A stretch of DNA of 64,000 bases, taken from positions 4,588,001 to 4,652,000 of the forward strand of contig NC_013131.1 in assembly GCF_000024025.1 (NCBI RefSeq). Reading direction: 5' to 3'. The DNA comes from Catenulispora acidiphila DSM 44928. Lineage in GTDB: Bacteria; Actinomycetota; Actinomycetes; Streptomycetales; Catenulisporaceae. Below the pieces are notes generated by a model. That model was not told the DNA's origin. It was given only the letters and a program-made list of their open reading frames with translations, and did no database searches. A program made the translations under genes and the position numbers. Below, piece after piece: positions 1 to 64,000 of the stretch (positions are counted from its first letter, which is position 1; every line of letters starts with the position of its first letter).

Positions 1-469
1 CAGCCAGCAGGGCGGCCAGTCCGTCGTCGCGGATGCCGGTCTTCAGGTCGACCGCCTCGTGCAGGCCGTTCCCGGTGCGGTCGATGCGGGTGCGGCGCAG
101 CAGTTTGATCGGGCCGTCGTCGCCGAGCCCGGCGGCGGTGGTGAAGATGGCTTCGGTGGCGTTCGGGTCGTTCGCGGGCAGCGGCATGTCGTCGAACGCC
201 ATGTCGACCAGGATCGTGCCGGGGATACCGGGCTCGGATTCCCAGACCTCGCCGGTCACCGCGATCCCGGCGGCTCCGCTGTCGCGCACGATCGCCGCGA
301 GAACCTCGGCGGCCGGGAGCCCTTCGGGGAAATAGTAGAAGTGGGCGGGTCCTTCCGGCGGCACGAACAGCGCGGCCATGGTGGCGATGCCGTCGGTGCG
401 ATGGGCCTGTTCGGCGGCGTCGTGCAGGGCGCAGGTCGCCTGGTGGAGCCGTTCGCGGCTGATGGTCAT
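1..469 (-). CDS. Hypothetical protein, C-terminus cut by window edge
   Basis: The frame is open from an ATG at 469 leftwards through position 1, giving about 156 residues with no stop. The N-terminus begins MTISRERLHQATCALHDAAE and is followed by a mixed alpha/beta-looking soluble sequence with no transmembrane segment. It runs in the same direction as the following small ICE genes and is probably part of the same long leftward transcript. I do not recognise the family. The upstream region has only a weak purine-rich sequence, so the start is reasonable but not proven. Confidence 0.5.
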   Translation of the reverse strand, partial: MTISRERLHQATCALHDAAEQAHRTDGIATMAALFVPPEGPAHFYYFPEGLPAAEVLAAIVRDSGAAGIAVTGEVWESEPGIPGTILVDMAFDDMPLPANDPNATEAIFTTAAGLGDDGPIKLLRRTRIDRTGNGLHEAVDLKTGIRDDGLAALLA

Positions 470-563
470 CGTGAGGTCCGTCCTGATCTGGTGCGGGTGG
501 ATGGCGGCGGCGCGGGCTTGAGCGGGGCTGGTTCGAGGTCCGCGGCCCGGTGGCGGTCGAGCG

Positions 564-1103
564 TCACGACCCCGCCTCCGGCGTGCGCTTCGGAAGCAGG
601 CCGGTCAGCCAGGTGATCAGCCCTGCGAAGTCGTCAGGGTCGGCGGGCGCGCCCTCGCGCGCCGACAGCAGCACGTCGGGGCCGTCAAGGCTGGTGAGGA
701 TGGTGCTGCGCAGCGCCTTGGTCAGGTCGCGTCCGGGCCAGATGGCGAGCGTCACCACCGCCCGACCGAAGTCGCCGACCAGCCGTGCGGCGGGCGTCGC
801 CTGGTCCGGCTGTGGTCCTGCGTCCGGTTCCCTGGGCGTCAGGTCGACCTCGACCTCGGCGACGCGCGCGATCGCGGTGAGGACCACGGCGACCGCGCCG
901 ACCCGCTCGGCGTGCGCGCGGACCGCCTCTCCGGCGGCGTCCTGGCCGATGCCCTGCTCGAAGTCGACCAGATGGGGAACGCCGTCGGCGGCGAACAGCA
1001 CCACCTTGATCGGGGTGGTCCCGTGGCGGCGCCAGTGCTCCTCCGCGGTTTGGTGTACTTCCAGGCTGCTCATCGCCAGGAACCCCGGTGTCAGCAGTGT
1101 CAT
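564..1103 (-). CDS. Hypothetical ICE protein, 179 aa
   Basis: The ATG at 1103 is chosen because AAGGAG stands 7 nt before it; a longer frame to 1139 has no such site. The product begins MTLLTPGFLAMSS and is a soluble acidic protein with two beta/alpha-like halves. The middle contains a run of aliphatic residues (VGAVAVVLTAIARVAEVEVDL) suggesting a buried strand-helix-strand core. No catalytic motif is visible. It lies downstream of the methyltransferase gene with a short gap and shares its orientation. Function unknown. Confidence 0.6.
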   Translation of the reverse strand: MTLLTPGFLAMSSLEVHQTAEEHWRRHGTTPIKVVLFAADGVPHLVDFEQGIGQDAAGEAVRAHAERVGAVAVVLTAIARVAEVEVDLTPREPDAGPQPDQATPAARLVGDFGRAVVTLAIWPGRDLTKALRSTILTSLDGPDVLLSAREGAPADPDDFAGLITWLTGLLPKRTPEAGS

Positions 1104-1172
1104 GACAAACTCCTTACATTGTGGGTATGGCTCGGCCAAGCCGATCCCGGCCGAGTCAAGGGCGTGGAAAGG

Positions 1173-2489
1173 TCAGAGAAGGACGTCGGCGAGGCGCTCG
1201 CCGATCCACCGGGCCACGTTCACCGGGACCGCGTTCCCGGCCTGAAGCCGCACGTCGGCAGCAGTGCCGCACAGGATGTACTCGTCGGGGAATCTCTGGG
1301 TTCTGGCCTGCTCGCGCGAGGTGATCATGCGGTAGGTCAGATCGTGGATGCTCAGCGGCGCGCCGGGTTCCCAGTCTTCGGGGGCCGCCACGATCGCGTG
1401 GTGGTAGCCCTGGGCGGAGACCGTGGTCAGCGGCTCCCACCCGGATGCGGCGTCGCAGTGGTTGCGGTACTCCATCACCGCCAGGCGGCGTCCGCCGTCC
1501 GGGCGCAGGCAGCGCGCGCCGTGGCGGCGGGTGGCATCCGTGGTGAGGTAGCGCAGCGCCGCCTCCAGCCGTAGCGTCGTGGAGGGCTTGCGCGGACCGG
1601 ACTTGGCCGCGAGGGGCTCGCCGAGGTCGTCCAGGTCGAAGGCCTCGGCCGCCGGCCTGACGTGCGGGCGCACGATGCTCCCGCACAGCGAGGGGCACAC
1701 GTAGTCATAGGAGTGGCCGTGACGCCCGACCGGATACGGGCGGCGGGAGGCGGCGCGGCGCCAGCGCTGCTCGCCGCGCACCGTCCTGCGGCAGGTCGGG
1801 CACCAGGAGGCCGGGCGCGGCGACAGGTCCGGAATCGGCACGTCGAGCCTGGTGAACACAGCGTAGATACGGTCCCGCAGCTGGTTGGCGGCCGGGTTGT
1901 GCTCGTCGCCGACGTGCGCCGCGGACACCGACACCAGCTGGAACCGGTAGCCGAGCAGGCACATGCCCATCACCCACCAGCCGAACAGCTCCCAGCGGGT
2001 GACGAAGTCGATGACGTTCTCCACCACGATCGCGCGATACCGGTGGTACTCGGCCGCCCGCATCACGTCCAGCGCGGTGGCGCGGGTGCGGCGGAACTTG
2101 CGGTTCCCCAGCGGCCTGCCGTACCGGTCCACGCCCATCGGGCCGCCGTAACGGGAACGCCGCCCGGCCGGGCTAACCTCGGTGCAGATCACCGACGCCC
2201 ACAGCACATCCGAGGACGGTAGGTCGGACATGGCCAGGTGGGCGATGTCGGCCAGCTCGTGCTCGGTTCCCAGCCCCGCCCAGTTCGCGATCAGCGACTC
2301 GATACAGACGGCCTCGTGGTTTCCGCCGTACAGCGGCAGGAACCCGGCCTCCCACAGCCCCAACGTGTCGCCTCCGCCGCCAGCCAGCAGATGCGTGCTG
2401 GTCAGCCCGGTCTGCGGTCGCACCTGGCGGTAGGCGGGCGGCAGCCACAGCTCCTCGTCCGGCGGCGCCTCGAGAACGGCGGCGCTCAC
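1173..2489 (-). CDS. DNA cytosine-5 methyltransferase, atypical catalytic motif
   Basis: A 438-residue protein with the C5-methyltransferase motif order. A glycine-rich SAM motif I lies near residue 35 (HLLAGGGGDTLGL). The motif IV position is WASVICTEVSPAG with Cys102, motif VI is VVENV near residue 155, and RDRIYAVF matches motif VIII. After a cysteine-bearing variable target-recognition region, motif X is AGNAVPVNVARW. The usual PCQ is replaced by ICT, a departure also seen among phage-type enzymes that read PECT. It may protect the ICE DNA from restriction after transfer. The GTG start overlaps the upstream stop (GTGA), so translation is coupled. Activity is uncertain because of the altered motif IV. 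Confidence 0.8.
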   Translation of the reverse strand: MSAAVLEAPPDEELWLPPAYRQVRPQTGLTSTHLLAGGGGDTLGLWEAGFLPLYGGNHEAVCIESLIANWAGLGTEHELADIAHLAMSDLPSSDVLWASVICTEVSPAGRRSRYGGPMGVDRYGRPLGNRKFRRTRATALDVMRAAEYHRYRAIVVENVIDFVTRWELFGWWVMGMCLLGYRFQLVSVSAAHVGDEHNPAANQLRDRIYAVFTRLDVPIPDLSPRPASWCPTCRRTVRGEQRWRRAASRRPYPVGRHGHSYDYVCPSLCGSIVRPHVRPAAEAFDLDDLGEPLAAKSGPRKPSTTLRLEAALRYLTTDATRRHGARCLRPDGGRRLAVMEYRNHCDAASGWEPLTTVSAQGYHHAIVAAPEDWEPGAPLSIHDLTYRMITSREQARTQRFPDEYILCGTAADVRLQAGNAVPVNVARWIGERLADVLL

Positions 2490-2755
2490 GGCGCGGACCC
2501 GGTTTCCGGGGCCGCCTCGGGGGCCGTCTCCGCGCCGAGCGCCGCTTTCAGCAGGGCGATCCAGTCCGGCAGGCTTTCAAGGACCGGCCAGGCGTGGTCG
2601 TCTTTGGCGCGCTCGTACTCGCCTTGCCGGCGCTCGTCGACGTCGCCGTCCGCGGTCAGGTACTCGGCCAGCTCTTTGTGCCAGGCAGTGTCGTAGTGCT
2701 CCATCGCGCGGACGACGCTGGCGACGGCGGCGCGGTCGAATCGGGGTTCGGTCAT
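2486..2755 (-). CDS. Small hypothetical protein, 89 aa
   Basis: The ATG at 2755 gives MTEPRFDRAAVASVVRAMEH and a mainly helical, acidic protein with a proline/alanine-rich tail. Its stop overlaps the GTG of the C5 methyltransferase by 4 nt, so the two are translationally coupled and it may be a helper or regulatory partner of that enzyme. The frame could extend 11 residues upstream, but the extension is Arg/Pro-rich and lacks a better ribosome site. No known domain recognised. Confidence 0.55.
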   Translation of the reverse strand: MTEPRFDRAAVASVVRAMEHYDTAWHKELAEYLTADGDVDERRQGEYERAKDDHAWPVLESLPDWIALLKAALGAETAPEAAPETGSAP

Positions 2756-2833
2756 GGTTCTGGCTTTCGGGTCTGCGCGGCGCGGCATGGCGCGCCGCCG
2801 TGCGATCGGGGTCGGTGTGTCGGCGGCGCGCGG

Positions 2834-3577
2834 TCAGTCGCCCCGGCGCGGGGCCGGGATGCGCGCGGCGCGGCCTCGGCCGGGCGGCTGGTCGCGGCGC
2901 CATCGCCCGAGGCCCGCGACGCGGTCCGGGTCGGTGTGGGCGCTGATCCCGCGCAGCGTGGCCAGCAGGCCCTTGGCCAGGGTCAGGCGCAGCCGATCCG
3001 GGTCGTAGCCGACCGCGCCGTGCAGCGGCACGTCGGTATCCTGGTCGTCGACGTGGCGGGTGTGCGGGTCGGCGAGGTAGCCCCGGACCCCGGATATCGA
3101 CCACTTGCGGACCGCCAGGAATACGAAGCCGTGATGCCGCAGGTTGGGGCACTGCGCCATGGCCAGCGGGATGCAGGTCCGGCAGACCGGAGGATCAGAG
3201 GTCTCATACTCGGTTCCGGGGCCGTGGTCGGCGAGGTGCTCCTCCCAGATCATCTCCGGGGCCATCCAGACCTCGCCGATGCCGCCGCACACGCCGCAGC
3301 CCGCGCGCTCCATCACCTCCTTCTGGCGGGGGATGCTCATCCCGAGGAACAGCGGCTCGCCGATCCCGGGGGTGTTGGGCATCCGCCCCCACAGCACCCC
3401 GTGCGGCCGGACCTCGGCGCCGGGGGTCTCGTCGCGGTAGGCCAGGTACGGCTTTCCGCCGCCGGGCGGCTCGCGCAGCGCCAGGTCCGGGTTCCCGGTC
3501 AGCGTCACCGCCTCTGAGCTCCACTGCGTGGTGTACGGGACGGTAAGACCCCGGTAGGTCAGCGGCGCGGCGCTCAA
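2834..3577 (-). CDS. Putative zinc-binding hypothetical protein, 247 aa
   Basis: The TTG start at 3577 overlaps the stop of the preceding gene (TTGA); the upstream continuation of the frame is an Arg-rich shadow and is excluded. The N-terminal part (LTYRGLTVPYTTQWSSE) is followed by a cysteine cluster, CGVCGG near residue 110 and VCRTC then AQCP near residues 150-160, which looks like a zinc ribbon or knuckle. A hydrophobic beta strand follows (GFVFLAVRKW). The tail is basic and may contact nucleic acid. Function unknown; the metal-binding call is inferred from cysteine spacing. Confidence 0.6.
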   Translation of the reverse strand: MSAAPLTYRGLTVPYTTQWSSEAVTLTGNPDLALREPPGGGKPYLAYRDETPGAEVRPHGVLWGRMPNTPGIGEPLFLGMSIPRQKEVMERAGCGVCGGIGEVWMAPEMIWEEHLADHGPGTEYETSDPPVCRTCIPLAMAQCPNLRHHGFVFLAVRKWSISGVRGYLADPHTRHVDDQDTDVPLHGAVGYDPDRLRLTLAKGLLATLRGISAHTDPDRVAGLGRWRRDQPPGRGRAARIPAPRRGD

Positions 3578-3816
3578 GACTGGGCCTGCACTCGCGCGGT
3601 GCCCGCGTAGTCGAAGAACACGACGACCTCGTCGTCGCCGACGCCGACCGTCAGGTGGACGTCCATCTCGCTGGCCTGGTCGGGCAGGCTGTGGAACCGC
3701 TTGAAGTCGGCTTCGGCGGCGTAGAGCATCTTGTACAGCTCGACGTACGACGTCGGGGTGCCGAGGGTGAACCGTCGGCGGGTGGTGGTGGTCTCGCTTT
3801 GGCTGAACTCGGCCAT
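3574..3816 (-). CDS. Small hypothetical protein, 80 aa
   Basis: The ATG at 3816 has GAGGAG 9 nt upstream. The product begins MAEFSQSETTTTRRRFTLGT and contains TPTSYVELYKMLYAAEADF then a beta-rich acidic C-terminus (VGVGDDEVVVFFDYAG). It overlaps the start of the cysteine-rich gene by 4 nt, so the two are coupled. No known family recognised; the compact size and acidic surface would fit an accessory or regulatory factor, but that is a guess. Confidence 0.6.
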   Translation of the reverse strand: MAEFSQSETTTTRRRFTLGTPTSYVELYKMLYAAEADFKRFHSLPDQASEMDVHLTVGVGDDEVVVFFDYAGTARVQAQS

Positions 3817-3964
3817 CGCGCGTCTCCTCGTGGGTTCGGGGTGTGTCGGGCATGGGGGCATCGCCGCTTGTCCTGCGGGATGGTTTTCGGGAAGGCGCCG
3901 CGCGGGCGGGGCGGTAGGCGCGGCCGTGGCGGCGGCGCGAGTCGTGCTTGTCGTGCGGGGTGGG

Positions 3965-4357
3965 TCAGCGGGCGGGTTCGCCGGTATCGGTGCGGCCTGT
4001 GGCCCACAGCCGGGCGAGGGGCTCGAGGTGGTCCAGGGCGTCGCGGTGGCGGTGGGCGAGGATCGCAAGCTGGTCGCCGCGTCCGGTCAGCACCTGCTCG
4101 GCGCAGCGGCCGTCGGCCAGCTGGGTGGCGGCGGCTTCCAGATCGGTCTGGGTGTGCCGGATGGTGCGGGTGAGCTGGAGGTCGCGCTCGGCCAGCCGTA
4201 GTGCCGCCAGGTGCAGCAGGCGGGACAGCAGGTCGGTCTCGGGGGCCTCGGCGTCGTCGCGCAGCCGGGCCAGCGCGGCGGGCGTCTTGAGGTGGCGGAT
4301 CAGGATGCGGTCGACGGTCGGGTGGTAGACCGAGGCCGGGGCGGGCGTGGTGGGCAT
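3965..4357 (-). CDS. Helical hypothetical protein, 130 aa
   Basis: The product starts MPTTPAPASVYHPTVDRILI, with GGAG upstream of the ATG. Almost the whole chain is predicted helix, with heptad-like leucines (LLSRLLHLAALRLAERDLQL, then LAILAHRHRDALDHLEPLARL), so a coiled coil or helical bundle is likely. No catalytic motif or membrane segment is seen. It lies in a run of small same-strand ICE genes. Function unknown. Confidence 0.55.
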   Translation of the reverse strand: MPTTPAPASVYHPTVDRILIRHLKTPAALARLRDDAEAPETDLLSRLLHLAALRLAERDLQLTRTIRHTQTDLEAAATQLADGRCAEQVLTGRGDQLAILAHRHRDALDHLEPLARLWATGRTDTGEPAR

Positions 4358-4369
4358 GTCGTTGCTCCG

Positions 4370-4807
4370 TCAGGCGTCGGTGTCGCGGGATTCGGCGGCG
4401 GTCAGGTGGTGCTTGATCCGGCAGATGACCTCCCAGGCGGCGTGGGCGCCGACGGTGCCGGGCAGGTAGAGGTCTTTCAGCGGGACCTGTCCGGTGTTCA
4501 GCGTCGGCTCATCGACCCGAGTGAGCTGGAATCCGGCGGTGAGCTGCCCGGGGGCGTCGCTGATGGTGGCGATGAGGTCCAGGTGGTAGCCGAATGCGCC
4601 CTTGGCTGCCGCCTGGCCGGCGATCCAGGCCACCGCCTCGGCGGCGTCGGTCTGGTCGAGGTCCCCGCGGAAGTCCGGCCAGCTCCCGCCCCGGGACTCG
4701 GCGGTGGTGAGGGCCGCAACGTAGACGGCCTTGTCTTTCGCTTCCTCGAAGGTCTCCTTCGACAGGTTCAGCAGCTGCTCGGCGGTCATGAGGTGATCGA
4801 TGGTCAT
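4370..4807 (-). CDS. Hypothetical ICE protein, 145 aa
   Basis: The ATG at 4807 (MTIDHLMTAEQLLNLSKETF) has GGGAG upstream; a start 4 codons earlier lacks spacing. The sequence shows an N-terminal helical part followed by a beta-rich part (GYHLDLIATISDAPGQLTAG). It is acidic and soluble. The gap to the next gene is short and the direction the same, fitting one long transcript. No family recognised. Confidence 0.55.
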   Translation of the reverse strand: MTIDHLMTAEQLLNLSKETFEEAKDKAVYVAALTTAESRGGSWPDFRGDLDQTDAAEAVAWIAGQAAAKGAFGYHLDLIATISDAPGQLTAGFQLTRVDEPTLNTGQVPLKDLYLPGTVGAHAAWEVICRIKHHLTAAESRDTDA

Positions 4808-4889
4808 CGGGGCTCCCAAAGTTGCTGTGGTGGCGGTGGTGTTCGGTGCGGGTTCGTTGTCTGTGATCGAGCTGACCGGTCGCGGTCGC

Positions 4890-5465
4890 TCAGTGTGCGG
4901 CGTGGTGCGCGGCGGCGGCGATCACCTCGCCCGGGGTGGCGGCGGTGGCGATCAGAGAGCACTCGGTGCCGCCGTGCGCGCCTTTGACCGTCCAGGTCGA
5001 CAGCTCGTCGGTGGGCATCGGGAACCGGAAAGCGGCCCAGAAACCGGTCGGTTCGTCGTCGACGGCCGGGCCGATCCAGGACTCCAAGCCCGCGATCGAG
5101 ACCGACAGCACGTGCTCGGGGGCCAGCGTCCATCCGGTCGCCGTCAGCGCGGCGGCGTGGTCTTGCTCTGCCGGAGCGGTCAGGGCGGCGCGGGCCATGG
5201 CCAGCGCGGTCGCCACGGGCACCGGTCCGCCGCCGACCTGCCACAGCGGGTCCTCGGTCTCCTGCGGAGCGCGCGGCGCATACAGGGTGATCATGTGGCG
5301 TCCGTCGCGTTCGCCGTGCGCGGACAGCATCAGCTGCGTGTCGGGGCTGTTCCAGATCCTCGCCTCGGGGTCGAAGACCTGGGCGGGGTGGTCGGTGCTG
5401 CTGATGGTCCAGCCGTATTCGGCAAGCGCGCGGCCGAGAGGGTCGGCGGGGTGTTCGGGATGCAT
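4890..5465 (-). CDS. DUF317-like two-module protein (intact copy A)
   Basis: Two similar modules each open with a Leu-x-x-x-Gly-Trp-Thr signature, near residue 14 (ALAEYGWTI) and residue 108 (ALTATGWTL). Each continues with a W-x-S-P-D or W-x-G-P type strand pair. The protein ends with TPGEVIAAAAHH, matching the C-terminal helix of the other copies in this array. DUF317-type proteins are common on streptomycete conjugative elements and have no established function. The ATG at 5465 is clear. This copy reads through without interruption. Confidence 0.65.
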   Translation of the reverse strand: MHPEHPADPLGRALAEYGWTISSTDHPAQVFDPEARIWNSPDTQLMLSAHGERDGRHMITLYAPRAPQETEDPLWQVGGGPVPVATALAMARAALTAPAEQDHAAALTATGWTLAPEHVLSVSIAGLESWIGPAVDDEPTGFWAAFRFPMPTDELSTWTVKGAHGGTECSLIATAATPGEVIAAAAHHAAH

Positions 5466-5493
5466 GGCAGTGGCCTGTCTTTCGTGGAGGTGG

Positions 5494-6069
5494 TTAGGTC
5501 AGGGCCAGGGCGGCGATGACGGCGGCGGGCGTGCTGTCGTTGCCGGTCCAGGTCTGGTTCTCGGTGAAGTCCGGGGCGCAGGCGAGGATCCATCCGCGGG
5601 CGGGCGGGTGTTCCAGGCTGCTGCGCAGGCGGCGGGTGCCGTCGGGGCTGTACCAGGTGAGCTCGTCGCCGTAGGCGGTGTGGGCGTCCAGGCTGGTGGT
5701 CCATCCGGCTTCGTGGAGCAGCTGCTGCACGGGGCGGTTCTGCTCGCCGGCCTCGGGGTGCTGGCTGAAGGCGTGGGCGGCGTCGATGGCGGCCAGCGCA
5801 GCGGCGATGCTTCCTGCGGCGGTCAGGTCCGCCCGCCAGCCCGTCCCGCACAGGTCGGCGATCACCGGGCCGGGCCAGGCGCGGATCGCGACGCGCAGAT
5901 CGTCCTCGGGATGGGAGAACTTAGCCAGGCGCGGGCTCGGGCCGTCTTCGGGGGCCGGGCCCAGCAGCTCGCGGGTCACGACCGGGTCGGTGTTCCAGCC
6001 GCGTCCGGTCAGCGTGGCGGAAAGCTCGGTGAGGAACAGGTCGTCAGCGGTGCGGGAGGTGCCGGTCAT
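5494..6069 (-). CDS. DUF317-like two-module protein (intact copy B)
   Basis: The product begins MTGTSRTADDLFLTELSATL and has the module signature twice (LTGRGWN near residue 20; LLHEAGWTT near residue 115). The second module has ELTWYSPDGTRRLRSS and FTENQTW, and the C-terminus is STPAAVIAALALT, almost identical to copies D and F. This is the clearest match to the DUF317 pattern. Uninterrupted. It probably arose by duplication within the array; function unknown. Confidence 0.65.
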   Translation of the reverse strand: MTGTSRTADDLFLTELSATLTGRGWNTDPVVTRELLGPAPEDGPSPRLAKFSHPEDDLRVAIRAWPGPVIADLCGTGWRADLTAAGSIAAALAAIDAAHAFSQHPEAGEQNRPVQQLLHEAGWTTSLDAHTAYGDELTWYSPDGTRRLRSSLEHPPARGWILACAPDFTENQTWTGNDSTPAAVIAALALT

Positions 6070-6102
6070 CGGCGTGTTCTCCTTTTGCGGGGCGGTGGTC
6101 GG

Positions 6103-6486
6103 TCAGCGGGTGCGGGCGTAGGCGGTGACGGCGGCGAGCATGGCGGCGGTGTCGTCGCCCTCGGCCGTGCCGTCGGCGGCGTAGACGGTGACGGGTTCCT
6201 CGTCGCCCGGGTAGCCGTCCCAGCGACCGGGGTAGTGCAGGGCCCACCAGCGCGCTCGCGGGGCGTCGGACAGCGGCAGGCTGGCGTCGATGTCGCTGAT
6301 CAGCACGGCCGAGCCGTCGCGCAGCACGATGCTGATGGCGGCGCAGCCCCCGGCCAGGTACTCGATGCCGGGCTCGAACCCGGCCTCGGCCAGGGCGTCG
6401 AGGATGTCGCGGCAGGCGGTCCGGGCGGCGTCGAAGGTGAAGGCATCGCGGCTGCTCGGTGCGGCGGGGGTGGCGGTCTTGGTCAT
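6103..6486 (-). CDS. Hypothetical protein of the DUF317-like array, 127 aa
   Basis: Starts MTKTATPAAPSSRDAFTFDA. The sequence has an N-terminal helix (ACRDILDALAEAGFEPG), strands with GGCAAISIVLRDGSAVLISD, a Trp-rich segment (RARWWALHYPGRW) and a C-terminal helix (TAAMLAAVTAYAR). The layout, one strand block and a terminal helix, resembles a single module of its neighbours, but the Gly-Trp-Thr signature is missing. Probably a relative or co-functioning partner; family not recognised. Confidence 0.5.
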   Translation of the reverse strand: MTKTATPAAPSSRDAFTFDAARTACRDILDALAEAGFEPGIEYLAGGCAAISIVLRDGSAVLISDIDASLPLSDAPRARWWALHYPGRWDGYPGDEEPVTVYAADGTAEGDDTAAMLAAVTAYARTR

Positions 6487-6510
6487 GGCGGGTTCCCGTT
6501 TCTCGAGTGG

Positions 6511-6854
6511 TCAGCGGGTGAGGATGTAGGCCAGCGCCGCGCGCAGGGCCTTGTTGCCGCCCTTGTTGGGCTCCCACCAGTGGTGGGTGTGCGCGGCCCA
6601 GGCGTGGGCGGCGACCGTCGGGGCGACGGCGCCGGTCCAGCCGTCGGTCAGCAGCGCATACCAGGAGGCGAGTTCGTGGCGTTGTCCGTAGGCGTGCTCG
6701 TCGTCGGCGGTCAGCAGGACGCTGATTCGGCCCGGCCCCTCGTAGGTGAGCCGGAGCCGAACCAGGGCGGGATGTCGGTGCCGGTGTGGACGGTGTCGAT
6801 CTGGAACCAGGCGCCCTGGTACGGGGCGAGGTCGGTGCTGCGCAGGGTTTCCAT
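6511..6854 (-). pseudogene. Frameshifted small hypothetical gene
   Basis: From ATG 6854 the frame reads METLRSTDLAPYQGAWFQID and then hits a stop. Shifting frame by one at about 6766-6771 restores a sensible protein: LVRLRLTYEGPGRISVLL, then ELASWYALLTDGWTG and a C-terminus KALRAALAYILTR ending at 6511. The total span is one base short of a whole number of codons, so a single-base deletion at the CCCGCCC stretch explains it. It could be real decay or an assembly indel. The restored protein has a GWTG motif and a terminal helix like its neighbours. Confidence 0.55.
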
Positions 6855-6857
6855 GGC

Positions 6858-7400
6858 TCAGTCCTCGTTCGCGCCGGGCGCGGCCGGGGTGATCGCGGCC
6901 AGGTAGTTACTGACGTTCCGGCGGATCAGGCGGGCGTCGTTGGCGGTCAGGTCGGCCGGGAGGTGCAGGCGCATCGAGCGCTTGCGAGGCAGCGGGATCT
7001 CCAGGTCCAAGCCGCCGTCGCAGGCCGGGGTCCAGCCGGGGGCAGCGCCCTGCTCGGCGCGGGCGTGCCAGCGTTCGGGCTCGGCCATGTAGCTGCAGAA
7101 CAGATGCAGGGCTTTGCGGAACGATCCGGCGTACTGCCGCCGGGTGGCCCTCGAGACGGACTCGCTGTTCTCGGCGGCCTCGAAGACCGCGATCGCGTGA
7201 TCCGGGTTGAGGACTGAGAGGTCCTCGGTGGCGTGCTCGGGCAGGGCCGACAGGATGCGGCTGGCGCCCAGGCGGTAGGCGGCGGCGCTGGACTGGGTCA
7301 GCAGGCCGGCGGCTCGGGCGAAGTCCAGGAAGTCGAGCAGGTCCGCGGTTCGGGCTCCGGAGCTTTCGGTGGCTGGGCCGGGCCGTGGCGTGGCGGTCAT
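6858..7400 (-). CDS. SAM-like (core-binding) domain protein without recombinase catalytic domain
   Basis: 180 residues; ATG 7400 has AAAGGA upstream. Residues 20-105 (LLDFLDFARAAGLLTQSSAA through SFRKALHLFCSYM) look like the helical N-terminal core-binding domain of tyrosine recombinases. No catalytic RHRY region follows. The C-terminal part (LPRKRSMRLHLPADLTANDA) instead matches a short module seen on various actinomycete element proteins. It could bind element DNA as an accessory or directionality factor. The domain assignment is by pattern only. Confidence 0.5.
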   Translation of the reverse strand: MTATPRPGPATESSGARTADLLDFLDFARAAGLLTQSSAAAYRLGASRILSALPEHATEDLSVLNPDHAIAVFEAAENSESVSRATRRQYAGSFRKALHLFCSYMAEPERWHARAEQGAAPGWTPACDGGLDLEIPLPRKRSMRLHLPADLTANDARLIRRNVSNYLAAITPAAPGANED

Positions 7401-7434
7401 GGTCGCAGGTGTCCTTTCGGCGCGCGGCCGGGTG

Positions 7435-7881
7435 CTAGTCGGTGAGGGTGGCGATCAGGGCGGCCATGTGCCGCGCGTCGCTCAGATAGGTGTCGAGCAT
7501 CACGGGGACGCGCAGATTGGGCCCGCTCTGGTAGCGCGCTGCGATGGTCTTGAGTTCGGCCAGGGCGGCGGCGTGAGCGTGCAGCCATTCGCGGCTGACG
7601 TGGCATTCGGTGCAGGTCAGCTCGTCGGCCTCGGCGAACACGTAGCGGATCGAGCGCGACGGGCCGTAGGCGTCGGTGTCCGGGCCCTTCAGCCACCAGG
7701 GCCGCTCGTAGGGCTCATAGGCGGTGTCGGTGCGCGGGTCGATCCGAGCGTGGGTCCAGTAGGAACGCTTGTCGCGGTGGCGGTTGTAGGTGCTGATCCG
7801 GTGCCCGAGGTGGTCGGTGAGGAAGTCCACGGTCGTAGCGAGCAGGCTGTCTTTGTTGGCGGCGGCCAGGGCGCTGGTCAT
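7435..7881 (-). CDS. Hypothetical ICE protein, 148 aa
   Basis: Begins MTSALAAANKDSLLATTVDF. It is rich in Tyr, His and Arg in the middle (STYNRHRDKRSYWTHARID) and has a CTECH pair near residue 90 that is too sparse to call a zinc finger. The C-terminus is helical (LSDARHMAALIATLTD). It sits between DUF317-like genes on the same strand. Family and function not recognised. Confidence 0.5.
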   Translation of the reverse strand: MTSALAAANKDSLLATTVDFLTDHLGHRISTYNRHRDKRSYWTHARIDPRTDTAYEPYERPWWLKGPDTDAYGPSRSIRYVFAEADELTCTECHVSREWLHAHAAALAELKTIAARYQSGPNLRVPVMLDTYLSDARHMAALIATLTD

Positions 7882-7924
7882 GGTCGGTGCTCGGCTTTCG
7901 TCAGTGCGGTGGGTGCGGGTGCTG

Positions 7925-8405
7925 TCAGGCGGTGAGGGCGGCGGCGGCGATGGCGGCGGCCGGGGTGCGGCAGGTGGCGTCGACGTCCTCGAGGTGGCGG
8001 CTGGAGGGGTGGCCGGGGCGCGGTCGGTGGATCAGCCAGGTCGCGTCTTCGTGGTGGCACGGCGGCAGGTACTCGACCTCGCGGGTGCGGTCGGGACTGA
8101 TCCAGGCGCGCTCCAGCAGGCTCTCGCCGTCCTCAGTGCGCAGTTCGCGGGCCAGGCGCCATCCGGCGGCGGTCAGCCTTCTGGCCGTCGGTGTCGCCGA
8201 GCGGGATAGGGAACAGGCGGCTGCTCATGCGGTGATCGAAGGCGCTGACCTCGACACTGAGGCCGCCTGTGGGATCGGTGAAGGCGGTGCGCGATCCGGT
8301 GCCGAGGATCCCGGCGTCCTCAGTTCTCTGGGCGGCCAGGGTCCATCCGGCCTCGGTCAACGCGGCGCGGACGATGGCGGCCTCGTCGGCGGGGGTGGTC
8401 GTCAT
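7925..8405 (-). pseudogene. DUF317-like gene with frameshift (copy C)
   Basis: From ATG 8405 the first module reads MTTTPADEAAIVRAALTEAG then WTL and continues to GDTDGQ. There the frame is lost and ends at 8133 in an Arg-rich tail. In the next frame the second module is intact: LTAAGWRLARELRTEDGES, RAWISPDRTREVEYL, and a C-terminal helix TPAAAIAAAALTA ending at 7925. The combined span is one base over a multiple of three, so a one-base insertion near 8175-8185 separates the two modules. Real decay or assembly error cannot be told apart from one sequence. Confidence 0.6.
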
Positions 8406-8437
8406 GGTCAGTGCTCTGCTTTCGTCGGTGCGGCGGG

Positions 8438-9010
8438 TCAGTCGGACAGGGCGAGGGCGGTGATGGCGGCGGCGGGGGTGGAGGCGCTGGCGGTGATCCG
8501 GTGCTGCCTGCCGCCGTCGCCGGGGCGGGACAGGATCCAGCCGCCGTCGGCGCCGTTCCCGTCCGGGTCGGGGTCTGGCGTGGTGAAGGTCGCCCAGCGC
8601 GTGTCGTCGGGGCTGGCCCACTGGTACTCGGCGAAGCTCGGGCCGAGCACCTCGAAGCGCTGCAGGGTCCATCCGGCTGCCGTGAGCCGGTCGCCTACGG
8701 CCTGGCCGACAGCGGCATCCTCGGCGCCTTCGGCGGGGGCGGCGGCGATCACCACCTCGGCGCTCAGCCATCCGGCGATCACGTGCCAGGCAGCGCCTCC
8801 GCCGGGAAGGCGGGCGGTGGACAGCAGCGTCACCTCGATCCCGTCCTCGGGGTAGGCGTGGGCGCGGGCCTCGATCGCTCCGGCAGGGTCGGTGAGGTGT
8901 CGCAGGCCGGCGAGGTGGGCGGGGACTTCTCTGTTCGGTTGAGGCGTCCATCCGGCCTCGGTAAGGGCGTCGGCCCAGGCGGTGAGGGTCTGCTCGGTGT
9001 CGGTGCTCAT
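8438..9010 (-). CDS. DUF317-like two-module protein (intact copy D)
   Basis: ATG 9010 has GAAGAG upstream and lies 2 nt after the preceding stop. The product, 190 aa, begins MSTDTEQTLTAWADALTEAG. Module 1 opens ALTEAGWTPQ, module 2 RLTAAGWTLQR near residue 108, followed by YQWASPDDTRWATFTTPDPD. The C-terminus STPAAAITALALSD matches copies B and F. Reads through without interruption and serves as a template for the damaged copies. Confidence 0.65.
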   Translation of the reverse strand: MSTDTEQTLTAWADALTEAGWTPQPNREVPAHLAGLRHLTDPAGAIEARAHAYPEDGIEVTLLSTARLPGGGAAWHVIAGWLSAEVVIAAAPAEGAEDAAVGQAVGDRLTAAGWTLQRFEVLGPSFAEYQWASPDDTRWATFTTPDPDPDGNGADGGWILSRPGDGGRQHRITASASTPAAAITALALSD

Positions 9011-9012
9011 GG

Positions 9013-9619
9013 TCAGTGCTCTTCGTTTCCGGTGTCGGTCGGGCGGGTGCTGGGCGCGGTCAGGGCGGTGATGAAGGCGGCGATCGCCTCGGAGGGGACG
9101 TGGCCGTCGAAGTAGGCGGCGAAGGAGTTCTCGGTACGTCGGTAGGGGTCGGGGTTGCGATAGGCAATCCGCCACAGCGGCGCGATGTGCGGGGCGTCGG
9201 CCTCCGGGCCGAACTCCACCGACAGCTCCCGGTCGGGGCTGACCCAGGTGGAGTTGTCGCCGGAGTCGTCCTCGTAGCAGGTCCATCCGGGCTGCTTGAA
9301 CGGGGCGAATGCCGTCTGGTGTTCGCCGCTTCCCGCCCGGGGGCGGAGCCGCTTCCGGAGGCGGCGGTGATCGCCGCGAGGGCCGGTACAGCGGCTCGGC
9401 CACGCTTGGCTCGTGCAGTATTTCCTCGAGGTCGGCGTCCTCCGCATCGTCGACCAGGTGGATGGTGGCGATCCGGATCGCTGCCTCGCCGGTGTCGATC
9501 CGGTGATCGATGGTCGTGATCGGTCGCAGGGTGTTGAGGCGGCGGCGGGCCTGCTCCTCGGACGCAGCCTCGACATGGGCGGTGGCGTTGAGCTGGAACT
9601 CGAAGACGTACGTGGGCAT
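9013..9619 (-). pseudogene. Fused small protein plus DUF317-like module, frameshifted (copy E)
   Basis: ATG 9619 has AGGAG upstream and reads MPTYVFEFQLNATAHVEAAS, a small beta-rich domain ending LEEILHEPSVAEPLYRP. The same frame then becomes Pro/Arg-rich. One base over, the sequence resumes as a single DUF317-like module: FAPFKQPGWTCYEDDSG, WVSPDRELSVEFGPEAD, C-terminus SEAIAAFITALTAP, ending at 9013. The junction lies between about 9310 and 9390 in a run of CCG/GGC repeats. Either one gene with an insertion or two genes whose border was scrambled. Confidence 0.5.
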
Positions 9620-9646
9620 GGAGGTTGCTCCTGGTGTGCGGGGTGT

Positions 9647-10189
9647 TCAGTCAGTCAGGGCGAGGGCGGCGATGACGGCGGCGGGCGTGTGCAGGCTGAT
9701 CTGGGTTTCGGCGTGCTTTCCGTCGGGCCCGGGGCGGCCTACGAGCCAGTAGCCGGGTTCGAACTTGTTGCCGGGCAGGGGTGGGACACGGTGCGGGCGC
9801 GGTCCGGGCTGTCCCAGGCGCGCTCCAGTACGCGGTCTTGCTCGGTGATGTCCTCGCGTCGTGTCCAGCCGTGCGCGGGCAGCGTGTCCTCGACGCAGGG
9901 CGACCGGCAGGGGGACCTCGTGCAGTTCGGCCATCCAGCCGGGTCGTCGTCCGGGCCCGGTGGTGGACGCCGAGTCGGCGGACAGGCTGGCGATCATGTC
10001 GCCGTCGGGGTAGCGGGAGGCGTGGAGGTGCAGGCGTCCGTCGGGGCTGGCCAGCTCGTGGATCTGGCTTCGCCATTGCGGCTCGGTGCGGACCTCGCAG
10101 GTGTAGCTCCAGCCGGCGGCGAGCAGGCTGCTCGTCAAGGCTTCGGTGCGGTCGGTCGTCGCCTCGGTGGCGGTGTCAGTGGCGGTCAT
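9647..10189 (-). pseudogene. DUF317-like gene with two compensating frameshifts (copy F)
   Basis: ATG 10189 begins MTATDTATEATTDRTEALTS and module 1 (LLAAGWSYTCEV, LASPDGRLHLHAS) is intact to about 9905. The frame then turns Arg-rich. One base over, a module 2 opening is found (DTLPAHGWTRRED, ERAWDSPDRARTVS). Near 9775-9785 the sequence returns to the first frame and finishes with NKFEPGYWLVGRPGPDG and TPAAVIAALALTD. Two opposite indels keep the total length a multiple of three, so an uninterrupted but partly nonsense 180-residue frame remains. Confidence 0.5.
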
Positions 10190-10240
10190 CGGGTTCTCCG
10201 TTCGAGGTCGGGGCGGGCGGGAGCCCGCCCCGTGGCGGGT

Positions 10241-12076
10241 TCAGCGGGTGGCGGACAGGGCCTTGGCGGCGGCTTTGCCGATCTCGGCTCCGGCCGAGGC
10301 GGGGTCGGCCAGGCTCAGCACGTGGCATCCGTTCAGCGGCGCGGGGGCGTAGCCGTCGGCCAGGGCGATCCAGAGCACCGCGCAGCCGGAGGCGATTAGG
10401 CGGTCGACGCGGGCCTGGGCTCCGGCGCGTTCCTCCCAGACGAAGTGGCCGTCGGAGACGATGACCAGCAGGCGGGCGGCTCCGGGGCGGGTGAGGCCCA
10501 GTCCGCCGTCTAGGGCGTCGATCGCGGTGCAGACCTTCTCGGCCATGTCTTCGGCGCGGAACTCGGTGACGGCGGTCGGGTTGGTGCCAGGGCGGGTGAT
10601 CGGGGTGACGGCGTTGCCGAAGGCGACGGTGGCGGTCTTGCAGTCGGGGTTGGTCACGGCGATGGCGCGGGCGGTGATCCAGGCGGCGGAGGCGACGGGG
10701 GCGGCGGCGTCGTACATCGAGCCGGAGATGTCGACCGCGATTCCGACTCGCAGCGGCGGGGAGGGCTGGTGGCGGCGGCTGGTGTGGACCCAGGGGGTCG
10801 CCGTCGGTATCGCCCCGGCCGCCTTCTGCGCGTCGTGGGCCAGTGCGCCGCGCATGCTGAGGCGTCCCGGCGGGGTCGCTGAATGCGTGACGGTCTCGGT
10901 GCGCTCGCGGTAGGCGGCGGTTTTCAAGGCTCGGGCGAGTTGGGCGGCGGCGGCTACCTCGGCGGGGTACGGGGCGCGGGTGCCGGAGACCGGGGTCCTG
11001 GTGCGCCTGCGCCCTCCGGGTCCGGAGGCGGGCCCGAAGATCCGGCCGGAGACGCGCTCGGCGCTGGCGCTGGCGGCTGCCTCGCTGGCGCGTTCGGCGG
11101 CGGCGGCCGAGGCGAGGGCGATGATCTCGGCTTCGAGTTCGCCGTCGGCGGCGATGCGGGCGGACACTGCCGCCATCACCGCGCCGACCGCCTCGGCCAG
11201 CGGTCCGGGTATTCCGTCCGGTCCGGGCTCGCCGAGCCCGGGGGCGGGTGCGTCGGAGTCGACTCCGACCAGGTCGCACCATTCCCGCCCGAGGTCGATC
11301 ATCGTTTCGGCGTCTTCGTCGTCGCACTCGCGGGCGGCGGTCCAGATGGCGCGCAGGTCTTCCAGCACCTCCTCGCCGAGGATCTCGGCGACGTGGGCCT
11401 CGAGGGTGGCGACGTCTTCGGGTTCGAGGATCCCGGCGTCGGCGCGGGCCAGGATCAGCCCGGCGGCACCCGCCGCCGCCCAAGACGTCGCCTCGCCCGG
11501 GGCGGGGTCGATGTTGGGCAGGATCAGGGTGGAGGCCGAGGCGCGCAGCCATTTCGCGTCACCGGGGCGGCGGGCGACCAGGGCCGCCTCGCAGCGCGAC
11601 TCCTCCAGCATGATCGCTACCTGGGTCGCGGCCTGCTCCGCGCCGTGCGGCACGTCCCAGACGCTGTGCGCGGCGTGGCCTCCGGCCTCATGGCAGAACA
11701 CACCCCAGGCGGCGGCGTACCGTTCGCGGTCGGCGGGGTCGGAGGCGTCGATGGTGGCGGGGTCGATCCCGGTGAACAGGCCGCTTTCCAGCTCGATCGC
11801 CGCCTCGCGGGTGGCGAACAGGCCCTTGGCTCCGGAGCGGGTCCTGGGCTGCACGCTGACGACCAGGTCGTCGCGTCCTGCGATCTCGGCGGCCTGCTCC
11901 GACAGCTGGGCGGACACCGCCAGCCAGGCCAGTTCAGTATCGGTCGGGTCCGGCGCGGTCGGGTGCTGCGGCCCTGTGCTCATCGCGCCGCCGTCGGTGT
12001 CCCAGGCGGCCATTTCCAGGTCGGAGTCGTCGGGTGTGGTCGGGGTGCGGTGCAGGTGGGCGGCGAGGCTGGACAT
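10241..12076 (-). CDS. von Willebrand A domain protein with HEAGGH metal-binding motif
   Basis: ATG 12076 (MSSLAAHLHRTPTTPDDSDL) is preferred over an Arg-rich extension; 611 aa. The middle third contains WGVFCHEAGGHAAHS near residue 150, a zinc-peptidase-like H-E-x-x-x-H. The C-terminal third is a vWA domain with an exact MIDAS start (AVDISGSM). The central region is an Ala/Glu-rich helix. With the AAA ATPase just upstream it makes a MoxR/vWA (CobS/CobT-like) pair, which in known systems remodels protein complexes or inserts metals. The substrate on this ICE is unknown. In the same leftward run as the DUF317-like genes. Confidence 0.75.
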   Translation of the reverse strand: MSSLAAHLHRTPTTPDDSDLEMAAWDTDGGAMSTGPQHPTAPDPTDTELAWLAVSAQLSEQAAEIAGRDDLVVSVQPRTRSGAKGLFATREAAIELESGLFTGIDPATIDASDPADRERYAAAWGVFCHEAGGHAAHSVWDVPHGAEQAATQVAIMLEESRCEAALVARRPGDAKWLRASASTLILPNIDPAPGEATSWAAAGAAGLILARADAGILEPEDVATLEAHVAEILGEEVLEDLRAIWTAARECDDEDAETMIDLGREWCDLVGVDSDAPAPGLGEPGPDGIPGPLAEAVGAVMAAVSARIAADGELEAEIIALASAAAAERASEAAASASAERVSGRIFGPASGPGGRRRTRTPVSGTRAPYPAEVAAAAQLARALKTAAYRERTETVTHSATPPGRLSMRGALAHDAQKAAGAIPTATPWVHTSRRHQPSPPLRVGIAVDISGSMYDAAAPVASAAWITARAIAVTNPDCKTATVAFGNAVTPITRPGTNPTAVTEFRAEDMAEKVCTAIDALDGGLGLTRPGAARLLVIVSDGHFVWEERAGAQARVDRLIASGCAVLWIALADGYAPAPLNGCHVLSLADPASAGAEIGKAAAKALSATR

Positions 12077-12114
12077 GGCGCGTGGTTCCGTTCGGGGATC
12101 GGGAGGCGGGGCGG

Positions 12115-13419
12115 TTAGAGCTGCTTGCCGAGGGCCAGGGCGGTGACTTTGCGGCCGAGGACTCTGGCGATCACGTCGGCGACCAGGGCGCGGTCTTCTT
12201 CCGGGGCGACGCCCAGGAGGTTGGCGTAGGCGATGTCCGCGCCGAGCAGGGTGTAGACCTCTTGGAAGGCTTTGAGTTCGCGCAGTTGCGGTGCCCATCC
12301 GGCCAGGCCCTTGGTCTGCCGTTCGGCCAGGTTCTTCGCGATCTGCACGGCCTTGGGTTCGACTTTGAGGAACAGGGCGAGGTCGTAGTCGGAGCCGACC
12401 TGGATCTGTACGCCGAACCGGGAGGACAGGGCCTCGGTGAGTACGGCTCCTGCTACACCGGGGTTGTGTCCAGCGATTACGTAGAAGCCGGGGGCAGCGG
12501 TGATCGTCTCGCCTTTGTGCGCCTTGACAATGATCTGCTTGCGGCCGTCCATCGCGGGGTAGGCGGCTGCGAGGACCTTGGGTGATATGAGGGTGGCGTC
12601 GTCGATCAGCAGGGGGCGGCCTTCCTGCATCGCGATCACCAGGGGCCCGTAGACGAACTGGTAGGTGCCGTCCTCGGCCTGGGTGTACTCGCCGATGAAG
12701 TCGCCGACCGTGGTGTCTCCGTCCCCGGCGATGGTGATCAGGTCGTCGAAGGCGGCCTCGATCACGGAGGTCTTTCCGGTGCCCGGGGGTCCGTAGAGCA
12801 GGGCGGGTACCCCGGCCTCGCGCAGCGCGCGCAAGGCAGTCACGTCGGTGTGCTTGCCGAGGGCGCGCGGGTGGTACTGCTGGCCGTTGGGTCGGGTGAT
12901 CGGTTCGGGCCTGCTCGGGGCGGCCTTGGCCGCCTTCGGCAGCGGAGGTGCGGTCGTGCCGCCGGGGGCTGGGGTCGCAGGTCCCGTCCCCCGGGCGATG
13001 GTGGCGGTTCCGGCGGCCTTTTCGGTTTCGGCGTTCGCCTGCCAGCGGCGGGGTGCCTTCCCGACCTGTACGGCCTGCTCGAGTTCGACCAGCTTGTTCA
13101 AGGCGTTGCCGATCGCGCCGCCGGAGTTGCCCAGGATCCTGGCCACGTCGCCGACCGACATCTCCGCGCCCGGGGTATCGGCCAGGACTCGGGCGACCTG
13201 CATTCTCAGGTAGCCGGGGCGGGTGTGGCCCGAGGCGGTCAGCGATTCGGGGTCCGTCTCCGAGTCAGAGTCCGGGTCCGCTTCCGGCGCGGAGGCGGCG
13301 GAGTCCTCCTCGGAGGCCGGCGGAGCGGAGTCCTCCTCCGAGGCTGGCGCGGCGGGGTGCTCCTCGAAGTCGGGGGCGGTGTCGGCTATGCCGGGCGGGG
13401 CGAGGGTCGGGGTGCTCAT
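12115..13419 (-). CDS. MoxR/CobS-type AAA+ ATPase with N-terminal winged helix
   Basis: 434 residues from ATG 13419. An acidic Ser/Glu/Asp-rich tail (about 1-70) is followed by a winged-helix-like domain (VARILGNSGGAIGNALNKL) near residues 85-135. A Pro/Ala linker precedes the AAA+ core: Walker A GPPGTGKT near residue 215, Walker B LLIDDA near 275, sensor AGHNPG and arginine finger LSSRFG. The core matches MoxR-family ATPases, which act with vWA proteins; the partner vWA gene follows 38 nt downstream. The fused DNA-binding-like domain is unusual and might tether the complex to the element. Confidence 0.8.
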   Translation of the reverse strand: MSTPTLAPPGIADTAPDFEEHPAAPASEEDSAPPASEEDSAASAPEADPDSDSETDPESLTASGHTRPGYLRMQVARVLADTPGAEMSVGDVARILGNSGGAIGNALNKLVELEQAVQVGKAPRRWQANAETEKAAGTATIARGTGPATPAPGGTTAPPLPKAAKAAPSRPEPITRPNGQQYHPRALGKHTDVTALRALREAGVPALLYGPPGTGKTSVIEAAFDDLITIAGDGDTTVGDFIGEYTQAEDGTYQFVYGPLVIAMQEGRPLLIDDATLISPKVLAAAYPAMDGRKQIIVKAHKGETITAAPGFYVIAGHNPGVAGAVLTEALSSRFGVQIQVGSDYDLALFLKVEPKAVQIAKNLAERQTKGLAGWAPQLRELKAFQEVYTLLGADIAYANLLGVAPEEDRALVADVIARVLGRKVTALALGKQL

Positions 13420-13548
13420 GGTGGCGCGGTTCTTTCTGGCTCGTTTTCGGGCAGGCTCCGCCCCCACCGGGGAAGGCGGCGAACGGTGAATCAGGGGTTT
13501 GGGTGGCGCGATGCGCGCGGCGGGGCGGATTCGCCCGGCGAGGGAGGT

Positions 13549-13974
13549 CTACAGGGCGGCGATGTAGGCCGCGACGGCGGCGGCCATCGGCGCGGGGTCG
13601 GGGTTGTCCCAGGCGTAGTACGGGGCGTCGATGAAGTCGTCGTCGGTGTTGTGATTGGCGACCCATCCGGTCGCCGATTCCTCGGGCCACCGCAGATCAG
13701 GGAGGAACTCGGGCGCGCCGATCCAGATGTGTGACCCGTCGGTGCCGGGCACGATTTCCAGGAGGTAGCCGCGACCGTCGGGGCTGACGACCCGGGCGCT
13801 GACGCCGTGAGCGTGTAGGGCGGTGATGGCGGCGGTGACGGCGGGGTGTTCGTCGTCCGGCGACATGTATTCGTAGGGTCCGCCCGGCCCGAACGGCGCG
13901 GTACACATGGGCCCGCACTTCTGTCCGGGTTCCGCGCCGCATTCGTCGCACGCCGGAATCACGGTTTCCGCCAT
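13549..13974 (-). CDS. Small zinc-ribbon-containing hypothetical protein, 141 aa
   Basis: ATG 13974 is chosen because AAAGGA precedes it by about 9 nt; an ATG at 13995 lacks a site. The N-terminus has a tight cysteine cluster, CDECGAEPGQKCGPMC, likely binding one zinc. The rest resembles a DUF317-like module, with a strand pair (VVSPDGRGYLLEIVPG) and a C-terminal helix (PMAAAVAAYIAAL). It is the first gene after the 1.2 kb non-coding stretch and so probably heads the leftward accessory transcript. Confidence 0.6.
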   Translation of the reverse strand: MAETVIPACDECGAEPGQKCGPMCTAPFGPGGPYEYMSPDDEHPAVTAAITALHAHGVSARVVSPDGRGYLLEIVPGTDGSHIWIGAPEFLPDLRWPEESATGWVANHNTDDDFIDAPYYAWDNPDPAPMAAAVAAYIAAL

Positions 13975-14234
13975 CGCGCTAATCCTTTCATTCATGGCAT
14001 TGCATTGTTCGGGTGATGTGCGTTGCTATTTCTTGCCTGATTTTGACAAGGCTTACGCCAGGTCAGAGTCTTTCTGGGGTTTCCCGGCGATGTTCCGGGG
14101 AACTTTCTTTCCGGCTTCCCGGGCTGATGATCTAACCCTATCCCGGCATTCGCTAAGAGCCGAGTCGGTGTTTCCGTCTTTCTTTTGTGCCGGTTCGCTA
14201 TTCCCGCTTCGGGCTTCCCCCCGGGCACATCACT

Positions 14235-14264
14235 AATATAGCTCGACTTCCGGCCCTATGACCA
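14235..14264 (-). promoter_or_regulatory. Possible promoter for the leftward accessory operon
   Basis: On the minus strand TATATT (14235-14240) lies 18 nt downstream of TGGTCA (14259-14264), a weak -35/-10 pair inside the locally AT-rich stretch. It points towards the zinc-ribbon, MoxR and vWA genes, about 260 nt ahead of the first start codon. Pattern match only. Confidence 0.3.
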
Positions 14265-14877
14265 GCGGAAATGCGGCTTGATAAGTGTCGTTGTTTTGCA
14301 TTTTCTCGACGCTTTCCAAGACTCTTTAGCGATGTTCCCTCTGAAAGTATCGAGGTGCGCAGTTTCGGCCTACGAACGGCGCCGTTCGCGCCCCGCGCGC
14401 CTATTTTTCGCATGCCGTTCGGGGCGCGCGCCTACGGTTGCCCGGTTCGCGCGCCGCGCGTGGGGTGAACCGCCGCGCGGCGCGCCGCCCCGCCGCCCGT
14501 GCGCGGATTGGCCGTCGATGACCGGATCAGCCACTTTCATGGCTTGCGCCGGTTTCGAGCGCGCTCACGGTCGGTGACGAGGCGGCCTCGCGGCTGGCGA
14601 GGCGCGGACCTGGCCGCGCCGGCTTTGCGGGCAAGGCAGGCGTCGGCAAAGGTTGGGGCTTGAAGGGGTTGAAGAGGGGTTTTAGAGAAGGGGTTTACAA
14701 GTGGGACGAGGAGGGTGAGCAGGCCGCTGGGCGAGGAGATGAGAGTGAGGCGAGGACGCGGGGATGAGAGGGCGCCGGGCCGCCGTACAGAGATCGGGAT
14801 TAGTTACTTCTACCGATCAGTCTGGTCGTCTCGCACGTGCGTTAATAGGATCTGACCTGCATCGAAGGCGGATTTGG

Positions 14878-14942
14878 GTGATCCATTCACAGCAGGATCA
14901 CCGAACGGATCACTGATTGGATCACTGAATGGATCACCAACT
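14878..14942. repeat. Four 12-bp tandem repeats with an inverted copy
   Basis: Four head-to-tail 12-mers of the form GGATCACYRAMY/W occupy 14895-14906, 14907-14918, 14919-14930 and 14931-14942. An inverted copy of the GGATCAC core (GTGATCC, 14878-14884) precedes them. The repeat could be read as a tetrapeptide repeat in a minus-strand frame, but that frame is otherwise Arg/Pro-rich and unlikely to be a gene. Tandem iterons plus an inverted copy resemble binding arrays at plasmid origins or oriT regions. Confidence 0.7.
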
Positions 14943-15197
14943 GGACTGGGGAATCGGTCAGGAGTCTGATTCACTCGGTCTCGTCCCGCCTTCCCGGAGC
15001 CCCCAGTGCGGCGCTCTGACCAGTCCTCGATCGGTGGCGTCTGCCGTGGCGTCCGGCGGCGAATACCGCAGGGCCCTGGCGCCTGCCGCCCCGACTGCCG
15101 TAGCCTCGCTCTAGGCGAGGTCGCAGGCCGGCGACAGGCTGGGGAGGCCCGCGGAGGCCGTCGCCCCGCCCGGATGCGCACTGCGCAACCGGGGCGG

Positions 15198-16124
15198 TCA
15201 GGACCTGGCTGTCGGCCGGGTCGCGGCGAAGAAATCGGGCCACTGGTAATCCTCGATCCGCACCGCAGATCCGGTATTCGGCGCATTGATCATCTTACCA
15301 TTTCCCACGTATATTCCAACGTGGTGCGCGAATTGCGGGTTCCCGAAGAATACCAGGTCGCCGGGTTCCAGCGGGGTTCCGGGAGGGAGTATTTTCCCGG
15401 TTTGGTATTGGTCGGTGGCGACACGCGGGAGTGATATTCCGGCGGCGGCGTAGGCTTGTTGGACGAGTCCGGAGCAGTCGAATCCCTGGCCATGTGCGGG
15501 CCCGTTGCCGCCCCATTCGTACGGGACTCCGAGTTGGGCCATCGCGTAGGCGAGGACTTTCTGCACGACCGCCGAGTCCGAGGCGGCAACGGGGGCTCCG
15601 GCGTCCCCGATCGTCGTGGAGTATTGGGCGGCGTAGCCGAGGACGTCTTTCACGTAGTCGTCGGAGTGGTTGTAGGCGTAGATCGCGCCGTGGATGTCGG
15701 TGCCGTTCTGCGCGCCGTTGGCGCACAGCATTCTCGCTGCGGCGTATACGGCGTCGATGGGGTCCCAGGGTGTCGGTGGGTCGGCGCCGCCGGGCGGGAC
15801 GGGCTGGGCGTACTCGTCGAAGGTCGCGGGCAGGAACTGCATCGGCCCGACCGCGCCGGCGCTGGACACCTGGTCTTTGGCGCGGCCGAAGTCGGACTCG
15901 GCCTTGCCGATGCCGGCCAGCACCGTCCAGGACAGCCCCGGGCAGGTCGCGGCGGCCTGCATGTCCAGCACCAGGTACTGCGCGGGGATGTCGGCCCCGG
16001 CGGTGGCCGAGGGCGGGGAGTCCGAGCCGAGGCCGAACGCCGAGGCGACACCGGCGGCGGCTCCGGCTATCAGGATGAGGACCAGCAGCAGCGCCGCGCC
16101 GGCGGCGCCGGCGAGCTTAGCCAC
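15198..16124 (-). CDS. Bifunctional cell-wall hydrolase: lytic transglycosylase plus NlpC/P60
   Basis: 308 aa with an N-terminal membrane anchor or signal (residues 6-30). An SLT/lysozyme-like domain follows with catalytic Glu76 in GIGKAESDFG and GPMQF near 93. A C-terminal NlpC/P60 endopeptidase carries Cys217 in FDCSGLV and His268 in HHVGIYV. The usual third residue, a His, appears as Asn280 (MINAP), a variant to note. Proteins of this build (VirB1/CwlT/TcpG-like) open peptidoglycan for type IV secretion channels. The GTG start overlaps the Replic_Relax gene by 8 nt, so it is co-transcribed with the transfer operon. Confidence 0.88.
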   Translation of the reverse strand: MAKLAGAAGAALLLVLILIAGAAAGVASAFGLGSDSPPSATAGADIPAQYLVLDMQAAATCPGLSWTVLAGIGKAESDFGRAKDQVSSAGAVGPMQFLPATFDEYAQPVPPGGADPPTPWDPIDAVYAAARMLCANGAQNGTDIHGAIYAYNHSDDYVKDVLGYAAQYSTTIGDAGAPVAASDSAVVQKVLAYAMAQLGVPYEWGGNGPAHGQGFDCSGLVQQAYAAAGISLPRVATDQYQTGKILPPGTPLEPGDLVFFGNPQFAHHVGIYVGNGKMINAPNTGSAVRIEDYQWPDFFAATRPTARS

Positions 16125-17148
16125 GGCTGTGCTCCTTGCCCGTCGCGTCCGGGGGCAGCGGGTTCGGCGGGTTGAACAGCCTTCCGGTGCGGGCGGCGTC
16201 GGCGTCGCGGTCGGCGGTCGCGTGCCCGGCGGCGCTGGCGTAGGCGGCGAGTTCGATCAAGTGCAGCCGTCGGGCGGTGCGGGCGGCCAGTTCCCACACC
16301 GGGCCTGCCGGGGTGGTGTCTTCGGTGGCGGCGGGGGTGGCGGTGGCCACCGGGACGGTCGGCGGGTCCAGGGCGAGCATGCGGTGCAGGGCGCGCTCGC
16401 GGTTCGGGGACTGCAGCCAGAACAGCACCGGGGTGTCGATACCGGTGACCGCCGCGAGGCGGGCGTAGCCGTCGAGCTTGCCGACGACCCGCTCGAGGTT
16501 CTCGCTGCCGGTGTCGTACTCGAGGAAGAACTCCGCGGTGCGCAGCTTCCCTCGCGGAGCCGGGGCCTTCCAGCGGCCGAAGGCGTCGGGCCGGGCCAGG
16601 TCTCCGTACAGGTGGAAGCAGGTCAGCTCCGACCACCAGGAGACCAGTTCGCCGTCGGCGTCCGGGCCGATGCGGGAGGCAGCGGCCAGGTGGGAGTAGA
16701 CCTCGTTCACGCCGACGGTGTGGGCCAGCCGCGGTGAGTAGGCGACCCCGAGGCTGCGGGAGCGGTGGTAGCCGAGCTGCTTGATGGTGACGCCGGCCTC
16801 GGCGGCGAGCACCTGGGCGCCGTGGGCTCCGAGGACGTAGTGCTCCGGCGCGGAGCCGATCGCGCGCAGCGGACGGAACCGCTCGATGACGCGCAGCTCG
16901 TTGGCCAGGATCGCCAGGCGCCGGTTGGCGATGCGCGGCCCGTCGAAGGCGATCCTGGCGATCTGCGGCCCGGTCAGTACCTGGTGCTCGCGCAGGGCGT
17001 GCAGCAGCCACCGGTCCCGCGCGGTGAGCCGGGCGGCGAGTTCGGCCAGGGCGGCGCGGCGGGCGGCCGGGGCCGGGTCGCGAATGACGGCAGCGGGCAG
17101 GTAGTCCGGGTGCGCGGGCGGGGAGGGATTCGGGACGGCAGGGGTCAA
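16117..17148 (-). CDS. Replication-relaxation (Replic_Relax) family protein
   Basis: 343 aa from a TTG at 17148. An ATG at 17154 touches the ribosome site AGGAG with no spacing, whereas the TTG is 6 nt away, so the TTG is preferred. A winged helix occupies about residues 40-110 (DRWLLHALREHQVLTGPQIA). A nuclease-like alpha/beta domain follows, with WWSELTCFHLYG near 170 and AEFFLEYDTGSENLERVVGK near 205. These are hallmarks of the Replic_Relax family of actinobacterial plasmids and ICEs. It sits between the coupling protein and wall hydrolase genes, where a relaxase gene is expected, so it is the best candidate for DNA processing. Confidence 0.75.
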   Translation of the reverse strand: MTPAVPNPSPPAHPDYLPAAVIRDPAPAARRAALAELAARLTARDRWLLHALREHQVLTGPQIARIAFDGPRIANRRLAILANELRVIERFRPLRAIGSAPEHYVLGAHGAQVLAAEAGVTIKQLGYHRSRSLGVAYSPRLAHTVGVNEVYSHLAAASRIGPDADGELVSWWSELTCFHLYGDLARPDAFGRWKAPAPRGKLRTAEFFLEYDTGSENLERVVGKLDGYARLAAVTGIDTPVLFWLQSPNRERALHRMLALDPPTVPVATATPAATEDTTPAGPVWELAARTARRLHLIELAAYASAAGHATADRDADAARTGRLFNPPNPLPPDATGKEHSRG

Positions 17149-17220
17149 GGACATCTCCTATAAGAGGTGCGATTCGATGCAGGGACCGGGAGGACGGCGG
17201 CCCCGGAAGCCGGGCGAGAG

Positions 17221-19851
17221 TTATGCGGCGCGCGGACGGCCCGCGTCGGGGTCTTCGGCTGCGGCGCTGGTGTCTGGGCCCTGACGGTCCGGTTTCGGGC
17301 CGGAGCGCGCGGCTCCGGCGGGCCTGCCGCCGCGCTTCTTGGGACCGGTGGCGATACCGGGGCGGCGGGTGCTGCCGGGAGCGTGGCCGAAGGCGTTGCG
17401 GGCCGAGGCGCGGATCAGGTTGTCCCGTCCGGCGATCGGGGCCGGCAGCGGCTGGGTCCGCAGCGTGAAGGCGGGCCGCTGCTGGGAGCCGGTGACCAGC
17501 CGTGCCGCGGCCTGGAACGCGCCGAGATGGGACAGGTCGTGCTGAAGCAGGATCGGGGTGGTGTGCCGCTCCAGCAGCCGGGAGTCTTCGGGGCTCGAGT
17601 TGAAGAACAGCTTCGTTCTAGCGTTGGCGGAGATGCCTTCGCGCAGGTCGTTCGGGAGCTGGGCGAGGTTCTGGTGGGCCAGGGTGAGCGAGAGCCGGTA
17701 GCCGCGGGCCTCGGCGAGCATGTCCTCCATCGGATACGGGAGGTTGAGGAAATTCTGGAACTCGTCCAGGTAGAGGCTGCAATCGCGGCGCAGGTGCTGC
17801 GGCAGCTTCGCCCGGCGGGACGCGGCCTGCCACACCTTCGCCACGACGAAGCTGCCAAGCAGCTTGGCGGTCTCCTCACCGATGACGCCCTTGGGCAGGC
17901 GCACCAGCAGGACCCCGCCGTCCAGGACCTTCTCCATGTCGAAAGAGCTGGGGCCGTCGGCGATCGAGTCGCGGACGAACGAGCGGAGCAGGAACGCACG
18001 CAGCTTGTTCATCAGCGGCCCGACGTGGTTCGCCCGCTGGGCGTCGGACAGCTGCTCGTACTGGGACCAGAAGCCGCGAAGCACCGGGTCTTTCAGTCCG
18101 GCGGTCATACGCCGGCGGTAGGCGTCCTCGCCGAGCAGCCTGGGAATGTCCGCGAGGGAGACGCCGCCGGTCGCCGCCTCCGGCGCGTGTAGAAGCGTCA
18201 GGCATGCGCTGCGCAGGTTGTCGTCGGTGCGCGGGCCCCAGAAGCTGGAGAAGATCCGGCCGAACAGCCCGCACAGGTTGTCGACGATCATGTCGACCTC
18301 GTCGGGCCGCTCCAGCTGCAGAACGTTGAGACTCGGTGGCGCGGAGGCGTCGTCGGGATCGAAGACGACGGTGCGGCCGACCGCCGATTCGGGCAGGCGG
18401 GCCAGAATGTCGTTGACGAGGTCGCCCTTGGGGTCAATGACCACGACACCGCGCCCGGCGGCCACGTCGTCGAGGATCATGTGGGTCATCAGGGTCGACT
18501 TGCCGGAGCCGGTGGCTCCGAGGATGTGGACGTGCTGGCGGGAGTCGGCCACCGCGAGCCCGACCGGCCTGGGGTTGGCCGATTCGGAGACGCCCAGCGG
18601 TTTGACCGGCGGCACCGAGGCGTCTGCGTCCGGCCCGGTGGGCGTGAGGATGCCCGGCGGCGGGACGGCGGTGCGGGCTCCGGCGCGCTCGACGCCGGGG
18701 GCAGCCGGGTCGGTCGGAAGGTGCGCGATCGCCGCCAGCTCGGCGACGCCCAGCAGGCTGCCTCGCCCTGCGAACCGTCTGCTGTTGAGGCACTTGACGG
18801 AACCTGACAGCTTCTTGCGGGCGAACCAGTTCTGCCCGGCGAACATGGAGAACGCGCTCGCGATCGCGTGGGCCCGCCCGCGCAGCCGCGGACTCTTTGC
18901 GGTCTCGCCGCTCGCGGTGGACGAGGCGGCGTACAGCACGCGCACGTCCCACAGCCCGCCAGCGAGCTTGGCTGAGGCGGCGCGCAGCTCGGCGGTCTTG
19001 GTCGGGTCCGCCGGGACGCCCGGGATCCGCGCCGGGAGGCGGGAGGCGGTGCTGTTCGCGCCAGGGGTGACGGAGTCCAGGATCCTGGACAGCGGGCTGG
19101 CCGAGCGTCCAGTGCGCATCGCGGTCAGCTGACGTCGCGCGCGGCGGGTCCGGCGCCCGGTGACCGGGCGGGCCAGGATCTGAACGGCGGTGTGCTCATC
19201 GCCGGACAGCCCCGCGCACGCGCCCAGCAGCGGGCGCAGCGGGTCGGAGTCGTGGTTCGTCTCGATCGGCAGCAGCTCGGTGCGCGCCGGGCGAAGACGG
19301 CCGCCGGTCGCCGCAGCCGAGGCGGGAAGCAGCGCCGCGCTACTTGCGGGCTGGGTGTCGGTGGCCGCGCCCGGCCAGGCCGAGGCGATGGCGCGGTCGA
19401 CCATCCCGGGCGGCACCACGCCCGGGACCCAGATCGAGATCCGCAGACCGGCGCGGGTCCAGCCGTATTCGAAGGCCAGGTGCGGCTGCCCGGATAGCAG
19501 CCGCCGGCGCGCTGGGCGCAGCAGCCCGAGCAGGTGCGACCACAAGGCGTGCGCGCCGTCGGCGTCGACCTTCGGCGGGGCCATCACCGTGATCAGCCGG
19601 GCGTTCTCGGTGAACCTCTCGTGGACGGCGCGGCGGTGCCGGGCACGGGCGAACAGGGCTGTGGCGATGACGGACAGGGTCAGCGGCCCCCAAAGCGGGC
19701 CATAGGAAAGCGCGAAGCGCCCGGCGGTACGGCCCAGGTGTGCGAACTCGGCCCCAGGGTGGGTGATCAGCCGCGCGATCAGGCCGGAGGCGGCGTGCGG
19801 GCTTGGGACGGACGGGCTCGGCGTAGGTGCGGCGGTGTGGTGCAGGATCAA
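17221..19851 (-). CDS. Type IV coupling protein (VirD4/TraG-like ATPase)
   Basis: 876 aa; the TTG start overlaps the VirB4 stop (TTGA). One hydrophobic segment (YGPLWGPLTLSVIATALFA, about residues 50-68) anchors it. Walker A is ILGATGSGKSTLMTH near residue 443, followed by GVVVIDPKGDLVNDIL, and Walker B is SLYLDEFQNFLNLP near 695. The motif LTLAHQNLAQLP is typical of TraG/VirD4 proteins with a TraM-recognition domain. It links the DNA-protein substrate to the secretion channel and pumps DNA. Encoded directly after VirB4, a standard order in Gram-positive T4SS. Its C-terminal tail is Gly/Arg/Pro-rich. Confidence 0.9.
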   Translation of the reverse strand: MILHHTAAPTPSPSVPSPHAASGLIARLITHPGAEFAHLGRTAGRFALSYGPLWGPLTLSVIATALFARARHRRAVHERFTENARLITVMAPPKVDADGAHALWSHLLGLLRPARRRLLSGQPHLAFEYGWTRAGLRISIWVPGVVPPGMVDRAIASAWPGAATDTQPASSAALLPASAAATGGRLRPARTELLPIETNHDSDPLRPLLGACAGLSGDEHTAVQILARPVTGRRTRRARRQLTAMRTGRSASPLSRILDSVTPGANSTASRLPARIPGVPADPTKTAELRAASAKLAGGLWDVRVLYAASSTASGETAKSPRLRGRAHAIASAFSMFAGQNWFARKKLSGSVKCLNSRRFAGRGSLLGVAELAAIAHLPTDPAAPGVERAGARTAVPPPGILTPTGPDADASVPPVKPLGVSESANPRPVGLAVADSRQHVHILGATGSGKSTLMTHMILDDVAAGRGVVVIDPKGDLVNDILARLPESAVGRTVVFDPDDASAPPSLNVLQLERPDEVDMIVDNLCGLFGRIFSSFWGPRTDDNLRSACLTLLHAPEAATGGVSLADIPRLLGEDAYRRRMTAGLKDPVLRGFWSQYEQLSDAQRANHVGPLMNKLRAFLLRSFVRDSIADGPSSFDMEKVLDGGVLLVRLPKGVIGEETAKLLGSFVVAKVWQAASRRAKLPQHLRRDCSLYLDEFQNFLNLPYPMEDMLAEARGYRLSLTLAHQNLAQLPNDLREGISANARTKLFFNSSPEDSRLLERHTTPILLQHDLSHLGAFQAAARLVTGSQQRPAFTLRTQPLPAPIAGRDNLIRASARNAFGHAPGSTRRPGIATGPKKRGGRPAGAARSGPKPDRQGPDTSAAAEDPDAGRPRAA

Positions 19852-21743
19852 AGGAGCATCCCGTCAGGGTCGTCGAGGTCGGCAGTGGTGAATGCGAGGT
19901 CTGATTCCTCGGCGTCGGGGTCTTCGCTGTCGGGGTCGAAGTAGCCGTCCGGCTCGTCCTCACCGACGAGGTCGGCCGGATTGGTCGTCGCGACCGCGTA
20001 CTCGGTTTCGGAGGCGACAGCGGCGAAGGCGACCCGCTGCTCGCCGGCAGCCAGGAGTCCGGTTCCGACCGGGGCGGCGGCCAGGAAATCCCGCTCGCCT
20101 GCGGACAGGTGGAAGGCGTCGGCGACCGCGTCTAGCGCCTGCGGCGCCTGACGGAGCAGGATCTGCGTGCTGGCGTTGGCGACGACCGCCCGGCCCAGAT
20201 CCGTGGACAGCACATCGGCGGTGTCCTGCGTGATCACGGCGAGACCGGCCCACCACTTGCGCGCGGCCTTGGCCATGCGCAGCAGAAACTTCGCGCCCTC
20301 CGGCTCGCGCATCAGCAGCCACGCCTCGTCGACCACGACCAAGCGCCGGCGGCGCTCGCGCGAGGTGACCTGCCGCCACACCGTGTCCAGGACCAGCAGC
20401 GTCCCGACCGACTTCAGCTCCTCGGGCAGGTGCCGCAGGCAGAACACCTGAAGATGCCCCGACGGAGCCGTGGTCGTCGGGCCGTCGAACAGCCCGGCCC
20501 ACGAGCCGGTGGTGAACGGCTCCAGCTTCGCCGCGAGCGAGACCGCTGCCGGGTCTGAGTTCGCGTGCAGCGCCTCGGCCAGATCCGACAGGATCGGCGC
20601 CTGCCGCTTCCAGGTGCGCGGGTCGGCGGTGATGCCGACGGCGGCGTATGCGGCCAGGACCGCCCGGTCCAGCGCGGCGCGCTCGGCCGGGGTGAGCGGC
20701 TCCCCGACGAGGACGGTGATGAAGGTGTGCAGGAACAGCGCGCGGCGGACCAGGGCGTTGGACTTGCCCGCCGACTTCTCGGCGTTCTCCGGAAGGTCGA
20801 ACGGGTTCAACCGCACCCCGTCTGCGCCGAGGTCGAGGTACGCGCCGCCGACGAGTGCGGCCAGGCGCTCGTACTCGTTCTCCGGGTCGACGATCAGGAC
20901 CTGGACCCCGCCGTAGAGGCTGCGCAGGATCTCCAGCTTGGAGAAGAACGACTTCCCGGCCCCGGAGCGGGCCAGCACGATCGAGTTGTAGTTGTCCTGC
21001 GCCCACCGGTCGTAGATGACCAGCCCGCTCGAGGCGGCGTTTACGCCGTAGAGGATGCCGTCCGGGGCGGCGGTGTCAGTCGGGTCGATCGGCGACAGGT
21101 CGGGGCTGGTGAACGGGAACGCGGAGGCGAGGCTGGCGGTGTCGAAGGTGCGGCGCAGCTTGATCGCGTCCACGCCCAGCGGCAGGCAGCTGGTCCACCC
21201 AGCCAGCGCCCGGAACGAGGTCGGCTGCATCTGCAGCAGCAGCCCCGAGGCAAGCGACTTGACCGCGGACGTCTGCTCCGCGAGAGCCTTCTCGGACCCG
21301 GCATACACGGTGAGGTACAGACCGACACGGAACAGGCGACCTTCGCCGCGGGCGAGTCGATACGCGAGTTCGGTGGCGTCCTCGGCGGCGGCTTCGGCGT
21401 AGGGGTCGGCCAGGCGTCCCTTCTCGAAGTCCGATCGTCGGCCGGACTCAAAGCGCGCCCGCTGGCGACGGAGCCGCTCGGCGGCGACCTGGGTCTCGAT
21501 CGGCTCGATGTGCAGCGAGACGTCCAGCCGTCCCGGGTAGGTCAGCAGCGGCTCGAGCCAGCCGGGGCCGACCTCGGAGGGGAAGCCGGTGACCGCGAAG
21601 CTGGCGGCGTACATCTCCCCGATGCGCAGATAGCGCGGGGCGACCTGCACCGACTCCGGCGCTGGCATCGCGTCCAGGGCACGGACCGGCGCGCTTGCGC
21701 CTTCCTTCTCGCGCCGTATTCGAGCGCGGCTGGTGAGCGTCAT
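19848..21743 (-). CDS. VirB4-like conjugation ATPase
   Basis: 631 aa from ATG 21743, which has AAGGAGA upstream and overlaps the PrgI stop (ATGA). The N-terminal part is the VirB4 amino domain. The ATPase core has Walker A VLARSGAGKSFFSKLEI near residue 245, IVDPENEYERLA (VirB4-specific), Walker B RRLVVVDEAWLLM near 490, and the sensor-like GLAVITQDTADVL. It powers assembly and substrate transfer at the inner face of the membrane. A Glu/Asp-rich tail follows residue 600. Order PrgI-VirB4-VirD4 is characteristic of actinobacterial T4SS-like elements. Confidence 0.92.
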   Translation of the reverse strand: MTLTSRARIRREKEGASAPVRALDAMPAPESVQVAPRYLRIGEMYAASFAVTGFPSEVGPGWLEPLLTYPGRLDVSLHIEPIETQVAAERLRRQRARFESGRRSDFEKGRLADPYAEAAAEDATELAYRLARGEGRLFRVGLYLTVYAGSEKALAEQTSAVKSLASGLLLQMQPTSFRALAGWTSCLPLGVDAIKLRRTFDTASLASAFPFTSPDLSPIDPTDTAAPDGILYGVNAASSGLVIYDRWAQDNYNSIVLARSGAGKSFFSKLEILRSLYGGVQVLIVDPENEYERLAALVGGAYLDLGADGVRLNPFDLPENAEKSAGKSNALVRRALFLHTFITVLVGEPLTPAERAALDRAVLAAYAAVGITADPRTWKRQAPILSDLAEALHANSDPAAVSLAAKLEPFTTGSWAGLFDGPTTTAPSGHLQVFCLRHLPEELKSVGTLLVLDTVWRQVTSRERRRRLVVVDEAWLLMREPEGAKFLLRMAKAARKWWAGLAVITQDTADVLSTDLGRAVVANASTQILLRQAPQALDAVADAFHLSAGERDFLAAAPVGTGLLAAGEQRVAFAAVASETEYAVATTNPADLVGEDEPDGYFDPDSEDPDAEESDLAFTTADLDDPDGMLL

Positions 21744-22705
21744 CGCTCGGTCTCTCCTTCCAGGGGTTCGGCCTCCTGGCCCGCGCCGGTGGCGTCGGTC
21801 AGCAGGTGGCGCAGGCGCTCGGATTCGAAGGCGCGCACCGGGATCTGCGCGCCGGACAGGGCGCGGGCGGCCTCGTCCACGCGGCGGTGCAGCCGCATCG
21901 GCGCCGAGGCGTCGGGGCTGGCAGCGCTTGTCTTCCGGCCGCGTCCGGTGCGCGGCTCGCGCGCGGCCAGCAGCACCTGGCGGTGCAGGACATCGCGGCG
22001 GCCGGCCAGGGCCTCGAGGTAGTCGGCGTGCTCGGCGGCAGCCTGCTCGAGCGCCGGGTGCGGCAGGCTGGGAGCTGCGGCGCGCAGCTGGTCCACCGCG
22101 CCGGACAGGTCCAGGCGGTGCGTGCGCACCAGCAGCTGGACCGGCGCTGTGAGGCCGTTGAGCCAGCGGCCGAACGCGGCCACGAGGGCGTCCTGCTCGC
22201 CGGCGGTGCGCAGCGCGAAGTTGACCGTGCCGCAGGCGGCCAGCGCCGAGAAGCCCTCGGCACCGAGGTCGAACACGCCGGTCTCGTCGATCCCGCGTGC
22301 GGGCATCGTCATCGCTGCGGGCGCCGGTCCGGCCTTCGCGCGGACCGCCTTGGGCAGGAACTCCGGCAGCGCCGGAGTCTGCTCCTCGCCGCTGGGCACC
22401 AGGTGCTTCTTCGCCCGGCCGTGGCGCAGCGCAGCCAAGACGAAGCGGTCGGCCGTCAGCCCGTCGCGCTTGCCCAAGGCCAGCCCGATCGCGATCGCGG
22501 CGATCGGCGCAGCCGGAGCGATCAGGTAGGCCGAGGGGACCTTCGGCAGGGCGGCGTGCGCGGTCATGAATCCGGCCCACACCAGAAGCCCCGTGGCGGC
22601 CAGGACCACCACCTGGCGAGCGGTGAGCCTGGCCACGATCACGTCCGGGCGGTCCACGTCGGCCGGGATACGGGTGGCGTAGCGTGCCTGTTCTTCCTCA
22701 CGCAT
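21740..22705 (-). CDS. PrgI family T4SS membrane protein
   Basis: 321 aa. ATG 22705 has AGGTGG 5 nt upstream and is preferred over a GTG at 22714. The N-terminus (ARYATRIPADVDRPDVIVAR) leads to two adjacent membrane segments (residues about 28-70), the PrgI signature. A cytosolic tail of about 240 residues follows, longer than minimal PrgI proteins, with a Ser/Ala linker near 260. PrgI proteins are VirB3-like and pair with VirB4; the coupled ATGA overlap with VirB4 supports this. Overlaps the preceding small gene by 8 nt. Confidence 0.8.
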   Translation of the reverse strand: MREEEQARYATRIPADVDRPDVIVARLTARQVVVLAATGLLVWAGFMTAHAALPKVPSAYLIAPAAPIAAIAIGLALGKRDGLTADRFVLAALRHGRAKKHLVPSGEEQTPALPEFLPKAVRAKAGPAPAAMTMPARGIDETGVFDLGAEGFSALAACGTVNFALRTAGEQDALVAAFGRWLNGLTAPVQLLVRTHRLDLSGAVDQLRAAAPSLPHPALEQAAAEHADYLEALAGRRDVLHRQVLLAAREPRTGRGRKTSAASPDASAPMRLHRRVDEAARALSGAQIPVRAFESERLRHLLTDATGAGQEAEPLEGETER

Positions 22706-22901
22706 CGCGGCCACCTGCCGCGCGCCGCTGCCGGGCGGCCGACCGGCGCGCCCGCAGCGTGATCTCCCGTGCCGGATCGATCCGGGTCGGAGCCGAGACG
22801 ATGAGCCGGTCGTAGATCAGCTTCTGCAGGGAAGGGCGCGGCTTGCGGTGCCGGCCCCGGTAGGCGCCGTGCGCGCTGGAGGCAGGGCGGTGGTTGGTCA
22901 A
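22698..22901 (-). CDS. Small basic protein of the transfer operon, 67 aa
   Basis: Begins with TTG 22901, overlapping the TrbL-like stop (TTGA), and its stop overlaps the PrgI start by 8 nt. The tight packing on both sides argues that it is translated. It is strongly basic (Arg-rich) with one short hydrophobic patch (LQKLIYDRLIVSAP) and no membrane span. It could be a structural adaptor or DNA-contacting factor of the transfer machine; family not recognised. Confidence 0.55.
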   Translation of the reverse strand: MTNHRPASSAHGAYRGRHRKPRPSLQKLIYDRLIVSAPTRIDPAREITLRARRSAARQRRAAGGRDA

Positions 22902-24955
22902 CGGGAACCTCCTGGTGTCGTGGGTTTGCGTGCGGCGGCGCCTCGGCCGGAGGCGTTCTTCGGCGCGGCCATCGTGGTCGGGGCCTTGACCGGAGCCGGG
23001 CGCGCTGGGGTCGCGGCGGCGGGGGTCTTGGCCGCTGGTCTGGGCCGCGCGCTGCTCGTGGCAGCCGCTCCGCTCGCGGAGGCTGCGGCCGGCGTCCGGG
23101 CCGGGGCTGCCTTGCGTGTCGGTGCGGTGCGGCGCGAGCTGCTCGCTGCGGCGGCGGCTGCGGCAGCAGCGGCCGTCGCCCCGGTCGACGGGCCGGACGA
23201 GGGCCTGGGCCGTCGGGCTGGCGATGTCGTCGAGGGCTTGCTCGGGGGCGGGGTCGGCGCGGCCGGAGATGCGGCCGGGGTGATCTGGCCGCTGCGGTCG
23301 AACAGCGCGGGCTGGCGCTGCGCGGATCGCGGCGGCGGGGGCGGGACGAACTCCGTCAGGGTCGAGGGCGGACCCGGGCGAGGTGTCCTGGCCACCGGAG
23401 GGAACAGCCCCGGCTGCACCACGCGCGGCTTGGGCTTGCTCGCGGTCTCGGCCTGCCGCTTGGCAAGGCGGTCCTGCGTGCCCATCGGCAGCGCTGCGAC
23501 CGGGCCGGGCGAGGCGGCCACCGCCGGGAGTGCGCGGGTGCCGACGACCTCTCCGGCGATGACGCGTGGGGAGTTCGGCTGGACGCGGGTGACGGTGACC
23601 GTCGCCCGGCCGCCCGGCCGGGGACGCGGACCTGCGGGCACCAGCGGCCCGCCCGGACCCCTGCCGCCTCCGCCTCGCCCGCCGGGACCCGTCGGGCCCG
23701 GACCGCGACCGGCGGACGGCCGTCCGCCGGAGCGCTGGCGCCGGCCTCGAAGACCGGCCGCGCCCATGAGCTTGTAGGTCGCGATGCCTTTCGCCATCGC
23801 CAGCAGCTGGGAGCGGCCGAAGATGCTGCGGCCGACCCAGAACGGAATCTTGATCAGGATGAAGAACAGGGTGATGAACACGAGCAGGTCGGTCAGGCCG
23901 CCGCCGGTCGGGAACCCCAGCGCGGTCTGCCCGCCGGGGTCAAGGAAGATCCGCAGCGCGGTGACGAGCGTGAGCGACTGGCCCAGCTGGATCGCCAGGG
24001 TGCCGATCACCGCCCGCCACCACAGCCGGGCCATCCCGTCGGTCTGCGGCAGCGCGTGGCAGGCCAGCGCGACCGGCGCGGCCACCGCGAGAAGCACCAT
24101 CAGCGCGACCCGCACCATGTAGGTCACGAGCAGCACCACGGCCATGACGGCGGCGACCAGGCCGAGGATCGCCAGGAAGATCCCGCCTGAGTTCAGGATC
24201 GACCCGGTGATCATGTGGGCCAGGGCGGTTCCGGCCGCCTTGGGATCCAGGCCCTGGCCCATGATCCCGGCCGCGAGGGAGTCGGCGAGATGGATGATCA
24301 GGCCGAGGACCGCGAGGCTGGCGTTGCCGACCAGGAATCCGGCGAACAGGCGCGGGGCGATGTCCTTCATCGCGTACCGGGTCTGCAGCGTCTCGTGGGT
24401 CATCACGATGACCCCGCCGGCCAGGACGAACAGGACGTAGAACCCGTTCGCCAGCAGCGCCATCGTGGTCCAGATCTGGCCCACCCGCGGCATCGTGGTG
24501 ACGTCCGGGGTGCTCAGCACGGTGGAGCCCAGCAGGTTCAGCACCGGGTTGAGGGCGTCGGTCACCAGAGAGGCGAACCAGTCGTTGATCGCCTTCTCGA
24601 TCTGGCCGGGGATGTCCCAGAAACTCGGGTCGCTGTTGCCTCCGCTCGAGCTGGTTCCGCCGGATGCGCCGGGAGCCGGGACGGTGTCGGTCGGGGTGGG
24701 CGCGCCTGGCCCCAGCACGATGCCGGGACCCGACGGAGACGGGCTCGGCTGTGGTGCCGGATCGGCGCGGATCGGGGCGGCGGCGACCGGTGCCGCCGCC
24801 TTCTGCGCGGTCGCGGCAGAGGCCGCCGGGATCGCGATCATCAGTGCCGCGATCGCGGCGAGGAGCGCGGCGAACGCGCGGGCGGCGGGCCGGGCCGAAG
24901 CCCGGCCGCCCACGCCCCCGGCGCGCGGGGGAACGGACTTCGGCTCGGTGGTCAT
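22898..24955 (-). CDS. TrbL/VirB6-like polytopic T4SS protein
   Basis: 685 aa. A Sec-type signal near residues 25-48 is followed by a Pro/Ser/Gly-rich linker. A multi-span region (about 145-400) includes VGQIWTTMALLANGFYVLFV, FLVGNASLAVLGLIIHLADS and AAVMAVVLLVTYMVRVALMV. This is the inner-membrane channel fold of TrbL/VirB6. A C-terminal tail of about 280 residues is low-complexity, rich in Pro, Arg, Ala and Thr, and probably cytosolic or wall-spanning. It starts 1 nt beyond the end of the pilin gene. Loss of normal complexity in the tail is typical of actinobacterial versions. Confidence 0.82.
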   Translation of the reverse strand: MTTEPKSVPPRAGGVGGRASARPAARAFAALLAAIAALMIAIPAASAATAQKAAAPVAAAPIRADPAPQPSPSPSGPGIVLGPGAPTPTDTVPAPGASGGTSSSGGNSDPSFWDIPGQIEKAINDWFASLVTDALNPVLNLLGSTVLSTPDVTTMPRVGQIWTTMALLANGFYVLFVLAGGVIVMTHETLQTRYAMKDIAPRLFAGFLVGNASLAVLGLIIHLADSLAAGIMGQGLDPKAAGTALAHMITGSILNSGGIFLAILGLVAAVMAVVLLVTYMVRVALMVLLAVAAPVALACHALPQTDGMARLWWRAVIGTLAIQLGQSLTLVTALRIFLDPGGQTALGFPTGGGLTDLLVFITLFFILIKIPFWVGRSIFGRSQLLAMAKGIATYKLMGAAGLRGRRQRSGGRPSAGRGPGPTGPGGRGGGGRGPGGPLVPAGPRPRPGGRATVTVTRVQPNSPRVIAGEVVGTRALPAVAASPGPVAALPMGTQDRLAKRQAETASKPKPRVVQPGLFPPVARTPRPGPPSTLTEFVPPPPPRSAQRQPALFDRSGQITPAASPAAPTPPPSKPSTTSPARRPRPSSGPSTGATAAAAAAAAAASSSRRTAPTRKAAPARTPAAASASGAAATSSARPRPAAKTPAAATPARPAPVKAPTTMAAPKNASGRGAAARKPTTPGGSR

Positions 24956-24956
24956 C

Positions 24957-25379
24957 TCAGCCGCCGACCAGGCCCTTGAGGACAGTCACCACGACCGGCG
25001 CGAGGACCGCCAGGCAGTAGCCCATCCCGGCCGACTTGAAGCAGGTCTTGGCCTTCTCCACCTCGGCCGGATCGCCGGCGGCAAGGACGTAGCGGACGCC
25101 GCCGATGGTGAGCATCAGCGTGGCCAGCACAGCCAGGATGCCGATGAGCCAGTTGGTGACATTGCTGATGACGGTCGGGATGTCGGCCGCCGCCAGGTAC
25201 TGCCCGCCGTCGCCGGAGACAGCGGCCATCGCCGGGCTCGCGCCGAGCGCGGCCAGAAGCGCTCCGGAGGTGACGGCTGCCGCGATGCGCAGGTGCCGAC
25301 GACGGGGCCGGGCCGACGAGGCCGCTATGTCCGCGGGCTCGCCCGTTTCCGGGCGCGCGGAATCGATCTGCTGGTGCAT
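24957..25379 (-). CDS. T4SS pilin (VirB2-like)
   Basis: 140 aa; AAAGGA lies 9 nt before ATG 25379. A basic N-terminus leads to a signal segment (IAAAVTSGALLAALGASPAM) with likely cleavage after ASPAMA near residue 52. Two membrane spans follow (VTNWLIGILAVLATLMLTIG and GYCLAVLAPVVVTVLKGLVG) joined by a short acidic/lysine loop (GDPAEVEKAKTCFKSAG). This is the T4SS pilin arrangement. It is the first gene of the transfer operon, so its upstream region should contain the main transfer promoter. Confidence 0.85.
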   Translation of the reverse strand: MHQQIDSARPETGEPADIAASSARPRRRHLRIAAAVTSGALLAALGASPAMAAVSGDGGQYLAAADIPTVISNVTNWLIGILAVLATLMLTIGGVRYVLAAGDPAEVEKAKTCFKSAGMGYCLAVLAPVVVTVLKGLVGG

Positions 25380-25671
25380 GGGGTGGGTCCTTTGGTGCTT
25401 GTGCGGGGAGGGGATGTGCGGCTGCGCGCCGGGGATTCCGGGGCGGGCTCGGCGCCGCGAGCGAGGAGGCTCGGGGCGGTCTGGAAGGCCGAGGTTTTGC
25501 CGCGAGAGGTGAAGCGGAACTGCGATCGCCGAGGGGTCCGGTCAGGCCGCCGCGCGCACGACACTCGCTCCTTCTCGGATGAGGTCGGTGTCAGGCAGTG
25601 GAGGGGTCAGCACCACGCGGAAGGTGCGGCAGGCCCTGGGTCTCGGAGCCGGGCGGAAAGATCCCGGCACA

Positions 25672-25709
25672 TCATTAGTCCAAAAACAGGCCCGGATTTT
25701 CGGGCCGAG
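25672..25709. repeat. Left copy of a roughly 37-bp inverted repeat flanking the control region
   Basis: TCATTAGTCCAAAAA followed by a GGCCCG-type hairpin half is repeated in inverted orientation at 27095-27131. The first 15 bases are identical; the hairpin part has a few mismatches. The pair brackets the regulator gene and the iteron region. Confidence 0.7.
25681..25706 (-). terminator. Intrinsic terminator of the regulator gene
   Basis: Read leftwards, a 6-bp GC stem (GGCCCG, loop AAAATC, CGGGCC; 25689-25706) is followed by TGTTTTTG. It lies 28 nt past the regulator stop at 25734, an ideal position for Rho-independent termination before the transfer operon promoter. Confidence 0.7.
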
Positions 25710-25733
25710 GCCGAAGAACTTTTTGACAGTCCG

Positions 25734-26459
25734 TCAGATCGCTCCAGAGGCGAGCGCCTCGACCAGCCGGGCTTCGGCTGCGGCGCGGCGATCGAACAGC
25801 GTCGTGGTCGCCACCTTTAGCTCTGCGCCGACGTCGGCCAGGTTGCGCTCTTCCAGCCGGGTGCGGCCGATGTACTCCGCCTCCTCGGCCGTGATCACTC
25901 CGGCCCGCACGGCGCGGGCGAGCACGATGTCGGGGTGTCCGACCGGGAAGCACGGCGGGCCGGAGACCAGCCCGTCAGCCGACAGGTCGGCCATGTCCCC
26001 GGCGGCCTCGCGGTAGGGGATGCGCGCCATGTTGAACGCCTTGTTCGCCAGCGCGCCGGCCACGCTCTCGATGCCGGCGTCGTCCAGGTCGATCGTGCGC
26101 AGTGCGATCAGGAATCCCTCGACCATTTCGGCCTGCACCTCGGCGGTGTCGGCGCCGGGGAAGCACGCCTTGAGCATGCCGGCCTTGGACATCAGCGCGG
26201 GCCCGGCCAGGCCGCAGGCGACCACCGTCCATCCGGAGTTCTTGGTGCGGGTCTGCCGCACGATCTCGGCCCAGATGTTGTTGGCGATCGCCGCATCGGT
26301 TTCGACGTCCCACAGCAGCTCGGTGATTTCGTTCAGATCCATCACTGACTCGGGCGCGGCGTCGGTGGCCGGGACGGCCAGGTACAGGTGCTGCGGGTCA
26401 ATGCGAAGCAGGTCGAAAGTCTTCTTCAGGGATTTCAGCGGAAGAGTAGTGGCGGCCAT
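25734..26459 (-). CDS. Putative transcription regulator with sigma-region-4-like HTH
   Basis: 241 aa from ATG 26459 with GGAG 9 nt upstream. Upstream in-frame codons only translate the iteron repeats and are excluded. The C-terminus (VRAGVITAEEAEYIGRTRLE, then NLADVGAELKVATTTLFDRR) looks like a sigma-70 region 4 helix-turn-helix, as in positive regulators found on actinomycete elements. The N-terminal two thirds are helical and contain no region 2, so it is not a full sigma factor. It is transcribed leftwards out of the iteron region and ends at a terminator just before the transfer operon. A master regulator role is inferred. Confidence 0.65.
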   Translation of the reverse strand: MAATTLPLKSLKKTFDLLRIDPQHLYLAVPATDAAPESVMDLNEITELLWDVETDAAIANNIWAEIVRQTRTKNSGWTVVACGLAGPALMSKAGMLKACFPGADTAEVQAEMVEGFLIALRTIDLDDAGIESVAGALANKAFNMARIPYREAAGDMADLSADGLVSGPPCFPVGHPDIVLARAVRAGVITAEEAEYIGRTRLEERNLADVGAELKVATTTLFDRRAAAEARLVEALASGAI

Positions 26460-26525
26460 TTCGGCGCTCCGTTCATTCGGTGCGGTTGGGATGGCCACAT
26501 CGAACGATTCGCGATGCGCAAAAAG

Positions 26526-26600
26526 TACGCACGAAATACGCACGGGCTGCCTTCGAGCGGCACTTCCAGCCTTTAGAAGCCCGTGCGTATTTCGTGCGTA
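26526..26600. repeat. 23-bp perfect inverted repeat made of 11-bp iterons
   Basis: Arms at 26526-26548 and 26578-26600 are perfect inverted copies with a 29-nt spacer. Each arm contains GTGCGTATTTC followed directly by GTGCGTA, that is two head-to-tail 11-bp units. The inner spacing places the two arms on opposite sides of a loop or as two dimer sites. It lies just upstream of the regulator start, so autoregulation is plausible. Confidence 0.8.
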
Positions 26601-26627
26601 AAACCCGGCCGACCAGGGTTTTGCGCA
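26595..26627. repeat. Imperfect inverted repeat TGCGTAAAACCC / GGGTTTTGCGCA
   Basis: Arms 26595-26606 and 26616-26627 match at 11 of 12 positions with a 9-nt spacer. It overlaps the right arm of the 23-bp repeat by 6 nt, extending the array of GTGCG-type half sites. The A/T-rich inner part distinguishes it from its GC-rich surroundings. Confidence 0.65.
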
Positions 26628-26774
26628 CGCCTTGCCGCACGCTCAAGCACGCTGCCGCCACGCCTAAAAGATCTTGAAATTGGCTGGCTGGCGCCCGTGC
26701 TCGCGGTCCCGCGCCCGGACGGGATCCTGGGTCGGGCCATGGCCGCGCGCGACGTCGCAAGCCGCGCTCGCGCC

Positions 26775-26807
26775 GTGCGCATTCCGTGCGTATTTCGTGC
26801 GCATTTG
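26775..26807 (+). repeat. Three tandem 11-bp iterons
   Basis: GTGCGCATTCC (26775-26785), GTGCGTATTTC (26786-26796) and GTGCGCATTTG (26797-26807) follow head to tail without a gap. The 11-bp period puts each unit on nearly the same helix face, as in binding arrays for replication or partition proteins. Confidence 0.75.
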
Positions 26808-27070
26808 CTGTCTGAACTGCGGCTAAGCATCCAGCGCACGGGGAAAGCGCGCGGACTGGCCGCATCGGAGCCACGGGTGGCGAGCGCGTCGCGCCCCGAG
26901 CCACGCGACAAGCTCGCCTCTCGGCGGCTCGTCGCACGCGAGGATGGCGGCACGCCGAGGACGCGCGGCTGGACAGGCTCGGACGCGGGCCATGCCGACG
27001 TCGCACGTCATTGCCGCTTTACGCACGCGCCTTTCAGCTCAGCCGCCGGGGAATGCGCATTTCCCCACGG

Positions 27071-27086
27071 TGTGAACTGGATCACA
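27071..27086. promoter_or_regulatory. CRP-like operator TGTGA-N6-TCACA
   Basis: The half sites TGTGA (27071-27075) and TCACA (27082-27086) are separated by exactly 6 nt, the classical CRP/FNR-superfamily spacing. It lies about 90 nt before the first gene of the rightward arm. No CRP-family gene is in the window, so a host regulator would be needed. Confidence 0.45.
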
Positions 27087-27094
27087 TTTTGACT

Positions 27095-27131
27095 TGCGGC
27101 CGAAAATCCGGGGTCTTTTTTGGACTAATGA
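27095..27131. repeat. Right copy of the roughly 37-bp inverted repeat
   Basis: This is the inverted partner of 25672-25709. TTTTTGGACTAATGA (27117-27131) is exact. The hairpin half next to it (CGGCCGAAAATCCGGGG) has lost full pairing, so it is unlikely to terminate well in the rightward direction. The first gene of the rightward arm starts about 40 nt downstream. Confidence 0.65.
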
Positions 27132-27173
27132 AGTAGGTCAGCACGACGCGGTGCCGCACGACGCGAAAACGTC

Positions 27174-27968
27174 ATGACACAGCACCCGCACAGCGCCCCG
27201 GGAACCCTCGGCGACGCGCATCCCGGCACCAGCGGCCGGAGTACTGAAAGCACCAATCGTCCCGCCAGGCGGCAGCGGATCCGCGGCTGCGGAGTCCCGC
27301 CGAACGTCTGGTTCGCCCCTCACCCCGACACCCGCCAGCCCACCGAAGACACCGGCTCCCAGACCCCCGACTGGGTGCTCGCCGAGATCATCCGCCAGTT
27401 CACTACGCCCGACCAGAACTACCTCGTCAGCCACCTCGCCTACCCGGGCTGTCTGGGCGGCAATACCGGCTTCAGCCACATCCCCGGCTTCGTGCCGATC
27501 GACGATCCGGTTGCGGCGGCGAACGCCGACTTCTATAGGCGCTACGCCCTGCACGTCGTGACCCCGGTGCCCTCCGATGGCGACTGCGGCGGGGAGCGAC
27601 GCTGGCACGGATCCACCCCCGCACAGGCGTACCTCGCACGCCTGGAACACAAGACCAAGGACGCCCGGGACCACCTGGAAGTCGGCGGGATCTTCGCCGT
27701 CCTGGTGCCCCGGCCCCGCCCCGGTGCGGACTTCGCCGACGACACCGGAGCCGTCATCGCCGCGGCGCGCGACGCGGGCCTGGACTACCTGCAGCACATC
27801 GCCGTGGTCGACGCCTTCATCGACGACGAGGGGATCACGCCGACCCTCGCCGAGGCCGATCTGGACGCCTTCTACTCCGCCCGCGCGGCGGGACTTCCGG
27901 TCCACGCCCGCGCCCATCAAGACCTGCTCATCTTCCGCAAGCCCGAACAGGACGACGACCTTGACTGA
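27174..27968 (+). CDS. Methylase-fold protein lacking catalytic motifs
   Basis: 264 aa, first gene of the rightward arm. The C-terminal half (AGLDYLQHIAVVDAFIDDEG, then VHARAHQDLLIFRKP) parallels the C-terminal half of the next gene's DNA methylase (LQPIERCLALIAGVRDRQLV, MHLIVAEDVLLFQAP). There is neither a GxG SAM motif nor a DPPY/SPPY motif. It looks like an inactive or specificity-type partner of that methylase. The stop overlaps the next start by 8 nt, so the two are probably made together. No strong ribosome site precedes the ATG, and the start could be further in, near the VWFAPHPDTR segment. Confidence 0.55.
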   Translation: MTQHPHSAPGTLGDAHPGTSGRSTESTNRPARRQRIRGCGVPPNVWFAPHPDTRQPTEDTGSQTPDWVLAEIIRQFTTPDQNYLVSHLAYPGCLGGNTGFSHIPGFVPIDDPVAAANADFYRRYALHVVTPVPSDGDCGGERRWHGSTPAQAYLARLEHKTKDARDHLEVGGIFAVLVPRPRPGADFADDTGAVIAAARDAGLDYLQHIAVVDAFIDDEGITPTLAEADLDAFYSARAAGLPVHARAHQDLLIFRKPEQDDDLD

Positions 27969-28950
27969 CAGCACCACCACCGCCCCGACCGGCCGCACCC
28001 CGGCCCGCAGCCTGTCGGGGATACCCACCTCGATCTGGGTCACCGCGCAGCGCAACTCCCGCGCCCAGCGCACCGGCCGCTACACCCCGGACTCGGTCGC
28101 GCACCCGGCCAAGATGCTCCCGGACATCGCCGCCTACGCCATCTCCACCTACACCCAGCCTGACGATCTGGTCGTCGACCCGATGTGCGGAATCGGCACC
28201 ACCCTGGTCGAGGCGCTGCACCTCGGACGGCGCGCCCTGGGCGTGGAGTACGAGGCCCGCTGGGCCAAGTACGCCGAGGCCAACATCGCCCTGGCCCGCG
28301 CCCAGGGAGCCGTCGGCACCGATGCGAAAGTGATCCGCGCGGATGCCCGCAAGCTGGCGAAGGTCGCGCCGCCGGAACTGCTCGGAACCGCCGCCCTGGT
28401 CATCACCTCCCCGCCCTACGGCGCGGCGGTCCACGGCCAGATCAAGGCCACCGCCGAGACCGGCGAGAAGGGCGTGCAGAAGTTCGACTACCGCTACTCC
28501 ACCGACCGCGGGAACCTCGCCCACGTCGGCCGCGAGGAACTGGTCGCCGGCTTCGCCCAGATCCTGTCCGGCTGCCGGGAACTGCTGCGCCCCGGCGGCG
28601 TGGTCGCGGTGACCGCCCGGCCCTGGCGGGAGCACGGGGAACTGGTCGATCTGCCCTCGGAGGTCATCGCCGCCGGGGTGGCGGCGGGCCTGCAGCCGAT
28701 CGAGCGGTGCCTGGCCCTGATCGCCGGAGTCCGCGACCGGCAGCTGGTCACCCGGCCGAGCTTCTTCCAGCTCGCGAACATCCGCCAGGCCCGCGCCGCC
28801 GGCGTCCCGATGCACCTGATCGTGGCGGAGGATGTCCTGCTGTTCCAGGCGCCGGGACCGGCTCTCGACGGCCCTGAAACCGAGCCTGGCCGCGCCTGGA
28901 AGCAGGCCGACGGCGACGGCGGTTCGGGCGAGATTCCGGAGATCGTGTGA
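27961..28950 (+). CDS. DNA methyltransferase (SPPY type, N4-C or N6-A)
   Basis: 329 aa from a TTG at 27961 that overlaps the preceding gene. SAM motif I is VVDPMCGIGTTLVEAL near residue 60 and the catalytic motif is VITSPPYG near 145. The C-terminal Rossmann part has LLRPGGVVAVTARPW near 210. SPPY is most common in N4-cytosine methylases, but N6-adenine activity is not excluded. It may mark ICE DNA to evade host restriction; no cognate nuclease is nearby, so it is probably an orphan methylase. The stop overlaps the next start (GTGA). Confidence 0.8.
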   Translation: MTDSTTTAPTGRTPARSLSGIPTSIWVTAQRNSRAQRTGRYTPDSVAHPAKMLPDIAAYAISTYTQPDDLVVDPMCGIGTTLVEALHLGRRALGVEYEARWAKYAEANIALARAQGAVGTDAKVIRADARKLAKVAPPELLGTAALVITSPPYGAAVHGQIKATAETGEKGVQKFDYRYSTDRGNLAHVGREELVAGFAQILSGCRELLRPGGVVAVTARPWREHGELVDLPSEVIAAGVAAGLQPIERCLALIAGVRDRQLVTRPSFFQLANIRQARAAGVPMHLIVAEDVLLFQAPGPALDGPETEPGRAWKQADGDGGSGEIPEIV

Positions 28951-29207
28951 GCGCCGGAGCCGAGATCTGCCAGGGCCGACCTGCGCTGTGCCCGCGCTGC
29001 GAACACGACCTCATCGACGACCCCGCCGGGCCCTGGTGCCGCACCTGCCACACCGCCCAGACCGGGGCCCGACGGCACGGCCCGTGCCCGATCCCGGCGA
29101 CCGCGACCGGCAACACCCCGCGCACGAAGGGACTGCGGCTGTGCCGGGCTCACGCCCGCCGTCTGGTCGATCGCGGCGGCCCCGACGCCGTTGTCCGCGA
29201 CACCTGA
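28947..29207 (+). CDS. Small zinc-ribbon protein, 86 aa
   Basis: The GTG start overlaps the methylase stop by 4 nt. Two CxxC knuckles (CPRC near residue 15 and CRTC near 31) spaced by 13 residues form a typical zinc ribbon. The C-terminal half is basic (LRLCRAHARRLVDRGG). Coupling to the methylase suggests a DNA-binding helper, but this is inference. No family recognised. Confidence 0.6.
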   Translation: MSAGAEICQGRPALCPRCEHDLIDDPAGPWCRTCHTAQTGARRHGPCPIPATATGNTPRTKGLRLCRAHARRLVDRGGPDAVVRDT

Positions 29208-29321
29208 CACCGCCGTAACTCCTTGACCTGTCCAGCCCGTGAAGGAGCGCGCAGGCACCGCCTGATCCGACCCCAGAACCCCCGCCCCAATGCACCCCGC
29301 ACCGCCCGCAAGGAGCACCAC

Positions 29322-30074
29322 TTGATCCGCCGCACCACCCTCGGCACGACGGCCGCCGCCGTCGCCACCGCCGGCCTGCTGGCCGCCTCGCTGTCCGCCT
29401 GCGGCAGTGACCACCGCCCCGCCCCGGCAGGACGTCCCAGCCACGCGTCCGCCCCGGCGACCGGGACACCGTCCACGGCCTCGACACCGTCGGGACCGAC
29501 CGGTCCGGCGCTGCGCGCCGTGCTCCCCACGAAGGCGGACCTGGCTGCCGGGATCAACGTCTCCGGTGTCTACGACACCGGTACGCAGTTCACCGCCGAG
29601 ACCGACCTTCCGGCCCCGTCGCTGCCGACCGCCGACTGCACCGCCGCCCCCGCGATCGACGCCGACGTCCTCACCGGCGACTACCGCGCTGCCTACGCCA
29701 GCGAGGAACTCGACAACGCCGGCAACTCCCTGCAGCTCGTGGTCGCCGCGACCAACCCCGGCGACGCGGCCAAGCAGCTCGCCGAGATCCGCGCCTTCGC
29801 CAATCGCTGCGCCAGCTTCGCCGCGCCGGACTCTGCCGGCCTGTCCGTCGGCGGCACCGTCGCGCTGGACTCGTTCGCCGGAATCGGCGACGAGGCAATC
29901 CGCATCCGGGTCGCCGCCGCCGGACCGGACGCGGCGAAGTACTCCCAGCCCGAGGTCCTCCTCGTCCGCGTCGGCGACACGATCGCCGCCGTCTCCGACG
30001 CCGACCAGACCCGCAACGAGGCCGCCACCGTCTCGGCCGCCCGGCTCCTGGCCGACCGCCTCACCGGCAAGTAG
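29322..30074 (+). CDS. Lipoprotein with PknH-C/sensor-like extracellular domain (copy 1)
   Basis: The TTG at 29322 has AAGGAG 7 nt upstream; 250 aa. The N-terminus is a lipoprotein signal (TTAAAVATAGLLAASLSAC, lipobox ASLSAC). After a Ser/Thr/Pro linker (about 30-60) comes a globular domain with two spaced cysteines (ADCTAAP, NRCASFA) and repeats of LVVAATNPGDAAKQLAEIRA. The fold resembles the PknH-C-like sensor domain found on many actinobacterial lipoproteins. An ICE-borne surface lipoprotein could act in mating-pair contact or entry exclusion. Confidence 0.7.
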   Translation: MIRRTTLGTTAAAVATAGLLAASLSACGSDHRPAPAGRPSHASAPATGTPSTASTPSGPTGPALRAVLPTKADLAAGINVSGVYDTGTQFTAETDLPAPSLPTADCTAAPAIDADVLTGDYRAAYASEELDNAGNSLQLVVAATNPGDAAKQLAEIRAFANRCASFAAPDSAGLSVGGTVALDSFAGIGDEAIRIRVAAAGPDAAKYSQPEVLLVRVGDTIAAVSDADQTRNEAATVSAARLLADRLTGK

Positions 30075-30139
30075 CACCCGCCCGAACTCCGGCCCGATCC
30101 CGCTCCCACCGCTGCCGCAACTCCCGCAAGGAGAACTGC

Positions 30140-30892
30140 TTGAACCGCCGCACCACCCTCGTCAAGACCGCCGTCTACCTCGCCGCCGCCGGCACGATCA
30201 CCGCAGGTGTCAGCGCCTGCGGGAGCAGCCACCCGGCCGCGCGCTCCGGCACCGCCGCAACGGCTGTGAAGAGTCCGGCAACCAGTACGGCACCGGACCT
30301 GACCGCCACCGGCACCGCCCTGAAGGCGCTGCTCCCGGCTGGCGCCGACCTCGCCTCCGCCGTCACCGTCACCGACGCCGCCGACAGCGGCCAGAACTGG
30401 ACCGACCCCGACGCGCTACCGGCCCCTGCCCTGGTCGGCGCCGACTGCCTCGTCGTCCCACAGATCACCGCCGACGAGGCCACCGCGGACTACCGCGCCG
30501 CCTACGCCCAGGAGACCCTGGCCGCGCACGGCGTGCCCATCGCGCAGATCGTGCTCGCTGCCACCAACCCCGGCGACGCCGCCCGCCAGATCGCCGAAGT
30601 CCAGTCGCTCACCGAGCGCTGCCAGACCTTCAACGCCCCCAACGCCAACGGCGCGAGCGTCGGCGGAGCCGTCTCCGCCACGGAGATCTCGCACCTGGGC
30701 GATCAGGCGCTGGACGTCCGCATCACCGCCACCGGCCCGGACGCCGCGAAGTACCAGCAACCCGAGCTGATCCTGGTGCGCGTCGGCGACAAGCTCGCCG
30801 TCATCAGCGACGCCTACCCGGACGCCGACAACGGCTCGGCGCTCAAGGCCGCCACGGTGCTGGCCGCGCGCCTGACCGGCCAGCCGGTCTAA
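30140..30892 (+). CDS. Lipoprotein with PknH-C/sensor-like extracellular domain (copy 2)
   Basis: A tandem paralogue of the gene 66 nt upstream, with the same length (250 aa), TTG start and architecture. The signal ends at lipobox GVSAC near residue 29, followed by a linker and a domain with ADCLVVP and ERCQTFN cysteines and IVLAATNPGDAARQIAEVQS. The two copies share motifs throughout but clearly diverged, so the duplication is not recent. A strong hairpin lies just downstream, closing this pair. Confidence 0.7.
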   Translation: MNRRTTLVKTAVYLAAAGTITAGVSACGSSHPAARSGTAATAVKSPATSTAPDLTATGTALKALLPAGADLASAVTVTDAADSGQNWTDPDALPAPALVGADCLVVPQITADEATADYRAAYAQETLAAHGVPIAQIVLAATNPGDAARQIAEVQSLTERCQTFNAPNANGASVGGAVSATEISHLGDQALDVRITATGPDAAKYQQPELILVRVGDKLAVISDAYPDADNGSALKAATVLAARLTGQPV

Positions 30893-30904
30893 CCCACCTC
30901 GCCC

Positions 30905-30945
30905 CCCGGCCGGACCACCGGCCCACCCCTCGGGGTCCGGCCGGG
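30905..30945 (+). terminator. Hairpin terminator after the lipoprotein pair
   Basis: Twelve-bp arms (CCCGGCCGGACC at 30905-30916 and its complement at 30934-30945) enclose a 17-nt loop, 13 nt beyond the stop. A pyrimidine-rich tail follows (CCTTCCTCCCTGCCTT) rather than a pure T-run, so termination may be partial. Confidence 0.5.
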
Positions 30946-30996
30946 CCTTCCTCCCTGCCTTCCGCATCCTGCATTTCGACCATCTTGGAGTCGTCC

Positions 30997-31884
30997 TTGA
31001 CCGCGCTCGCCGCCGCCCGTCCCGCCATCGTCCGAACCCTGGCCGCCACTCTCGGTTTGACCGCCGTGTGGGGCCTGGTCTCCGGACTCACGCAGCACCA
31101 CTTCGCATACGCCTGCCTGTTGGTCGGCCTCGTCCTCGCCCGCTGCCTGACCAAGGCCCCGGCACCGCGCACCGCCCTGCTCCCGGTGATCGCCGCCGCC
31201 CTGGCCTTCGCCGTCGGATTCGTCGGCGACTTCCTGGCCGTGGCCATCCAGCTGTGGGTCCACTACGACATCCCGGCCGGCGTCATCTTCGACCACTCCG
31301 GCGAGCTGTTTAGCAACGTCGCCGACGGCCACTCCGCGATGGACTGGATCTTCTTCCTGCTCGCCGCGATCGCCGCCGCCGGCCTGACCGCCGGCCGCCA
31401 ACTGTCCGGCGCCGACCCCTTCACCCGGGCGACCTCGACCTCGTCGGCGGCTGACCGGGAGTCCTCCGCCTCACCGGCCGCCATCTGCGACTTCCGCTCT
31501 GAACCGGCGGCCCAGGCGCCGCCGCGCCCACCCCGATTCCCTCTTGAACAGGACTCCCATGGCCTTCGACACCGACGCCTACATCCGCGACCTCGCCGCC
31601 GTCCACGGCCTGGCCCCCAAGGCCGGCGACACCGACCGCGCCGACCTCACCAGCCGCGCGGTGCGCGCCGAACTGGAGGACATCAAGACCCGCACCCAGG
31701 CCCTGCACGACTGGTCGGCGGCCGTCGTCGCCGACCACGACGCCGCCAAGCCCCACACCGCCGAAACCGCCGCCGTCGGTGCCGCGGCGCGCCGTTCCCG
31801 GCCCGCACGCCGCCGTGCCGCCGCCCGCCCGTCCGCGCGGCCCCAGCGCTAGCCACGACCCGCCACCCCTCAGGAGACCTATGA
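30997..31884 (+). CDS. Small polytopic membrane protein with suspicious C-terminal overrun
   Basis: TTG 30997 has GGAG upstream. The first 160 residues are a clear membrane protein, with about four spans (AIVRTLAATLGLTAVWGLVS, FAYACLLVGLVLARCL, LLPVIAAALAFAVGFVGDFL, DWIFFLLAAIAAAGLTA). After about 31540 the frame turns Arg/His/Pro-rich and overlaps the next gene by almost 300 nt, ending in an ATGA overlap with the PAPS-reductase-like gene. The genuine protein probably ended near 31540 and lost its stop by an indel, or the tail is truly translated. Function unknown. Confidence 0.5.
   Translation: MTALAAARPAIVRTLAATLGLTAVWGLVSGLTQHHFAYACLLVGLVLARCLTKAPAPRTALLPVIAAALAFAVGFVGDFLAVAIQLWVHYDIPAGVIFDHSGELFSNVADGHSAMDWIFFLLAAIAAAGLTAGRQLSGADPFTRATSTSSAADRESSASPAAICDFRSEPAAQAPPRPPRFPLEQDSHGLRHRRLHPRPRRRPRPGPQGRRHRPRRPHQPRGARRTGGHQDPHPGPARLVGGRRRRPRRRQAPHRRNRRRRCRGAPFPARTPPCRRPPVRAAPALATTRHPSGDL
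31559..31852 (+). CDS. Hypothetical protein, 97 aa
   Basis: ATG 31559 has AGGAC upstream. The product starts MAFDTDAYIRDLAAVHGLAP, is acidic and helical through residue 65 (RAVRAELEDIKTRTQALHDW), and ends with an Arg/Ala-rich tail. The acidic residue mix and GC-rich third codon positions favour this frame over the overlapping tail of the membrane gene. Family not recognised. Confidence 0.55.
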   Translation: MAFDTDAYIRDLAAVHGLAPKAGDTDRADLTSRAVRAELEDIKTRTQALHDWSAAVVADHDAAKPHTAETAAVGAAARRSRPARRRAAARPSARPQR

Positions 31885-32849
31885 CCACACAGCACCACCA
31901 GAACAGCCCCCACCCGACCAAGCCCCCCACGATCCAAGCCCTCTCCATGGGGGCCGGAGTGCAAAGCTCGGCACTCCTTCTGATGTCCGCCCAGGGACTG
32001 CTACCCAAGCTCGATTACGCCGCCTTCGCCGACACCGGCTGGGAACGCCCCGAGACCTACGCCGCCCTGGACCGGCTGGAGAACGAGGTCGCCAAGCCCG
32101 CCGGAATCGAGATCGTCCGCCTGTCAGCCGGCGACATCCGCCGCGACGCGCTCGACCCGAACTCACGGTTCTCCACGATGCCGATGTTCATCAAGAACCG
32201 CGACGGCTCCAAAGGCATGCTGCGCAGGCAATGCACCTCCACCTACAAGATCAAGATCTTGCTTGCGGAGGCCCGCCGACGCCTCGGGGCCGAGGTCTTC
32301 GACGACGGGCGCATCGGCCGCGTCAAGCGCAGCCAGCACCTGAACATGTGGGTCGGAATCAGCTCCGATGAGTTCCACAGGGCCAAGGACTCCGGCGTGA
32401 AGTACGCCGTCAACACCTTCCCCCTGCTCGAGCTGGGTCTCACCCGCGCCGACACGCAGGCGTACCTCGACTCCCACGGGTTCGCGGCCGTGTCCAAGAG
32501 TGCGTGTGTTGGGTGCCCTTACACCTCAAACGCTGGCTGGAGAAATCTGAGGGACAACCACCCCGAGCAGTGGAACCAGGCCGTCGAGTTCGACCACGCC
32601 ATCCGCGAAGGCTCCGCCCGCGCCAACGCCAATGGCCGGCCGCTGCTCGGCCAGGCGTTCCTACACCCCTCGCTGCAGCCGCTGGACTCCGCGTCGATCG
32701 ACGCCCCGCCCAAGCGCCGACACCTGCGCCTCGTCGGCGCCGACGAAGCCGACAACTGGGAGGACGGCGACCCCGACGGCTGCTCACCGTGGGCCTGCCG
32801 CTCCGGACGACCGGAGACCCCGCCGGGCTCCTCGGAGGTGGCCGCTTGA
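31881..32849 (+). CDS. PAPS-reductase-like (adenine nucleotide alpha-hydrolase superfamily) protein
   Basis: 322 aa; CAGGAG precedes ATG 31881. The N-terminus has the superfamily loop SMGAGVQSSALLLMSAQG near residue 22 and FADTGWERPETYA near 55. Cysteines occur in LRRQCTSTYKI near 118 and SACVGCPYTSNAGW near 213, reminiscent of the iron-sulphur ligands of DndC and phage PAPS-reductase-like proteins. It lacks the full assimilatory reductase motif set. Found beside a C5 methyltransferase, it may take part in DNA or nucleotide modification. It overlaps the methyltransferase start by 4 nt (TTGA). Confidence 0.7.
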   Translation: MTTQHHQNSPHPTKPPTIQALSMGAGVQSSALLLMSAQGLLPKLDYAAFADTGWERPETYAALDRLENEVAKPAGIEIVRLSAGDIRRDALDPNSRFSTMPMFIKNRDGSKGMLRRQCTSTYKIKILLAEARRRLGAEVFDDGRIGRVKRSQHLNMWVGISSDEFHRAKDSGVKYAVNTFPLLELGLTRADTQAYLDSHGFAAVSKSACVGCPYTSNAGWRNLRDNHPEQWNQAVEFDHAIREGSARANANGRPLLGQAFLHPSLQPLDSASIDAPPKRRHLRLVGADEADNWEDGDPDGCSPWACRSGRPETPPGSSEVAA

Positions 32850-33985
32850 GCCTGGCACGCGCGGGCAGCGCGCCCCGGCTCGGCAGCCTCTGCACCGGGT
32901 ACGGCGGACTTGATCTGGCCGCGAAGGCGGTGTTCAGCGCGCGGCCTGTCTGGTTCGCCGACAACGACCCGGACGCGGTCCGGGTGCTCAAGCACCACCA
33001 CCGGCGGGTGCCGAACCTCGGCGACATCACGGGGCTCGACTTCGCCGATCGTGACGCCGTTCCGGGCGTCGACATCCTCACGGCCGGGTGGCCGTGTCAG
33101 GACATCTCGATCGCCGGACGCGGCGAGGGACTGAAGAAGGGAAACAGGAGTGGACTTTGGTTCACCGTCGCAGCCGCCGTTCGCGATCTACGACCCGATC
33201 TCGTGCTGCTGGAAAACGTTGCTCAGCTCCGAGGGCGCGGGCTCGACCGGGTCCAAGCCGACCTGGCCGGCAGCGGGTACCACACGGAATGGCTCAGCCT
33301 ACGAGCAGCCGAAGTTGGCGCCCCGCACCGACGAGCCCGCATGTTCATCCTCGCCTGGCAACCCGGCGAGCCCGCGCAGCGGCTCCTTGAAGCTGCTGCC
33401 CACACCCCAGGCCCGCGACGGCGACGGGCGGGGAGCGTCCAATCCTGTTGCGCGCCGGGCGGGGGGTCACTCGGTCGGGCTGGACGACGCGGTATCGGTG
33501 CTCACGAGCCCGCGCTCGGAGGTGGTGCTGTTCCCGACGCCCAGGGCCTCGGACGGCACGAAGGGCTCGCCGAACCAGCACGGGTCCAAGGGCGATCTGA
33601 TGCTCACCTCGGCGATCGCGAGGCTGGCCCGGCATCCGGCCGTGCCCGTCGAGGACCTGCCCGAAGCGGCCTGACCGGGCACTCGTCCTATCCGTGGGGT
33701 GTCTACGCCGACGCGGTCCGGCGCTGGGAGCACATCGTCGGCCGCCCGGCCCCCGATCCGACCGAGCCGGGACGCAATGGCCGCCCGCGTCTGCGGCCGG
33801 AGTTCACCGCCTGGGTGATGGGGCTGCCGGCCGACGACTACCTCGCCGCAGTCCCGGACGTCTCCAGGATCGCCGCGCTGCGACTGGCCGGGAACGGAGT
33901 CGTCCCGCAGCACGCCGAGACGGCGTTCCGCGAGCTGGCCTGCCGGGCTTGCGGCTGCGACCGGCACAGCGGAAATACTCCGTGA
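32846..33985 (+). CDS. DNA cytosine-5 methyltransferase
   Basis: 379 aa from TTG 32846, coupled to the preceding gene. Motif I is SLCTGYGGLDLA (residues 14-25), motif IV AGWPCQDIS with Cys84, motif VI LLENVAQL near 127, motif VIII PHRRARMF near 163 and motif X AGNGVVPQHA near 355. The stretch between motif VIII and the conserved WGVYADAVRRWEHIVGRPAP is the variable recognition region and is Gly/Arg-rich here. The same DNA has a second long frame with phage-like sequence. Probably protects ICE DNA. The stop overlaps the next small gene (GTGA). Confidence 0.85.
   Translation: MSLARAGSAPRLGSLCTGYGGLDLAAKAVFSARPVWFADNDPDAVRVLKHHHRRVPNLGDITGLDFADRDAVPGVDILTAGWPCQDISIAGRGEGLKKGNRSGLWFTVAAAVRDLRPDLVLLENVAQLRGRGLDRVQADLAGSGYHTEWLSLRAAEVGAPHRRARMFILAWQPGEPAQRLLEAAAHTPGPRRRRAGSVQSCCAPGGGSLGRAGRRGIGAHEPALGGGAVPDAQGLGRHEGLAEPARVQGRSDAHLGDREAGPASGRARRGPARSGLTGHSSYPWGVYADAVRRWEHIVGRPAPDPTEPGRNGRPRLRPEFTAWVMGLPADDYLAAVPDVSRIAALRLAGNGVVPQHAETAFRELACRACGCDRHSGNTP
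33150..33674 (+). CDS. Possible overprinted ORF inside the C5 methyltransferase gene
   Basis: In another frame of the methyltransferase gene, a 174-residue frame reads FAIYDPISCCWKTLLSSEG, TWPAAGTTRNGSAYEQPKLA, LLPTPQARDGDGRGASNP and LFPTPRASDGTKG. These WP-x-x-G-T-x-R and L-P-T-P-x-A-R-D patterns resemble a phage-associated protein type usually seen next to or fused with DNA methyltransferases. Yet the overlapping frame holds methyltransferase motifs VI and VIII. Either both frames are coding, or two indels scrambled a single recognition region. The GTG start has AGGAG directly abutting it, poor spacing. Low confidence as a separate gene. Confidence 0.35.
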   Translation: MDFGSPSQPPFAIYDPISCCWKTLLSSEGAGSTGSKPTWPAAGTTRNGSAYEQPKLAPRTDEPACSSSPGNPASPRSGSLKLLPTPQARDGDGRGASNPVARRAGGHSVGLDDAVSVLTSPRSEVVLFPTPRASDGTKGSPNQHGSKGDLMLTSAIARLARHPAVPVEDLPEAA

Positions 33986-34140
33986 GCGGCCCGGGCCCCA
34001 CGCCCCGGCGCAAACGAGGAAACCAAGCCGAGATCACCGTGGCCGAGGTGCTTTTCACCCCCGAGGAGCCTCAGCTCACCCCGGCCGCGGCCAGGGCACT
34101 GCTTGAGCTCCTACTCCACGCCGCCGAGCAGGCCGAGTAG
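33982..34140 (+). CDS. Very small hypothetical protein, 52 aa
   Basis: The GTG overlaps the methyltransferase stop by 4 nt. The product begins MSGPGPTPRRKRGNQAEITV and ends in an acidic helix (TPAAARALLELLLHAAEQAE). The coupling and clean composition suggest it is translated. No family recognised. The following 240 bases hold two perfect hairpins and no gene. Confidence 0.5.
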   Translation: MSGPGPTPRRKRGNQAEITVAEVLFTPEEPQLTPAAARALLELLLHAAEQAE

Positions 34141-34309
34141 CAGTCAGGCTCCGCCGCCGATCGAGCGTCGGCGAGCCCGTGTATAAGTTTGGCCGCCCGC
34201 GAAGAGGGCTCCTTAAATCAAGGACTTGAAGTAAGGGGGGAACACGGCTACCACTGGTCCAGCCCGATTCGCGGGATTCATCCCGCATTAACCGCAGAAA
34301 CGACAAAAC

Positions 34310-34349
34310 GGGCCCGGTGGCCTCGATCGAGATCGAGGCCACCGGGCCC
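34310..34349. repeat. 40-bp near-perfect palindrome (19-bp arms, 2-nt centre)
   Basis: Arms at 34310-34328 and 34331-34349 are perfectly complementary (GGGCCCGGTGGCC start) with GA in the centre. On the minus strand it is followed by GTTTTG, so it could terminate leftward transcripts; in the rightward direction no T-run follows. A smaller hairpin GCGGGAT-TC-ATCCCGC lies at 34271-34286. It sits 32 nt before the recombinase-like gene and may alternatively be a protein-binding site or mRNA structure. Confidence 0.75.
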
Positions 34350-34380
34350 ATACACACCCACGTCTTGAAGAGGTTTCCAC

Positions 34381-34848
34381 ATGAGTCGAAGCGACTCCGA
34401 CGGCGCGCGGATACGCGCCGTCTTCTATCACCGAGTCGGCAGCGGCACCCCCGGCGACCAAGACGCCGCCGTACTGCGGCAGGCCGCCCGCATCGCCGAG
34501 CTGGCGCAGCGACTGAAACTGCAGGTCGTCGGCGTCTACACCGACTTCGCCGTCACGCGAAGCACTCCGTGGCCGGCGCGTCCAGCGGCCCGCAAGCTCA
34601 CCCAGAGGCTGGCCGACAAGACAGTACGCGCCGAGGTGGTCATCGTCGAGGACCCGCACCACGCCATCGGCCCGGCCAACATTCCCGCCGCCCTGAAGGC
34701 GATCGGCATCCCGGCCTGCACACCCCGCGAAGCGCTGCACCCGGTCACCGCCGACGACCTCGTCATCGCGATCGCCGCACGGATGTCCACCCCGCCGAGC
34801 CCCACACGCCGCGCCCGCCGGTTTCCCATCTCCGACCGGCGCCGCTGA
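34381..34848 (+). CDS. Serine-recombinase N-terminal-domain paralogue, apparently inactive
   Basis: 155 aa from ATG 34381. It aligns with the first 120 residues of the integrase just downstream: AVFYHRVGSG against FAFYGRVSTE, DFAVTRSTPW against DIGMSRSLPW, and VIVEDPHHAIG against IVIGEPQRAFYG. The nucleophile Ser25 of the integrase corresponds to Gly20, and the conserved Arg of EPQRAF to His. The recombinase and zinc-ribbon domains are absent. Likely catalytically dead; it could bind the integrase as a modulator or directionality factor. A 36-nt gap separates the two genes. Confidence 0.6.
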   Translation: MSRSDSDGARIRAVFYHRVGSGTPGDQDAAVLRQAARIAELAQRLKLQVVGVYTDFAVTRSTPWPARPAARKLTQRLADKTVRAEVVIVEDPHHAIGPANIPAALKAIGIPACTPREALHPVTADDLVIAIAARMSTPPSPTRRARRFPISDRRR

Positions 34849-34884
34849 CACGCGCTTCACACACCTTTAGAAAGGCACACTCCT

Positions 34885-36612
34885 GTGAGCTTGATAGACG
34901 TCGGAGCCCCGCGCCTGGCGCGCAACGGGCTGCGCTTCGCCTTCTACGGCCGGGTGTCCACCGAGGACAACCAGGACCCCGAAGCCTCCCGTAACTGGCA
35001 GCGCTCCCGCGCCCTGACCCTGATAGAACCCGCCGGTGGCGAGATCGTCGCCGAGTACTTCGACATCGGCATGTCCCGCTCGCTCCCATGGAAGCGGCGG
35101 CCCCGTGCCAACGACCTTCTCGCCGACCTCACCAAACCCAATCGAGGCTTCGACGCGATCGTGATCGGTGAACCGCAGCGCGCCTTCTACGGCGGACAGT
35201 TCCTCCTGACCATGCCCGTGATCAGCCACTACGGCGTGGGCCTCTGGGTCCCGGAGGTCGGCGGCGCCATCGACCCCGACTCCGAAGCCCACGAGCTGAT
35301 CATGGGCGTGTTCGGCGGCATGTCCAAGGGCGAGCGCACCCGCATCAAGATCCGTGTACGCACGGCCATGGCCGCCCAGGCCAAGATCGAGGGCAGATAC
35401 CTCGGGGGCCGCCCGCCCTACGGTTATCGGCTGGCCGACCTGGGCCCGCATCCGAACCCCGCCAAGGCCGCGGACGGCAAGCGCCTGCACCAGCTCGAAG
35501 CCCACCCAGACTATGCCCCGGTCGTAAAGCGGATCTTTGCCGAGTACCTGCGCGGACGCGGGTTCTACGCCATTGCCGAAGCACTCACCCGCGACGGCAT
35601 CCTCTCCCCGTCACAAGCCGACCCCGGCCGCAACAGCCACCGCACGGGCGAAGGCTGGAGCAAAGGCGCGGTCAAGGCGATCCTGGAGAACCCCCGCTAC
35701 ACCGGACGACAGGTGTGGAACAAGCAGCGCAAAGACGAAGTCTTGCTCGACGTCGAGAACGTCGCCGAGGGCTACGAGACCAAGCTGCGCTGGAACAAGG
35801 AGGGCAGCTGGGTCTGGTCGGACAAGGTGGTCCACGAGCCGCTGGTGTCCGTGACGGACTTTGAGGCCACCAAGAAGGTCCGCGCCGCCCACGGTCACGA
35901 CCGCACCAACCGTGAGCGGACACGGACGCAGCACTTCTACGTCTTCAAGAGCCGCCTGTGGTGCGGGCTATGCGGGCGCAAGATGCAGGGACAGCAGAAC
36001 CACGGCAAACCGAACTACCGCTGCCGGTACGCCAAGGACTACGCGCTGGCCAACCACGTACAGCACCCGGACAACGTCTACGTCAAAGAAGAGGACGTCC
36101 TGCCGATCCTCGACAAGTGGCTGATCAAGCTGTTCGCCCCGCACCGAATCGGCGACACGATCCGCACCATGGCCGACAATGCCGCCGCGCTCGCCGAGCC
36201 TGCGACGGCCCCCGAACCGGACGCCGATGCCGCCGCAAAGGTCGCCGAATGCGACGCCAAGCTCGAGACCTACCGCGCGGCACTGGAAGCCGGAGCCGAC
36301 CCGGTCACCGTCAGCGGATGGATCGCGGAGATCAACGCGAAACGCGCCGCCGCCGTGGCAAGCTCCGCCACCGGACGCGCCCGCGCCAACCCCCAGGGGC
36401 GGCTCAGCGAAGAAGCCATCACGCTCATGATTCAGGCGCTGGGAGACATTCGAGAGGTCATCCAGAACGCCACGCTAGAGGACAAGGCCCGCGTGTACGA
36501 CCAGCTCGGCTTGCGCCTAACCTACGCCCCAAGTACAAAGACCATCAGGGCCGAGATGAATCTCGATCCCAATGGTCGTGGGGTTATGGTAAGTGTCCGA
36601 GGGGGGACTTGA
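34885..36612 (+). CDS. Large serine recombinase (ICE integrase)
   Basis: 575 aa; GTG 34885 has AAAGG upstream. Residues 15-160 are the resolvase catalytic domain with GRVSTE (Ser25 nucleophile) and GEPQRAFYG. A recombinase domain follows (about 180-300, GRGFYAIAEALTRDGI, then GAVKAILENPRYTGRQVWN). A zinc ribbon (FKSRLWCGLCGRKM near 355) and a helical coiled-coil region complete the large-serine-integrase layout. The last six codons lie inside the 3' end of tRNA-Leu on the other strand, placing the attachment site there. It integrates and, with a directionality factor, excises the element. Confidence 0.92.
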   Translation: MSLIDVGAPRLARNGLRFAFYGRVSTEDNQDPEASRNWQRSRALTLIEPAGGEIVAEYFDIGMSRSLPWKRRPRANDLLADLTKPNRGFDAIVIGEPQRAFYGGQFLLTMPVISHYGVGLWVPEVGGAIDPDSEAHELIMGVFGGMSKGERTRIKIRVRTAMAAQAKIEGRYLGGRPPYGYRLADLGPHPNPAKAADGKRLHQLEAHPDYAPVVKRIFAEYLRGRGFYAIAEALTRDGILSPSQADPGRNSHRTGEGWSKGAVKAILENPRYTGRQVWNKQRKDEVLLDVENVAEGYETKLRWNKEGSWVWSDKVVHEPLVSVTDFEATKKVRAAHGHDRTNRERTRTQHFYVFKSRLWCGLCGRKMQGQQNHGKPNYRCRYAKDYALANHVQHPDNVYVKEEDVLPILDKWLIKLFAPHRIGDTIRTMADNAAALAEPATAPEPDADAAAKVAECDAKLETYRAALEAGADPVTVSGWIAEINAKRAAAVASSATGRARANPQGRLSEEAITLMIQALGDIREVIQNATLEDKARVYDQLGLRLTYAPSTKTIRAEMNLDPNGRGVMVSVRGGT

Positions 36613-36677
36613 ACCCCCACACCCTTAACGGGCACTAGCACCTCAAGCTAGCGCGTCTGCCATTCCGCCACTCGGAC
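36594..36677 (-). tRNA. tRNA-Leu (GAG anticodon)
   Basis: The minus strand folds into a complete class II tRNA of 84 nt without CCA. The acceptor GTCCGAG (36671-36677) pairs with CTCGGAC (36595-36601), followed by discriminator A at 36594. The anticodon stem CTAGC/GCTAG encloses TTGAGGT, giving anticodon GAG. A long variable arm and T-arm GGGGG-TTCAAGT-CCCCC are present. The 3' end overlaps the integrase stop codon region, so the ICE reconstitutes the tRNA 3' end on integration. CCA is not encoded. Confidence 0.93.
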
Positions 36678-37228
36678 GAGTTTCGTGAGCTGATGTGCGG
36701 CTTTCGCCGCCTTGATCGGCTCGCGTTGGGTCAACCATATCAAAAGTTGGGGGTGCTGTTTCACCGCGGTTCGTGTGGCGGTGGGTGGGGCGGGTGGGCT
36801 CACCCTGACGGGTGATTGTTCGGACCTTTGGGGCGGGGGTTGGGGGTGCGGGGGGTGGTGCGGGGTTAGCTTCTGGTGGGTGCCGCTTACTTTCTGTGCA
36901 GGGATGGTGCGTCATCGGGAGTGTCTGGGAGTCGGAGTGGGGTCCTGCGCGGGCCCGGGAGCGGTTCTTCGCTGGTGAGGGTGTTGGCGAGGGAGTCGCT
37001 GGTGGTGGTGTCGGTTCTGGCGGCGGTGGGTTTGGTGCCGGGGCCGGTGCTGGTTTTGGTGTTGGGTCCGGCGGTTCTGGTAGGGCCGGTGCCGGGCAGT
37101 GGCGTGGTGCGCTGAGCGGCGCGTTCGGTGGCGCTGGCGGTGCGGGTGGTGCTGGTAGTGCCGGTGAGGCGGTAGCCGCTGGTGCGGTTGGCAGAGCCGG
37201 TGCTGGGAGCGGCGGTGCCGGGGGACCG

Positions 37229-40200
37229 GTGCGGTCGGGGATTCTGGCGTCGTGGCGGCGGTGTCGGGCCGGTGGGTTGGGGCCCGAGGATGTCGATCTG
37301 CCGTATGAGCCGGACACCGGTACTGAGGAGTCGCTGCTGCGGGCTTCGGCGCCGGTGTTGGAGCGGCTGCACGCGCTGTTGATCGATACGCCGGTGTGCG
37401 TGGTGTTGAGCGATGCGGCGGCTCGGATTCTGGTGCGGCGGGCGGGTGAGCCGGGGTTGAACCGGCACTTGGACGCCGTGCAGCTGGCGGAGGGCTTCAG
37501 CTATCACGAGGCTGACGCCGGGACCAATGGCATCGGGACGGCTTTGGCCGAGGGGCGGCCGGCTGTGGTGCTCGCGGGGGAGCACTTCGCCGATCGGTTC
37601 TTGGCGTTCGTGTGTGCCGGGGTGCCGATTCGCGATCCCTTCAGTGGACGGATTCGGGGCGTCGTGGACCTCACGTCGTGGCGTCGGGATGCCAGTCCGC
37701 TGATGGCGGCGCTGGCGGCGGAGGCCGCGGAGAACATCGAGCTGCGGCTGCTGGAGCAGTACTCGGCGAAGGAACGGGCGTTGTTGGCCCAGGCACGGCG
37801 GGCCGGTGGGATCACGGTCGGCGGCGGCTGCGGCGAGGGCAGCACCAGGAGCGGCGACGTCGGCGAAGCGCGGCGGACCCGGGGTGAGCTGGTGCTCGCC
37901 ACCCGGCAGCGGCACGGCGCCGACCCCGGCCACGGCGACCGCCGCGACCGACAGCTCGTACGGGGCAAGGCGGCCGAACTGGTCGCGGCGGCCAGACGCG
38001 ACGTGGTGACGATCGCGTTGCCCGGCGGCCGCCACGCCAAGTTGACGGCCCGCACCGGTCGCACCGCGGCCGGCACGGAGGTGGTCACGGTGGAAGCGGA
38101 GATGACGAGTGCCCCGGAGATGACGACGGGTGCTCTGGATACGGCAAAGGAAATGTCTTCGGATGCGTCGACGGATATGCCGATGGATATGCCCATGGGT
38201 GTGTCGGTGGGTGTATCGGTGGGTGTGTCGACCGGCGAGCTGGAGACGGCCGCTGATGCGCTGGGGATGACAGCCGAGGAACTGGAGACGGCCGGCGGTT
38301 GCGAGACCGCTGGTGCTGCGGCGAGGTTGCCGGCTGCGAGGACGCCGGATGGGATGGGCGGCGCAAGCGGTTCGGGTGGCTCGGAGCACCATCAGGCGCA
38401 GATGATCGCACTGCGGATTGAACCGGTGGAGATGGCGATGTCCGGTGTGCAGGCGGGGAGGGAAGCCAGATCAGTCGGGGAATGCGTTGCGACACAGATC
38501 AATAACAGCCTCCCGCACCCGACCGCCCCAGAACCAGAAGCCGAGCCCGGCCGCGACCCTCAACCAACGCCCCCTACATCAACCCCACCCCCAGCCTCCG
38601 GCCACCAAATCCCCCGCCCCGCCGGCGCCACCACCCCCCACCCCTACCCTGGCGCGCCGAATCCCGAGCTGGTCATGGTCGGGGAGCCGACCGTCGGGCG
38701 CATCGCGGTCGCCGCGCGCCAGCGCCTGGCGCTCCTCCTGGATGCCAGCGGCCGGATCGGCACCACGCTCGACATGGAGCTCACCGGTGGTGAGCTGGCC
38801 GAGATCGCGCTCCCGGACTTCGCGCAGCATGTCGCGGTGGACCTGGCGAGCTGGGTTCTGGACGGCGAGGAGTGCCTTCCGCCCGGCAGCGAAGTGAAGT
38901 TGCGGCGGGTTGCGGTGCGCACCGTCCGGCGCGGCAAGGTGCATCGTCCGGCGGGCGCGCATGTCGCCTACAACGCCGCCACCGCGCAGGCGCGCAGCAT
39001 GGTTCAGCGGCATCCGGTGCTGGACGCGCAGCTCACCGCCGCCACCGCCGGGAAGCGCTGGGTCGCCGAGGATCCCGACAGCTCGGTGATCGCCGCGCCG
39101 ATCATGGTGCAGGGCATCGTGCTCGGCGTGGCGTCCTTCTACCGCCTAGGGAATGCCGATCCTTTCGACGAGGACGACCTCCAGCTGGCCGGTGACCTCG
39201 CCTCGCGCGCGGCCGTGTGCCTGGACAACGCGCGCCGCTTCGCCCGGGAGCGTGCGATGGCGCTGGCGTTGCAACGCAGCCTTCTGCCACGCGCCTTCCC
39301 GATGCAGTGCGCGGTGGAAGTCGCGCATCGGTATCAGCCCGCGCAGGAGGGTGTCGGCGGCGACTGGTACGACGTCATCCCGTTATCCGGTGGGCGGGTG
39401 GCGCTCGTCGTCGGCGACGTCGTCGGGCACGGCATCCACGCCGCGGCGACGATGGGACGGCTGCGGACCGCCGTGCGCAACTTCTGCGCGCTGGACCTGC
39501 CGGCCGAGGATCTGCTCAGCCAGCTTGACGCGCTCGTGGAGTCGATGGACGCCGACGAGGCCGAGGACCAGCGCGGTGTCGGCATCATCGGCGCGACCTG
39601 CCTGTACGTGGTCTACGACCCGGTGACCGGGCTGTGCTCGGTCGCGGCAGCCGGGCACCCCTCGCCGGCCGTGGTGGCCCGCGACGGCTCGGTGGAGTAC
39701 CTGGACCTGCCGACCGGCCCGCCGCTGGGCCTCGGAGGATCGGCGTACGAAGCGGTCGAGCTGCCGATCGACGAGGGCAGCATCCTGGTCCTCTACACCG
39801 ACGGCCTGGTCGAGAGCCGCGAGCAGGACATCGGCGACGGGCTGGAGCGGCTGAGCGCGGCGCTCGCCGGACCCGGACGCGATCCGGAGGAGCTGTGCGC
39901 CTCGGCGATCGGCGGTCTGCTGCCGGAGCGCCCCGCCGACGACGTCGCCCTGCTCGCCGCGCGCGCCCGGCGCACGACGCCGGATCGGGTCGCCACCTGG
40001 GACGTGCCGATGACGCCGGAGTCGGTGGCGTTCCTGCGCGCCGAGGTCTCCCGCCAGCTGCGCGCCTGGCGCCTGACCGAGCTGGTCTTCACCACCGAGC
40101 TCATCGTCAGCGAACTGGTGACGAACGCGATCCGGTACGCCACCGGCCCGGTCGAGCTGCGCCTGCTGCGTGACAGGGCCCTGATCTGCGAGGTCGCGGA

Positions 40201-40366
40201 CGGCAGCAGCGTTTCCCCGCGGTTGCGCCGCGCGCAGACCTTCGACGAGGGCGGACGCGGCCTGTTCCTGGTCGCGCAGCTCTCACAGCGGTGGGGGACC
40301 CGGTACACCGCGCGCGGCAAGGTGATCTGGTCCGAGCAGCCGCTGCCGGCGAACGGCGACTACTAG
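37229..40366 (+). CDS. Multi-domain SpoIIE/PP2C phosphatase with GAF and HATPase domains
   Basis: 1045 aa from GTG 37229. The frame stays open up to 36812, but that part is Gly-rich, poor in GC third bases and has TTA codons, so the shorter start is preferred. Residues 1-200 (GILASWRRCRAGGL, EADAGTNGIGTAL) are a GAF domain as in AtoC/Fis-type activators. About 200-480 is low-complexity. Another GAF-like domain leads to a SpoIIE phosphatase (GVGGDWYDVIPL, VGDVVGHGIHAAATMGRL) and an RsbW-type HATPase (SELVTNAIRYATGPV, GGRGLFLVAQLS). It would act in partner-switching stress control. The low-complexity joint suggests a fusion of two genes. Confidence 0.82.
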   Translation: MRSGILASWRRCRAGGLGPEDVDLPYEPDTGTEESLLRASAPVLERLHALLIDTPVCVVLSDAAARILVRRAGEPGLNRHLDAVQLAEGFSYHEADAGTNGIGTALAEGRPAVVLAGEHFADRFLAFVCAGVPIRDPFSGRIRGVVDLTSWRRDASPLMAALAAEAAENIELRLLEQYSAKERALLAQARRAGGITVGGGCGEGSTRSGDVGEARRTRGELVLATRQRHGADPGHGDRRDRQLVRGKAAELVAAARRDVVTIALPGGRHAKLTARTGRTAAGTEVVTVEAEMTSAPEMTTGALDTAKEMSSDASTDMPMDMPMGVSVGVSVGVSTGELETAADALGMTAEELETAGGCETAGAAARLPAARTPDGMGGASGSGGSEHHQAQMIALRIEPVEMAMSGVQAGREARSVGECVATQINNSLPHPTAPEPEAEPGRDPQPTPPTSTPPPASGHQIPRPAGATTPHPYPGAPNPELVMVGEPTVGRIAVAARQRLALLLDASGRIGTTLDMELTGGELAEIALPDFAQHVAVDLASWVLDGEECLPPGSEVKLRRVAVRTVRRGKVHRPAGAHVAYNAATAQARSMVQRHPVLDAQLTAATAGKRWVAEDPDSSVIAAPIMVQGIVLGVASFYRLGNADPFDEDDLQLAGDLASRAAVCLDNARRFARERAMALALQRSLLPRAFPMQCAVEVAHRYQPAQEGVGGDWYDVIPLSGGRVALVVGDVVGHGIHAAATMGRLRTAVRNFCALDLPAEDLLSQLDALVESMDADEAEDQRGVGIIGATCLYVVYDPVTGLCSVAAAGHPSPAVVARDGSVEYLDLPTGPPLGLGGSAYEAVELPIDEGSILVLYTDGLVESREQDIGDGLERLSAALAGPGRDPEELCASAIGGLLPERPADDVALLAARARRTTPDRVATWDVPMTPESVAFLRAEVSRQLRAWRLTELVFTTELIVSELVTNAIRYATGPVELRLLRDRALICEVADGSSVSPRLRRAQTFDEGGRGLFLVAQLSQRWGTRYTARGKVIWSEQPLPANGDY

Positions 40367-40588
40367 CCGGCGACGCCGCACGCACGGCGCCTCCGCTCGC
40401 GGCGAGAGACCCTTCCAGCGACCAGCTGCACTCCTCCAGCGAGCAGCAGCACCCTCCGGCGATCAGAACCGCCCCAGCGAGAAGCAGTACCCTGCCTCAC
40501 GAAGCAGCCCCCTCCTCCGCCGGTTTTTCCGCCGGATAACGCCTGGTGAGACCGCCGATCCGGCCCTCCCACGCATATGAGCCAGGCA

Positions 40589-40655
40589 TTGACAGCACCT
40601 CGTCACAGGTGTTTCATCCGGGTTACCGCACTGTTTGTTGATGCCGATAACAAAC
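40589..40655 (+). promoter_or_regulatory. Promoter with LacI-like operator upstream of the GH3 gene
   Basis: A perfect -35 TTGACA (40589-40594) is followed after 17 nt by TTTCAT (40612-40617). An inverted repeat GTTTGTT-N9-AACAAAC (40633-40655) lies just downstream of the expected start, a typical repressor position. The rest of the 395-base gap holds no gene. This pair would allow sugar-responsive control of the GH3 enzyme. Confidence 0.5.
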
Positions 40656-40761
40656 GTGCCGCTGGCGACCAGACCGGCCGTCTCGCGGCTGCGCCTCCCT
40701 CGGCGCGCCGACGTCACCTCCTGCACAGCTGCCCCTGTTTCCGCATGCCCTGGGAGGCACC

Positions 40762-43700
40762 ATGTCCAGAACGGCAAGACCCCGGCTCGGCCGGGTCCGA
40801 GTCCTGATATCGCTGGCCGCGCTGTCCGCGTCCGCGGTCGCGACCTACGCGGCCGTGCCCGGGGCGCAGGCCGCACCGGCCGCGTCCGCGGCGTCGGCGG
40901 CGTGTCCGTGGGTGGGATCGACCGCGCCGATTCCGCAACGGGTGAGCCAATTGCTGGCGGCCATGACGCTGAACCAGAAGGTCCAGCTGATGACTGGATC
41001 CAGCGGCTCGAGTTACGTCGGGTTCACCCCGGCGATCGGCTCGCTGTGCATCCCGGCGATGAACCTGGAGGACGGTCCCGCCGGTGTCGCCGACGGCATG
41101 ACCAACGTCACCCAGCTGCCCGCGCCGGTGGACGTCGCAGCCACCTTCGACACCTCCGCCGAGCAGAGCTTCGGTCAGCTGATCGGCGCTGAGGAGGCGG
41201 CCAAGGGCACCACCGTCGACCTCGGTCCGACCATCAACATCGTGCGCGACCCGCGCTGGGGGCGCGCCTTCGAATCGGTCGGCGAGGATCCCTATCTCAA
41301 TGGTCAGATGGGCGCCGCCGACATCCGCGGCGTGCAGTCCACCGGCACGATGGCGCAGGTCAAGCACCTGGTCGCGTACAACCAGGAGACGAACCGCAAC
41401 TCCCCGTCGGACAACGTGATCGCCAGCAACCAGACGCTGGAGGAGATCTACGACCCGGCCTTCCAGACCTCGGTGCAGAAGGGCGCCGCGTCGTCGGTGA
41501 TGTGCTCCTACAGCACCATCAACGGCACCTACGCCTGCCAGAACCCGACGGTCCTGAACACCGTGTTGCGCAACCAGTTCGGCTTCGGCGGCTTCGTGAC
41601 CTCCGACTGGGGCGCCACGCACGCCGGCGCCGCCTCGGTGAACGCCGGGCTCGACCAGGACATGCCGGGTGACAACACCTACTACGGCAGCGCCCTGATA
41701 TCCGCCGTGAACTCCGGCCAGGTGTCGCAGGCCACGATCAACACCGCGGTGTCGCGCATCCTGACCGAGGAGTTCGCCTTCGGGATGTTCGACAAGCCGC
41801 CGACAGGCTCGCCCGGCGCGACCGCGACCAGCTCGGCGAACCAGACCGCCGGCGAACACCTCGCCGAGCAGGGCACCGTGCTGCTGAAGAACTCCGGCAA
41901 CGTGCTGCCGTTCGGCTCGGGCGACACCTCCATCGCCGTCATCGGCGCGGACGCCTCGACCAACGTGCAGAGCGCCGGCGGCGGCAGCGCGTCGGTGAAC
42001 TCCAGCGGCACGGTCACGCCGTTGCAGGGCATCACCAGCGCCGCCCCGGCCGGGACCACCGTGTCCTACGACTCCGGATCCTCGACCAGCTCGGCGGCGG
42101 CGCTCGCGGGGAGGTCGAGTGTCGCAGTGGTCTTCGTCAGTACCAACGAGTCCGAGGGCAGCGACCTGTCGGGCATCGACCTGTCCAGTGCGAACAACTC
42201 GCTGATCTCCGCGGTGGCGAACGCGAACCCCAACACCGTCGTGGTCCTGAACACCGGCTCGGCGGTCACCATGCCGTGGCTGTCCTCGGTCAAGGGCGTG
42301 CTCGAGGCCTGGTACCCGGGCCAGAGCGACGGCACGGCGATCGCGAGGATCCTGTACGGCACCACCAACCCCTCCGGCCACCTGCCGGTGACGTTCCCGA
42401 CCTCGCTGTCCCAAGTCCCGGCGAGCACGAGCGCGCAGTGGCCGGGGACCAACGGCCAGGTGCAGTACTCCGAGGGCGTGGACGTCGGCTACCGCTGGTA
42501 CGACAGCAAAGGCCTGACACCGCTGTTCCCGTTCGGATACGGCCTGTCCTACACCAGCTTCTCCTACTCGAATCTGCAGATCAGCTCCCTGCCACAGGGC
42601 GGCGCGGCGACCGTGACCGCGACGGTGACCAACACCGGGTCCCGGGCCGGAGCCGACGTCGCGCAGCTGTACGTGAGCGACCCGGCCGCCTCCGGCCAGC
42701 CGCCGCGCCAGCTGGAGGGCTTCGCGCGCGTGAACCTGCAGCCGGGTCAGAGCCAGACCGTCTCCTTCCCGCTGACCGAGCAGAACCTGCACTACTGGAG
42801 CACGAGCACGAACAACTGGGCCACCAGCACCGGCAACTACGGCGTCGCCGTCGGAGACGCCGACTCTGCCAGTGCCCTGACACTGTCCGGCACGCTCGCC
42901 GTCGCGGCGAACCAGCTCGGCCAGCCGGTCAGCGTCACCAACCCGGGTCCGCAGGAGGGCGTGGCCGGCGCCGCGGTCTCGGTGCAGGTCACGGCCGGTG
43001 ACACCACGGCCGGTCAGACCGCGGCGTTCACCGCCGCCGGGCTGCCGGCCGGGCTGGCGATCTCGTCCTCCGGGAAGATCACCGGCACGCCGATCACCGC
43101 CGGTACCAGCACCGTCGATGTCACCGCCAAGGACGGCAACGGAGCCACGGCCACCACGTCCTTCGTGTGGACGGTCGCGGCCTCCTCCGGCGGCGTTCCG
43201 ACGACGCCTCTGGTCGGTTATCAGGGCTTGTGCTTGGACGTGGCCGCGGCGAACAACGCCGACGGCACCGCCGTGCAGGTCTACACCTGCAACGGGACCA
43301 ACTCCCAGCAGTGGACCGAGGAAGCCGACGGCACGGTGCACTCGCTCGGCAAGTGCCTGGACATCGCCGCCGGCGGTACCGCGAACGGCACCGCCGTGGA
43401 TCTGTACACCTGTAACGGAAGCGGCGCGCAGCAGTGGCAGCCGCAGACCAACGGCACGTTGCGCAACCCGGCGTCCGGCCGGTGCCTCGACGACACCGGC
43501 TCGGGCCTGTCCGGGACGAAGACCGAGATCTACGACTGCTCCGGCGCGGCGAACCAAGTGTGGAAGTCCCCGGCGGGCACGTCCACCGGTGGCGGCGGCG
43601 GCAGCACCGGTCCGATCACCGGCTACCAGGGCATGTGCGTGGACGTGCGCAGCGCCAACAGCGCCGACGGCACTCCGGTGCAGGTCTACACCTGCAACGG

Positions 43701-43980
43701 CACCACCGCGCAGCAGTGGACGGTCGAGTCCAACGGCAGCCTGCAGGCGCTGGGCAAGTGCCTGGACGTGAACGCCGCCGGTACCGCGAACGGCAGCCTC
43801 GTCCAGCTCTACACCTGCAACGGGACCGTCGCGCAGGTCTGGCAGGCGCAGAGCAACGGCGAGCTGGTCAACCCGCACTCCGGCCGGTGTCTGGACGACA
43901 CCGCGTCGGGCGGCTCCGGGACCCAGCTGCAGATCTGGGACTGCACCGCCAGTGCGAACCAGAAGTGGCAGCTGCCTTGA
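40762..43980 (+). CDS. Secreted GH3 beta-glycosidase with Fn3-like and ricin-B lectin domains
   Basis: 1072 aa. A signal peptide (residues 1-38, ending PGAQA) is followed by the GH3 catalytic barrel with nucleophile Asp282 in FVTSDWGATHAG and IVRDPRWGRAFE near 163. A second alpha/beta domain and an Fn3-like domain follow (SGLGYGLSY-type region near 590, ending about 710). A putative Ig-like module (He_PIG; about 720-810) precedes two ricin-B lectin blocks with repeated YTCNGT and CLD motifs. It likely cleaves beta-linked oligosaccharides outside the cell while binding the polymer. A strong terminator follows. Confidence 0.9.
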   Translation: MSRTARPRLGRVRVLISLAALSASAVATYAAVPGAQAAPAASAASAACPWVGSTAPIPQRVSQLLAAMTLNQKVQLMTGSSGSSYVGFTPAIGSLCIPAMNLEDGPAGVADGMTNVTQLPAPVDVAATFDTSAEQSFGQLIGAEEAAKGTTVDLGPTINIVRDPRWGRAFESVGEDPYLNGQMGAADIRGVQSTGTMAQVKHLVAYNQETNRNSPSDNVIASNQTLEEIYDPAFQTSVQKGAASSVMCSYSTINGTYACQNPTVLNTVLRNQFGFGGFVTSDWGATHAGAASVNAGLDQDMPGDNTYYGSALISAVNSGQVSQATINTAVSRILTEEFAFGMFDKPPTGSPGATATSSANQTAGEHLAEQGTVLLKNSGNVLPFGSGDTSIAVIGADASTNVQSAGGGSASVNSSGTVTPLQGITSAAPAGTTVSYDSGSSTSSAAALAGRSSVAVVFVSTNESEGSDLSGIDLSSANNSLISAVANANPNTVVVLNTGSAVTMPWLSSVKGVLEAWYPGQSDGTAIARILYGTTNPSGHLPVTFPTSLSQVPASTSAQWPGTNGQVQYSEGVDVGYRWYDSKGLTPLFPFGYGLSYTSFSYSNLQISSLPQGGAATVTATVTNTGSRAGADVAQLYVSDPAASGQPPRQLEGFARVNLQPGQSQTVSFPLTEQNLHYWSTSTNNWATSTGNYGVAVGDADSASALTLSGTLAVAANQLGQPVSVTNPGPQEGVAGAAVSVQVTAGDTTAGQTAAFTAAGLPAGLAISSSGKITGTPITAGTSTVDVTAKDGNGATATTSFVWTVAASSGGVPTTPLVGYQGLCLDVAAANNADGTAVQVYTCNGTNSQQWTEEADGTVHSLGKCLDIAAGGTANGTAVDLYTCNGSGAQQWQPQTNGTLRNPASGRCLDDTGSGLSGTKTEIYDCSGAANQVWKSPAGTSTGGGGGSTGPITGYQGMCVDVRSANSADGTPVQVYTCNGTTAQQWTVESNGSLQALGKCLDVNAAGTANGSLVQLYTCNGTVAQVWQAQSNGELVNPHSGRCLDDTASGGSGTQLQIWDCTASANQKWQLP

Positions 43981-44006
43981 TCGGCTAAGACAGTTCGCTG
44001 ATTCAC

Positions 44007-44049
44007 ATCGGCCCGCGCCCTTTCCCGAGACGGAGGGGCGCGGGCCGAT
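44007..44049 (+). terminator. Strong hairpin terminator after the GH3 gene
   Basis: Fourteen-bp arms (ATCGGCCCGCGCCC at 44007-44020 and its complement at 44036-44049) enclose a 15-nt loop, 26 nt past the GH3 stop. No T-run follows, common in high-GC actinobacteria. It separates the GH3 gene from the convergent LysR gene. Confidence 0.75.
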
Positions 44050-44135
44050 TCGGTACCGGCGCGTTTGTAAGAGCTGACAACAAGCGCGGGATCGCTTGCT
44101 GGCAAACAGATCTCAGACGGACACCGTGACAGGTC

Positions 44136-45095
44136 TCAGACGAACGCCGTGACGCTGTACTGATTCAGTGCCACCGTCTGCAACCCCTCCAGCACCCGGC
44201 TCAGCCGAGGCTGCCCCGCCTCCCCGCTGCGCGCCAGCGCGTACACGCTCCGCGTGACCGGCGCGGTCAGCGGATGCAGGCTGACGCCGCGGGTGTCGGC
44301 GGGCAGCGCCATGCGGGGCACGAGCGCGACGCCGGCGCGCGCCGCGACCAGCGCGGTGAGCACCGAGAAGTCGGTGGCCGCGGCGATCGGCGACGGGACG
44401 AAGCCGGCCGCCCCGCAGGCGCGGCGGGTGAGTTCGTGGCAGTAGGTGCGGGGATCGGGCAGAAGCCAGCCCTCGTCACGGAAATCGGCGAGCTCGGCAG
44501 GTTGGTGGGGCGTCAGATCGTGCGCCGCGGCGGTGTCCGGATGCAGCGCCAGGTACACCGGTTCTTCCATCAGCCGATGCTGTTCGCAGCCCGGTGGGAG
44601 TGGACGCGGCAGGAGGCTGTAGGCGTGTGCGACCGCGATGTCGGTTTCGCGGCGGCGCAGCATCTCCACCGAGACGTCCGGCTCGGCTTCGGTGATGCGC
44701 AGCTCTGGTCGCATGGCGCCGACGTCGCCAACCTCAGCCTCGCTGTCCTGCGCCAGCAGCTGCCACAGCGGCGGGAGCAGAACTCGCGCCGCTGAGGGGA
44801 ACGCGGTGATCAACACCGTCCCGCGCTGCCCGGCGCGCAGTGCCTGGAGTTCGGCGTCGGCGGCGGCGAGGTTGCCGAGGATCACGTCGGCGTGCTCGAC
44901 CAGACGCTGACCGGCGTACGTCAGGCGCAGGGTGCGGCCGTGCTTCTCCAGGAGTGGGACGCCGGCTTCCTTCTCCAGCGCGGCCAGTTGCTGCGAGACG
45001 GCGGGACCCGTCAGGTGCAGGGCTTCGGCGGCGGCGGTCACGGTGCCCTGGACCGACAGCTCCCGCAGGAGCCGTAGCCGACGGACGTCTATCAT
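44136..45095 (-). CDS. LysR-family transcription regulator
   Basis: 319 aa; ATG 45095 has AGGTGG 8 nt upstream and is preferred over an earlier GTG. The N-terminal helix-turn-helix is TVTAAAEALHLTGPAVSQQL. The substrate-binding domain follows with typical strand motifs (LITAFPSAARVLLPPLW, VAARAGVALVPRMALP). It is divergent from the EamA exporter gene with 71 nt between, a classical LysR arrangement in which it controls the neighbour. Just beyond its stop a 20-bp block of the gene end is repeated imperfectly (44110-44153). Confidence 0.88.
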   Translation of the reverse strand: MIDVRRLRLLRELSVQGTVTAAAEALHLTGPAVSQQLAALEKEAGVPLLEKHGRTLRLTYAGQRLVEHADVILGNLAAADAELQALRAGQRGTVLITAFPSAARVLLPPLWQLLAQDSEAEVGDVGAMRPELRITEAEPDVSVEMLRRRETDIAVAHAYSLLPRPLPPGCEQHRLMEEPVYLALHPDTAAAHDLTPHQPAELADFRDEGWLLPDPRTYCHELTRRACGAAGFVPSPIAAATDFSVLTALVAARAGVALVPRMALPADTRGVSLHPLTAPVTRSVYALARSGEAGQPRLSRVLEGLQTVALNQYSVTAFV

Positions 45096-45166
45096 GAAGC
45101 CCACCTTTGGGAACAGCGAAGAAAGAGTAACTGGATCTTCCCTATTCTAGGCGCGAGGCTGGACGC

Positions 45167-46096
45167 GTGAACACTGCGCTCGTCTCTCCTCGCGGTCTCG
45201 CCCTCGGCGCAACCGTCGTGCTCTGGGCTTCGGCGTTCCCGGCGATCAGGGTCGGCGTGCCGGGGTTGGGCGTTGCCGGGCTGTCGCTGGAGCGGTTGGT
45301 GGTGGCGTCGGTGGCGCTGGCTGTGGTCGCGCCGTTTATGGGAGTGCGGCGGCCGCGTCGGCGGGACCTGCCACGCATCGCGATGTGTGGGGCTGCCGGC
45401 ATGAGCGTGTACCAGCTGCTGCTCAACTGGGGCGAGGTCCATGTCGCGGCGGGGACTGCCAGCCTGCTGATTTCCGTCGCGCCGGTCTTCAGCGTTCTGC
45501 TTGCCGCCGCGTTCCTGGGGGAGCGGGTCACGGCGCGCGTCGTGACCGGCAGCTTGATCGCCTTGGGCGGCGCCGCGATCGTCGCCGTCGGCGGCGGCTC
45601 GGCGCGGGTCTCCACGAGCGCGCTCGTGGTCATCGCCGCCGCCATCGTGCAGGCTACCTACCACTTCGGGTCCAAGCCGCTGCTGAGCCGCTACTCAGGG
45701 TTCGAAGTCGCCTGCTACGCGATGTGGAGCGGCACGCTGTTCCTGCTGCCGCTGCTCCCGGCAGCCTGGCACGCCACCTCCCACGCCACCGCCCCGGCGC
45801 TGGCCTCCGCGCTCTACCTCGGCCTGGCGCCGTCCGCGCTGGGCTTCGTGACCTGGGGCTACGCGGTCGCGCGGTACCCGGTGGCGCTGTCGACCGCCGC
45901 GCTGTACCTCGTACCGCCGGTCACGCTCGCGGTCGCGTTCGTCTGGCTCGGCGAGACCCCGCAGCCGCTGGAGTTGCTCGGCGGGCTCGTCGGCATCGGC
46001 GGCGTGGTGCTGATTCAGCGCCGGGGGCGCGGAACGCTTGCCAGACAACAGATCCAGCCCGCCTCTGTACCTACCCCTGCTCGGACGACCGGCTGA
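45167..46096 (+). CDS. EamA-family (DMT) exporter
   Basis: 309 aa with ten hydrophobic spans in two EamA halves. Typical starts are ALGATVVLWASAFPAIRVG and ALVVIAAAIVQATYHFG, and the ends LLISVAPVFSVLLAAAFLGE and LVPPVTLAVAFVWLGETP. Such carriers export amino acids or other small metabolites. GTG 45167 has AGGCTGG upstream. The divergent LysR regulator is the likely controller. The last 26 bases overlap the convergent winged-helix gene. Confidence 0.88.
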   Translation: MNTALVSPRGLALGATVVLWASAFPAIRVGVPGLGVAGLSLERLVVASVALAVVAPFMGVRRPRRRDLPRIAMCGAAGMSVYQLLLNWGEVHVAAGTASLLISVAPVFSVLLAAAFLGERVTARVVTGSLIALGGAAIVAVGGGSARVSTSALVVIAAAIVQATYHFGSKPLLSRYSGFEVACYAMWSGTLFLLPLLPAAWHATSHATAPALASALYLGLAPSALGFVTWGYAVARYPVALSTAALYLVPPVTLAVAFVWLGETPQPLELLGGLVGIGGVVLIQRRGRGTLARQQIQPASVPTPARTTG

Positions 46097-46403
46097 GCGC
46101 GACCACCGACCGGCCCGCGCCGGCGACGATCTGCTGGAGCGCCAGCACATGGCCGTCGAAGGCGGTGCGGCCGGCGGGGGTGAGGCGGGCTGAGGTGCGG
46201 GGACGTTTGCCGACGAAGGCTTTGCGGATCTCGATGTAGCCGGCGTCGGCCAGGGTGGTGAGCTGTTTGGACAGCGCTGAGTCGGACAGCTCGACGCTGT
46301 CGCGCAGGACCGCGAAGTCTGCCCAGTCCGTCGCGGCGAGGAAGGCGACCAGCGATAACCGCGTGGGTGCGTGGATCAGCTCGTCGAACTTGGGCGTGGT
46401 CAT
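46071..46403 (-). CDS. Winged-helix transcription regulator (HTH_34/ArsR-MarR type)
   Basis: 110 aa; GGGAG lies upstream of ATG 46403. The sequence (MTTPKFDELIHAPTRLSLVA, then LSDSALSKQLTTLADAGYIE, RTSARLTPAGRTAFDGHVLA) is a compact winged helix of the family annotated as HTH_34. These small regulators are usually paired with a membrane protein gene; here the membrane gene overlaps its start by 4 nt (ATGA). It probably binds the 25-bp palindrome ahead of the pair. Confidence 0.82.
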   Translation of the reverse strand: MTTPKFDELIHAPTRLSLVAFLAATDWADFAVLRDSVELSDSALSKQLTTLADAGYIEIRKAFVGKRPRTSARLTPAGRTAFDGHVLALQQIVAGAGRSVVALSRSSEQG

Positions 46404-46897
46404 CGACGGCTCCCGGAGCGGCGTACCAGGAACGCCGCCTCGTAGCGGACGAGCAGTTGGCCGCCGATGGCGAACAGCGCCGCGGTCAGCGCGGCGGCGA
46501 TCGTGATGGGGTAGGGCACGTCGGCCGCTTTCAGGCTGAGGGCGGTCGTGATCAACACGGCGATCAGGGCTGCCAGGAACGTCGCCAGACCGATCAGCGT
46601 CCTGCGACCGGCGCCCGGGCCGGCCAGGCCGCGGCGGGGTGTGGCGGCGCGCGCGGCGCGAGACACCGGTCGGTCGATGGCGAACGCGCCGACCAGGTAG
46701 GCGGCGACGCCGATGGCGACGACCGCGCCGTGCCCGGACTGGAAGACGGTCGCGAGCGCGGTGATCAGAGCGGCGTGAGCCCACCAATACCAGCGCGGGA
46801 AGACCTTGCGGCGGATCACCTGCTCGCGACGCAGGTCGATCTCGGCGAGGGCGCGCGCGGCGTCGGCGGGCTCGATGGGCTCGATGGGCTCGTTCAT
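46400..46897 (-). CDS. Membrane protein paired with the winged-helix regulator
   Basis: 165 aa; GGGAGGG lies just before ATG 46897. Four hydrophobic spans (WWAHAALITALATVFQSG, AVVAIGVAAYLVGAFA, LIGLATFLAALIAVLITTAL, ITIAAALTAALFAIGGQLLV) follow a short acidic N-terminus with a repeated EPIEP. No transport motif is seen. Coupled to the regulator gene, a pairing common in actinobacteria, where the membrane protein may sense envelope state. The 25-bp palindrome sits 14 nt upstream. Confidence 0.75.
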   Translation of the reverse strand: MNEPIEPIEPADAARALAEIDLRREQVIRRKVFPRWYWWAHAALITALATVFQSGHGAVVAIGVAAYLVGAFAIDRPVSRAARAATPRRGLAGPGAGRRTLIGLATFLAALIAVLITTALSLKAADVPYPITIAAALTAALFAIGGQLLVRYEAAFLVRRSGSRR

Positions 46898-46910
46898 TTT
46901 CCCTCCCGGA

Positions 46911-46935
46911 ACTACTTTCCTACTAGGAAAGTAGT
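46911..46935. promoter_or_regulatory. 25-bp perfect palindrome, operator of the regulator operon
   Basis: ACTACTTTCCTA (46911-46922) and its exact complement TAGGAAAGTAGT (46924-46935) flank a central C. It is AT-rich in a GC-rich surround and lies 14 nt ahead of the membrane protein start and about 145 nt ahead of the divergent sigma factor start. It is an ideal dimer site for the winged-helix protein encoded next door. Confidence 0.75.
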
Positions 46936-47010
46936 CGGAGATCCCACGGCCCGCAAGTGACGTCGGCCCGTGAACCCTTCGTCGTGTGCTGAAACGACCC
47001 GCAGCCGCAG

Positions 47011-47037
47011 GCAACCCAACCGTTTCCCACCCTCGTC
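47011..47037 (+). promoter_or_regulatory. ECF-type promoter ahead of the SigE-family gene
   Basis: GCAACC (47011-47016) and CGTC (47034-47037) are spaced by 17 nt, matching the AACC/CGTC style of ECF sigma promoters. It lies 44 nt before the sigma factor start, so autoregulation by the encoded sigma factor is likely. Pattern match only. Confidence 0.5.
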
Positions 47038-47080
47038 GATAGGACGGGGGAAAAGGGTTCCCACGGAGGGCAGGGGGCGG

Positions 47081-47596
47081 ATGCGCGCTTCGGAGGAGGC
47101 GGAGTTCGACGAACTCGTCGCCGGGCGGGCGACCTCGCTGCGCCGCACCGCGTATCTGATGTGCGGGGACTGGCATCAGGCGGAGGACCTGGTGCAGGTC
47201 ACCTTCATGAAGCTGCACGCCTCCTGGCACCGGATCCGGCGGCAGGAGGCGTTCGACGCCTACCTGCGCAAGACCCTTCTGCGGGCCCTGATCGATGAGA
47301 AGCGGCGCGCGCGGTGGCGGTGGGAGGCGCCGACGGACATGCTGCCGGAGGTCGCCGATCCGGCGCCCCAGCCGGACGGAGTGCGCGACCTGCTGGTCGC
47401 CGGGCTGAGGCGGCTGCCGCCCCGGCAGCGTGCGACGCTCGTCCTGCGGTACTTCGAGGACCTGAGCGTGGAGGAGACCGCCCACGCGCTCGGCTGCTCC
47501 CCGGGGACCGTGAAGAGCCAGACGTCCAAGGGCCTGGCCGCCCTGCGCGTCATCGTCGACCCGGTCCACCTCGCACGGACGGAAGAACTCGCGTGA
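47081..47596 (+). CDS. SigE-family ECF RNA polymerase sigma factor
   Basis: 171 aa; ATG 47081 has GGGGGCGG upstream and a longer frame lacks conserved sequence. Region 2 is ATSLRRTAYLMCGDWHQAED through FMKLHASWHRIRRQEAFDAY and region 4 is LPPRQRATLVLRYFEDLSVE, ETAHALGCSPGTVKSQTSKG. This matches the actinobacterial SigE family. The following membrane protein gene overlaps by 4 nt (GTGA) and may be its anti-sigma partner. Confidence 0.9.
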   Translation: MRASEEAEFDELVAGRATSLRRTAYLMCGDWHQAEDLVQVTFMKLHASWHRIRRQEAFDAYLRKTLLRALIDEKRRARWRWEAPTDMLPEVADPAPQPDGVRDLLVAGLRRLPPRQRATLVLRYFEDLSVEETAHALGCSPGTVKSQTSKGLAALRVIVDPVHLARTEELA

Positions 47597-49083
47597 ACGA
47601 CCCGGATTGGCTGCAGGAGCTGTTCACGCGTGCGCGCCTCGACGAGGAGCCGCTGTGGATCCCGGACGTCGCCGCGATCAAGATCGGCGGCCGGCGCCGG
47701 CGGCGGCTGCGCGCCGTCTCGGTCGGCGGCGGGGCGCTGTGCGCGCTGGCCGTGACGACCGCCGTGGTGGTCGGGCTCGGCGGGATGACCCTCGGCGGCG
47801 GGGGCGGGCTGATGACGGTGATGCCGCACTCCTCGAGCGTCTTCCACTACGCCTCGATCGCCGTTGCCGACTCCCAGAAGGCGCCCTCGACCGTCCTGCC
47901 GGTCTCGGTCGTGAACAAGGCCTCGGAGCTGATCGACGTCCTGGACCCCGGGCACGCGTACCTGCGCAGCATGGGCTCCGCCGCGTCCGTCCCGCAGTAT
48001 CGGACCGTCAAAGACAGCGCCTCGGCGGTCAAGGGCGTCACCGCGATGACCGCGACTTCGGTCTACGCCACCGACGGCACCGTGCCGCCTCGGAACTCCG
48101 ACAAGCCGAACGGCAGCCTGGCGGCCACGGTCGCGCTGAACGCGCAGCAGCTGGGCCGGTACACCCACGACACGCCGGACGTCAGCACCGACAGCGTCCC
48201 ATGCGGCTACATGCTCCAATACGTCTTCCAGAACACCCCGCCGACGCCGCGGGCACACTGGTCGAAGTGCACGTCGATCCCGCTGTCCGACGGCTCGAAG
48301 CTCGACAGCTCCTCGACGCCGAACGGTCAGGGCACGGTGACGGTCGCGATCCGGGAGTACCCGGACAACGCCGGCGGGATGGTCGTCGTCTGGACCGACT
48401 ACGCCAACGGCAGCACCACGCTCACCGATCCGGCCCGCATGAACCAGGCTCCTGATCCCTCGGTGGTGCTGAAGCCCAACCCGATCACCGAGACGAAACT
48501 TTCGGCGGTTCTGGCCGATCCGCAGTTCGGGGTGGCCGACCAGTCCTCGGTGGACGGAGAGGCTCCCGAGCAGTTCCTCAGGCCCGGTGACCTCAGCACT
48601 CACGCCTCCTACGACCCGAGATCGTCCGGCGATGGCTCAGGCGATCTGCCGATGGACAACGGCTGCGCGTACAAGGACGTCAACCCGTTGGTGAGGCGAG
48701 GACGGGTGGCGGCGTACGCGGTGGCCACGCCGGGCGGAAAGCCGGTGACGGTCACGGAGTTGGAGTATCCGCTGCCGCTCGGGACCGGACCGTCCACCAT
48801 GGCCACGGCACGCAGTCAGGCAGCCGGCGGATGCGATAGCAATGGTCTGCTGTACTCCAAGGACACGGTCGAGGACCTCCCGACAGGGATCGGCGACGAG
48901 GCCTTCGTGGAGTACGGCGTCGGGACCAACGCGGTCACCGTGTGGGAGCGCTTCGGGGACACGATTCTGCGGGTCGACGTCACGCAGGATCAAGGCATGC
49001 CCGACCTGTCGGCGCCGGCGGACCAGGTGTGGCTGCAGAATCTCGCCAAGCTCACCGCGTCGCGCTGGACCGCCAGGAACTGA
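47593..49083 (+). CDS. Membrane-anchored protein coupled to the sigma factor (possible anti-sigma)
   Basis: 496 aa from GTG 47593, coupled to the sigma gene. The N-terminus (VNDPDWLQELFTRARLDEEP) is cytosolic. One span follows a basic stretch (RRRRRLRAVSVGGGALCALA, VTTAVVVGLGGMTLGG, about residues 38-72). The remaining 420 residues are extracytoplasmic and rich in Ser, Thr and Asp, with paired cysteines. The topology fits a sensor or anti-sigma factor, but no classic zinc anti-sigma HxxxCxxC motif is visible. Confidence 0.7.
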   Translation: MNDPDWLQELFTRARLDEEPLWIPDVAAIKIGGRRRRRLRAVSVGGGALCALAVTTAVVVGLGGMTLGGGGGLMTVMPHSSSVFHYASIAVADSQKAPSTVLPVSVVNKASELIDVLDPGHAYLRSMGSAASVPQYRTVKDSASAVKGVTAMTATSVYATDGTVPPRNSDKPNGSLAATVALNAQQLGRYTHDTPDVSTDSVPCGYMLQYVFQNTPPTPRAHWSKCTSIPLSDGSKLDSSSTPNGQGTVTVAIREYPDNAGGMVVVWTDYANGSTTLTDPARMNQAPDPSVVLKPNPITETKLSAVLADPQFGVADQSSVDGEAPEQFLRPGDLSTHASYDPRSSGDGSGDLPMDNGCAYKDVNPLVRRGRVAAYAVATPGGKPVTVTELEYPLPLGTGPSTMATARSQAAGGCDSNGLLYSKDTVEDLPTGIGDEAFVEYGVGTNAVTVWERFGDTILRVDVTQDQGMPDLSAPADQVWLQNLAKLTASRWTARN

Positions 49084-49116
49084 CCGTCGTCGTTCGCGGG
49101 ACGCACTATCGCAGAA

Positions 49117-49138
49117 GCTCTGAAAATGCTCTGAATTT
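49117..49138 (+). promoter_or_regulatory. 11-bp tandem direct repeat upstream of the oxidoreductase operon
   Basis: GCTCTGAAAAT (49117-49127) is followed immediately by GCTCTGAATTT (49128-49138). Direct heptamer repeats with 11-bp periodicity are the usual binding pattern of SARP-type activators of secondary metabolism. It lies 70 nt before the first start codon. No SARP gene is in the window. Confidence 0.4.
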
Positions 49139-49207
49139 CCGTGGGCATGCTCGGCCTCGTACGGGGGGTGCAACCGAGATCCACGGAACATCCGGAAGGA
49201 CAGCAGA

Positions 49208-50818
49208 GTGAGCGATTCCACGACGGTCGACGGCGCCATCTACGACCACCTCGTCATCGGAGCCGGGCCCGCCGGCCTCCAACTCGCCCGGCACCTGAAG
49301 GAATCGGGGAGCCGGTACACCATAGTGGAAGCCGGGGAAGCCGCCGGCACGTTCTTCGCGACTTTCCCGCGCCACAGAACCCTGATCTCCTCCAACAAGC
49401 CGCACACCGGGACCACCGACCCCGAGCTCAACTTGCGCATGGACTGGAACTCGCTGCTGTCCGGCGACCCGCAGCTGCTGTTCACCCGCTACACCGAGCG
49501 TTACTTCCCGCCCGCGGACCTCTGGCGGCAGTACCTCGCCGACTTCGCCGCCGCCTCCGAGCTGAACATCCACTACAACACGCGCGTGGTGCGGATCGAA
49601 CGCCCCGAGGCCGGCGGCCCGTTCACCGTCACAGCCCAGGACGGCAGCGTCCGGCGCGCGGCGATCGTCATCGTGGCCACCGGTGTGTCAAAGCCCTACA
49701 TCCCGCCGATCCCCGGCATCGAGCACGCCGAGCAGTACGCGACGATGACCGTCGACCCGGCCGACTTCACCGATCAGCGAGTACTGATCCTGGGCAAGGG
49801 CAACTCCGCCTTCGAGACCGCGGACAACCTGATCGAGAAGGCCGCGGTGATCCACGTCGCCGGTCCGGACGGCGTGCGCTTGGCATGGAAGACGCATTAC
49901 GTCGGCCACCTGCGCGCGGTGAACAACAACTTCCTCGACACCTACCAGCTCAAATCGCAGAACGCGATCCTCGACGGCGAGGTGCTGAGCATCACGCCGA
50001 AGCCCGGCGGCGGGTTCCTCGTGCGGTTCTCCTTCGTCCGCGCCGACGAGGTCGTCAAGGAGCTGTATTACGACCGGATCCTGTGCTGCACCGGGTTCCG
50101 GCTGGACACCGAGCCCTTCGCCGAGGAGTGCGCGCCGGCGCTCGTCATCAAGGACCGCTTCGCTGAGCTGACCTCGGCGTTCGAGTCTGTGAACGTGCCG
50201 GGTCTGTACTTCGCCGGGACGCTGATGCAGCAGCGCGAGTTCAAGAAGGCGACGACCGGCTTCATCCACGGCTACCGCTACACCGTCAAGGCCCTGAGTC
50301 GCATCCTCGACCAGCGTGGCGCCGGCGTGGTCTGGCCGAACCGGCCGATCGCCGCGACGCCGCAAGCGCTGGCGGACGCGACGATCGAGCGCGTCAACCG
50401 CAGTTCCGCGCTGTGGCAGCAGTTCGGCGTGATGGCCGACATCATCCTGCTGCCGGGCGACGGCGGGGGACAGGCGCACTACGTCGACGAGGTTCCGCTG
50501 GGGTACGCGCTCGACGGCGGGCTGGCCGACCCGGACGCCGGACTCGCCGACGACGGGCTGCTCGTCTCTGTGACCCTGGAGTACGGACCCGACCACGACA
50601 AGGTGGACCGCTTCGACGCGACGGTCAAGCGCCCCGCGCAGGACGACGCGGACGAGGCTCACAACGCCGCGTATCTGCACCCTGTCTTGCGCGTCTACCG
50701 CGACGGGAAGGCGCTGGCCGAGCACCACCTCGCCGAGAACCTGGAGAACCACTGGGACGGCGAAGCCTCGCACCGCGCACCCCTGGTGGCGTTCTTCGAG
50801 AAAGTGGCGACGCTGTGA
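49208..50818 (+). CDS. FAD-dependent oxidoreductase / FMO-like monooxygenase
   Basis: 536 aa from GTG 49208. The FAD-binding GxGxxG is LVIGAGPAGLQLARHL at residues 15-30. A second Rossmann motif for NAD(P)H is VLILGKGNSAFETADNL near 195. The segment VIVATGVSKPYIPPIPGIEH and CCTGFRLDTEPF fit FMO-like enzymes and the FOXRED2-like group. It probably oxygenates or oxidises a small molecule. First gene of a four-gene coupled operon; the stop overlaps the next GTG. Confidence 0.82.
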   Translation: MSDSTTVDGAIYDHLVIGAGPAGLQLARHLKESGSRYTIVEAGEAAGTFFATFPRHRTLISSNKPHTGTTDPELNLRMDWNSLLSGDPQLLFTRYTERYFPPADLWRQYLADFAAASELNIHYNTRVVRIERPEAGGPFTVTAQDGSVRRAAIVIVATGVSKPYIPPIPGIEHAEQYATMTVDPADFTDQRVLILGKGNSAFETADNLIEKAAVIHVAGPDGVRLAWKTHYVGHLRAVNNNFLDTYQLKSQNAILDGEVLSITPKPGGGFLVRFSFVRADEVVKELYYDRILCCTGFRLDTEPFAEECAPALVIKDRFAELTSAFESVNVPGLYFAGTLMQQREFKKATTGFIHGYRYTVKALSRILDQRGAGVVWPNRPIAATPQALADATIERVNRSSALWQQFGVMADIILLPGDGGGQAHYVDEVPLGYALDGGLADPDAGLADDGLLVSVTLEYGPDHDKVDRFDATVKRPAQDDADEAHNAAYLHPVLRVYRDGKALAEHHLAENLENHWDGEASHRAPLVAFFEKVATL

Positions 50819-51972
50819 GCGTCGCCGCCCCGGAAGCCAACGGTGCCGCGCGCCCGGAGGCCTTCGATCCTGGGTCCGGCCTCGAAGCGATGCTGACCGT
50901 CCGCGAGTTCGAGGCCGTGGCTCAGCGCAAGCTCGACCCGGTCCACTACGACTACATCGCCGGCGGCTCGCGGGACGAGGTCACCGTGCGCGCCAACGAG
51001 GACGGCTTCGGCCGACTCAGCCTTCTGCCACGCGTGTTGCGCGGCAGTGCGCAGCGCGATCTGTCCGTCACGCTGTTCGGCGGACAGTCCTCCATGCCCG
51101 TGCTGATCTCGCCGACCGCCTTCCACCGCCTGGTGTGCGCCGAGGGTGAGATCGCCACGGCGCGCGCCGCCGCTCGGGCGGGCACGATCATGATCGCGAG
51201 CATGGCGAGCACCGTCGCTGTCGGGGAGGTGGCCGCCGCCGCGCGTGCCGCCGCCGGCGACGGCGACCCCACGCTCTGGTTCCAGCTTTATCTGCAGCCT
51301 GATATGGACGACACCACGGCGTTGATCGCGCGGGCGACCGACGCCGGCTGCCGGGCGCTCGTGGTCACCGTCGACTCGCCGGTGCTCGGGGCGAACGAGC
51401 GCAATCAGCGCAACAACTTCGACGACCTGCCGCCCGAGATGGCCTGCGAGAACCTGCGCAATCTGCGCGGCGACGAGCCGGGGAACGTGCGGCAGATCGC
51501 GATGTCGCCGGAGCTGTCGTGGGAGCACATCGACTGGCTGCGAGAGCACACGCGATTGCCGATCCTGCTCAAGGGCGTCCTGCACCCCGAGGACGCGCGG
51601 ATCGCGATCGCTCACGGGATCGACGGTCTGCTGCTGTCCAATCACGGCGGCAGGCAGCTCGACACCGTTCCCGCGACGATCGACCTGCTGCCGGAGTTCG
51701 TCGCGGCGGTGGACGGCAGCGTCCCGGTGCTGCTGGACGGCGGTGTGCGGCGCGGGACCGACGTGGTCAAGGCGCTGGCGCTCGGCGCGGCGGCGGTGGG
51801 CGTCGGGCGGCCGATCGTGTGGGGGCTGGCGACCGCGGGGGAGGAGGGCGCCACGCGGGTGCTGGAGCTGCTGCGCGACGAGGTGGACCACACGGTGGCG
51901 CTGTGCGGCGCGCGCGGCTTGGCGGACCTCACGCCCGACCTGGTCCGGCCGGCCGCCGGGAGTCGTCGGTGA
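50815..51972 (+). CDS. FMN-dependent alpha-hydroxy-acid oxidase
   Basis: 385 aa from GTG 50815, coupled to the FAD oxidoreductase (GTGA). The FMN barrel starts with YDYIAGGSRDEVTVRANEDG. Typical signatures are PVLISPTAFHRLV, RALVVTVDSPVLG, LLKGVLHPEDARIA and the active-site SNHGGRQLD near residue 280 with the catalytic His and Arg. The end GVGRPIVWGLA is also conserved. It belongs to the glycolate/lactate/mandelate oxidase family. In this context it may oxidise a 2-hydroxy acid intermediate. Coupled to the P450 gene by another GTGA. Confidence 0.88.
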   Translation: MSVAAPEANGAARPEAFDPGSGLEAMLTVREFEAVAQRKLDPVHYDYIAGGSRDEVTVRANEDGFGRLSLLPRVLRGSAQRDLSVTLFGGQSSMPVLISPTAFHRLVCAEGEIATARAAARAGTIMIASMASTVAVGEVAAAARAAAGDGDPTLWFQLYLQPDMDDTTALIARATDAGCRALVVTVDSPVLGANERNQRNNFDDLPPEMACENLRNLRGDEPGNVRQIAMSPELSWEHIDWLREHTRLPILLKGVLHPEDARIAIAHGIDGLLLSNHGGRQLDTVPATIDLLPEFVAAVDGSVPVLLDGGVRRGTDVVKALALGAAAVGVGRPIVWGLATAGEEGATRVLELLRDEVDHTVALCGARGLADLTPDLVRPAAGSRR

Positions 51973-53552
51973 GCGAGACGGCCTGGAGCTGGTCCGCGGC
52001 CGGGGTGCTGGTCGTGGCCGTTCTGGCGAGCCTGCCGTACTGGCTGCCGGGCATCGTCGTCGCTCTTCGAGTACGTATATTCGCCCTCGTCAACGGTACC
52101 GAGGGGATACCGGTGCCGGGGAAGCTGGTGCGGACCGACGATTTCAAGCGCGTGTATGCCGATCCGGCTGCCAACGGACGCAGCCGGGGAGCGGCGCTGT
52201 CGGACCTGTTCTGGTACTGGCTGGCTCCCGGTCCCGAGGTCCACCAGGAACATCTGGAGCCCGGACCCCGCTACGACGACGTCGCGCGCACCACGCGGCG
52301 CACGATCGCGCGGCTGCGGAAGGACGACTGGGTGGAGCTGGTCGCGCGCTGCGCTCGGCAGGAGTTCGATCGGCTCGACGGTTCGGTGGGAGCTGGAGCT
52401 GGAGCTGGAGCGGGATCCGGAGTCGGAGTCAGGGTCGGAACCGGAACCGGAACCGGAACCGGAACCGAAACCGGAGTCGGAGCTGGATCCGGAGTCGGTG
52501 CTGGAGCGGGGTCCGGAGTCGGAGCCGGCGCGGGAGCCGGAGCCGGAGCCAAAATCGGCGCTGGAGGAGGAGTCGGATCCCGTCGGGCGCGCGTGGTGCG
52601 GCTGCGCGACGCGATGATGCCGCTGTGGGCCTCGGTGTACTACGAGGTCGTCTTCGGCGAGCCCTGCCCGCCGGATGCGCGCGAGCTGATCGTGGCGAAC
52701 GCGAACGACGTCGTCAGTGCTCTGAAATGCACGCGGCTGCGCCACATGCGACGGCGGGACCGGCTGACGCGTTACCTGCGCGGCAAGATCGCCGACGGCG
52801 CCGTGCCCTATGGTCTGCCCGCCACGTTCACCGAGCAGGAGCAGGCGTACTACCTGCAGGGCACGTACTTCAACACCGCCGTGGTGCAGATGTCCGAGGG
52901 CATGGCGCATCTGCTGCTGGCGATCGCGGCCCGGCCCGAGTTGCAGCGGCGGCTGCGGACCGATCCGGCCGCGCAGACCGAGCTGCTCGACCGGGTGATC
53001 GAGGAGACCCTGCGCGTCTACCCGTTGTTCGGCGTCGCGCACCGCATCACCTCGGCGCAGATCGCGCTGGGGGAGACGGCGATCCCGTCCGGGTCGGTGC
53101 TGCTGTTCAACTACGCCGAGTACCACCACGCCGGCGGGCCCGACGCGGCCGAGTTCGATCCGGACCGCTGGTTGCGCGAGCACCCCGAGCATGTGAACCA
53201 CATCCCGTTCGGAGTCAGCGCGAACCGTCCCTGTCCGGCGCGCGGGATCGCGCCGCTGACCATGCGCGTCGCGGCGGCCGAAATGCTGCGGCGCTACGCG
53301 CTGTCCACGTCCGTGGGCCACACGCGCTCGCTGCCGAACCGCGGACCGTGCCTGCTGACGCCGCTTGCCCCGGACCAGCAGGGGGAGCCGCCGCGGCTCG
53401 CCGCTCGGTTGGCGTTGCTGCGGGTTCGTGACCGCTGGGAAGACGTCTGGCGCAGTCTGGTCCAGCTCGTGCTCGGCACGTACATGGTCTGGGACGCGCG
53501 CCGCCTTCGGTTGTGCCGGAACTACTTCGCCGCTCAGGAGGCCGAGCAGTGA
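51969..53552 (+). CDS. Unusual cytochrome P450 with membrane anchor and Gly-X repeat insert
   Basis: 527 aa from GTG 51969. An N-terminal membrane segment (AAGVLVVAVLASLPYWL) precedes the P450 body. The ExxR motif is EETLR (Glu346/Arg349), and the heme loop FGVSANRPCPARG carries Cys422. The I-helix aligns as TAVVQMSE where AGxETT is expected, so the acid-alcohol pair is missing. Residues about 140-205 are an inserted Gly-Ala/Ser/Thr/Val repeat from a DNA minisatellite. The I-helix and insert suggest non-standard chemistry or a relaxed loop. GTGA overlaps on both sides bind it to the operon. Confidence 0.82.
   Translation: MSETAWSWSAAGVLVVAVLASLPYWLPGIVVALRVRIFALVNGTEGIPVPGKLVRTDDFKRVYADPAANGRSRGAALSDLFWYWLAPGPEVHQEHLEPGPRYDDVARTTRRTIARLRKDDWVELVARCARQEFDRLDGSVGAGAGAGAGSGVGVRVGTGTGTGTGTETGVGAGSGVGAGAGSGVGAGAGAGAGAKIGAGGGVGSRRARVVRLRDAMMPLWASVYYEVVFGEPCPPDARELIVANANDVVSALKCTRLRHMRRRDRLTRYLRGKIADGAVPYGLPATFTEQEQAYYLQGTYFNTAVVQMSEGMAHLLLAIAARPELQRRLRTDPAAQTELLDRVIEETLRVYPLFGVAHRITSAQIALGETAIPSGSVLLFNYAEYHHAGGPDAAEFDPDRWLREHPEHVNHIPFGVSANRPCPARGIAPLTMRVAAAEMLRRYALSTSVGHTRSLPNRGPCLLTPLAPDQQGEPPRLAARLALLRVRDRWEDVWRSLVQLVLGTYMVWDARRLRLCRNYFAAQEAEQ
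52388..52581 (+). repeat. Hexanucleotide minisatellite inside the P450 gene
   Basis: The stretch is built from GGAGCN, GGAACC and GGAGTC-type hexamers, including five near-exact GGAACC units. It encodes Gly-X dipeptides and keeps the frame because the unit is 6 bp. Another frame reads Glu-X dipeptides. Length variation among strains would be expected. Confidence 0.8.
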
Positions 53553-54826
53553 GTGCCAGTGCCCTGTCGCCCCGCTTCTTCATCGCCGTCGTCGTGATCC
53601 TGTTGTTCTGCCGCCTGATTTCCTGGTCCATCGGCAAGGTCGGGCAGCCTCCGGTCGTCGGCGAGATGGTCGCCGGCGTGCTGCTCGGGCCCTCGCTGCT
53701 CGGCGCGGTCGCTCCGCGCCTGGAGAACGAGCTGTTCCCGAACGCGCTCAAGCCAGTGCTCTACATCGCCGGGCAGATCGGCTTGGTGGCGTTCATGTTC
53801 CAGGCCGGTCACGAGTTCCGGGCGCATCTGGATCGGCACATCGCGCGCGCGGCGGCGACCGTGTCGGGGGCGGGGATCGTCGTGCCGCTGGCGTTCGGCG
53901 TGCTGCTGGCGATCGGGGCGCACGGCCGTGTCAACATCTTCGTCGACGGCGTCTCGCCGGTGGTGACGGAGGCGTTCGTCGGCGTCGCGCTGGCCATCAC
54001 CGCCTTCCCGATGCTCGCGCGGATCATCACCGAACGAGGGCTGTCCGGGACCCGCTACGGATCGCTCGCGCTGGCCGCCGGTGCGATCGACGACGTGGTC
54101 GCCTGGTGTCTGCTGGCCGGTGTGCTCGCCGTGGCCACGGGACATCCCAAGCCGATCCTGGTCGCCCTCGGCGGGATGGTGGTGTTCGGCTTGTCCGTGT
54201 ACTACGCCGCCCGGCCGCTGCTTGCCAGGACCCTGCGACAGAGCGGGTCGGTGAGCGACGGGCAGGTGCTGGTCGTGGTCGCGGTGTTGTTCCTGGCGGC
54301 CTGGTTCACCGACGAGATCGGGCTCTACGCGGTCTTCGGCGCCTTCTGCGTGGGCATGGTGATGCCGCGCGACGACACCGCCGAGCGTGCGGTCGGGACC
54401 ATCAGCACCAGCAGCCGGATCATCTTCCTGCCGATGTTCTTCGTCTACTCCGGTCTCAACACGCGTTTCGGGCTGCTGGGCAAACCGGCGCTGCTGCTGT
54501 TCTCGCTGTTCGCGGTGATCCTCGCCGTGGCCGGCAAGTTCTGGGCGTGCTGGCTCGCCGCCCGGCTCAGCGGGCAGGACCAGGCGACGGCCGTGCGGCT
54601 CGGGACGCTGATGAATGCCAGAGGTCTGATGCAGCTCATCGCGTTGAACGTCGGGCTGCAGGCGGGCATCATCAACAGCGAGCTGTTCACCGCGCTGGTC
54701 CTGGTCGCCCTTGTCACGACCCTGATGGCTTCGCCCGCGCTCACGCTGCTGGACCGGCGGCTTCCGGTCTCGGAGGAGGCCGGGAGCGCCGAGCCCGACT
54801 CCCAGCTCGCCGCGGCGCCGGCGTGA
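53549..54826 (+). CDS. CPA2-type cation/proton antiporter (KefB/NapA-like)
   Basis: 425 aa from GTG 53549, overlapping the P450 stop. About 12 spans are seen, with the CPA2 start GQPPVVGEMVAGVLLGPSLL, LVAFMFQAGHEFRAHL, the half-helix region LALAAGAIDDVVAWCLLAGV (conserved Asp-Asp) and LMNARGLMQLIALNVGLQAG. It exchanges Na+ or K+ for protons. Its place as last gene of an oxidoreductase operon is unusual; it may export or set the pH/ion balance needed for the product. Terminates before a two-component system. Confidence 0.88.
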   Translation: MSASALSPRFFIAVVVILLFCRLISWSIGKVGQPPVVGEMVAGVLLGPSLLGAVAPRLENELFPNALKPVLYIAGQIGLVAFMFQAGHEFRAHLDRHIARAAATVSGAGIVVPLAFGVLLAIGAHGRVNIFVDGVSPVVTEAFVGVALAITAFPMLARIITERGLSGTRYGSLALAAGAIDDVVAWCLLAGVLAVATGHPKPILVALGGMVVFGLSVYYAARPLLARTLRQSGSVSDGQVLVVVAVLFLAAWFTDEIGLYAVFGAFCVGMVMPRDDTAERAVGTISTSSRIIFLPMFFVYSGLNTRFGLLGKPALLLFSLFAVILAVAGKFWACWLAARLSGQDQATAVRLGTLMNARGLMQLIALNVGLQAGIINSELFTALVLVALVTTLMASPALTLLDRRLPVSEEAGSAEPDSQLAAAPA

Positions 54827-54869
54827 TCCGGCATTCAGGACGAGACAGAGGCCTGAGATCAATGTCTGA

Positions 54870-54875
54870 CATAAT
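54870..54875 (+). promoter_or_regulatory. Possible -10 box of a leaderless two-component operon
   Basis: CATAAT lies 8 nt before the response regulator ATG at 54884, which would place the transcription start at or next to the ATG. A small palindrome TGTC-T-GACA (54864-54872) overlaps it. No clear -35 box is visible. The spacing suggests a leaderless transcript. Confidence 0.3.
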
Positions 54876-54883
54876 GCGGCAGC

Positions 54884-55561
54884 ATGGCAGCGGAGACGCC
54901 GCAGAAAAACAGACTCCTGATCGTCGAGGACGACACCGAGCTCGCCACGCTGCTCACGGCCCTGATCGAGGGCGAGGGCTTCCACGTGGACACCGCGCAC
55001 GACGCGCAGCGCGGGCTGCATCTGGGGCTGGCGCACGATTACCGGGTCATGGTGATCGACCGGCGGCTGCCCGGGATGGACGGTCTGGACCTGGTGGCCG
55101 GGCTGCGGCGCCGTGCGGTCACCGCCCGGGTGCTGATCCTCACGGCGCTGGGCGCGCACGCCGAGCGCGTGCGCGGGCTCGACGGCGGCGCCGACGACTA
55201 CCTGACCAAGCCGTTCGACGTGCATGAGCTGCTGGCGCGGGTTCGCGCGCTGGACCGGAGGTTCTCCGACGCCTCGGATCTGCTCCGGCTCGGCGAGGGG
55301 TACCTGGACCGGCAGGCGCGGGACGTCGCGCTGGCGGACGGGACGCGCGTCGCGCTGTCGGGGCGCGAGTTCGACCTGTTGGACACCTTGGCCGCACGAC
55401 CGCGCGCCATCCATTCGCGATCGCAGTTGCGGGCCACGGTGTTCCCGGACACGGCGGCGGAATCCGTTGTCGACACCTATGTGTACTACTTACGCCGTAA
55501 GCTCGGCCGGCAGATTGTGCGGACCGTTTACGGCCTCGGCTATCGGATAGGCATGCTGTGA
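54884..55561 (+). CDS. OmpR-family response regulator
   Basis: 225 aa. The receiver domain has LLIVEDDTELATLL and phospho-acceptor Asp59 in VMVIDRRLPGMDG; Lys is in DDYLTKPFDVHE. The C-terminal winged helix (LSGREFDLLDTLAARPRAIH, VDTYVYYLRRKLG) is of the OmpR/PhoB type. It is coupled to the kinase gene by a GTGA overlap. The pair lies just downstream of the oxidoreductase operon and might control it, though direct evidence is lacking. Confidence 0.92.
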   Translation: MAAETPQKNRLLIVEDDTELATLLTALIEGEGFHVDTAHDAQRGLHLGLAHDYRVMVIDRRLPGMDGLDLVAGLRRRAVTARVLILTALGAHAERVRGLDGGADDYLTKPFDVHELLARVRALDRRFSDASDLLRLGEGYLDRQARDVALADGTRVALSGREFDLLDTLAARPRAIHSRSQLRATVFPDTAAESVVDTYVYYLRRKLGRQIVRTVYGLGYRIGML

Positions 55562-56805
55562 TTCTCCGACGGTCCGCTCCGGCGCGCGGTCCTGATCGGC
55601 GCGTGCTGACGCGGGCCGCGGCGGTGCTGGCGTGCCGGATCGCTTCGGGGTTCTTGGTCGCGCTGGTGCTGCTTGGTTTCTGCGCGTATCGCGTGGTGCT
55701 TGACGAGCAGCGGACGCAGGCTCGGCATCAACTGAGTATGGCGCTGGCCATGGACAATCCGGATGTCGCGATTCCGTGTGTGTGGTTGTTCGAGGTGCAG
55801 GGTGCGAGTGTTCGGCATGCGCAGCAGATTCCGGCGGGGTTCCCGCTCGCGTCGGCGGTGAACGGCGCGCAGGACGGTGCGGCGCCTTCGCTGACGCATG
55901 TCACGGTGAGCAAGACCGACTTCGATGTGCTGACCGTGCGGCGCGGCGGGGTGGTGCGGCAGGCGGTGTTCGACACCTGGTATCAGCAGGCTGATCTGGA
56001 TCACTTGGTGCGGGCGTTGCTGCTGGTCGGGCTGATCGGGGTGGTGATGGCCACGATCGTCGGCGCCTTGTTGGGGCGGCGGTCGATCGCGCCGCTCGGG
56101 GACGCGCTGGAGCGTCAGCGGCGGTTCGTGGCCGATGCCAGTCATGAGCTGCGCACGCCGCTGACGCGGTTGCACACGCGCGCGCAGATGTTGTTGCGGT
56201 GGCAGGAGGAGCAAAGGCAGGCCGAGGCGTTGCCGACCGAGGTGTCGGACCGGCTCGGCGGCGAGCTCAGCGCGATGGTCGGCGCGGCCGGCGAGCTGAA
56301 CGAGGTGGTCGAGGACCTGCTGATGTCCGCCGGCATGCGCACCGACCCGACCCGCTGCGAGCGCTTCGACCTGGCCACGCTCGCCGCCGAGGTGATCGAG
56401 GCCGAGCGCCCCCGCCTGGGCTCGCGCGTCCTGGTCCTGCACACCGTTGGCGACCACCTGGCGATCAGCGGCGCCCGCTCCTCCCTGCGCCGCATGATCT
56501 CAACCCTGGTCGACAACGCCATCAGCCACACCGGCCCGACCGGACGCATCGAGATCTCCCTGCGCCCAGCCGGCCGCGCCATCGTCGAACTCGAAGTCAC
56601 CGACGACGGCACCGGCTTCGACCCCGCCGACCGCGACCGCATCTTCGAACGCTTCGCCCAAAGCGGCAGCCCCGCCGCCCACCACTTCGGCCTCGGCCTG
56701 GCCCTGGCCCGCGAGATCGCCACGGACCACGGCGGCACGATCCGCGCGGTGGGGCAGCTGGGGGAGGGCGCTAGCTTCACGGTGCGGCTGCCGGTGCGGG
56801 GGTGA
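55558..56805 (+). CDS. Membrane sensor histidine kinase
   Basis: 415 aa from GTG 55558. Two membrane spans (ASGFLVALVLLGFCAYRVV and ALLLVGLIGVVMATIVGALL) flank an extracytoplasmic sensor of about 110 residues. The dimerisation domain has DASHELRTPLTRLHTRAQ, and the HATPase has VDNAISHTGPTGRIEI, DDGTGFDPADRDRIFERFA and HFGLGLALAREI. Partner of the preceding regulator. The sensed signal is unknown. Confidence 0.92.
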   Translation: MILRRSAPARGPDRRVLTRAAAVLACRIASGFLVALVLLGFCAYRVVLDEQRTQARHQLSMALAMDNPDVAIPCVWLFEVQGASVRHAQQIPAGFPLASAVNGAQDGAAPSLTHVTVSKTDFDVLTVRRGGVVRQAVFDTWYQQADLDHLVRALLLVGLIGVVMATIVGALLGRRSIAPLGDALERQRRFVADASHELRTPLTRLHTRAQMLLRWQEEQRQAEALPTEVSDRLGGELSAMVGAAGELNEVVEDLLMSAGMRTDPTRCERFDLATLAAEVIEAERPRLGSRVLVLHTVGDHLAISGARSSLRRMISTLVDNAISHTGPTGRIEISLRPAGRAIVELEVTDDGTGFDPADRDRIFERFAQSGSPAAHHFGLGLALAREIATDHGGTIRAVGQLGEGASFTVRLPVRG

Positions 56806-56981
56806 GGGTGCGATAGAGTGTCGGTGCGCTTAATTGATGGGCTTTTATAAGCTTTTGCGGCTTCGCGCATGGTTTGAATGGCCTCGCAGGGGGCGCAGTC
56901 CGGTGGTGCGTGGCTGATCTGCGCTGGCGGCCGGTGGTCTTTTACGGGCACGACCGCGCGCCCCTCGCTGCCAGCGGTGGG

Positions 56982-57614
56982 CTAGCCGAGCTGAGCCGGA
57001 TCGATCTTTTCGACCTCGATGACGTCGGCGCCGTAGCGGGCGGCCAGTGCGGACTTCCACGCGGCGGGATCGGTGATCCCGATGTCCACGAGGCCGTTCT
57101 GGCAGCCCCAGCTGTTCAGCGACAAGCCTCGGGACTTCCAGTACCCGACGTCCTTCGAGACTTTGGACTGCACGGCGTCGCATTGCACGGCTGAGTACTT
57201 GGTGTCGATGAAGATCATCTTCGTGGTCGGGGAGGCGGCCTGGGCCGCGGCGTCCAGCGCCGGGTTGGGGACGCGGTAGACCAGCACCGCGTAGGGGGTC
57301 TGGTCCTTCGGGCCCACCGGTTGCTGGAGCGCGATGCCGCTGTACCACTTCGCGTATTTCAGGCTCACCGCCGTTTTGACCTTCTGCACCGCGTCGTCGA
57401 GCGCGTTCTGGCCGGGCGGATCGCCGGACGGCCAGAGGTCCTGCGTCGGTATGGTCGCAGAGCTCGGACTGGGACTCGGACTCGAACTCGGGCTCTGACT
57501 CGGCGCCATCGGTGCGCTTCCCCTGGGCGGCGTCGGCTTGCTCGCACAGGCAGTCAGGAGCACAGCCGCCGCGAACGCGACGGCAGGCGCGGTGAGGTGT
57601 TTGAGGGCGGTCAC
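56982..57614 (-). CDS. Lipoprotein of unknown function, 210 aa
   Basis: GTG 57614 is chosen because it begins a clean lipoprotein signal (VTALKHLTAPAVAFAAAVLL, lipobox LLTAC near residue 21). A Ser/Pro linker (about 25-60) is followed by a globular domain with two cysteines (AVQCDAVQ and NSWGCQNG). An upstream extension is Arg/Cys-rich and improbable. No family recognised. Divergent from the GH16 gene, with operator-like repeats between them. Confidence 0.65.
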   Translation of the reverse strand: MTALKHLTAPAVAFAAAVLLTACASKPTPPRGSAPMAPSQSPSSSPSPSPSSATIPTQDLWPSGDPPGQNALDDAVQKVKTAVSLKYAKWYSGIALQQPVGPKDQTPYAVLVYRVPNPALDAAAQAASPTTKMIFIDTKYSAVQCDAVQSKVSKDVGYWKSRGLSLNSWGCQNGLVDIGITDPAAWKSALAARYGADVIEVEKIDPAQLG

Positions 57615-57751
57615 CCATCTTGGACGTCGGCGGCCCGGTGCCAGTTCCCTGAAGGTAGCCGGCTGATATCGCCCGTTCCTCGACAGGGTTCGTGAATCCT
57701 TTGTTGCGCAACAGAAACACCGCGCGCGCTCTACCACTGGTCTAGCGAAAG

Positions 57752-57783
57752 AACCGGTTCCGGAACCAGTTCCGGAACCGGTT
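57752..57783. promoter_or_regulatory. Perfect inverted repeat (14-bp arms) in the divergent intergenic region
   Basis: AACCGGTTCCGGAA (57752-57765) and its exact complement (57770-57783) are separated by CCAG. It lies between the lipoprotein and GH16 genes and could act on either. The 384-base intergenic region holds no gene. Confidence 0.7.
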
Positions 57784-57827
57784 GCGTCTTGACCCAGAGG
57801 TTAACGGCGTCGCAACATTCAAGCCTA

Positions 57828-57839
57828 GAGAGCGCTCTC
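57828..57839. promoter_or_regulatory. CebR/LacI-like operator GAGAGCGCTCTC
   Basis: A perfect 12-bp palindrome at 57828-57839, close to the CebR-type consensus (GGGAGCGCTCCC core) used by actinomycetes to control glycoside hydrolases with cello-oligosaccharides. It is 160 nt before the GH16 start, with a TTGACC -35-like element at 57789-57794 upstream. Confidence 0.6.
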
Positions 57840-57998
57840 ACAGGGTTCGCCACCCCAGCCCCACCCTGCCCCACCCCCATTCAGGGTCCACCGACCAGTC
57901 CGGCTCGGGCCGGTCGCAGTGCGGCGCAGCCTTGCCGTACGCGACTGTGCCCCGGCCGGCACCGAGTAGCTCTCTATCCCACTGGAGGGACTTCGCCC

Positions 57999-60446
57999 AT
58001 GCTCTTCACCGCGCGCGCCGGCCGGGAGGCCCGGCGCTCATCCAGACCACCGCGGCAGCGTTCGCTGCTGGCCGTGGTCGCCTTGATCGCCGGCAGTCTG
58101 ACCGGCGGCCTGGCCGTCACGGTGGCCTCGGCTCCGTCGGCGGCGGCCGACACGGCGCCGCCGCCGCCGAGTGGCTGGAACACCGTGTTCAGCGACAACT
58201 TCGCCGGAGGCGCCGGGACCGCGCCGTCGTCGGCCAACTGGTTCTACGACATCGGGACCGGCTACGGGACCGGCGAGCGGGAGCAGACCACCAACTCCAC
58301 CAACAACGTCTACCTCGACGGCAACGGCCACCTGGTGCTCAAGGCCCTGAACAACGGCGGGACCTGGACCTCGGGGCGCATCGAGAGCACGCGTGACGAC
58401 TTCCAGGCGCCGCCCGGCGGCGAGCTGGAGATGAGCGCCTCGATCCAGCAGCCGAATCCCGCCAACGGGCTCGGGTACTGGCCGGCGTTCTGGTCGCTGG
58501 GCGCGCCGATGCGGGCCGGCGGCGGCTGGCCGCAGTCCGGCGAGATCGACATGATGGAGGACGTCAACGGCCTGAACGAGGCCTCGCAGACCCTGCACGA
58601 CTCGGCGAACAGCCCCGGCCACCCGCTCATCGCCTGTCCGGGCGCGGGCTCGGGCTGCCAGACCGGCTACCACACCTACTCGGTCATCATCGACCGCACC
58701 AACACCAGCGCCGAGCAGATGCAGTTCCTGATGGACGGCGTGGTGGAGAGCACCATCACCGAGGCCTCGGTCGGCACCGCCGCCTGGCAGGCCGCCATCG
58801 ACCACGGGTTCTTCATCATCTGGGACCTGGCGATGGGCGGCAACTACCCCGACGGCGTCTCCGGCACCACCACCCCGACCGCCGCCACGACCTCCGGCGC
58901 CTCGCTGAGCGCGGCGTGGGTCGCGGTGTACGAGAAGGGCGGCAACTCCACGCCGACCGGCACGCCCGTCTCGACCGGCGCGGTCAAGGACGGCGCGGGC
59001 CTGTGCCTGACGAATCAGAACTCGCTGAACACCGAGGGCAACCCGCTGTTCGCCACGGCCTGCAACGGCAGCGCCGGCCAGTCCTGGTCCCCGTACACGG
59101 ACAACACCGTCCGCGTGCAGGGCGGCTGCCTCGACGTGGTCGCGGCGGGCACGACCAGCGGCACGAACGTGGACTGGTACGCCTGCAACGCCACCAACGC
59201 GCAGAACTGGACCCGCCAGGCCAACGGCGAGCTGCTGAACCCGAACTCCGGTCTGTGTCTGACCGATCCGGGCGGCAACGCCGGAACCCGCCTCGACCTT
59301 GAGGCGTGCACCGGCTCCCCGCAGCAGACGTGGACGTTCCCGACCGGCTCCGGCGGCGGCGACACCGTGACCGTCACCAACCCCGGCGGCCAGACCGGCA
59401 CCGTGGGCACCGCGGCCAGCGTCCCGATCCACGCCAGCGACTCCGCTTCCGGGCAGACCCTGACCTACACCGCTTCCGGTCTCCCGGCGGGCCTGTCGAT
59501 CAACGCCTCCACCGGCGTGATCTCCGGTACGCCGAGCGCCGCCGGCACGTCGAACGTGACGGTCACCGCGACCGACACCACCGGCGCGGCCGGATCCACC
59601 AGCTTCAGCTGGACGATCAATCCCACCGGCGGCGGCGGTACCTGCGGCACGACCAACCTCGCGCTGAACCAGCCGGCGACCGCCTCCTCGGCGGAGAACG
59701 CCGGTACACCGGCGGCGGACGCGGTCGACGGCAACGCCGGGACCCGCTGGTCCTCGGCGTTCTCCGACCCGCAGTGGCTCCAGGTCGACCTCGGCTCGTC
59801 CACGTCGATCTGCAAGGTCGTCCTGCAATGGGAGACCGCTTACGGCAAGGCCTACCAGATCCAGACGTCGAACGACGGCACGAACTGGACGACCATCTAT
59901 TCCACCACGACCGGCACCGGCGGAACCGAGACCCTGAACCTGTCCGGCACCGGCCGCTACATCCGCATGAACGGCACCGCGCGCAACACGGCATACGGCT
60001 ACAGCCTCTGGGAGTTCCAGGTCTACGGCTCGAGCTCCGGCGGCGGCGGTACCTGCGGTACGACCAACCTCGCGCTGAACAAGCCGGCGACCGCGTCCTC
60101 GGCTGAGAACGCGGGCACTGCTGCCGCCGCCGCATTCGACGGCAACGCCGGGACCCGCTGGTCCTCCCTGTTCACGGACCCGCAGTGGGTCCAGGTGGAC
60201 CTCGGTGCCACGCACACGCTGTGCAAGGTCGGGCTCTCCTGGGAAACGGCCTACGCGACCGCGTTCCAGATCCAGACCTCGAACGACGGCACGAACTGGA
60301 CGCCGATCTACTCCACCACCACCGGAACCGGCGGGACGCAGAGTCTCACCGTCTCCGGCAGCGGACGCTACGTCCGGATGAACGGAACGGCGCGCGCCAC
60401 GCAGTACGGATACAGCCTGTGGGAGTTCCAGGTCTTCGGGAGCTGA
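57999..60446 (+). CDS. Secreted GH16 beta-glucanase with ricin-B, Ig-like and two F5/8C domains
   Basis: 815 aa; ATG 57999 has GGAGGGAC 8 nt upstream. A long signal peptide ends near ASAPSAAA (residue 48). The GH16 domain (about 60-310) has GEIDMMED with Glu182, Asp184 and Glu187. A ricin-B lectin (about 325-450; CLDVVAAGTTSG, YACNATNAQNW) follows. Then come a He_PIG Ig-like module and two tandem F5/8 type C (CBM32-like) domains, very similar to each other (NLALNQPATASSAENAG and NLALNKPATASSAENAG). It likely hydrolyses beta-1,3(4)-glucans. A long hairpin follows. Confidence 0.9.
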   Translation: MLFTARAGREARRSSRPPRQRSLLAVVALIAGSLTGGLAVTVASAPSAAADTAPPPPSGWNTVFSDNFAGGAGTAPSSANWFYDIGTGYGTGEREQTTNSTNNVYLDGNGHLVLKALNNGGTWTSGRIESTRDDFQAPPGGELEMSASIQQPNPANGLGYWPAFWSLGAPMRAGGGWPQSGEIDMMEDVNGLNEASQTLHDSANSPGHPLIACPGAGSGCQTGYHTYSVIIDRTNTSAEQMQFLMDGVVESTITEASVGTAAWQAAIDHGFFIIWDLAMGGNYPDGVSGTTTPTAATTSGASLSAAWVAVYEKGGNSTPTGTPVSTGAVKDGAGLCLTNQNSLNTEGNPLFATACNGSAGQSWSPYTDNTVRVQGGCLDVVAAGTTSGTNVDWYACNATNAQNWTRQANGELLNPNSGLCLTDPGGNAGTRLDLEACTGSPQQTWTFPTGSGGGDTVTVTNPGGQTGTVGTAASVPIHASDSASGQTLTYTASGLPAGLSINASTGVISGTPSAAGTSNVTVTATDTTGAAGSTSFSWTINPTGGGGTCGTTNLALNQPATASSAENAGTPAADAVDGNAGTRWSSAFSDPQWLQVDLGSSTSICKVVLQWETAYGKAYQIQTSNDGTNWTTIYSTTTGTGGTETLNLSGTGRYIRMNGTARNTAYGYSLWEFQVYGSSSGGGGTCGTTNLALNKPATASSAENAGTAAAAAFDGNAGTRWSSLFTDPQWVQVDLGATHTLCKVGLSWETAYATAFQIQTSNDGTNWTPIYSTTTGTGGTQSLTVSGSGRYVRMNGTARATQYGYSLWEFQVFGS

Positions 60447-60479
60447 TTCCCGAGGCTGAGACCTTCTGAGCACAACAAA

Positions 60480-60514
60480 GCCGGCCGGGCGCGAGTGGAT
60501 CGCGCCCGGCCGGC
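60480..60514. terminator. Bidirectional hairpin between convergent genes
   Basis: Fifteen-bp arms (GCCGGCCGGGCGCGA at 60480-60494 and its complement at 60500-60514) with a 5-nt loop GTGGA. It lies 33 nt past the GH16 stop and about 90 nt past the convergent phosphatase stop, so it could serve both. Confidence 0.75.
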
Positions 60515-60602
60515 CTCGTCGCGTCGTGGCGCGCGACGTCTTCCCGCTGCGTTGCCGTTGCAGTGCTGTTGTCGCTGTCGTGCCGCTGCCGTGCCGCCTT
60601 CG

Positions 60603-61883
60603 CTAGTCGCCGGCTCCGGACCGTCCGTACCAGTCGACGCACACCACGACCACGTCGTCGTCGGCGTCCACCGACCGGTGGCTCGACACCTCGCGCAGGA
60701 TCGCGGTCGGCACGTCCTCGGCCGGGAGCAGCCCGGAGGAGTTGATGCCGCGCTGCAAGGCCGCGTGGCCGTAGACCTCGCCGCCCGGCGAGACCGCCGC
60801 GTGCGCGCCGTCGCTGACGATGACCAGCCGGTCGCCGGGCAGCACCTGGAACTTCTGCGGGGTGTACGCGGTCTCCTCGAACATGCCCAGCGGCAGCTGC
60901 GCGTCGACGTCGATCCGCTCGACCGAGCGGCCGCGGCGCAGCCAGATCTGCGGCGAGCCGGCGTCCACGACGGTCACCTCGCCGGTGTCGTAGGCGAAGC
61001 ACAGCAGCAGGGCACTCACATAGAGCTCGCCCTGGTGCTGCGCGTACACCGCCTGGTCGGCCAGCGCTGCCTGGTCGGCCAGGTCCAGCCCGGCACGGCG
61101 GGCGTTGCGCAGGCCGTTCACCGCCAGCGAGGTCAGCAGCGCCGCGCTGATGCCCTCGCCCATGCCGTTGACGACGGCCAGGGTCAGATCCGTGCTGGTC
61201 GCGGCCCAGTCGTAGCTGTCGCCGCGGATGGCGTAGGCCGGTTCGAGCTGCGCGCCGAGGGCGTACTCGCGGCGGCGGCTCGAGCGGCCCGGAAGCAGCT
61301 GCCACTGGGTCTCGGCGGCCAGCGTGAGGCGGGTGGCTCGGCGAGCCTGCTGGTAGCGGTCGGTGTCGCGGTCGGCGACGACGATCTCGTGACCGAGCAG
61401 CCGGGCCACCGCCTGCAGCGTCTCGACCTCGGTGCTGTCGACCTCCACGGCACGCGCGGAGCCTTCGGCGCTCGCACCGTTCGCTGTGTTCTCGGCGGTC
61501 CCTGTGTTTTCGGCGTTCTTGGAGGCATCGGAGGCATCGGAGGCATCGGATCGGGTGACGTCGGCCGGCAGCACGGCGCTGAGCGTCCCGTGCCGGTCGC
61601 CGCGCACGGTCACCGGGACCGTCACGATCGTGGTGCCGTCGCCCTGCCGCTGGAACTGCGGCCGCTGGCTGGCGAAGGCCTTGCCCTCGACGCTGGCGTG
61701 GATGGGCAGCGTCCCGGACCGCCCCAGGCCGCCGACGGGGGCGAGCACCCGCAGCGCGTAGTCGGCCAGGTACACCTCGACACCGCTGACGCCCATGGTC
61801 AGCAGGACAGCGCGCACGGCCTCCGGCAACGCTTCGGGGTCGGCCGAGCGCAGCGCGCGCTCCACGGTCGGATAATCGATCAC
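60603..61883 (-). CDS. SpoIIE/PP2C-family serine phosphatase
   Basis: 426 aa from GTG 61883 with AGGAA 9 nt upstream; earlier in-frame codons are Arg-rich. A GAF-like N-terminal part (residues about 10-150, SGVEVYLADYALRVLAPVG) leads into a linker with repeated SDASDASDAS. The SpoIIE domain follows (EPAYAIRGDSYDWAATSTDL, VVNGMGEGISAALLTSLAVN, VSDGAHAAVSPGG, DADDDVVVVCVDW), keeping metal-binding acids. Probably dephosphorylates an anti-sigma antagonist, perhaps the STAS protein 800 nt away. Divergent from the MarR gene. Confidence 0.85.
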   Translation of the reverse strand: MIDYPTVERALRSADPEALPEAVRAVLLTMGVSGVEVYLADYALRVLAPVGGLGRSGTLPIHASVEGKAFASQRPQFQRQGDGTTIVTVPVTVRGDRHGTLSAVLPADVTRSDASDASDASKNAENTGTAENTANGASAEGSARAVEVDSTEVETLQAVARLLGHEIVVADRDTDRYQQARRATRLTLAAETQWQLLPGRSSRRREYALGAQLEPAYAIRGDSYDWAATSTDLTLAVVNGMGEGISAALLTSLAVNGLRNARRAGLDLADQAALADQAVYAQHQGELYVSALLLCFAYDTGEVTVVDAGSPQIWLRRGRSVERIDVDAQLPLGMFEETAYTPQKFQVLPGDRLVIVSDGAHAAVSPGGEVYGHAALQRGINSSGLLPAEDVPTAILREVSSHRSVDADDDVVVVCVDWYGRSGAGD

Positions 61884-61949
61884 TTCGGTTCCTGATTCTA
61901 GGGGAGATGGCGGCTGGTCGCTTCGGCTCGGCAGTGGCACAGTGGTGGC

Positions 61950-62447
61950 GTGCACCTGGATCCACCACCGCCCGAGACGGTCGCCGAGACGGCTGCCGCG
62001 GTTGTGGAGTTGCTGGACGCCCTGCACGGACGGGGCATGGAGTCGCTGCCCGGCGGTCCGGTCCCGCCATCCCAGCTGCGGGCGCTGCGGGCGATCGAGC
62101 GGTCCGAGGGGATCAACCTGCGCGCCCTCGCCGAAGCCCTGGGCACCCGGCCGCCGGCGACCAGCCGGTTGTGCGACCGCATGGAGGCCGACGGGCTCGT
62201 GCGGCGCACCCCCAGCGCCAGCAGCCGCCGCGAGGTCGAGCTGTGGCTCAGCCCGCGCGCGCGCCGAGTGCTCGCCGAGGTCCGCTCGGCGCGGGTGCGC
62301 GAGCTGCAGGAGATCATGCAGACGCTGCCGCCGGATTCGCTGGCGGGGCTCTCGACCCATCTGGGCCGCCTGCACGCGGCGATCGAGCAGCGGCTTGGAC
62401 CCTCGGAAGGCGGCGAGTCGCAGGCTGGCCAGAGCAGTGCAGCCTGA
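61950..62447 (+). CDS. MarR-family transcription regulator
   Basis: 165 aa from GTG 61950. The winged helix is PSQLRALRAIERSEGINLRA, LAEALGTRPPATSRLCDRME, DGLVRRTPSASSRREVELWL, a classical MarR layout. It is divergent from the SpoIIE phosphatase gene with 66 nt between. It may control that gene and itself. The C-terminal helix is followed by a short Ser/Gly-rich tail. Confidence 0.88.
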   Translation: MHLDPPPPETVAETAAAVVELLDALHGRGMESLPGGPVPPSQLRALRAIERSEGINLRALAEALGTRPPATSRLCDRMEADGLVRRTPSASSRREVELWLSPRARRVLAEVRSARVRELQEIMQTLPPDSLAGLSTHLGRLHAAIEQRLGPSEGGESQAGQSSAA

Positions 62448-62530
62448 ACGTCCACGCGCCTCCCTCCCGCCGCTGCCGTACGCACCGCGTCGCGTATAGC
62501 GACCGCGGGTGCGGTGCGCCGCGTCAAATG

Positions 62531-62560
62531 TTGCCACATGTAAACGATTAATTCTAAAGT
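62531..62560 (+). promoter_or_regulatory. Possible promoter of the STAS gene
   Basis: TTGCCA (62531-62536) and TAAAGT (62555-62560), spacing 18, lie in the only AT-rich stretch of the intergenic region. They are about 110 nt before the STAS start. Moderate match only. Confidence 0.35.
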
Positions 62561-62671
62561 CGATGCGGGCAGCTTTTGAGCCGCCCGGGTCGTCGTCGTC
62601 CACGCCACGGGCCGCCGCCGTGCTCCCGCCGCCAGATGGGCCGTCGTGCCCCCGTACCGCAGGATCGTGAC

Positions 62672-63007
62672 ATGAACACCTTCGGTCACACGGTCGCCGA
62701 GCACGGCGACCATGTGCGGCTCGCGCTGATCGGCGACGTGGACTTCGCGGCCCATCCGACGCTCATCGCGCAGCTCACCACCCTGGTCGGAGTCGGGCGC
62801 GCGGTCGTGGTGGACTGCTCGGCGGTGACCTTCCTGGATTCGATGGGCCTGCGCGCGCTGGTCGAGGGCCGGCGCGCGGCGCAGATCGCGGGGGTGGGCT
62901 TCGAGCTGGCCGACCTGTCCCGGCCGGTCCTGCGGGTGATCGAGCTGTCCGGAACCACCGAGTTGTTCACGATCCGCGGGCCGATAACCGAAGAGTACGG
63001 GCCCTGA
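62672..63007 (+). CDS. STAS-domain anti-sigma factor antagonist
   Basis: 111 aa; AGGA lies upstream of ATG 62672. A single STAS domain: LALIGDVDFAAHPTLIAQLT, AVVVDCSAVTFLDSMGLRAL, with Ser in LDSMGL as the expected phospho-site and ELADLSRPVLRVIELSGTTE following. Such proteins switch partners with RsbW-type kinases, and SpoIIE-type phosphatases reverse their phosphorylation; both kinds are encoded in this window. Located between MarR and the HAMP kinase genes. Confidence 0.88.
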   Translation: MNTFGHTVAEHGDHVRLALIGDVDFAAHPTLIAQLTTLVGVGRAVVVDCSAVTFLDSMGLRALVEGRRAAQIAGVGFELADLSRPVLRVIELSGTTELFTIRGPITEEYGP

Positions 63008-63070
63008 CATGCCGGGTCCGCCGCCGCTTCGCCGTGCCGAACGGGGTGCCGCGGAGCCGCGCGGGGGTAG

Positions 63071-64000
63071 ATGATGACTCAAGTCGGCAGGCCGAAACGT
63101 CACGGCTGGTTCAGGGAACGGCGCTCAGGCGCGAGGCAGGAAGAGACAGGACGGCTGATGGACGACAGGGCTGAGCGTGCAGCCTCCACCGTGCGGATCG
63201 GTATGCCGGGCGGGGCGGAGGAATCCGAGGCGCCGGGCCTGAGCCAGCTCCTGGCCGGGCTGACCGCGGTGCGCGACGGCGACTTCGGCACCCGGCTGCC
63301 CGAGGACGGCGACGGGCTGCTGGTCGAGATCGCGACGGTGTTCAACGGCATGGTGGACCAGCTCTCGCTGTTCACCTCCGAGGTGACCCGGGTGGCCCGG
63401 GAGGTCGGCACGGACGGCCGGCTCGGCGGCCAGGCCGAGGTGCCGGGGGTGTCCGGGACCTGGAAGGACCTCACCGATTCGGTGAACGCCATGGCCGGGA
63501 ACCTGACGACCCAGGTCCGCGACATCGCCCAGGTGGCGACCGCGGTGGCCAAGGGCGACCTGTCGCAGAAGATCGACGTGGACGCCCGCGGGGAGATCCT
63601 GGAGCTGAAGAACACCTTGAACACGATGGTGGACCAGTTGTCCTCCTTCGCCGACGAGGTGACGCGCGTGGCGCGCGAGGTCGGTACCGAGGGGCGCCTG
63701 GGAGGCCAGGCGGACGTCAAGGGCGTCTCCGGGACCTGGAAAGACCTCACCGAATCGGTGAACTTCATGGCGAACAACCTCACCGACCAGGTGCGCTCGA
63801 TCGCCGAGGTCACCACCGCGGTGGCCAAGGGCGATCTGTCGCAGAAGATCACGGTCGACGCCCGCGGCGAGATCCTGCAGTTGAAGAGCACGATCAACAC
63901 GATGGTCGACCAGCTCTCCGCCTTCGCCGACGAGGTGACGCGCGTCGCCCGCGAGGTCGGTACCGAGGGCATGCTCGGCGGGCAGGCCCAGGTCCCCGGC
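63071..64000 (+). CDS. Multi-HAMP sensor histidine kinase (C-terminus beyond window)
   Basis: Open from ATG 63071 to the window end, at least 310 residues. Alternative starts are 63074 and an ATG at 63158 with AGGACGG upstream. After a short basic N-terminus there is no membrane span. Tandem HAMP units of 92 residues follow, each with [16 protein letters not shown]-like and [10 protein letters not shown] motifs and [11 protein letters not shown]. The DNA repeats with a 276-bp period. This layout matches soluble Nik1-like hybrid kinases with many HAMP domains. The kinase domain is expected past the edge. Confidence 0.88.

Follow-up and report, generated by a model that had tools for sequence, protein, structure and literature searches.

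In CYP152 peroxygenases, the acid-alcohol pair of ordinary cytochrome P450s is replaced by Arg-Pro, as described in PMC5818669, and PMC10813956 presents the hydroperoxide-metabolising CYP74 enzymes as P450s that require neither O2 nor a redox partner. In addition, couples such as AldO-OleT, sarcosine oxidase-P450SPalpha and glucose oxidase with CYP105D18 have been engineered, in which the oxidase supplies H2O2 to the P450 (PMC10750395). In Catenulispora acidiphila DSM 44928, a window of 64,000 nucleotides (the whole stretch of DNA that was analysed) contains an operon in which the genes of an alpha-hydroxy-acid oxidase and a non-canonical P450 stand side by side. This operon comprises six genes, encoding a flavoprotein (FOX), the oxidase (HAO), the P450, a CPA2 antiporter, a response regulator (RR) and a histidine kinase (HK), and its probable role is to make or modify a small compound of the aromatic-acid type.

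Layout and conservation of the operon

The GTGA overlaps at 50815, 51969 and 53549, which an earlier note on this DNA had described for the first four genes, are present between the open reading frames of FOX, HAO, the P450 and the antiporter. That note took the overlaps to mean that the products are made in fixed proportion, but a 4-nt overlap is possible in only 27/67, 46/77 and 22/60 of the homologous junctions, respectively, and since the overlaps vary among homologues they do not establish such a proportion. The antiporter gene, moreover, is not the end of the operon as had been thought, because RR starts 57 nt past it on the same strand and is joined to HK by a fourth GTGA overlap. The earlier account of an operon stands, although it missed the two-component system (TCS), the operator box and an unlinked ligase gene.

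Table 1. Features of the operon, in window coordinates
Feature	Position	Strand	Source or remark
FOX, FAD/NAD(P) oxidoreductase, Pyr_redox_3 flavoprotein, 536 aa	49208-50818	+	Pfam/NCBIfam
HAO, FMN-dependent alpha-hydroxy-acid oxidase, FMN_dh, 385 aa	50815-51972	+	Pfam/NCBIfam
Non-canonical cytochrome P450, p450 domain, 527 aa	51969-53552	+	Pfam/NCBIfam
CPA2-family cation/proton antiporter, Na_H_Exchanger, 425 aa	53549-54826	+	Pfam/NCBIfam
RR, OmpR/PhoB-type response regulator, Response_reg and Trans_reg_C domains	54884-55561	+	domain search
HK, sensor histidine kinase	55558-56805	+	domain search
Direct-repeat box TCTGA-N6-TCTGA, 11-bp period	49119-49134	+	89 nt upstream of FOX
In-frame hexanucleotide repeat, codes disordered Gly-X insert of P450	52389-52550	+	about residues 138-205

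A neighbourhood search, which the earlier note had suggested, found that these genes are not rarely adjacent elsewhere. FOX, HAO and the P450 are consecutive, with order and strand kept, in 71 of 80 homologous loci; the antiporter follows directly in 54 (and is present at any position in 60), and RR and then HK complete the series in 32, each of the two being found somewhere in the locus in 51. Two loci (L066 and L084) have FOX and the P450 without HAO. The gene order is kept in many named genera, beyond chance. Within the class, 13 of 394 genomes carry the P450, and FOX and HAO adjoin it in all 13; few candidates were scored per genome in this sample, which makes the absences lower bounds. 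Plasmid records yielded a single match, which is unannotated and comes from Nonomuraea. A larger cluster was considered for five loci (L045, L051, L068, L096 and L099) and rejected, as the scanned downstream genes of this block (ruvC, ruvA, ruvB, yajC, secD, secF and relA) are of housekeeping types. In line with the claim that the order is not a described one, no account of the FOX/HAO/P450/antiporter combination was found in the open-access literature searched.

A shared box and an unlinked ligase

An acid-activating ligase gene (LIG) lies 3 Mb away from the operon in the C. acidiphila genome. With a presence cut-off of E<=1e-120, LIG was found in 12 of the 394 class genomes, all of them among the 13 P450 carriers (hypergeometric 5e-22), and in the 13th carrier LIG is truncated by the edge of a contig. 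Among solved structures, LIG is closest to 6sq8 (E 2e-112) and 6h1b (E 5e-111), both labelled 'Fatty acid CoA ligase' in the database, which we take to be McbA, the amide bond synthetase of the marinacarboline pathway and hence a biosynthetic type; LIG may instead be a CoA ligase.

About 85 nt upstream of LIG there is a near-identical TCTGA-N6-TCTGA box. The 10.47 Mb genome holds 15 exact boxes, one preceding the operon and one preceding LIG; six of the other 13 were inspected by eye, none of which lies beside pathway genes and two of which are conserved in the genus. Across 98 loci, the box with a spacer of 6 has 66 matches in 43 loci, as compared to 1, 1, 1 and 2 matches for control spacers of 4, 5, 7 and 8, and merging near-identical loci leaves 65 matches in 42 of 97. 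Among the 59 loci whose TCS is linked, 36 have the box upstream of FOX, versus 4 of 30 where no TCS is linked (p 1.5e-5), and the exact form precedes FOX in only 3 of the 18 loci that have both a TCS and an ammonia-lyase gene. OmpR/PhoB regulators typically have 11-bp direct repeats at their targets, and at the sequence level the locus combines Response_reg and Trans_reg_C domains with repeats of this period. The box at 49119 is thus a probable, predicted binding site of the linked RR, and the presence of the same box type upstream of both LIG and the operon suggests that they form one regulon.

Properties of the encoded proteins

The P450 matches PF00067 (1.5e-17), its alignment contains E346-T-L-R349 (ExxR) and the heme ligand C422, and all of the 1000 chains compared with its structure model scored Z>=8, which places it in the superfamily. 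The earlier note called it odd without giving a reason, and the aligned sequences now supply one: the whole family lacks the acid-alcohol pair and has an altered Cys loop. The AGx[DE]T pair is absent and V306-Q307 is found instead (I-helix register set by alignment with five ordinary P450s of the same genome), with Gln at the catalytic Thr position in 80/80 family sequences; among the other P450 genes of the genome, 18 of 21 retain [AG]Gx[DE][TS], one reads AGYEN and two give no clear call. Rather than the canonical FxxGx[RH]xCxG, the Cys loop reads FGVSANRPCPA, which is one residue longer, and N419, R420, C422 and A424 are present in 80/80. The protein has a long hydrophobic N-terminal helix, judged by eye to be a membrane anchor, and a C-terminal helical extension. 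CYP17, CYP175, CYP90 and CYP152 all score Z 25.7-28.5 against the model, a range that does not single out peroxygenases, and the 50 structural matches listed include no CYP74 chain, which is uninformative either way. The Gly-X insert is of variable length and was rejected as an essential element: its sequence is different in each of six Catenulispora orthologues, as is its length except in two, and in the first four homologues from other genera the match is confined to its flanks.

FOX, presumably FOXRED2-like, has the two GxGxxG dinucleotide sites of class B flavin monooxygenases, the first being GAGPAG in 69/73 and the second mostly GKGNSAFE (49/73). The fingerprint of that class is FxGxxxHxxx[YF]; FOX departs from it, with a family consensus of PGiEtae.Y and no conserved His. 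DiatB is a fold neighbour of FOX, and a literature search for DiatB listed no paper in which that protein is named.

HAO is an FMN_dh protein (PF01070, 6e-123) with an intact active site, as the catalytic K253, H277 and R280 are found in 77/77 aligned sequences. Its best single-domain PDB matches are glycolate/hydroxy-acid oxidases (281-298 bits), followed by dehydrogenases (205-228 bits) and, lower still, lactate oxidases (178-193 bits per domain), scores which alone do not settle whether it is an oxidase or a dehydrogenase; HAO is expected to release H2O2. Since the position of Trp108 of GOX is Ala (68/77) or Leu (9/77) in HAO, its active site would seem to have room for a bulkier substrate.

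The antiporter (PF00999, 3.7e-49) has Asp181-Asp182 in 58/58 aligned sequences and scores under the curated TIGR00932 cut-off (118 vs 238 bits). An aromatic-acid/H+ symporter is encoded in 8/80 loci, all of which lack the antiporter. A tyrosine-ammonia-lyase-like aromatic amino-acid ammonia-lyase is linked in only 11/80 loci, not including the window. The MIO motif ASGD and a His-Leu pair are invariant in the 10 of these 11 that were aligned; the pair, located by aligning on HHL of 2o6y, equals that of the bacterial enzyme of the best match, and we assume that it marks tyrosine ammonia-lyase selectivity. One scanned ammonia-lyase matched 8 NCBIfam models (including HutH and tyrosine aminomutase), all below their cut-offs, and a search of the C. 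acidiphila genome gave no close relative (best match E 9e-72). An OsmC-like protein is encoded beside a few clusters.

A proposed aromatic-acid pathway and its alternatives

We tentatively propose, at a likelihood somewhat short of even, that the operon, under two-component control, encodes the oxidative half of a dedicated pathway of biosynthesis that acts on an aromatic carboxylic acid, and that its P450 either uses or rearranges a peroxide. The idea of a compact oxidative pathway with a subsequent transport step is hereby supported, and the small 2-hydroxy acid or amino-acid-like substrate put forward before holds only in part, as the genes that accompany the operon (for an acid-activating ligase, an aromatic amino-acid ammonia-lyase and an aromatic-acid/H+ symporter) suggest an aromatic carboxylic acid. 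Once the HK/RR pair turns the pathway on, the acid (in one branch p-coumarate, formed from tyrosine via the linked ammonia-lyase) would be adenylated and coupled by LIG, and FOX would oxygenate or oxidise it. HAO would oxidise an alpha-hydroxy acid to an alpha-keto acid with release of H2O2, which the membrane-bound P450 would consume in a peroxide shunt, unless it rearranges a peroxide, and the antiporter (elsewhere the symporter) would transport a charged product or substrate. It is possible, if doubtful, that HAO, translationally coupled to a new membrane-bound Val-Gln P450 family, feeds it H2O2 directly, which would make a natural oxidase-peroxygenase couple in such a pathway in many actinomycete genera.

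The peroxide role is inferred from the missing P450 residues, and P450s without the acid-alcohol pair may still rely on redox partners encoded at other sites of the genome, as actinomycete P450s often do. In the same pathway, the P450 could thus be a normal monooxygenase driven by O2 and NAD(P)H, or a reductive or dehydrating enzyme, with the HAO-derived H2O2 as waste and a ferredoxin encoded elsewhere, perhaps with FOX as flavin reductase, since ferredoxin-NADP reductase and thioredoxin-reductase-like folds are also among the matches of the FOX model. We regard this as unlikely, though worth serious consideration, given that the acid-alcohol pair is missing (V306-Q307) and the Cys loop altered throughout the 80 family sequences, that the neighbour families scanned (part of the total) include no ferredoxin, and that no redox-partner gene was identified among the conserved neighbour families.

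Catabolism, with uptake, activation and breakdown of an aromatic or hydroxy acid and a TCS that senses the substrate, would suit the uptake-type symporter and the genes for a DUF6282 protein (8/80 loci) and an aldehyde dehydrogenase (5/80), all of which count against biosynthesis. It is nonetheless distinctly unlikely, as most loci have the CPA2 antiporter instead, the ammonia-lyase and Sulfotransfer_4 (16/80) genes suit synthesis, and the solved relatives of LIG are presumably biosynthetic. That one operon holds both a CPA2 antiporter and a TCS of the OmpR type could also indicate a stress or ion-homeostasis function, with HK sensing envelope or ion stress, the antiporter as main output and the oxidoreductases repairing or detoxifying, but this is highly improbable, because the antiporter is replaceable (60/80) whereas FOX, HAO, the P450 and LIG are nearly constant.

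The set of FOX, HAO, P450, LIG, transporter, TCS and box is small and sharply defined, and it is common to many actinomycetes of the sort in which natural products are sought. It nonetheless has no NRPS, PKS or terpene synthase, the usual marks of such clusters. The box could offer a direct handle for switching the pathway on and finding its product.

Among known systems, McbA resembles LIG insofar as 6sq8 and 6h1b are its best sequence relatives, and the glycolate/hydroxy-acid oxidases (GOX, HAO1) share both the family and the catalytic Lys/His/Arg of HAO. CYP74 enzymes are mostly from plants; the I-helix F-N-T stretch of the operon P450 and the N-[KR]-x-C-[AP] around its Cys seem CYP74-like, and no relationship to CYP74 emerged from the searches in this analysis. 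The CYP152 peroxygenases (P450BSbeta, OleT), which work with H2O2 and not with a redox partner, likewise miss the acid-alcohol pair and score Z 25.7-26.5 to the P450 model, but the operon P450 has Val-Gln where they have Arg-Pro and, unlike them, carries the N-terminal helix and the C-terminal extension. The engineered couples are artificial, whereas here the overlap of the HAO gene with that of the P450 belongs to a natural operon, known from its sequence; if HAO does feed the P450, then the fusions of oxidases with P450 peroxygenases that engineers construct already have a natural counterpart.

Conservation of the gene neighbourhood

The four open reading frames and the GTGA overlaps that couple them at 50815, 51969 and 53549 are as the earlier note described, and a response regulator and histidine kinase pair (a two-component system, TCS) completes a six-gene order. 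The host genome is a single contig of 10,467,782 bases, and Catenulispora pinisilvae is the closest named relative found in a scan of named genomes. Three further genomes of Catenulispora (L122, L123 and L124) contain sequences related to the element upstream of the response regulator gene.

Features of the operon and its surroundings (window positions)
Feature	Position	Assignment or remark
Box upstream of FOX	49119-49134	TCTGAAAATGCTCTGA; direct repeat, 11-bp period
FOX	49208-50818	Pyr_redox_3 FAD/NAD(P) flavoprotein
HAO	50815-51972	FMN_dh alpha-hydroxy-acid oxidase
P450	51969-53552	p450 family
Hexanucleotide repeat	52389-52550	27 copies, in frame within the P450 gene
Antiporter (CPA2)	53549-54826	Na_H_Exchanger/CPA2
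Element upstream of response regulator gene	about 54862-54878	AATGTCTGACATAATG; includes the -10-like hexamer CATAAT and a small dyad
Response regulator	54884-55561	directly after the four genes
Histidine kinase	55558-56805	GTGA overlap with response regulator gene

A P450-based scan of named genomes gave 303 related stretches, and among the best 80, several of which end at contig edges, HAO is found in 78 (all except L066 and L084), FOX in 73, the antiporter in 60, the response regulator and the kinase in 51 each, and an acid-activating AMP-binding ligase (LIG) in 45. Consecutive same-strand FOX, HAO and P450 genes occur in 71 of these 80 loci, the order that continues into the antiporter in 54, and the complete six-gene order in 32. 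Further neighbours in this best 80 are a Sulfotransfer_4 protein (16 loci), an aromatic amino-acid lyase (11), an aromatic-acid/H+ symporter (8), a DUF6282 protein (8) and an aldehyde dehydrogenase (5). In Actinocatenispora clusters, an OsmC-like (peroxide-type) gene adjoins the aldehyde dehydrogenase gene or lies close to it, detected by scan at L054:7275-7679 and by clustering in L056 and L082. Two clusters are on contigs labelled as Melainabacteria (L042) and Acidobacteria-type Sulfopaludibacter (L087) genomes, which reflects either transfer or mis-binned actinomycete contigs.

Because the 80 loci had been picked via the P450, even genome samples were added; these searches score few candidates per genome, so that absences are lower bounds. 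The P450 was detected in 5 of 296 phylum genomes at E<=1e-30, the window's own included, and in 13 of 394 class genomes at E<=1e-60; FOX and HAO lie beside it in all 13, on the opposite strand in two. A FOX-started search found FOX in 17 of 99 relatives (own included), accompanied by HAO and the P450 in 15 of the 17 regions; in L125 and L128, FOX points to the contig end and the positions of HAO and the P450 would fall beyond the contig. FOX-type matches at E<=1e-60 occur in 15 of 396 phylum genomes, six of them close and nine distant (26-31% identity), the latter with no partner genes in flanks of about 1.5 kb. The earlier note had named rare adjacency elsewhere as grounds for rejecting its proposal, and the opposite is seen: given the 15 of 17 FOX regions and the 13 of 13 P450 genomes, close homologues adjoin nearly always. 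A FOX-like gene (L226:5668-7158, 43% identity) is accompanied by none of the other pathway genes in the 13 kb examined, and its genome (G204) carries a complete cluster too.

Features of the encoded enzymes

The P450 I helix reads LQGxFFNTAVVQxSEA in 80 sequences, the window's included. Alignment against five ordinary P450s encoded in the same genome places the acid-alcohol pair at V306-Q307, with Gln at the second position in 80/80, and the profile alignment to CYP3A4, as printed, begins just past this pair in identical register. The other P450 genes of the genome carry [AG]Gx[DE][TS] in 18 of 21 cases and AGYEN in one, two being without clear assignment. Compared with the usual form, the Cys loop, PFGxxANRPCPA, contains one extra residue and has Ala in place of its last Gly. 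In the AlphaFold model (pLDDT 83), the P450 fold is preceded by a long helix at the N terminus, which looks hydrophobic by eye, and is extended by an additional pair of helices at the C terminus; structure comparison matches solved P450s of many kinds at Z 25.7-28.5, including CYP152 peroxygenases, without preference. A disordered Gly-X insert at about 138-205 (145-201 in the model) is encoded by the hexanucleotide repeat, a coding VNTR, and this stretch differs among Catenulispora orthologues.

HAO keeps Lys253, His277 and Arg280 in 77/77 sequences, and Tyr159 is Tyr in 74. The position aligned to Trp108 of glycolate oxidase is Ala in 68 and Leu in 9 of the 77, which we read as space for a larger hydroxy acid, perhaps an aromatic one. 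Among solved structures, glycolate and hydroxy-acid oxidases give HAO its top single-domain scores, 281-298 bits, compared with 205-228 bits for dehydrogenases and 178-193 bits for lactate oxidases, and on these scores oxidase activity is likely. Two dinucleotide sites were identified in FOX, but no class B monooxygenase fingerprint; by fold it is closest to flavin monooxygenases and to proteins resembling thioredoxin or ferredoxin reductases, and it is putatively FOXRED2-like. The antiporter has Asp-Asp in 58/58 sequences.

In a separate branch (L130-L136, L088, L097, L109, L114 and L119), a second FOX adjoins LIG and a tyrosine-ammonia-lyase-like gene. In 10/10 aligned sequences this lyase carries the MIO motif and the His-Leu pair, the mark of tyrosine ammonia-lyases; a search of the window's own genome found no close relative of it.

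The probable operator box and an unlinked ligase

The box, TCTGA-N6-TCTGA, has 66 matches in 43 of 98 loci (65 in 42 of 97 with near-identical loci merged), while control spacers of 4, 5, 7 and 8 give 1, 1, 1 and 2. Most matches lie 50-155 nt before FOX; others precede LIG or a second FOX, or fall in the gap between LIG and the sulfotransferase gene, and one (L071) is distant from every pathway gene. A box lies within 250 nt of the FOX start in 36 of the 59 loci that have a linked TCS and in 4 of the 30 that have none (Fisher p 1.5e-5; 37 of 60 versus 4 of 30 on recounting after duplicates were merged and the window was added), and the linked OmpR-type regulator is its predicted binder. Since a mean of 1.6 matches with up to one mismatch is expected by chance per 64 kb, the support is conservation and not the single site. 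The exact box occurs in only 3 of 18 loci with a linked ammonia-lyase, which suggests another or a diverged site there; in the second-FOX branch it is mostly absent despite a linked TCS. Of five further genomes searched, G609, G302 and G304 have the box at the cluster; the other two belong to the ammonia-lyase branch, G204 with no exact box anywhere and G364 with two, neither at the cluster.

The window's own genome holds 15 exact boxes (reversed-pattern control, 0), one 89 nt before FOX and another, TCTGAAGATGCTCTGA, about 85 nt before LIG, which is unlinked to the operon at 7,595,364. Since both are preceded by a box, LIG and the operon are probably members of one regulon. Six of the 13 other boxes were inspected and none is by a pathway gene. 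Three Catenulispora genomes keep a box (L257:6822, L260:6355, L262:5868) between two small genes, MoaD/ThiS-like and cold-shock-like by eye, upstream of a groEL-like gene; it may belong to another OmpR-type regulator.

LIG is found at E<=1e-120 in 12 of the 394 class genomes, all within the 13 P450 genomes (hypergeometric 5e-22), and in the 13th, whose assembly is fragmented, LIG is truncated at a contig edge.

Proposed pathway and known systems

Beside the observed linkage, co-occurrence, box and residues, we infer a pathway in which LIG would activate an aromatic carboxylic acid, FOX and HAO would oxidise it, the P450 would act on the substrate, driven by HAO-derived H2O2 or handling a peroxide, the transporter would move the anion, and the kinase/regulator pair would control the whole. 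Our confidence in the pathway is much greater than in the peroxide step. Biosynthesis is preferred on account of the lyase, sulfotransferase and ligase; a catabolic role, to which the loci with the symporter, aldehyde dehydrogenase and DUF6282 protein would be suited, is the less likely alternative.

Among the papers listed by searches of an open-access library, none describes the operon or, among P450s without the usual I-helix pair, the Val-Gln signature. Every part can be placed in a known superfamily; within the reach of these searches, the assembly seems not to have been described before, nor do the Val-Gln P450 family and the regulon. The closest solved relatives of LIG are 6sq8 and 6h1b, labelled 'Fatty acid CoA ligase', which we take to be McbA, an amide bond synthetase. 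McbA is described as such, with broad aryl-acid scope, in PMC6282839, in passages that do not mention these structure codes. As for the P450, published sources state that the acid-alcohol pair is absent from peroxygenases (PMC10988616), that changes to it reportedly raise peroxygenase activity and that oxidases have been artificially coupled or fused to such P450s (PMC10750395), and that CYP74 enzymes work without O2 and without a redox partner (PMC10813956). CYP152 enzymes have Arg-Pro at the pair (PMC5818669), whereas the window's P450 has Val-Gln.
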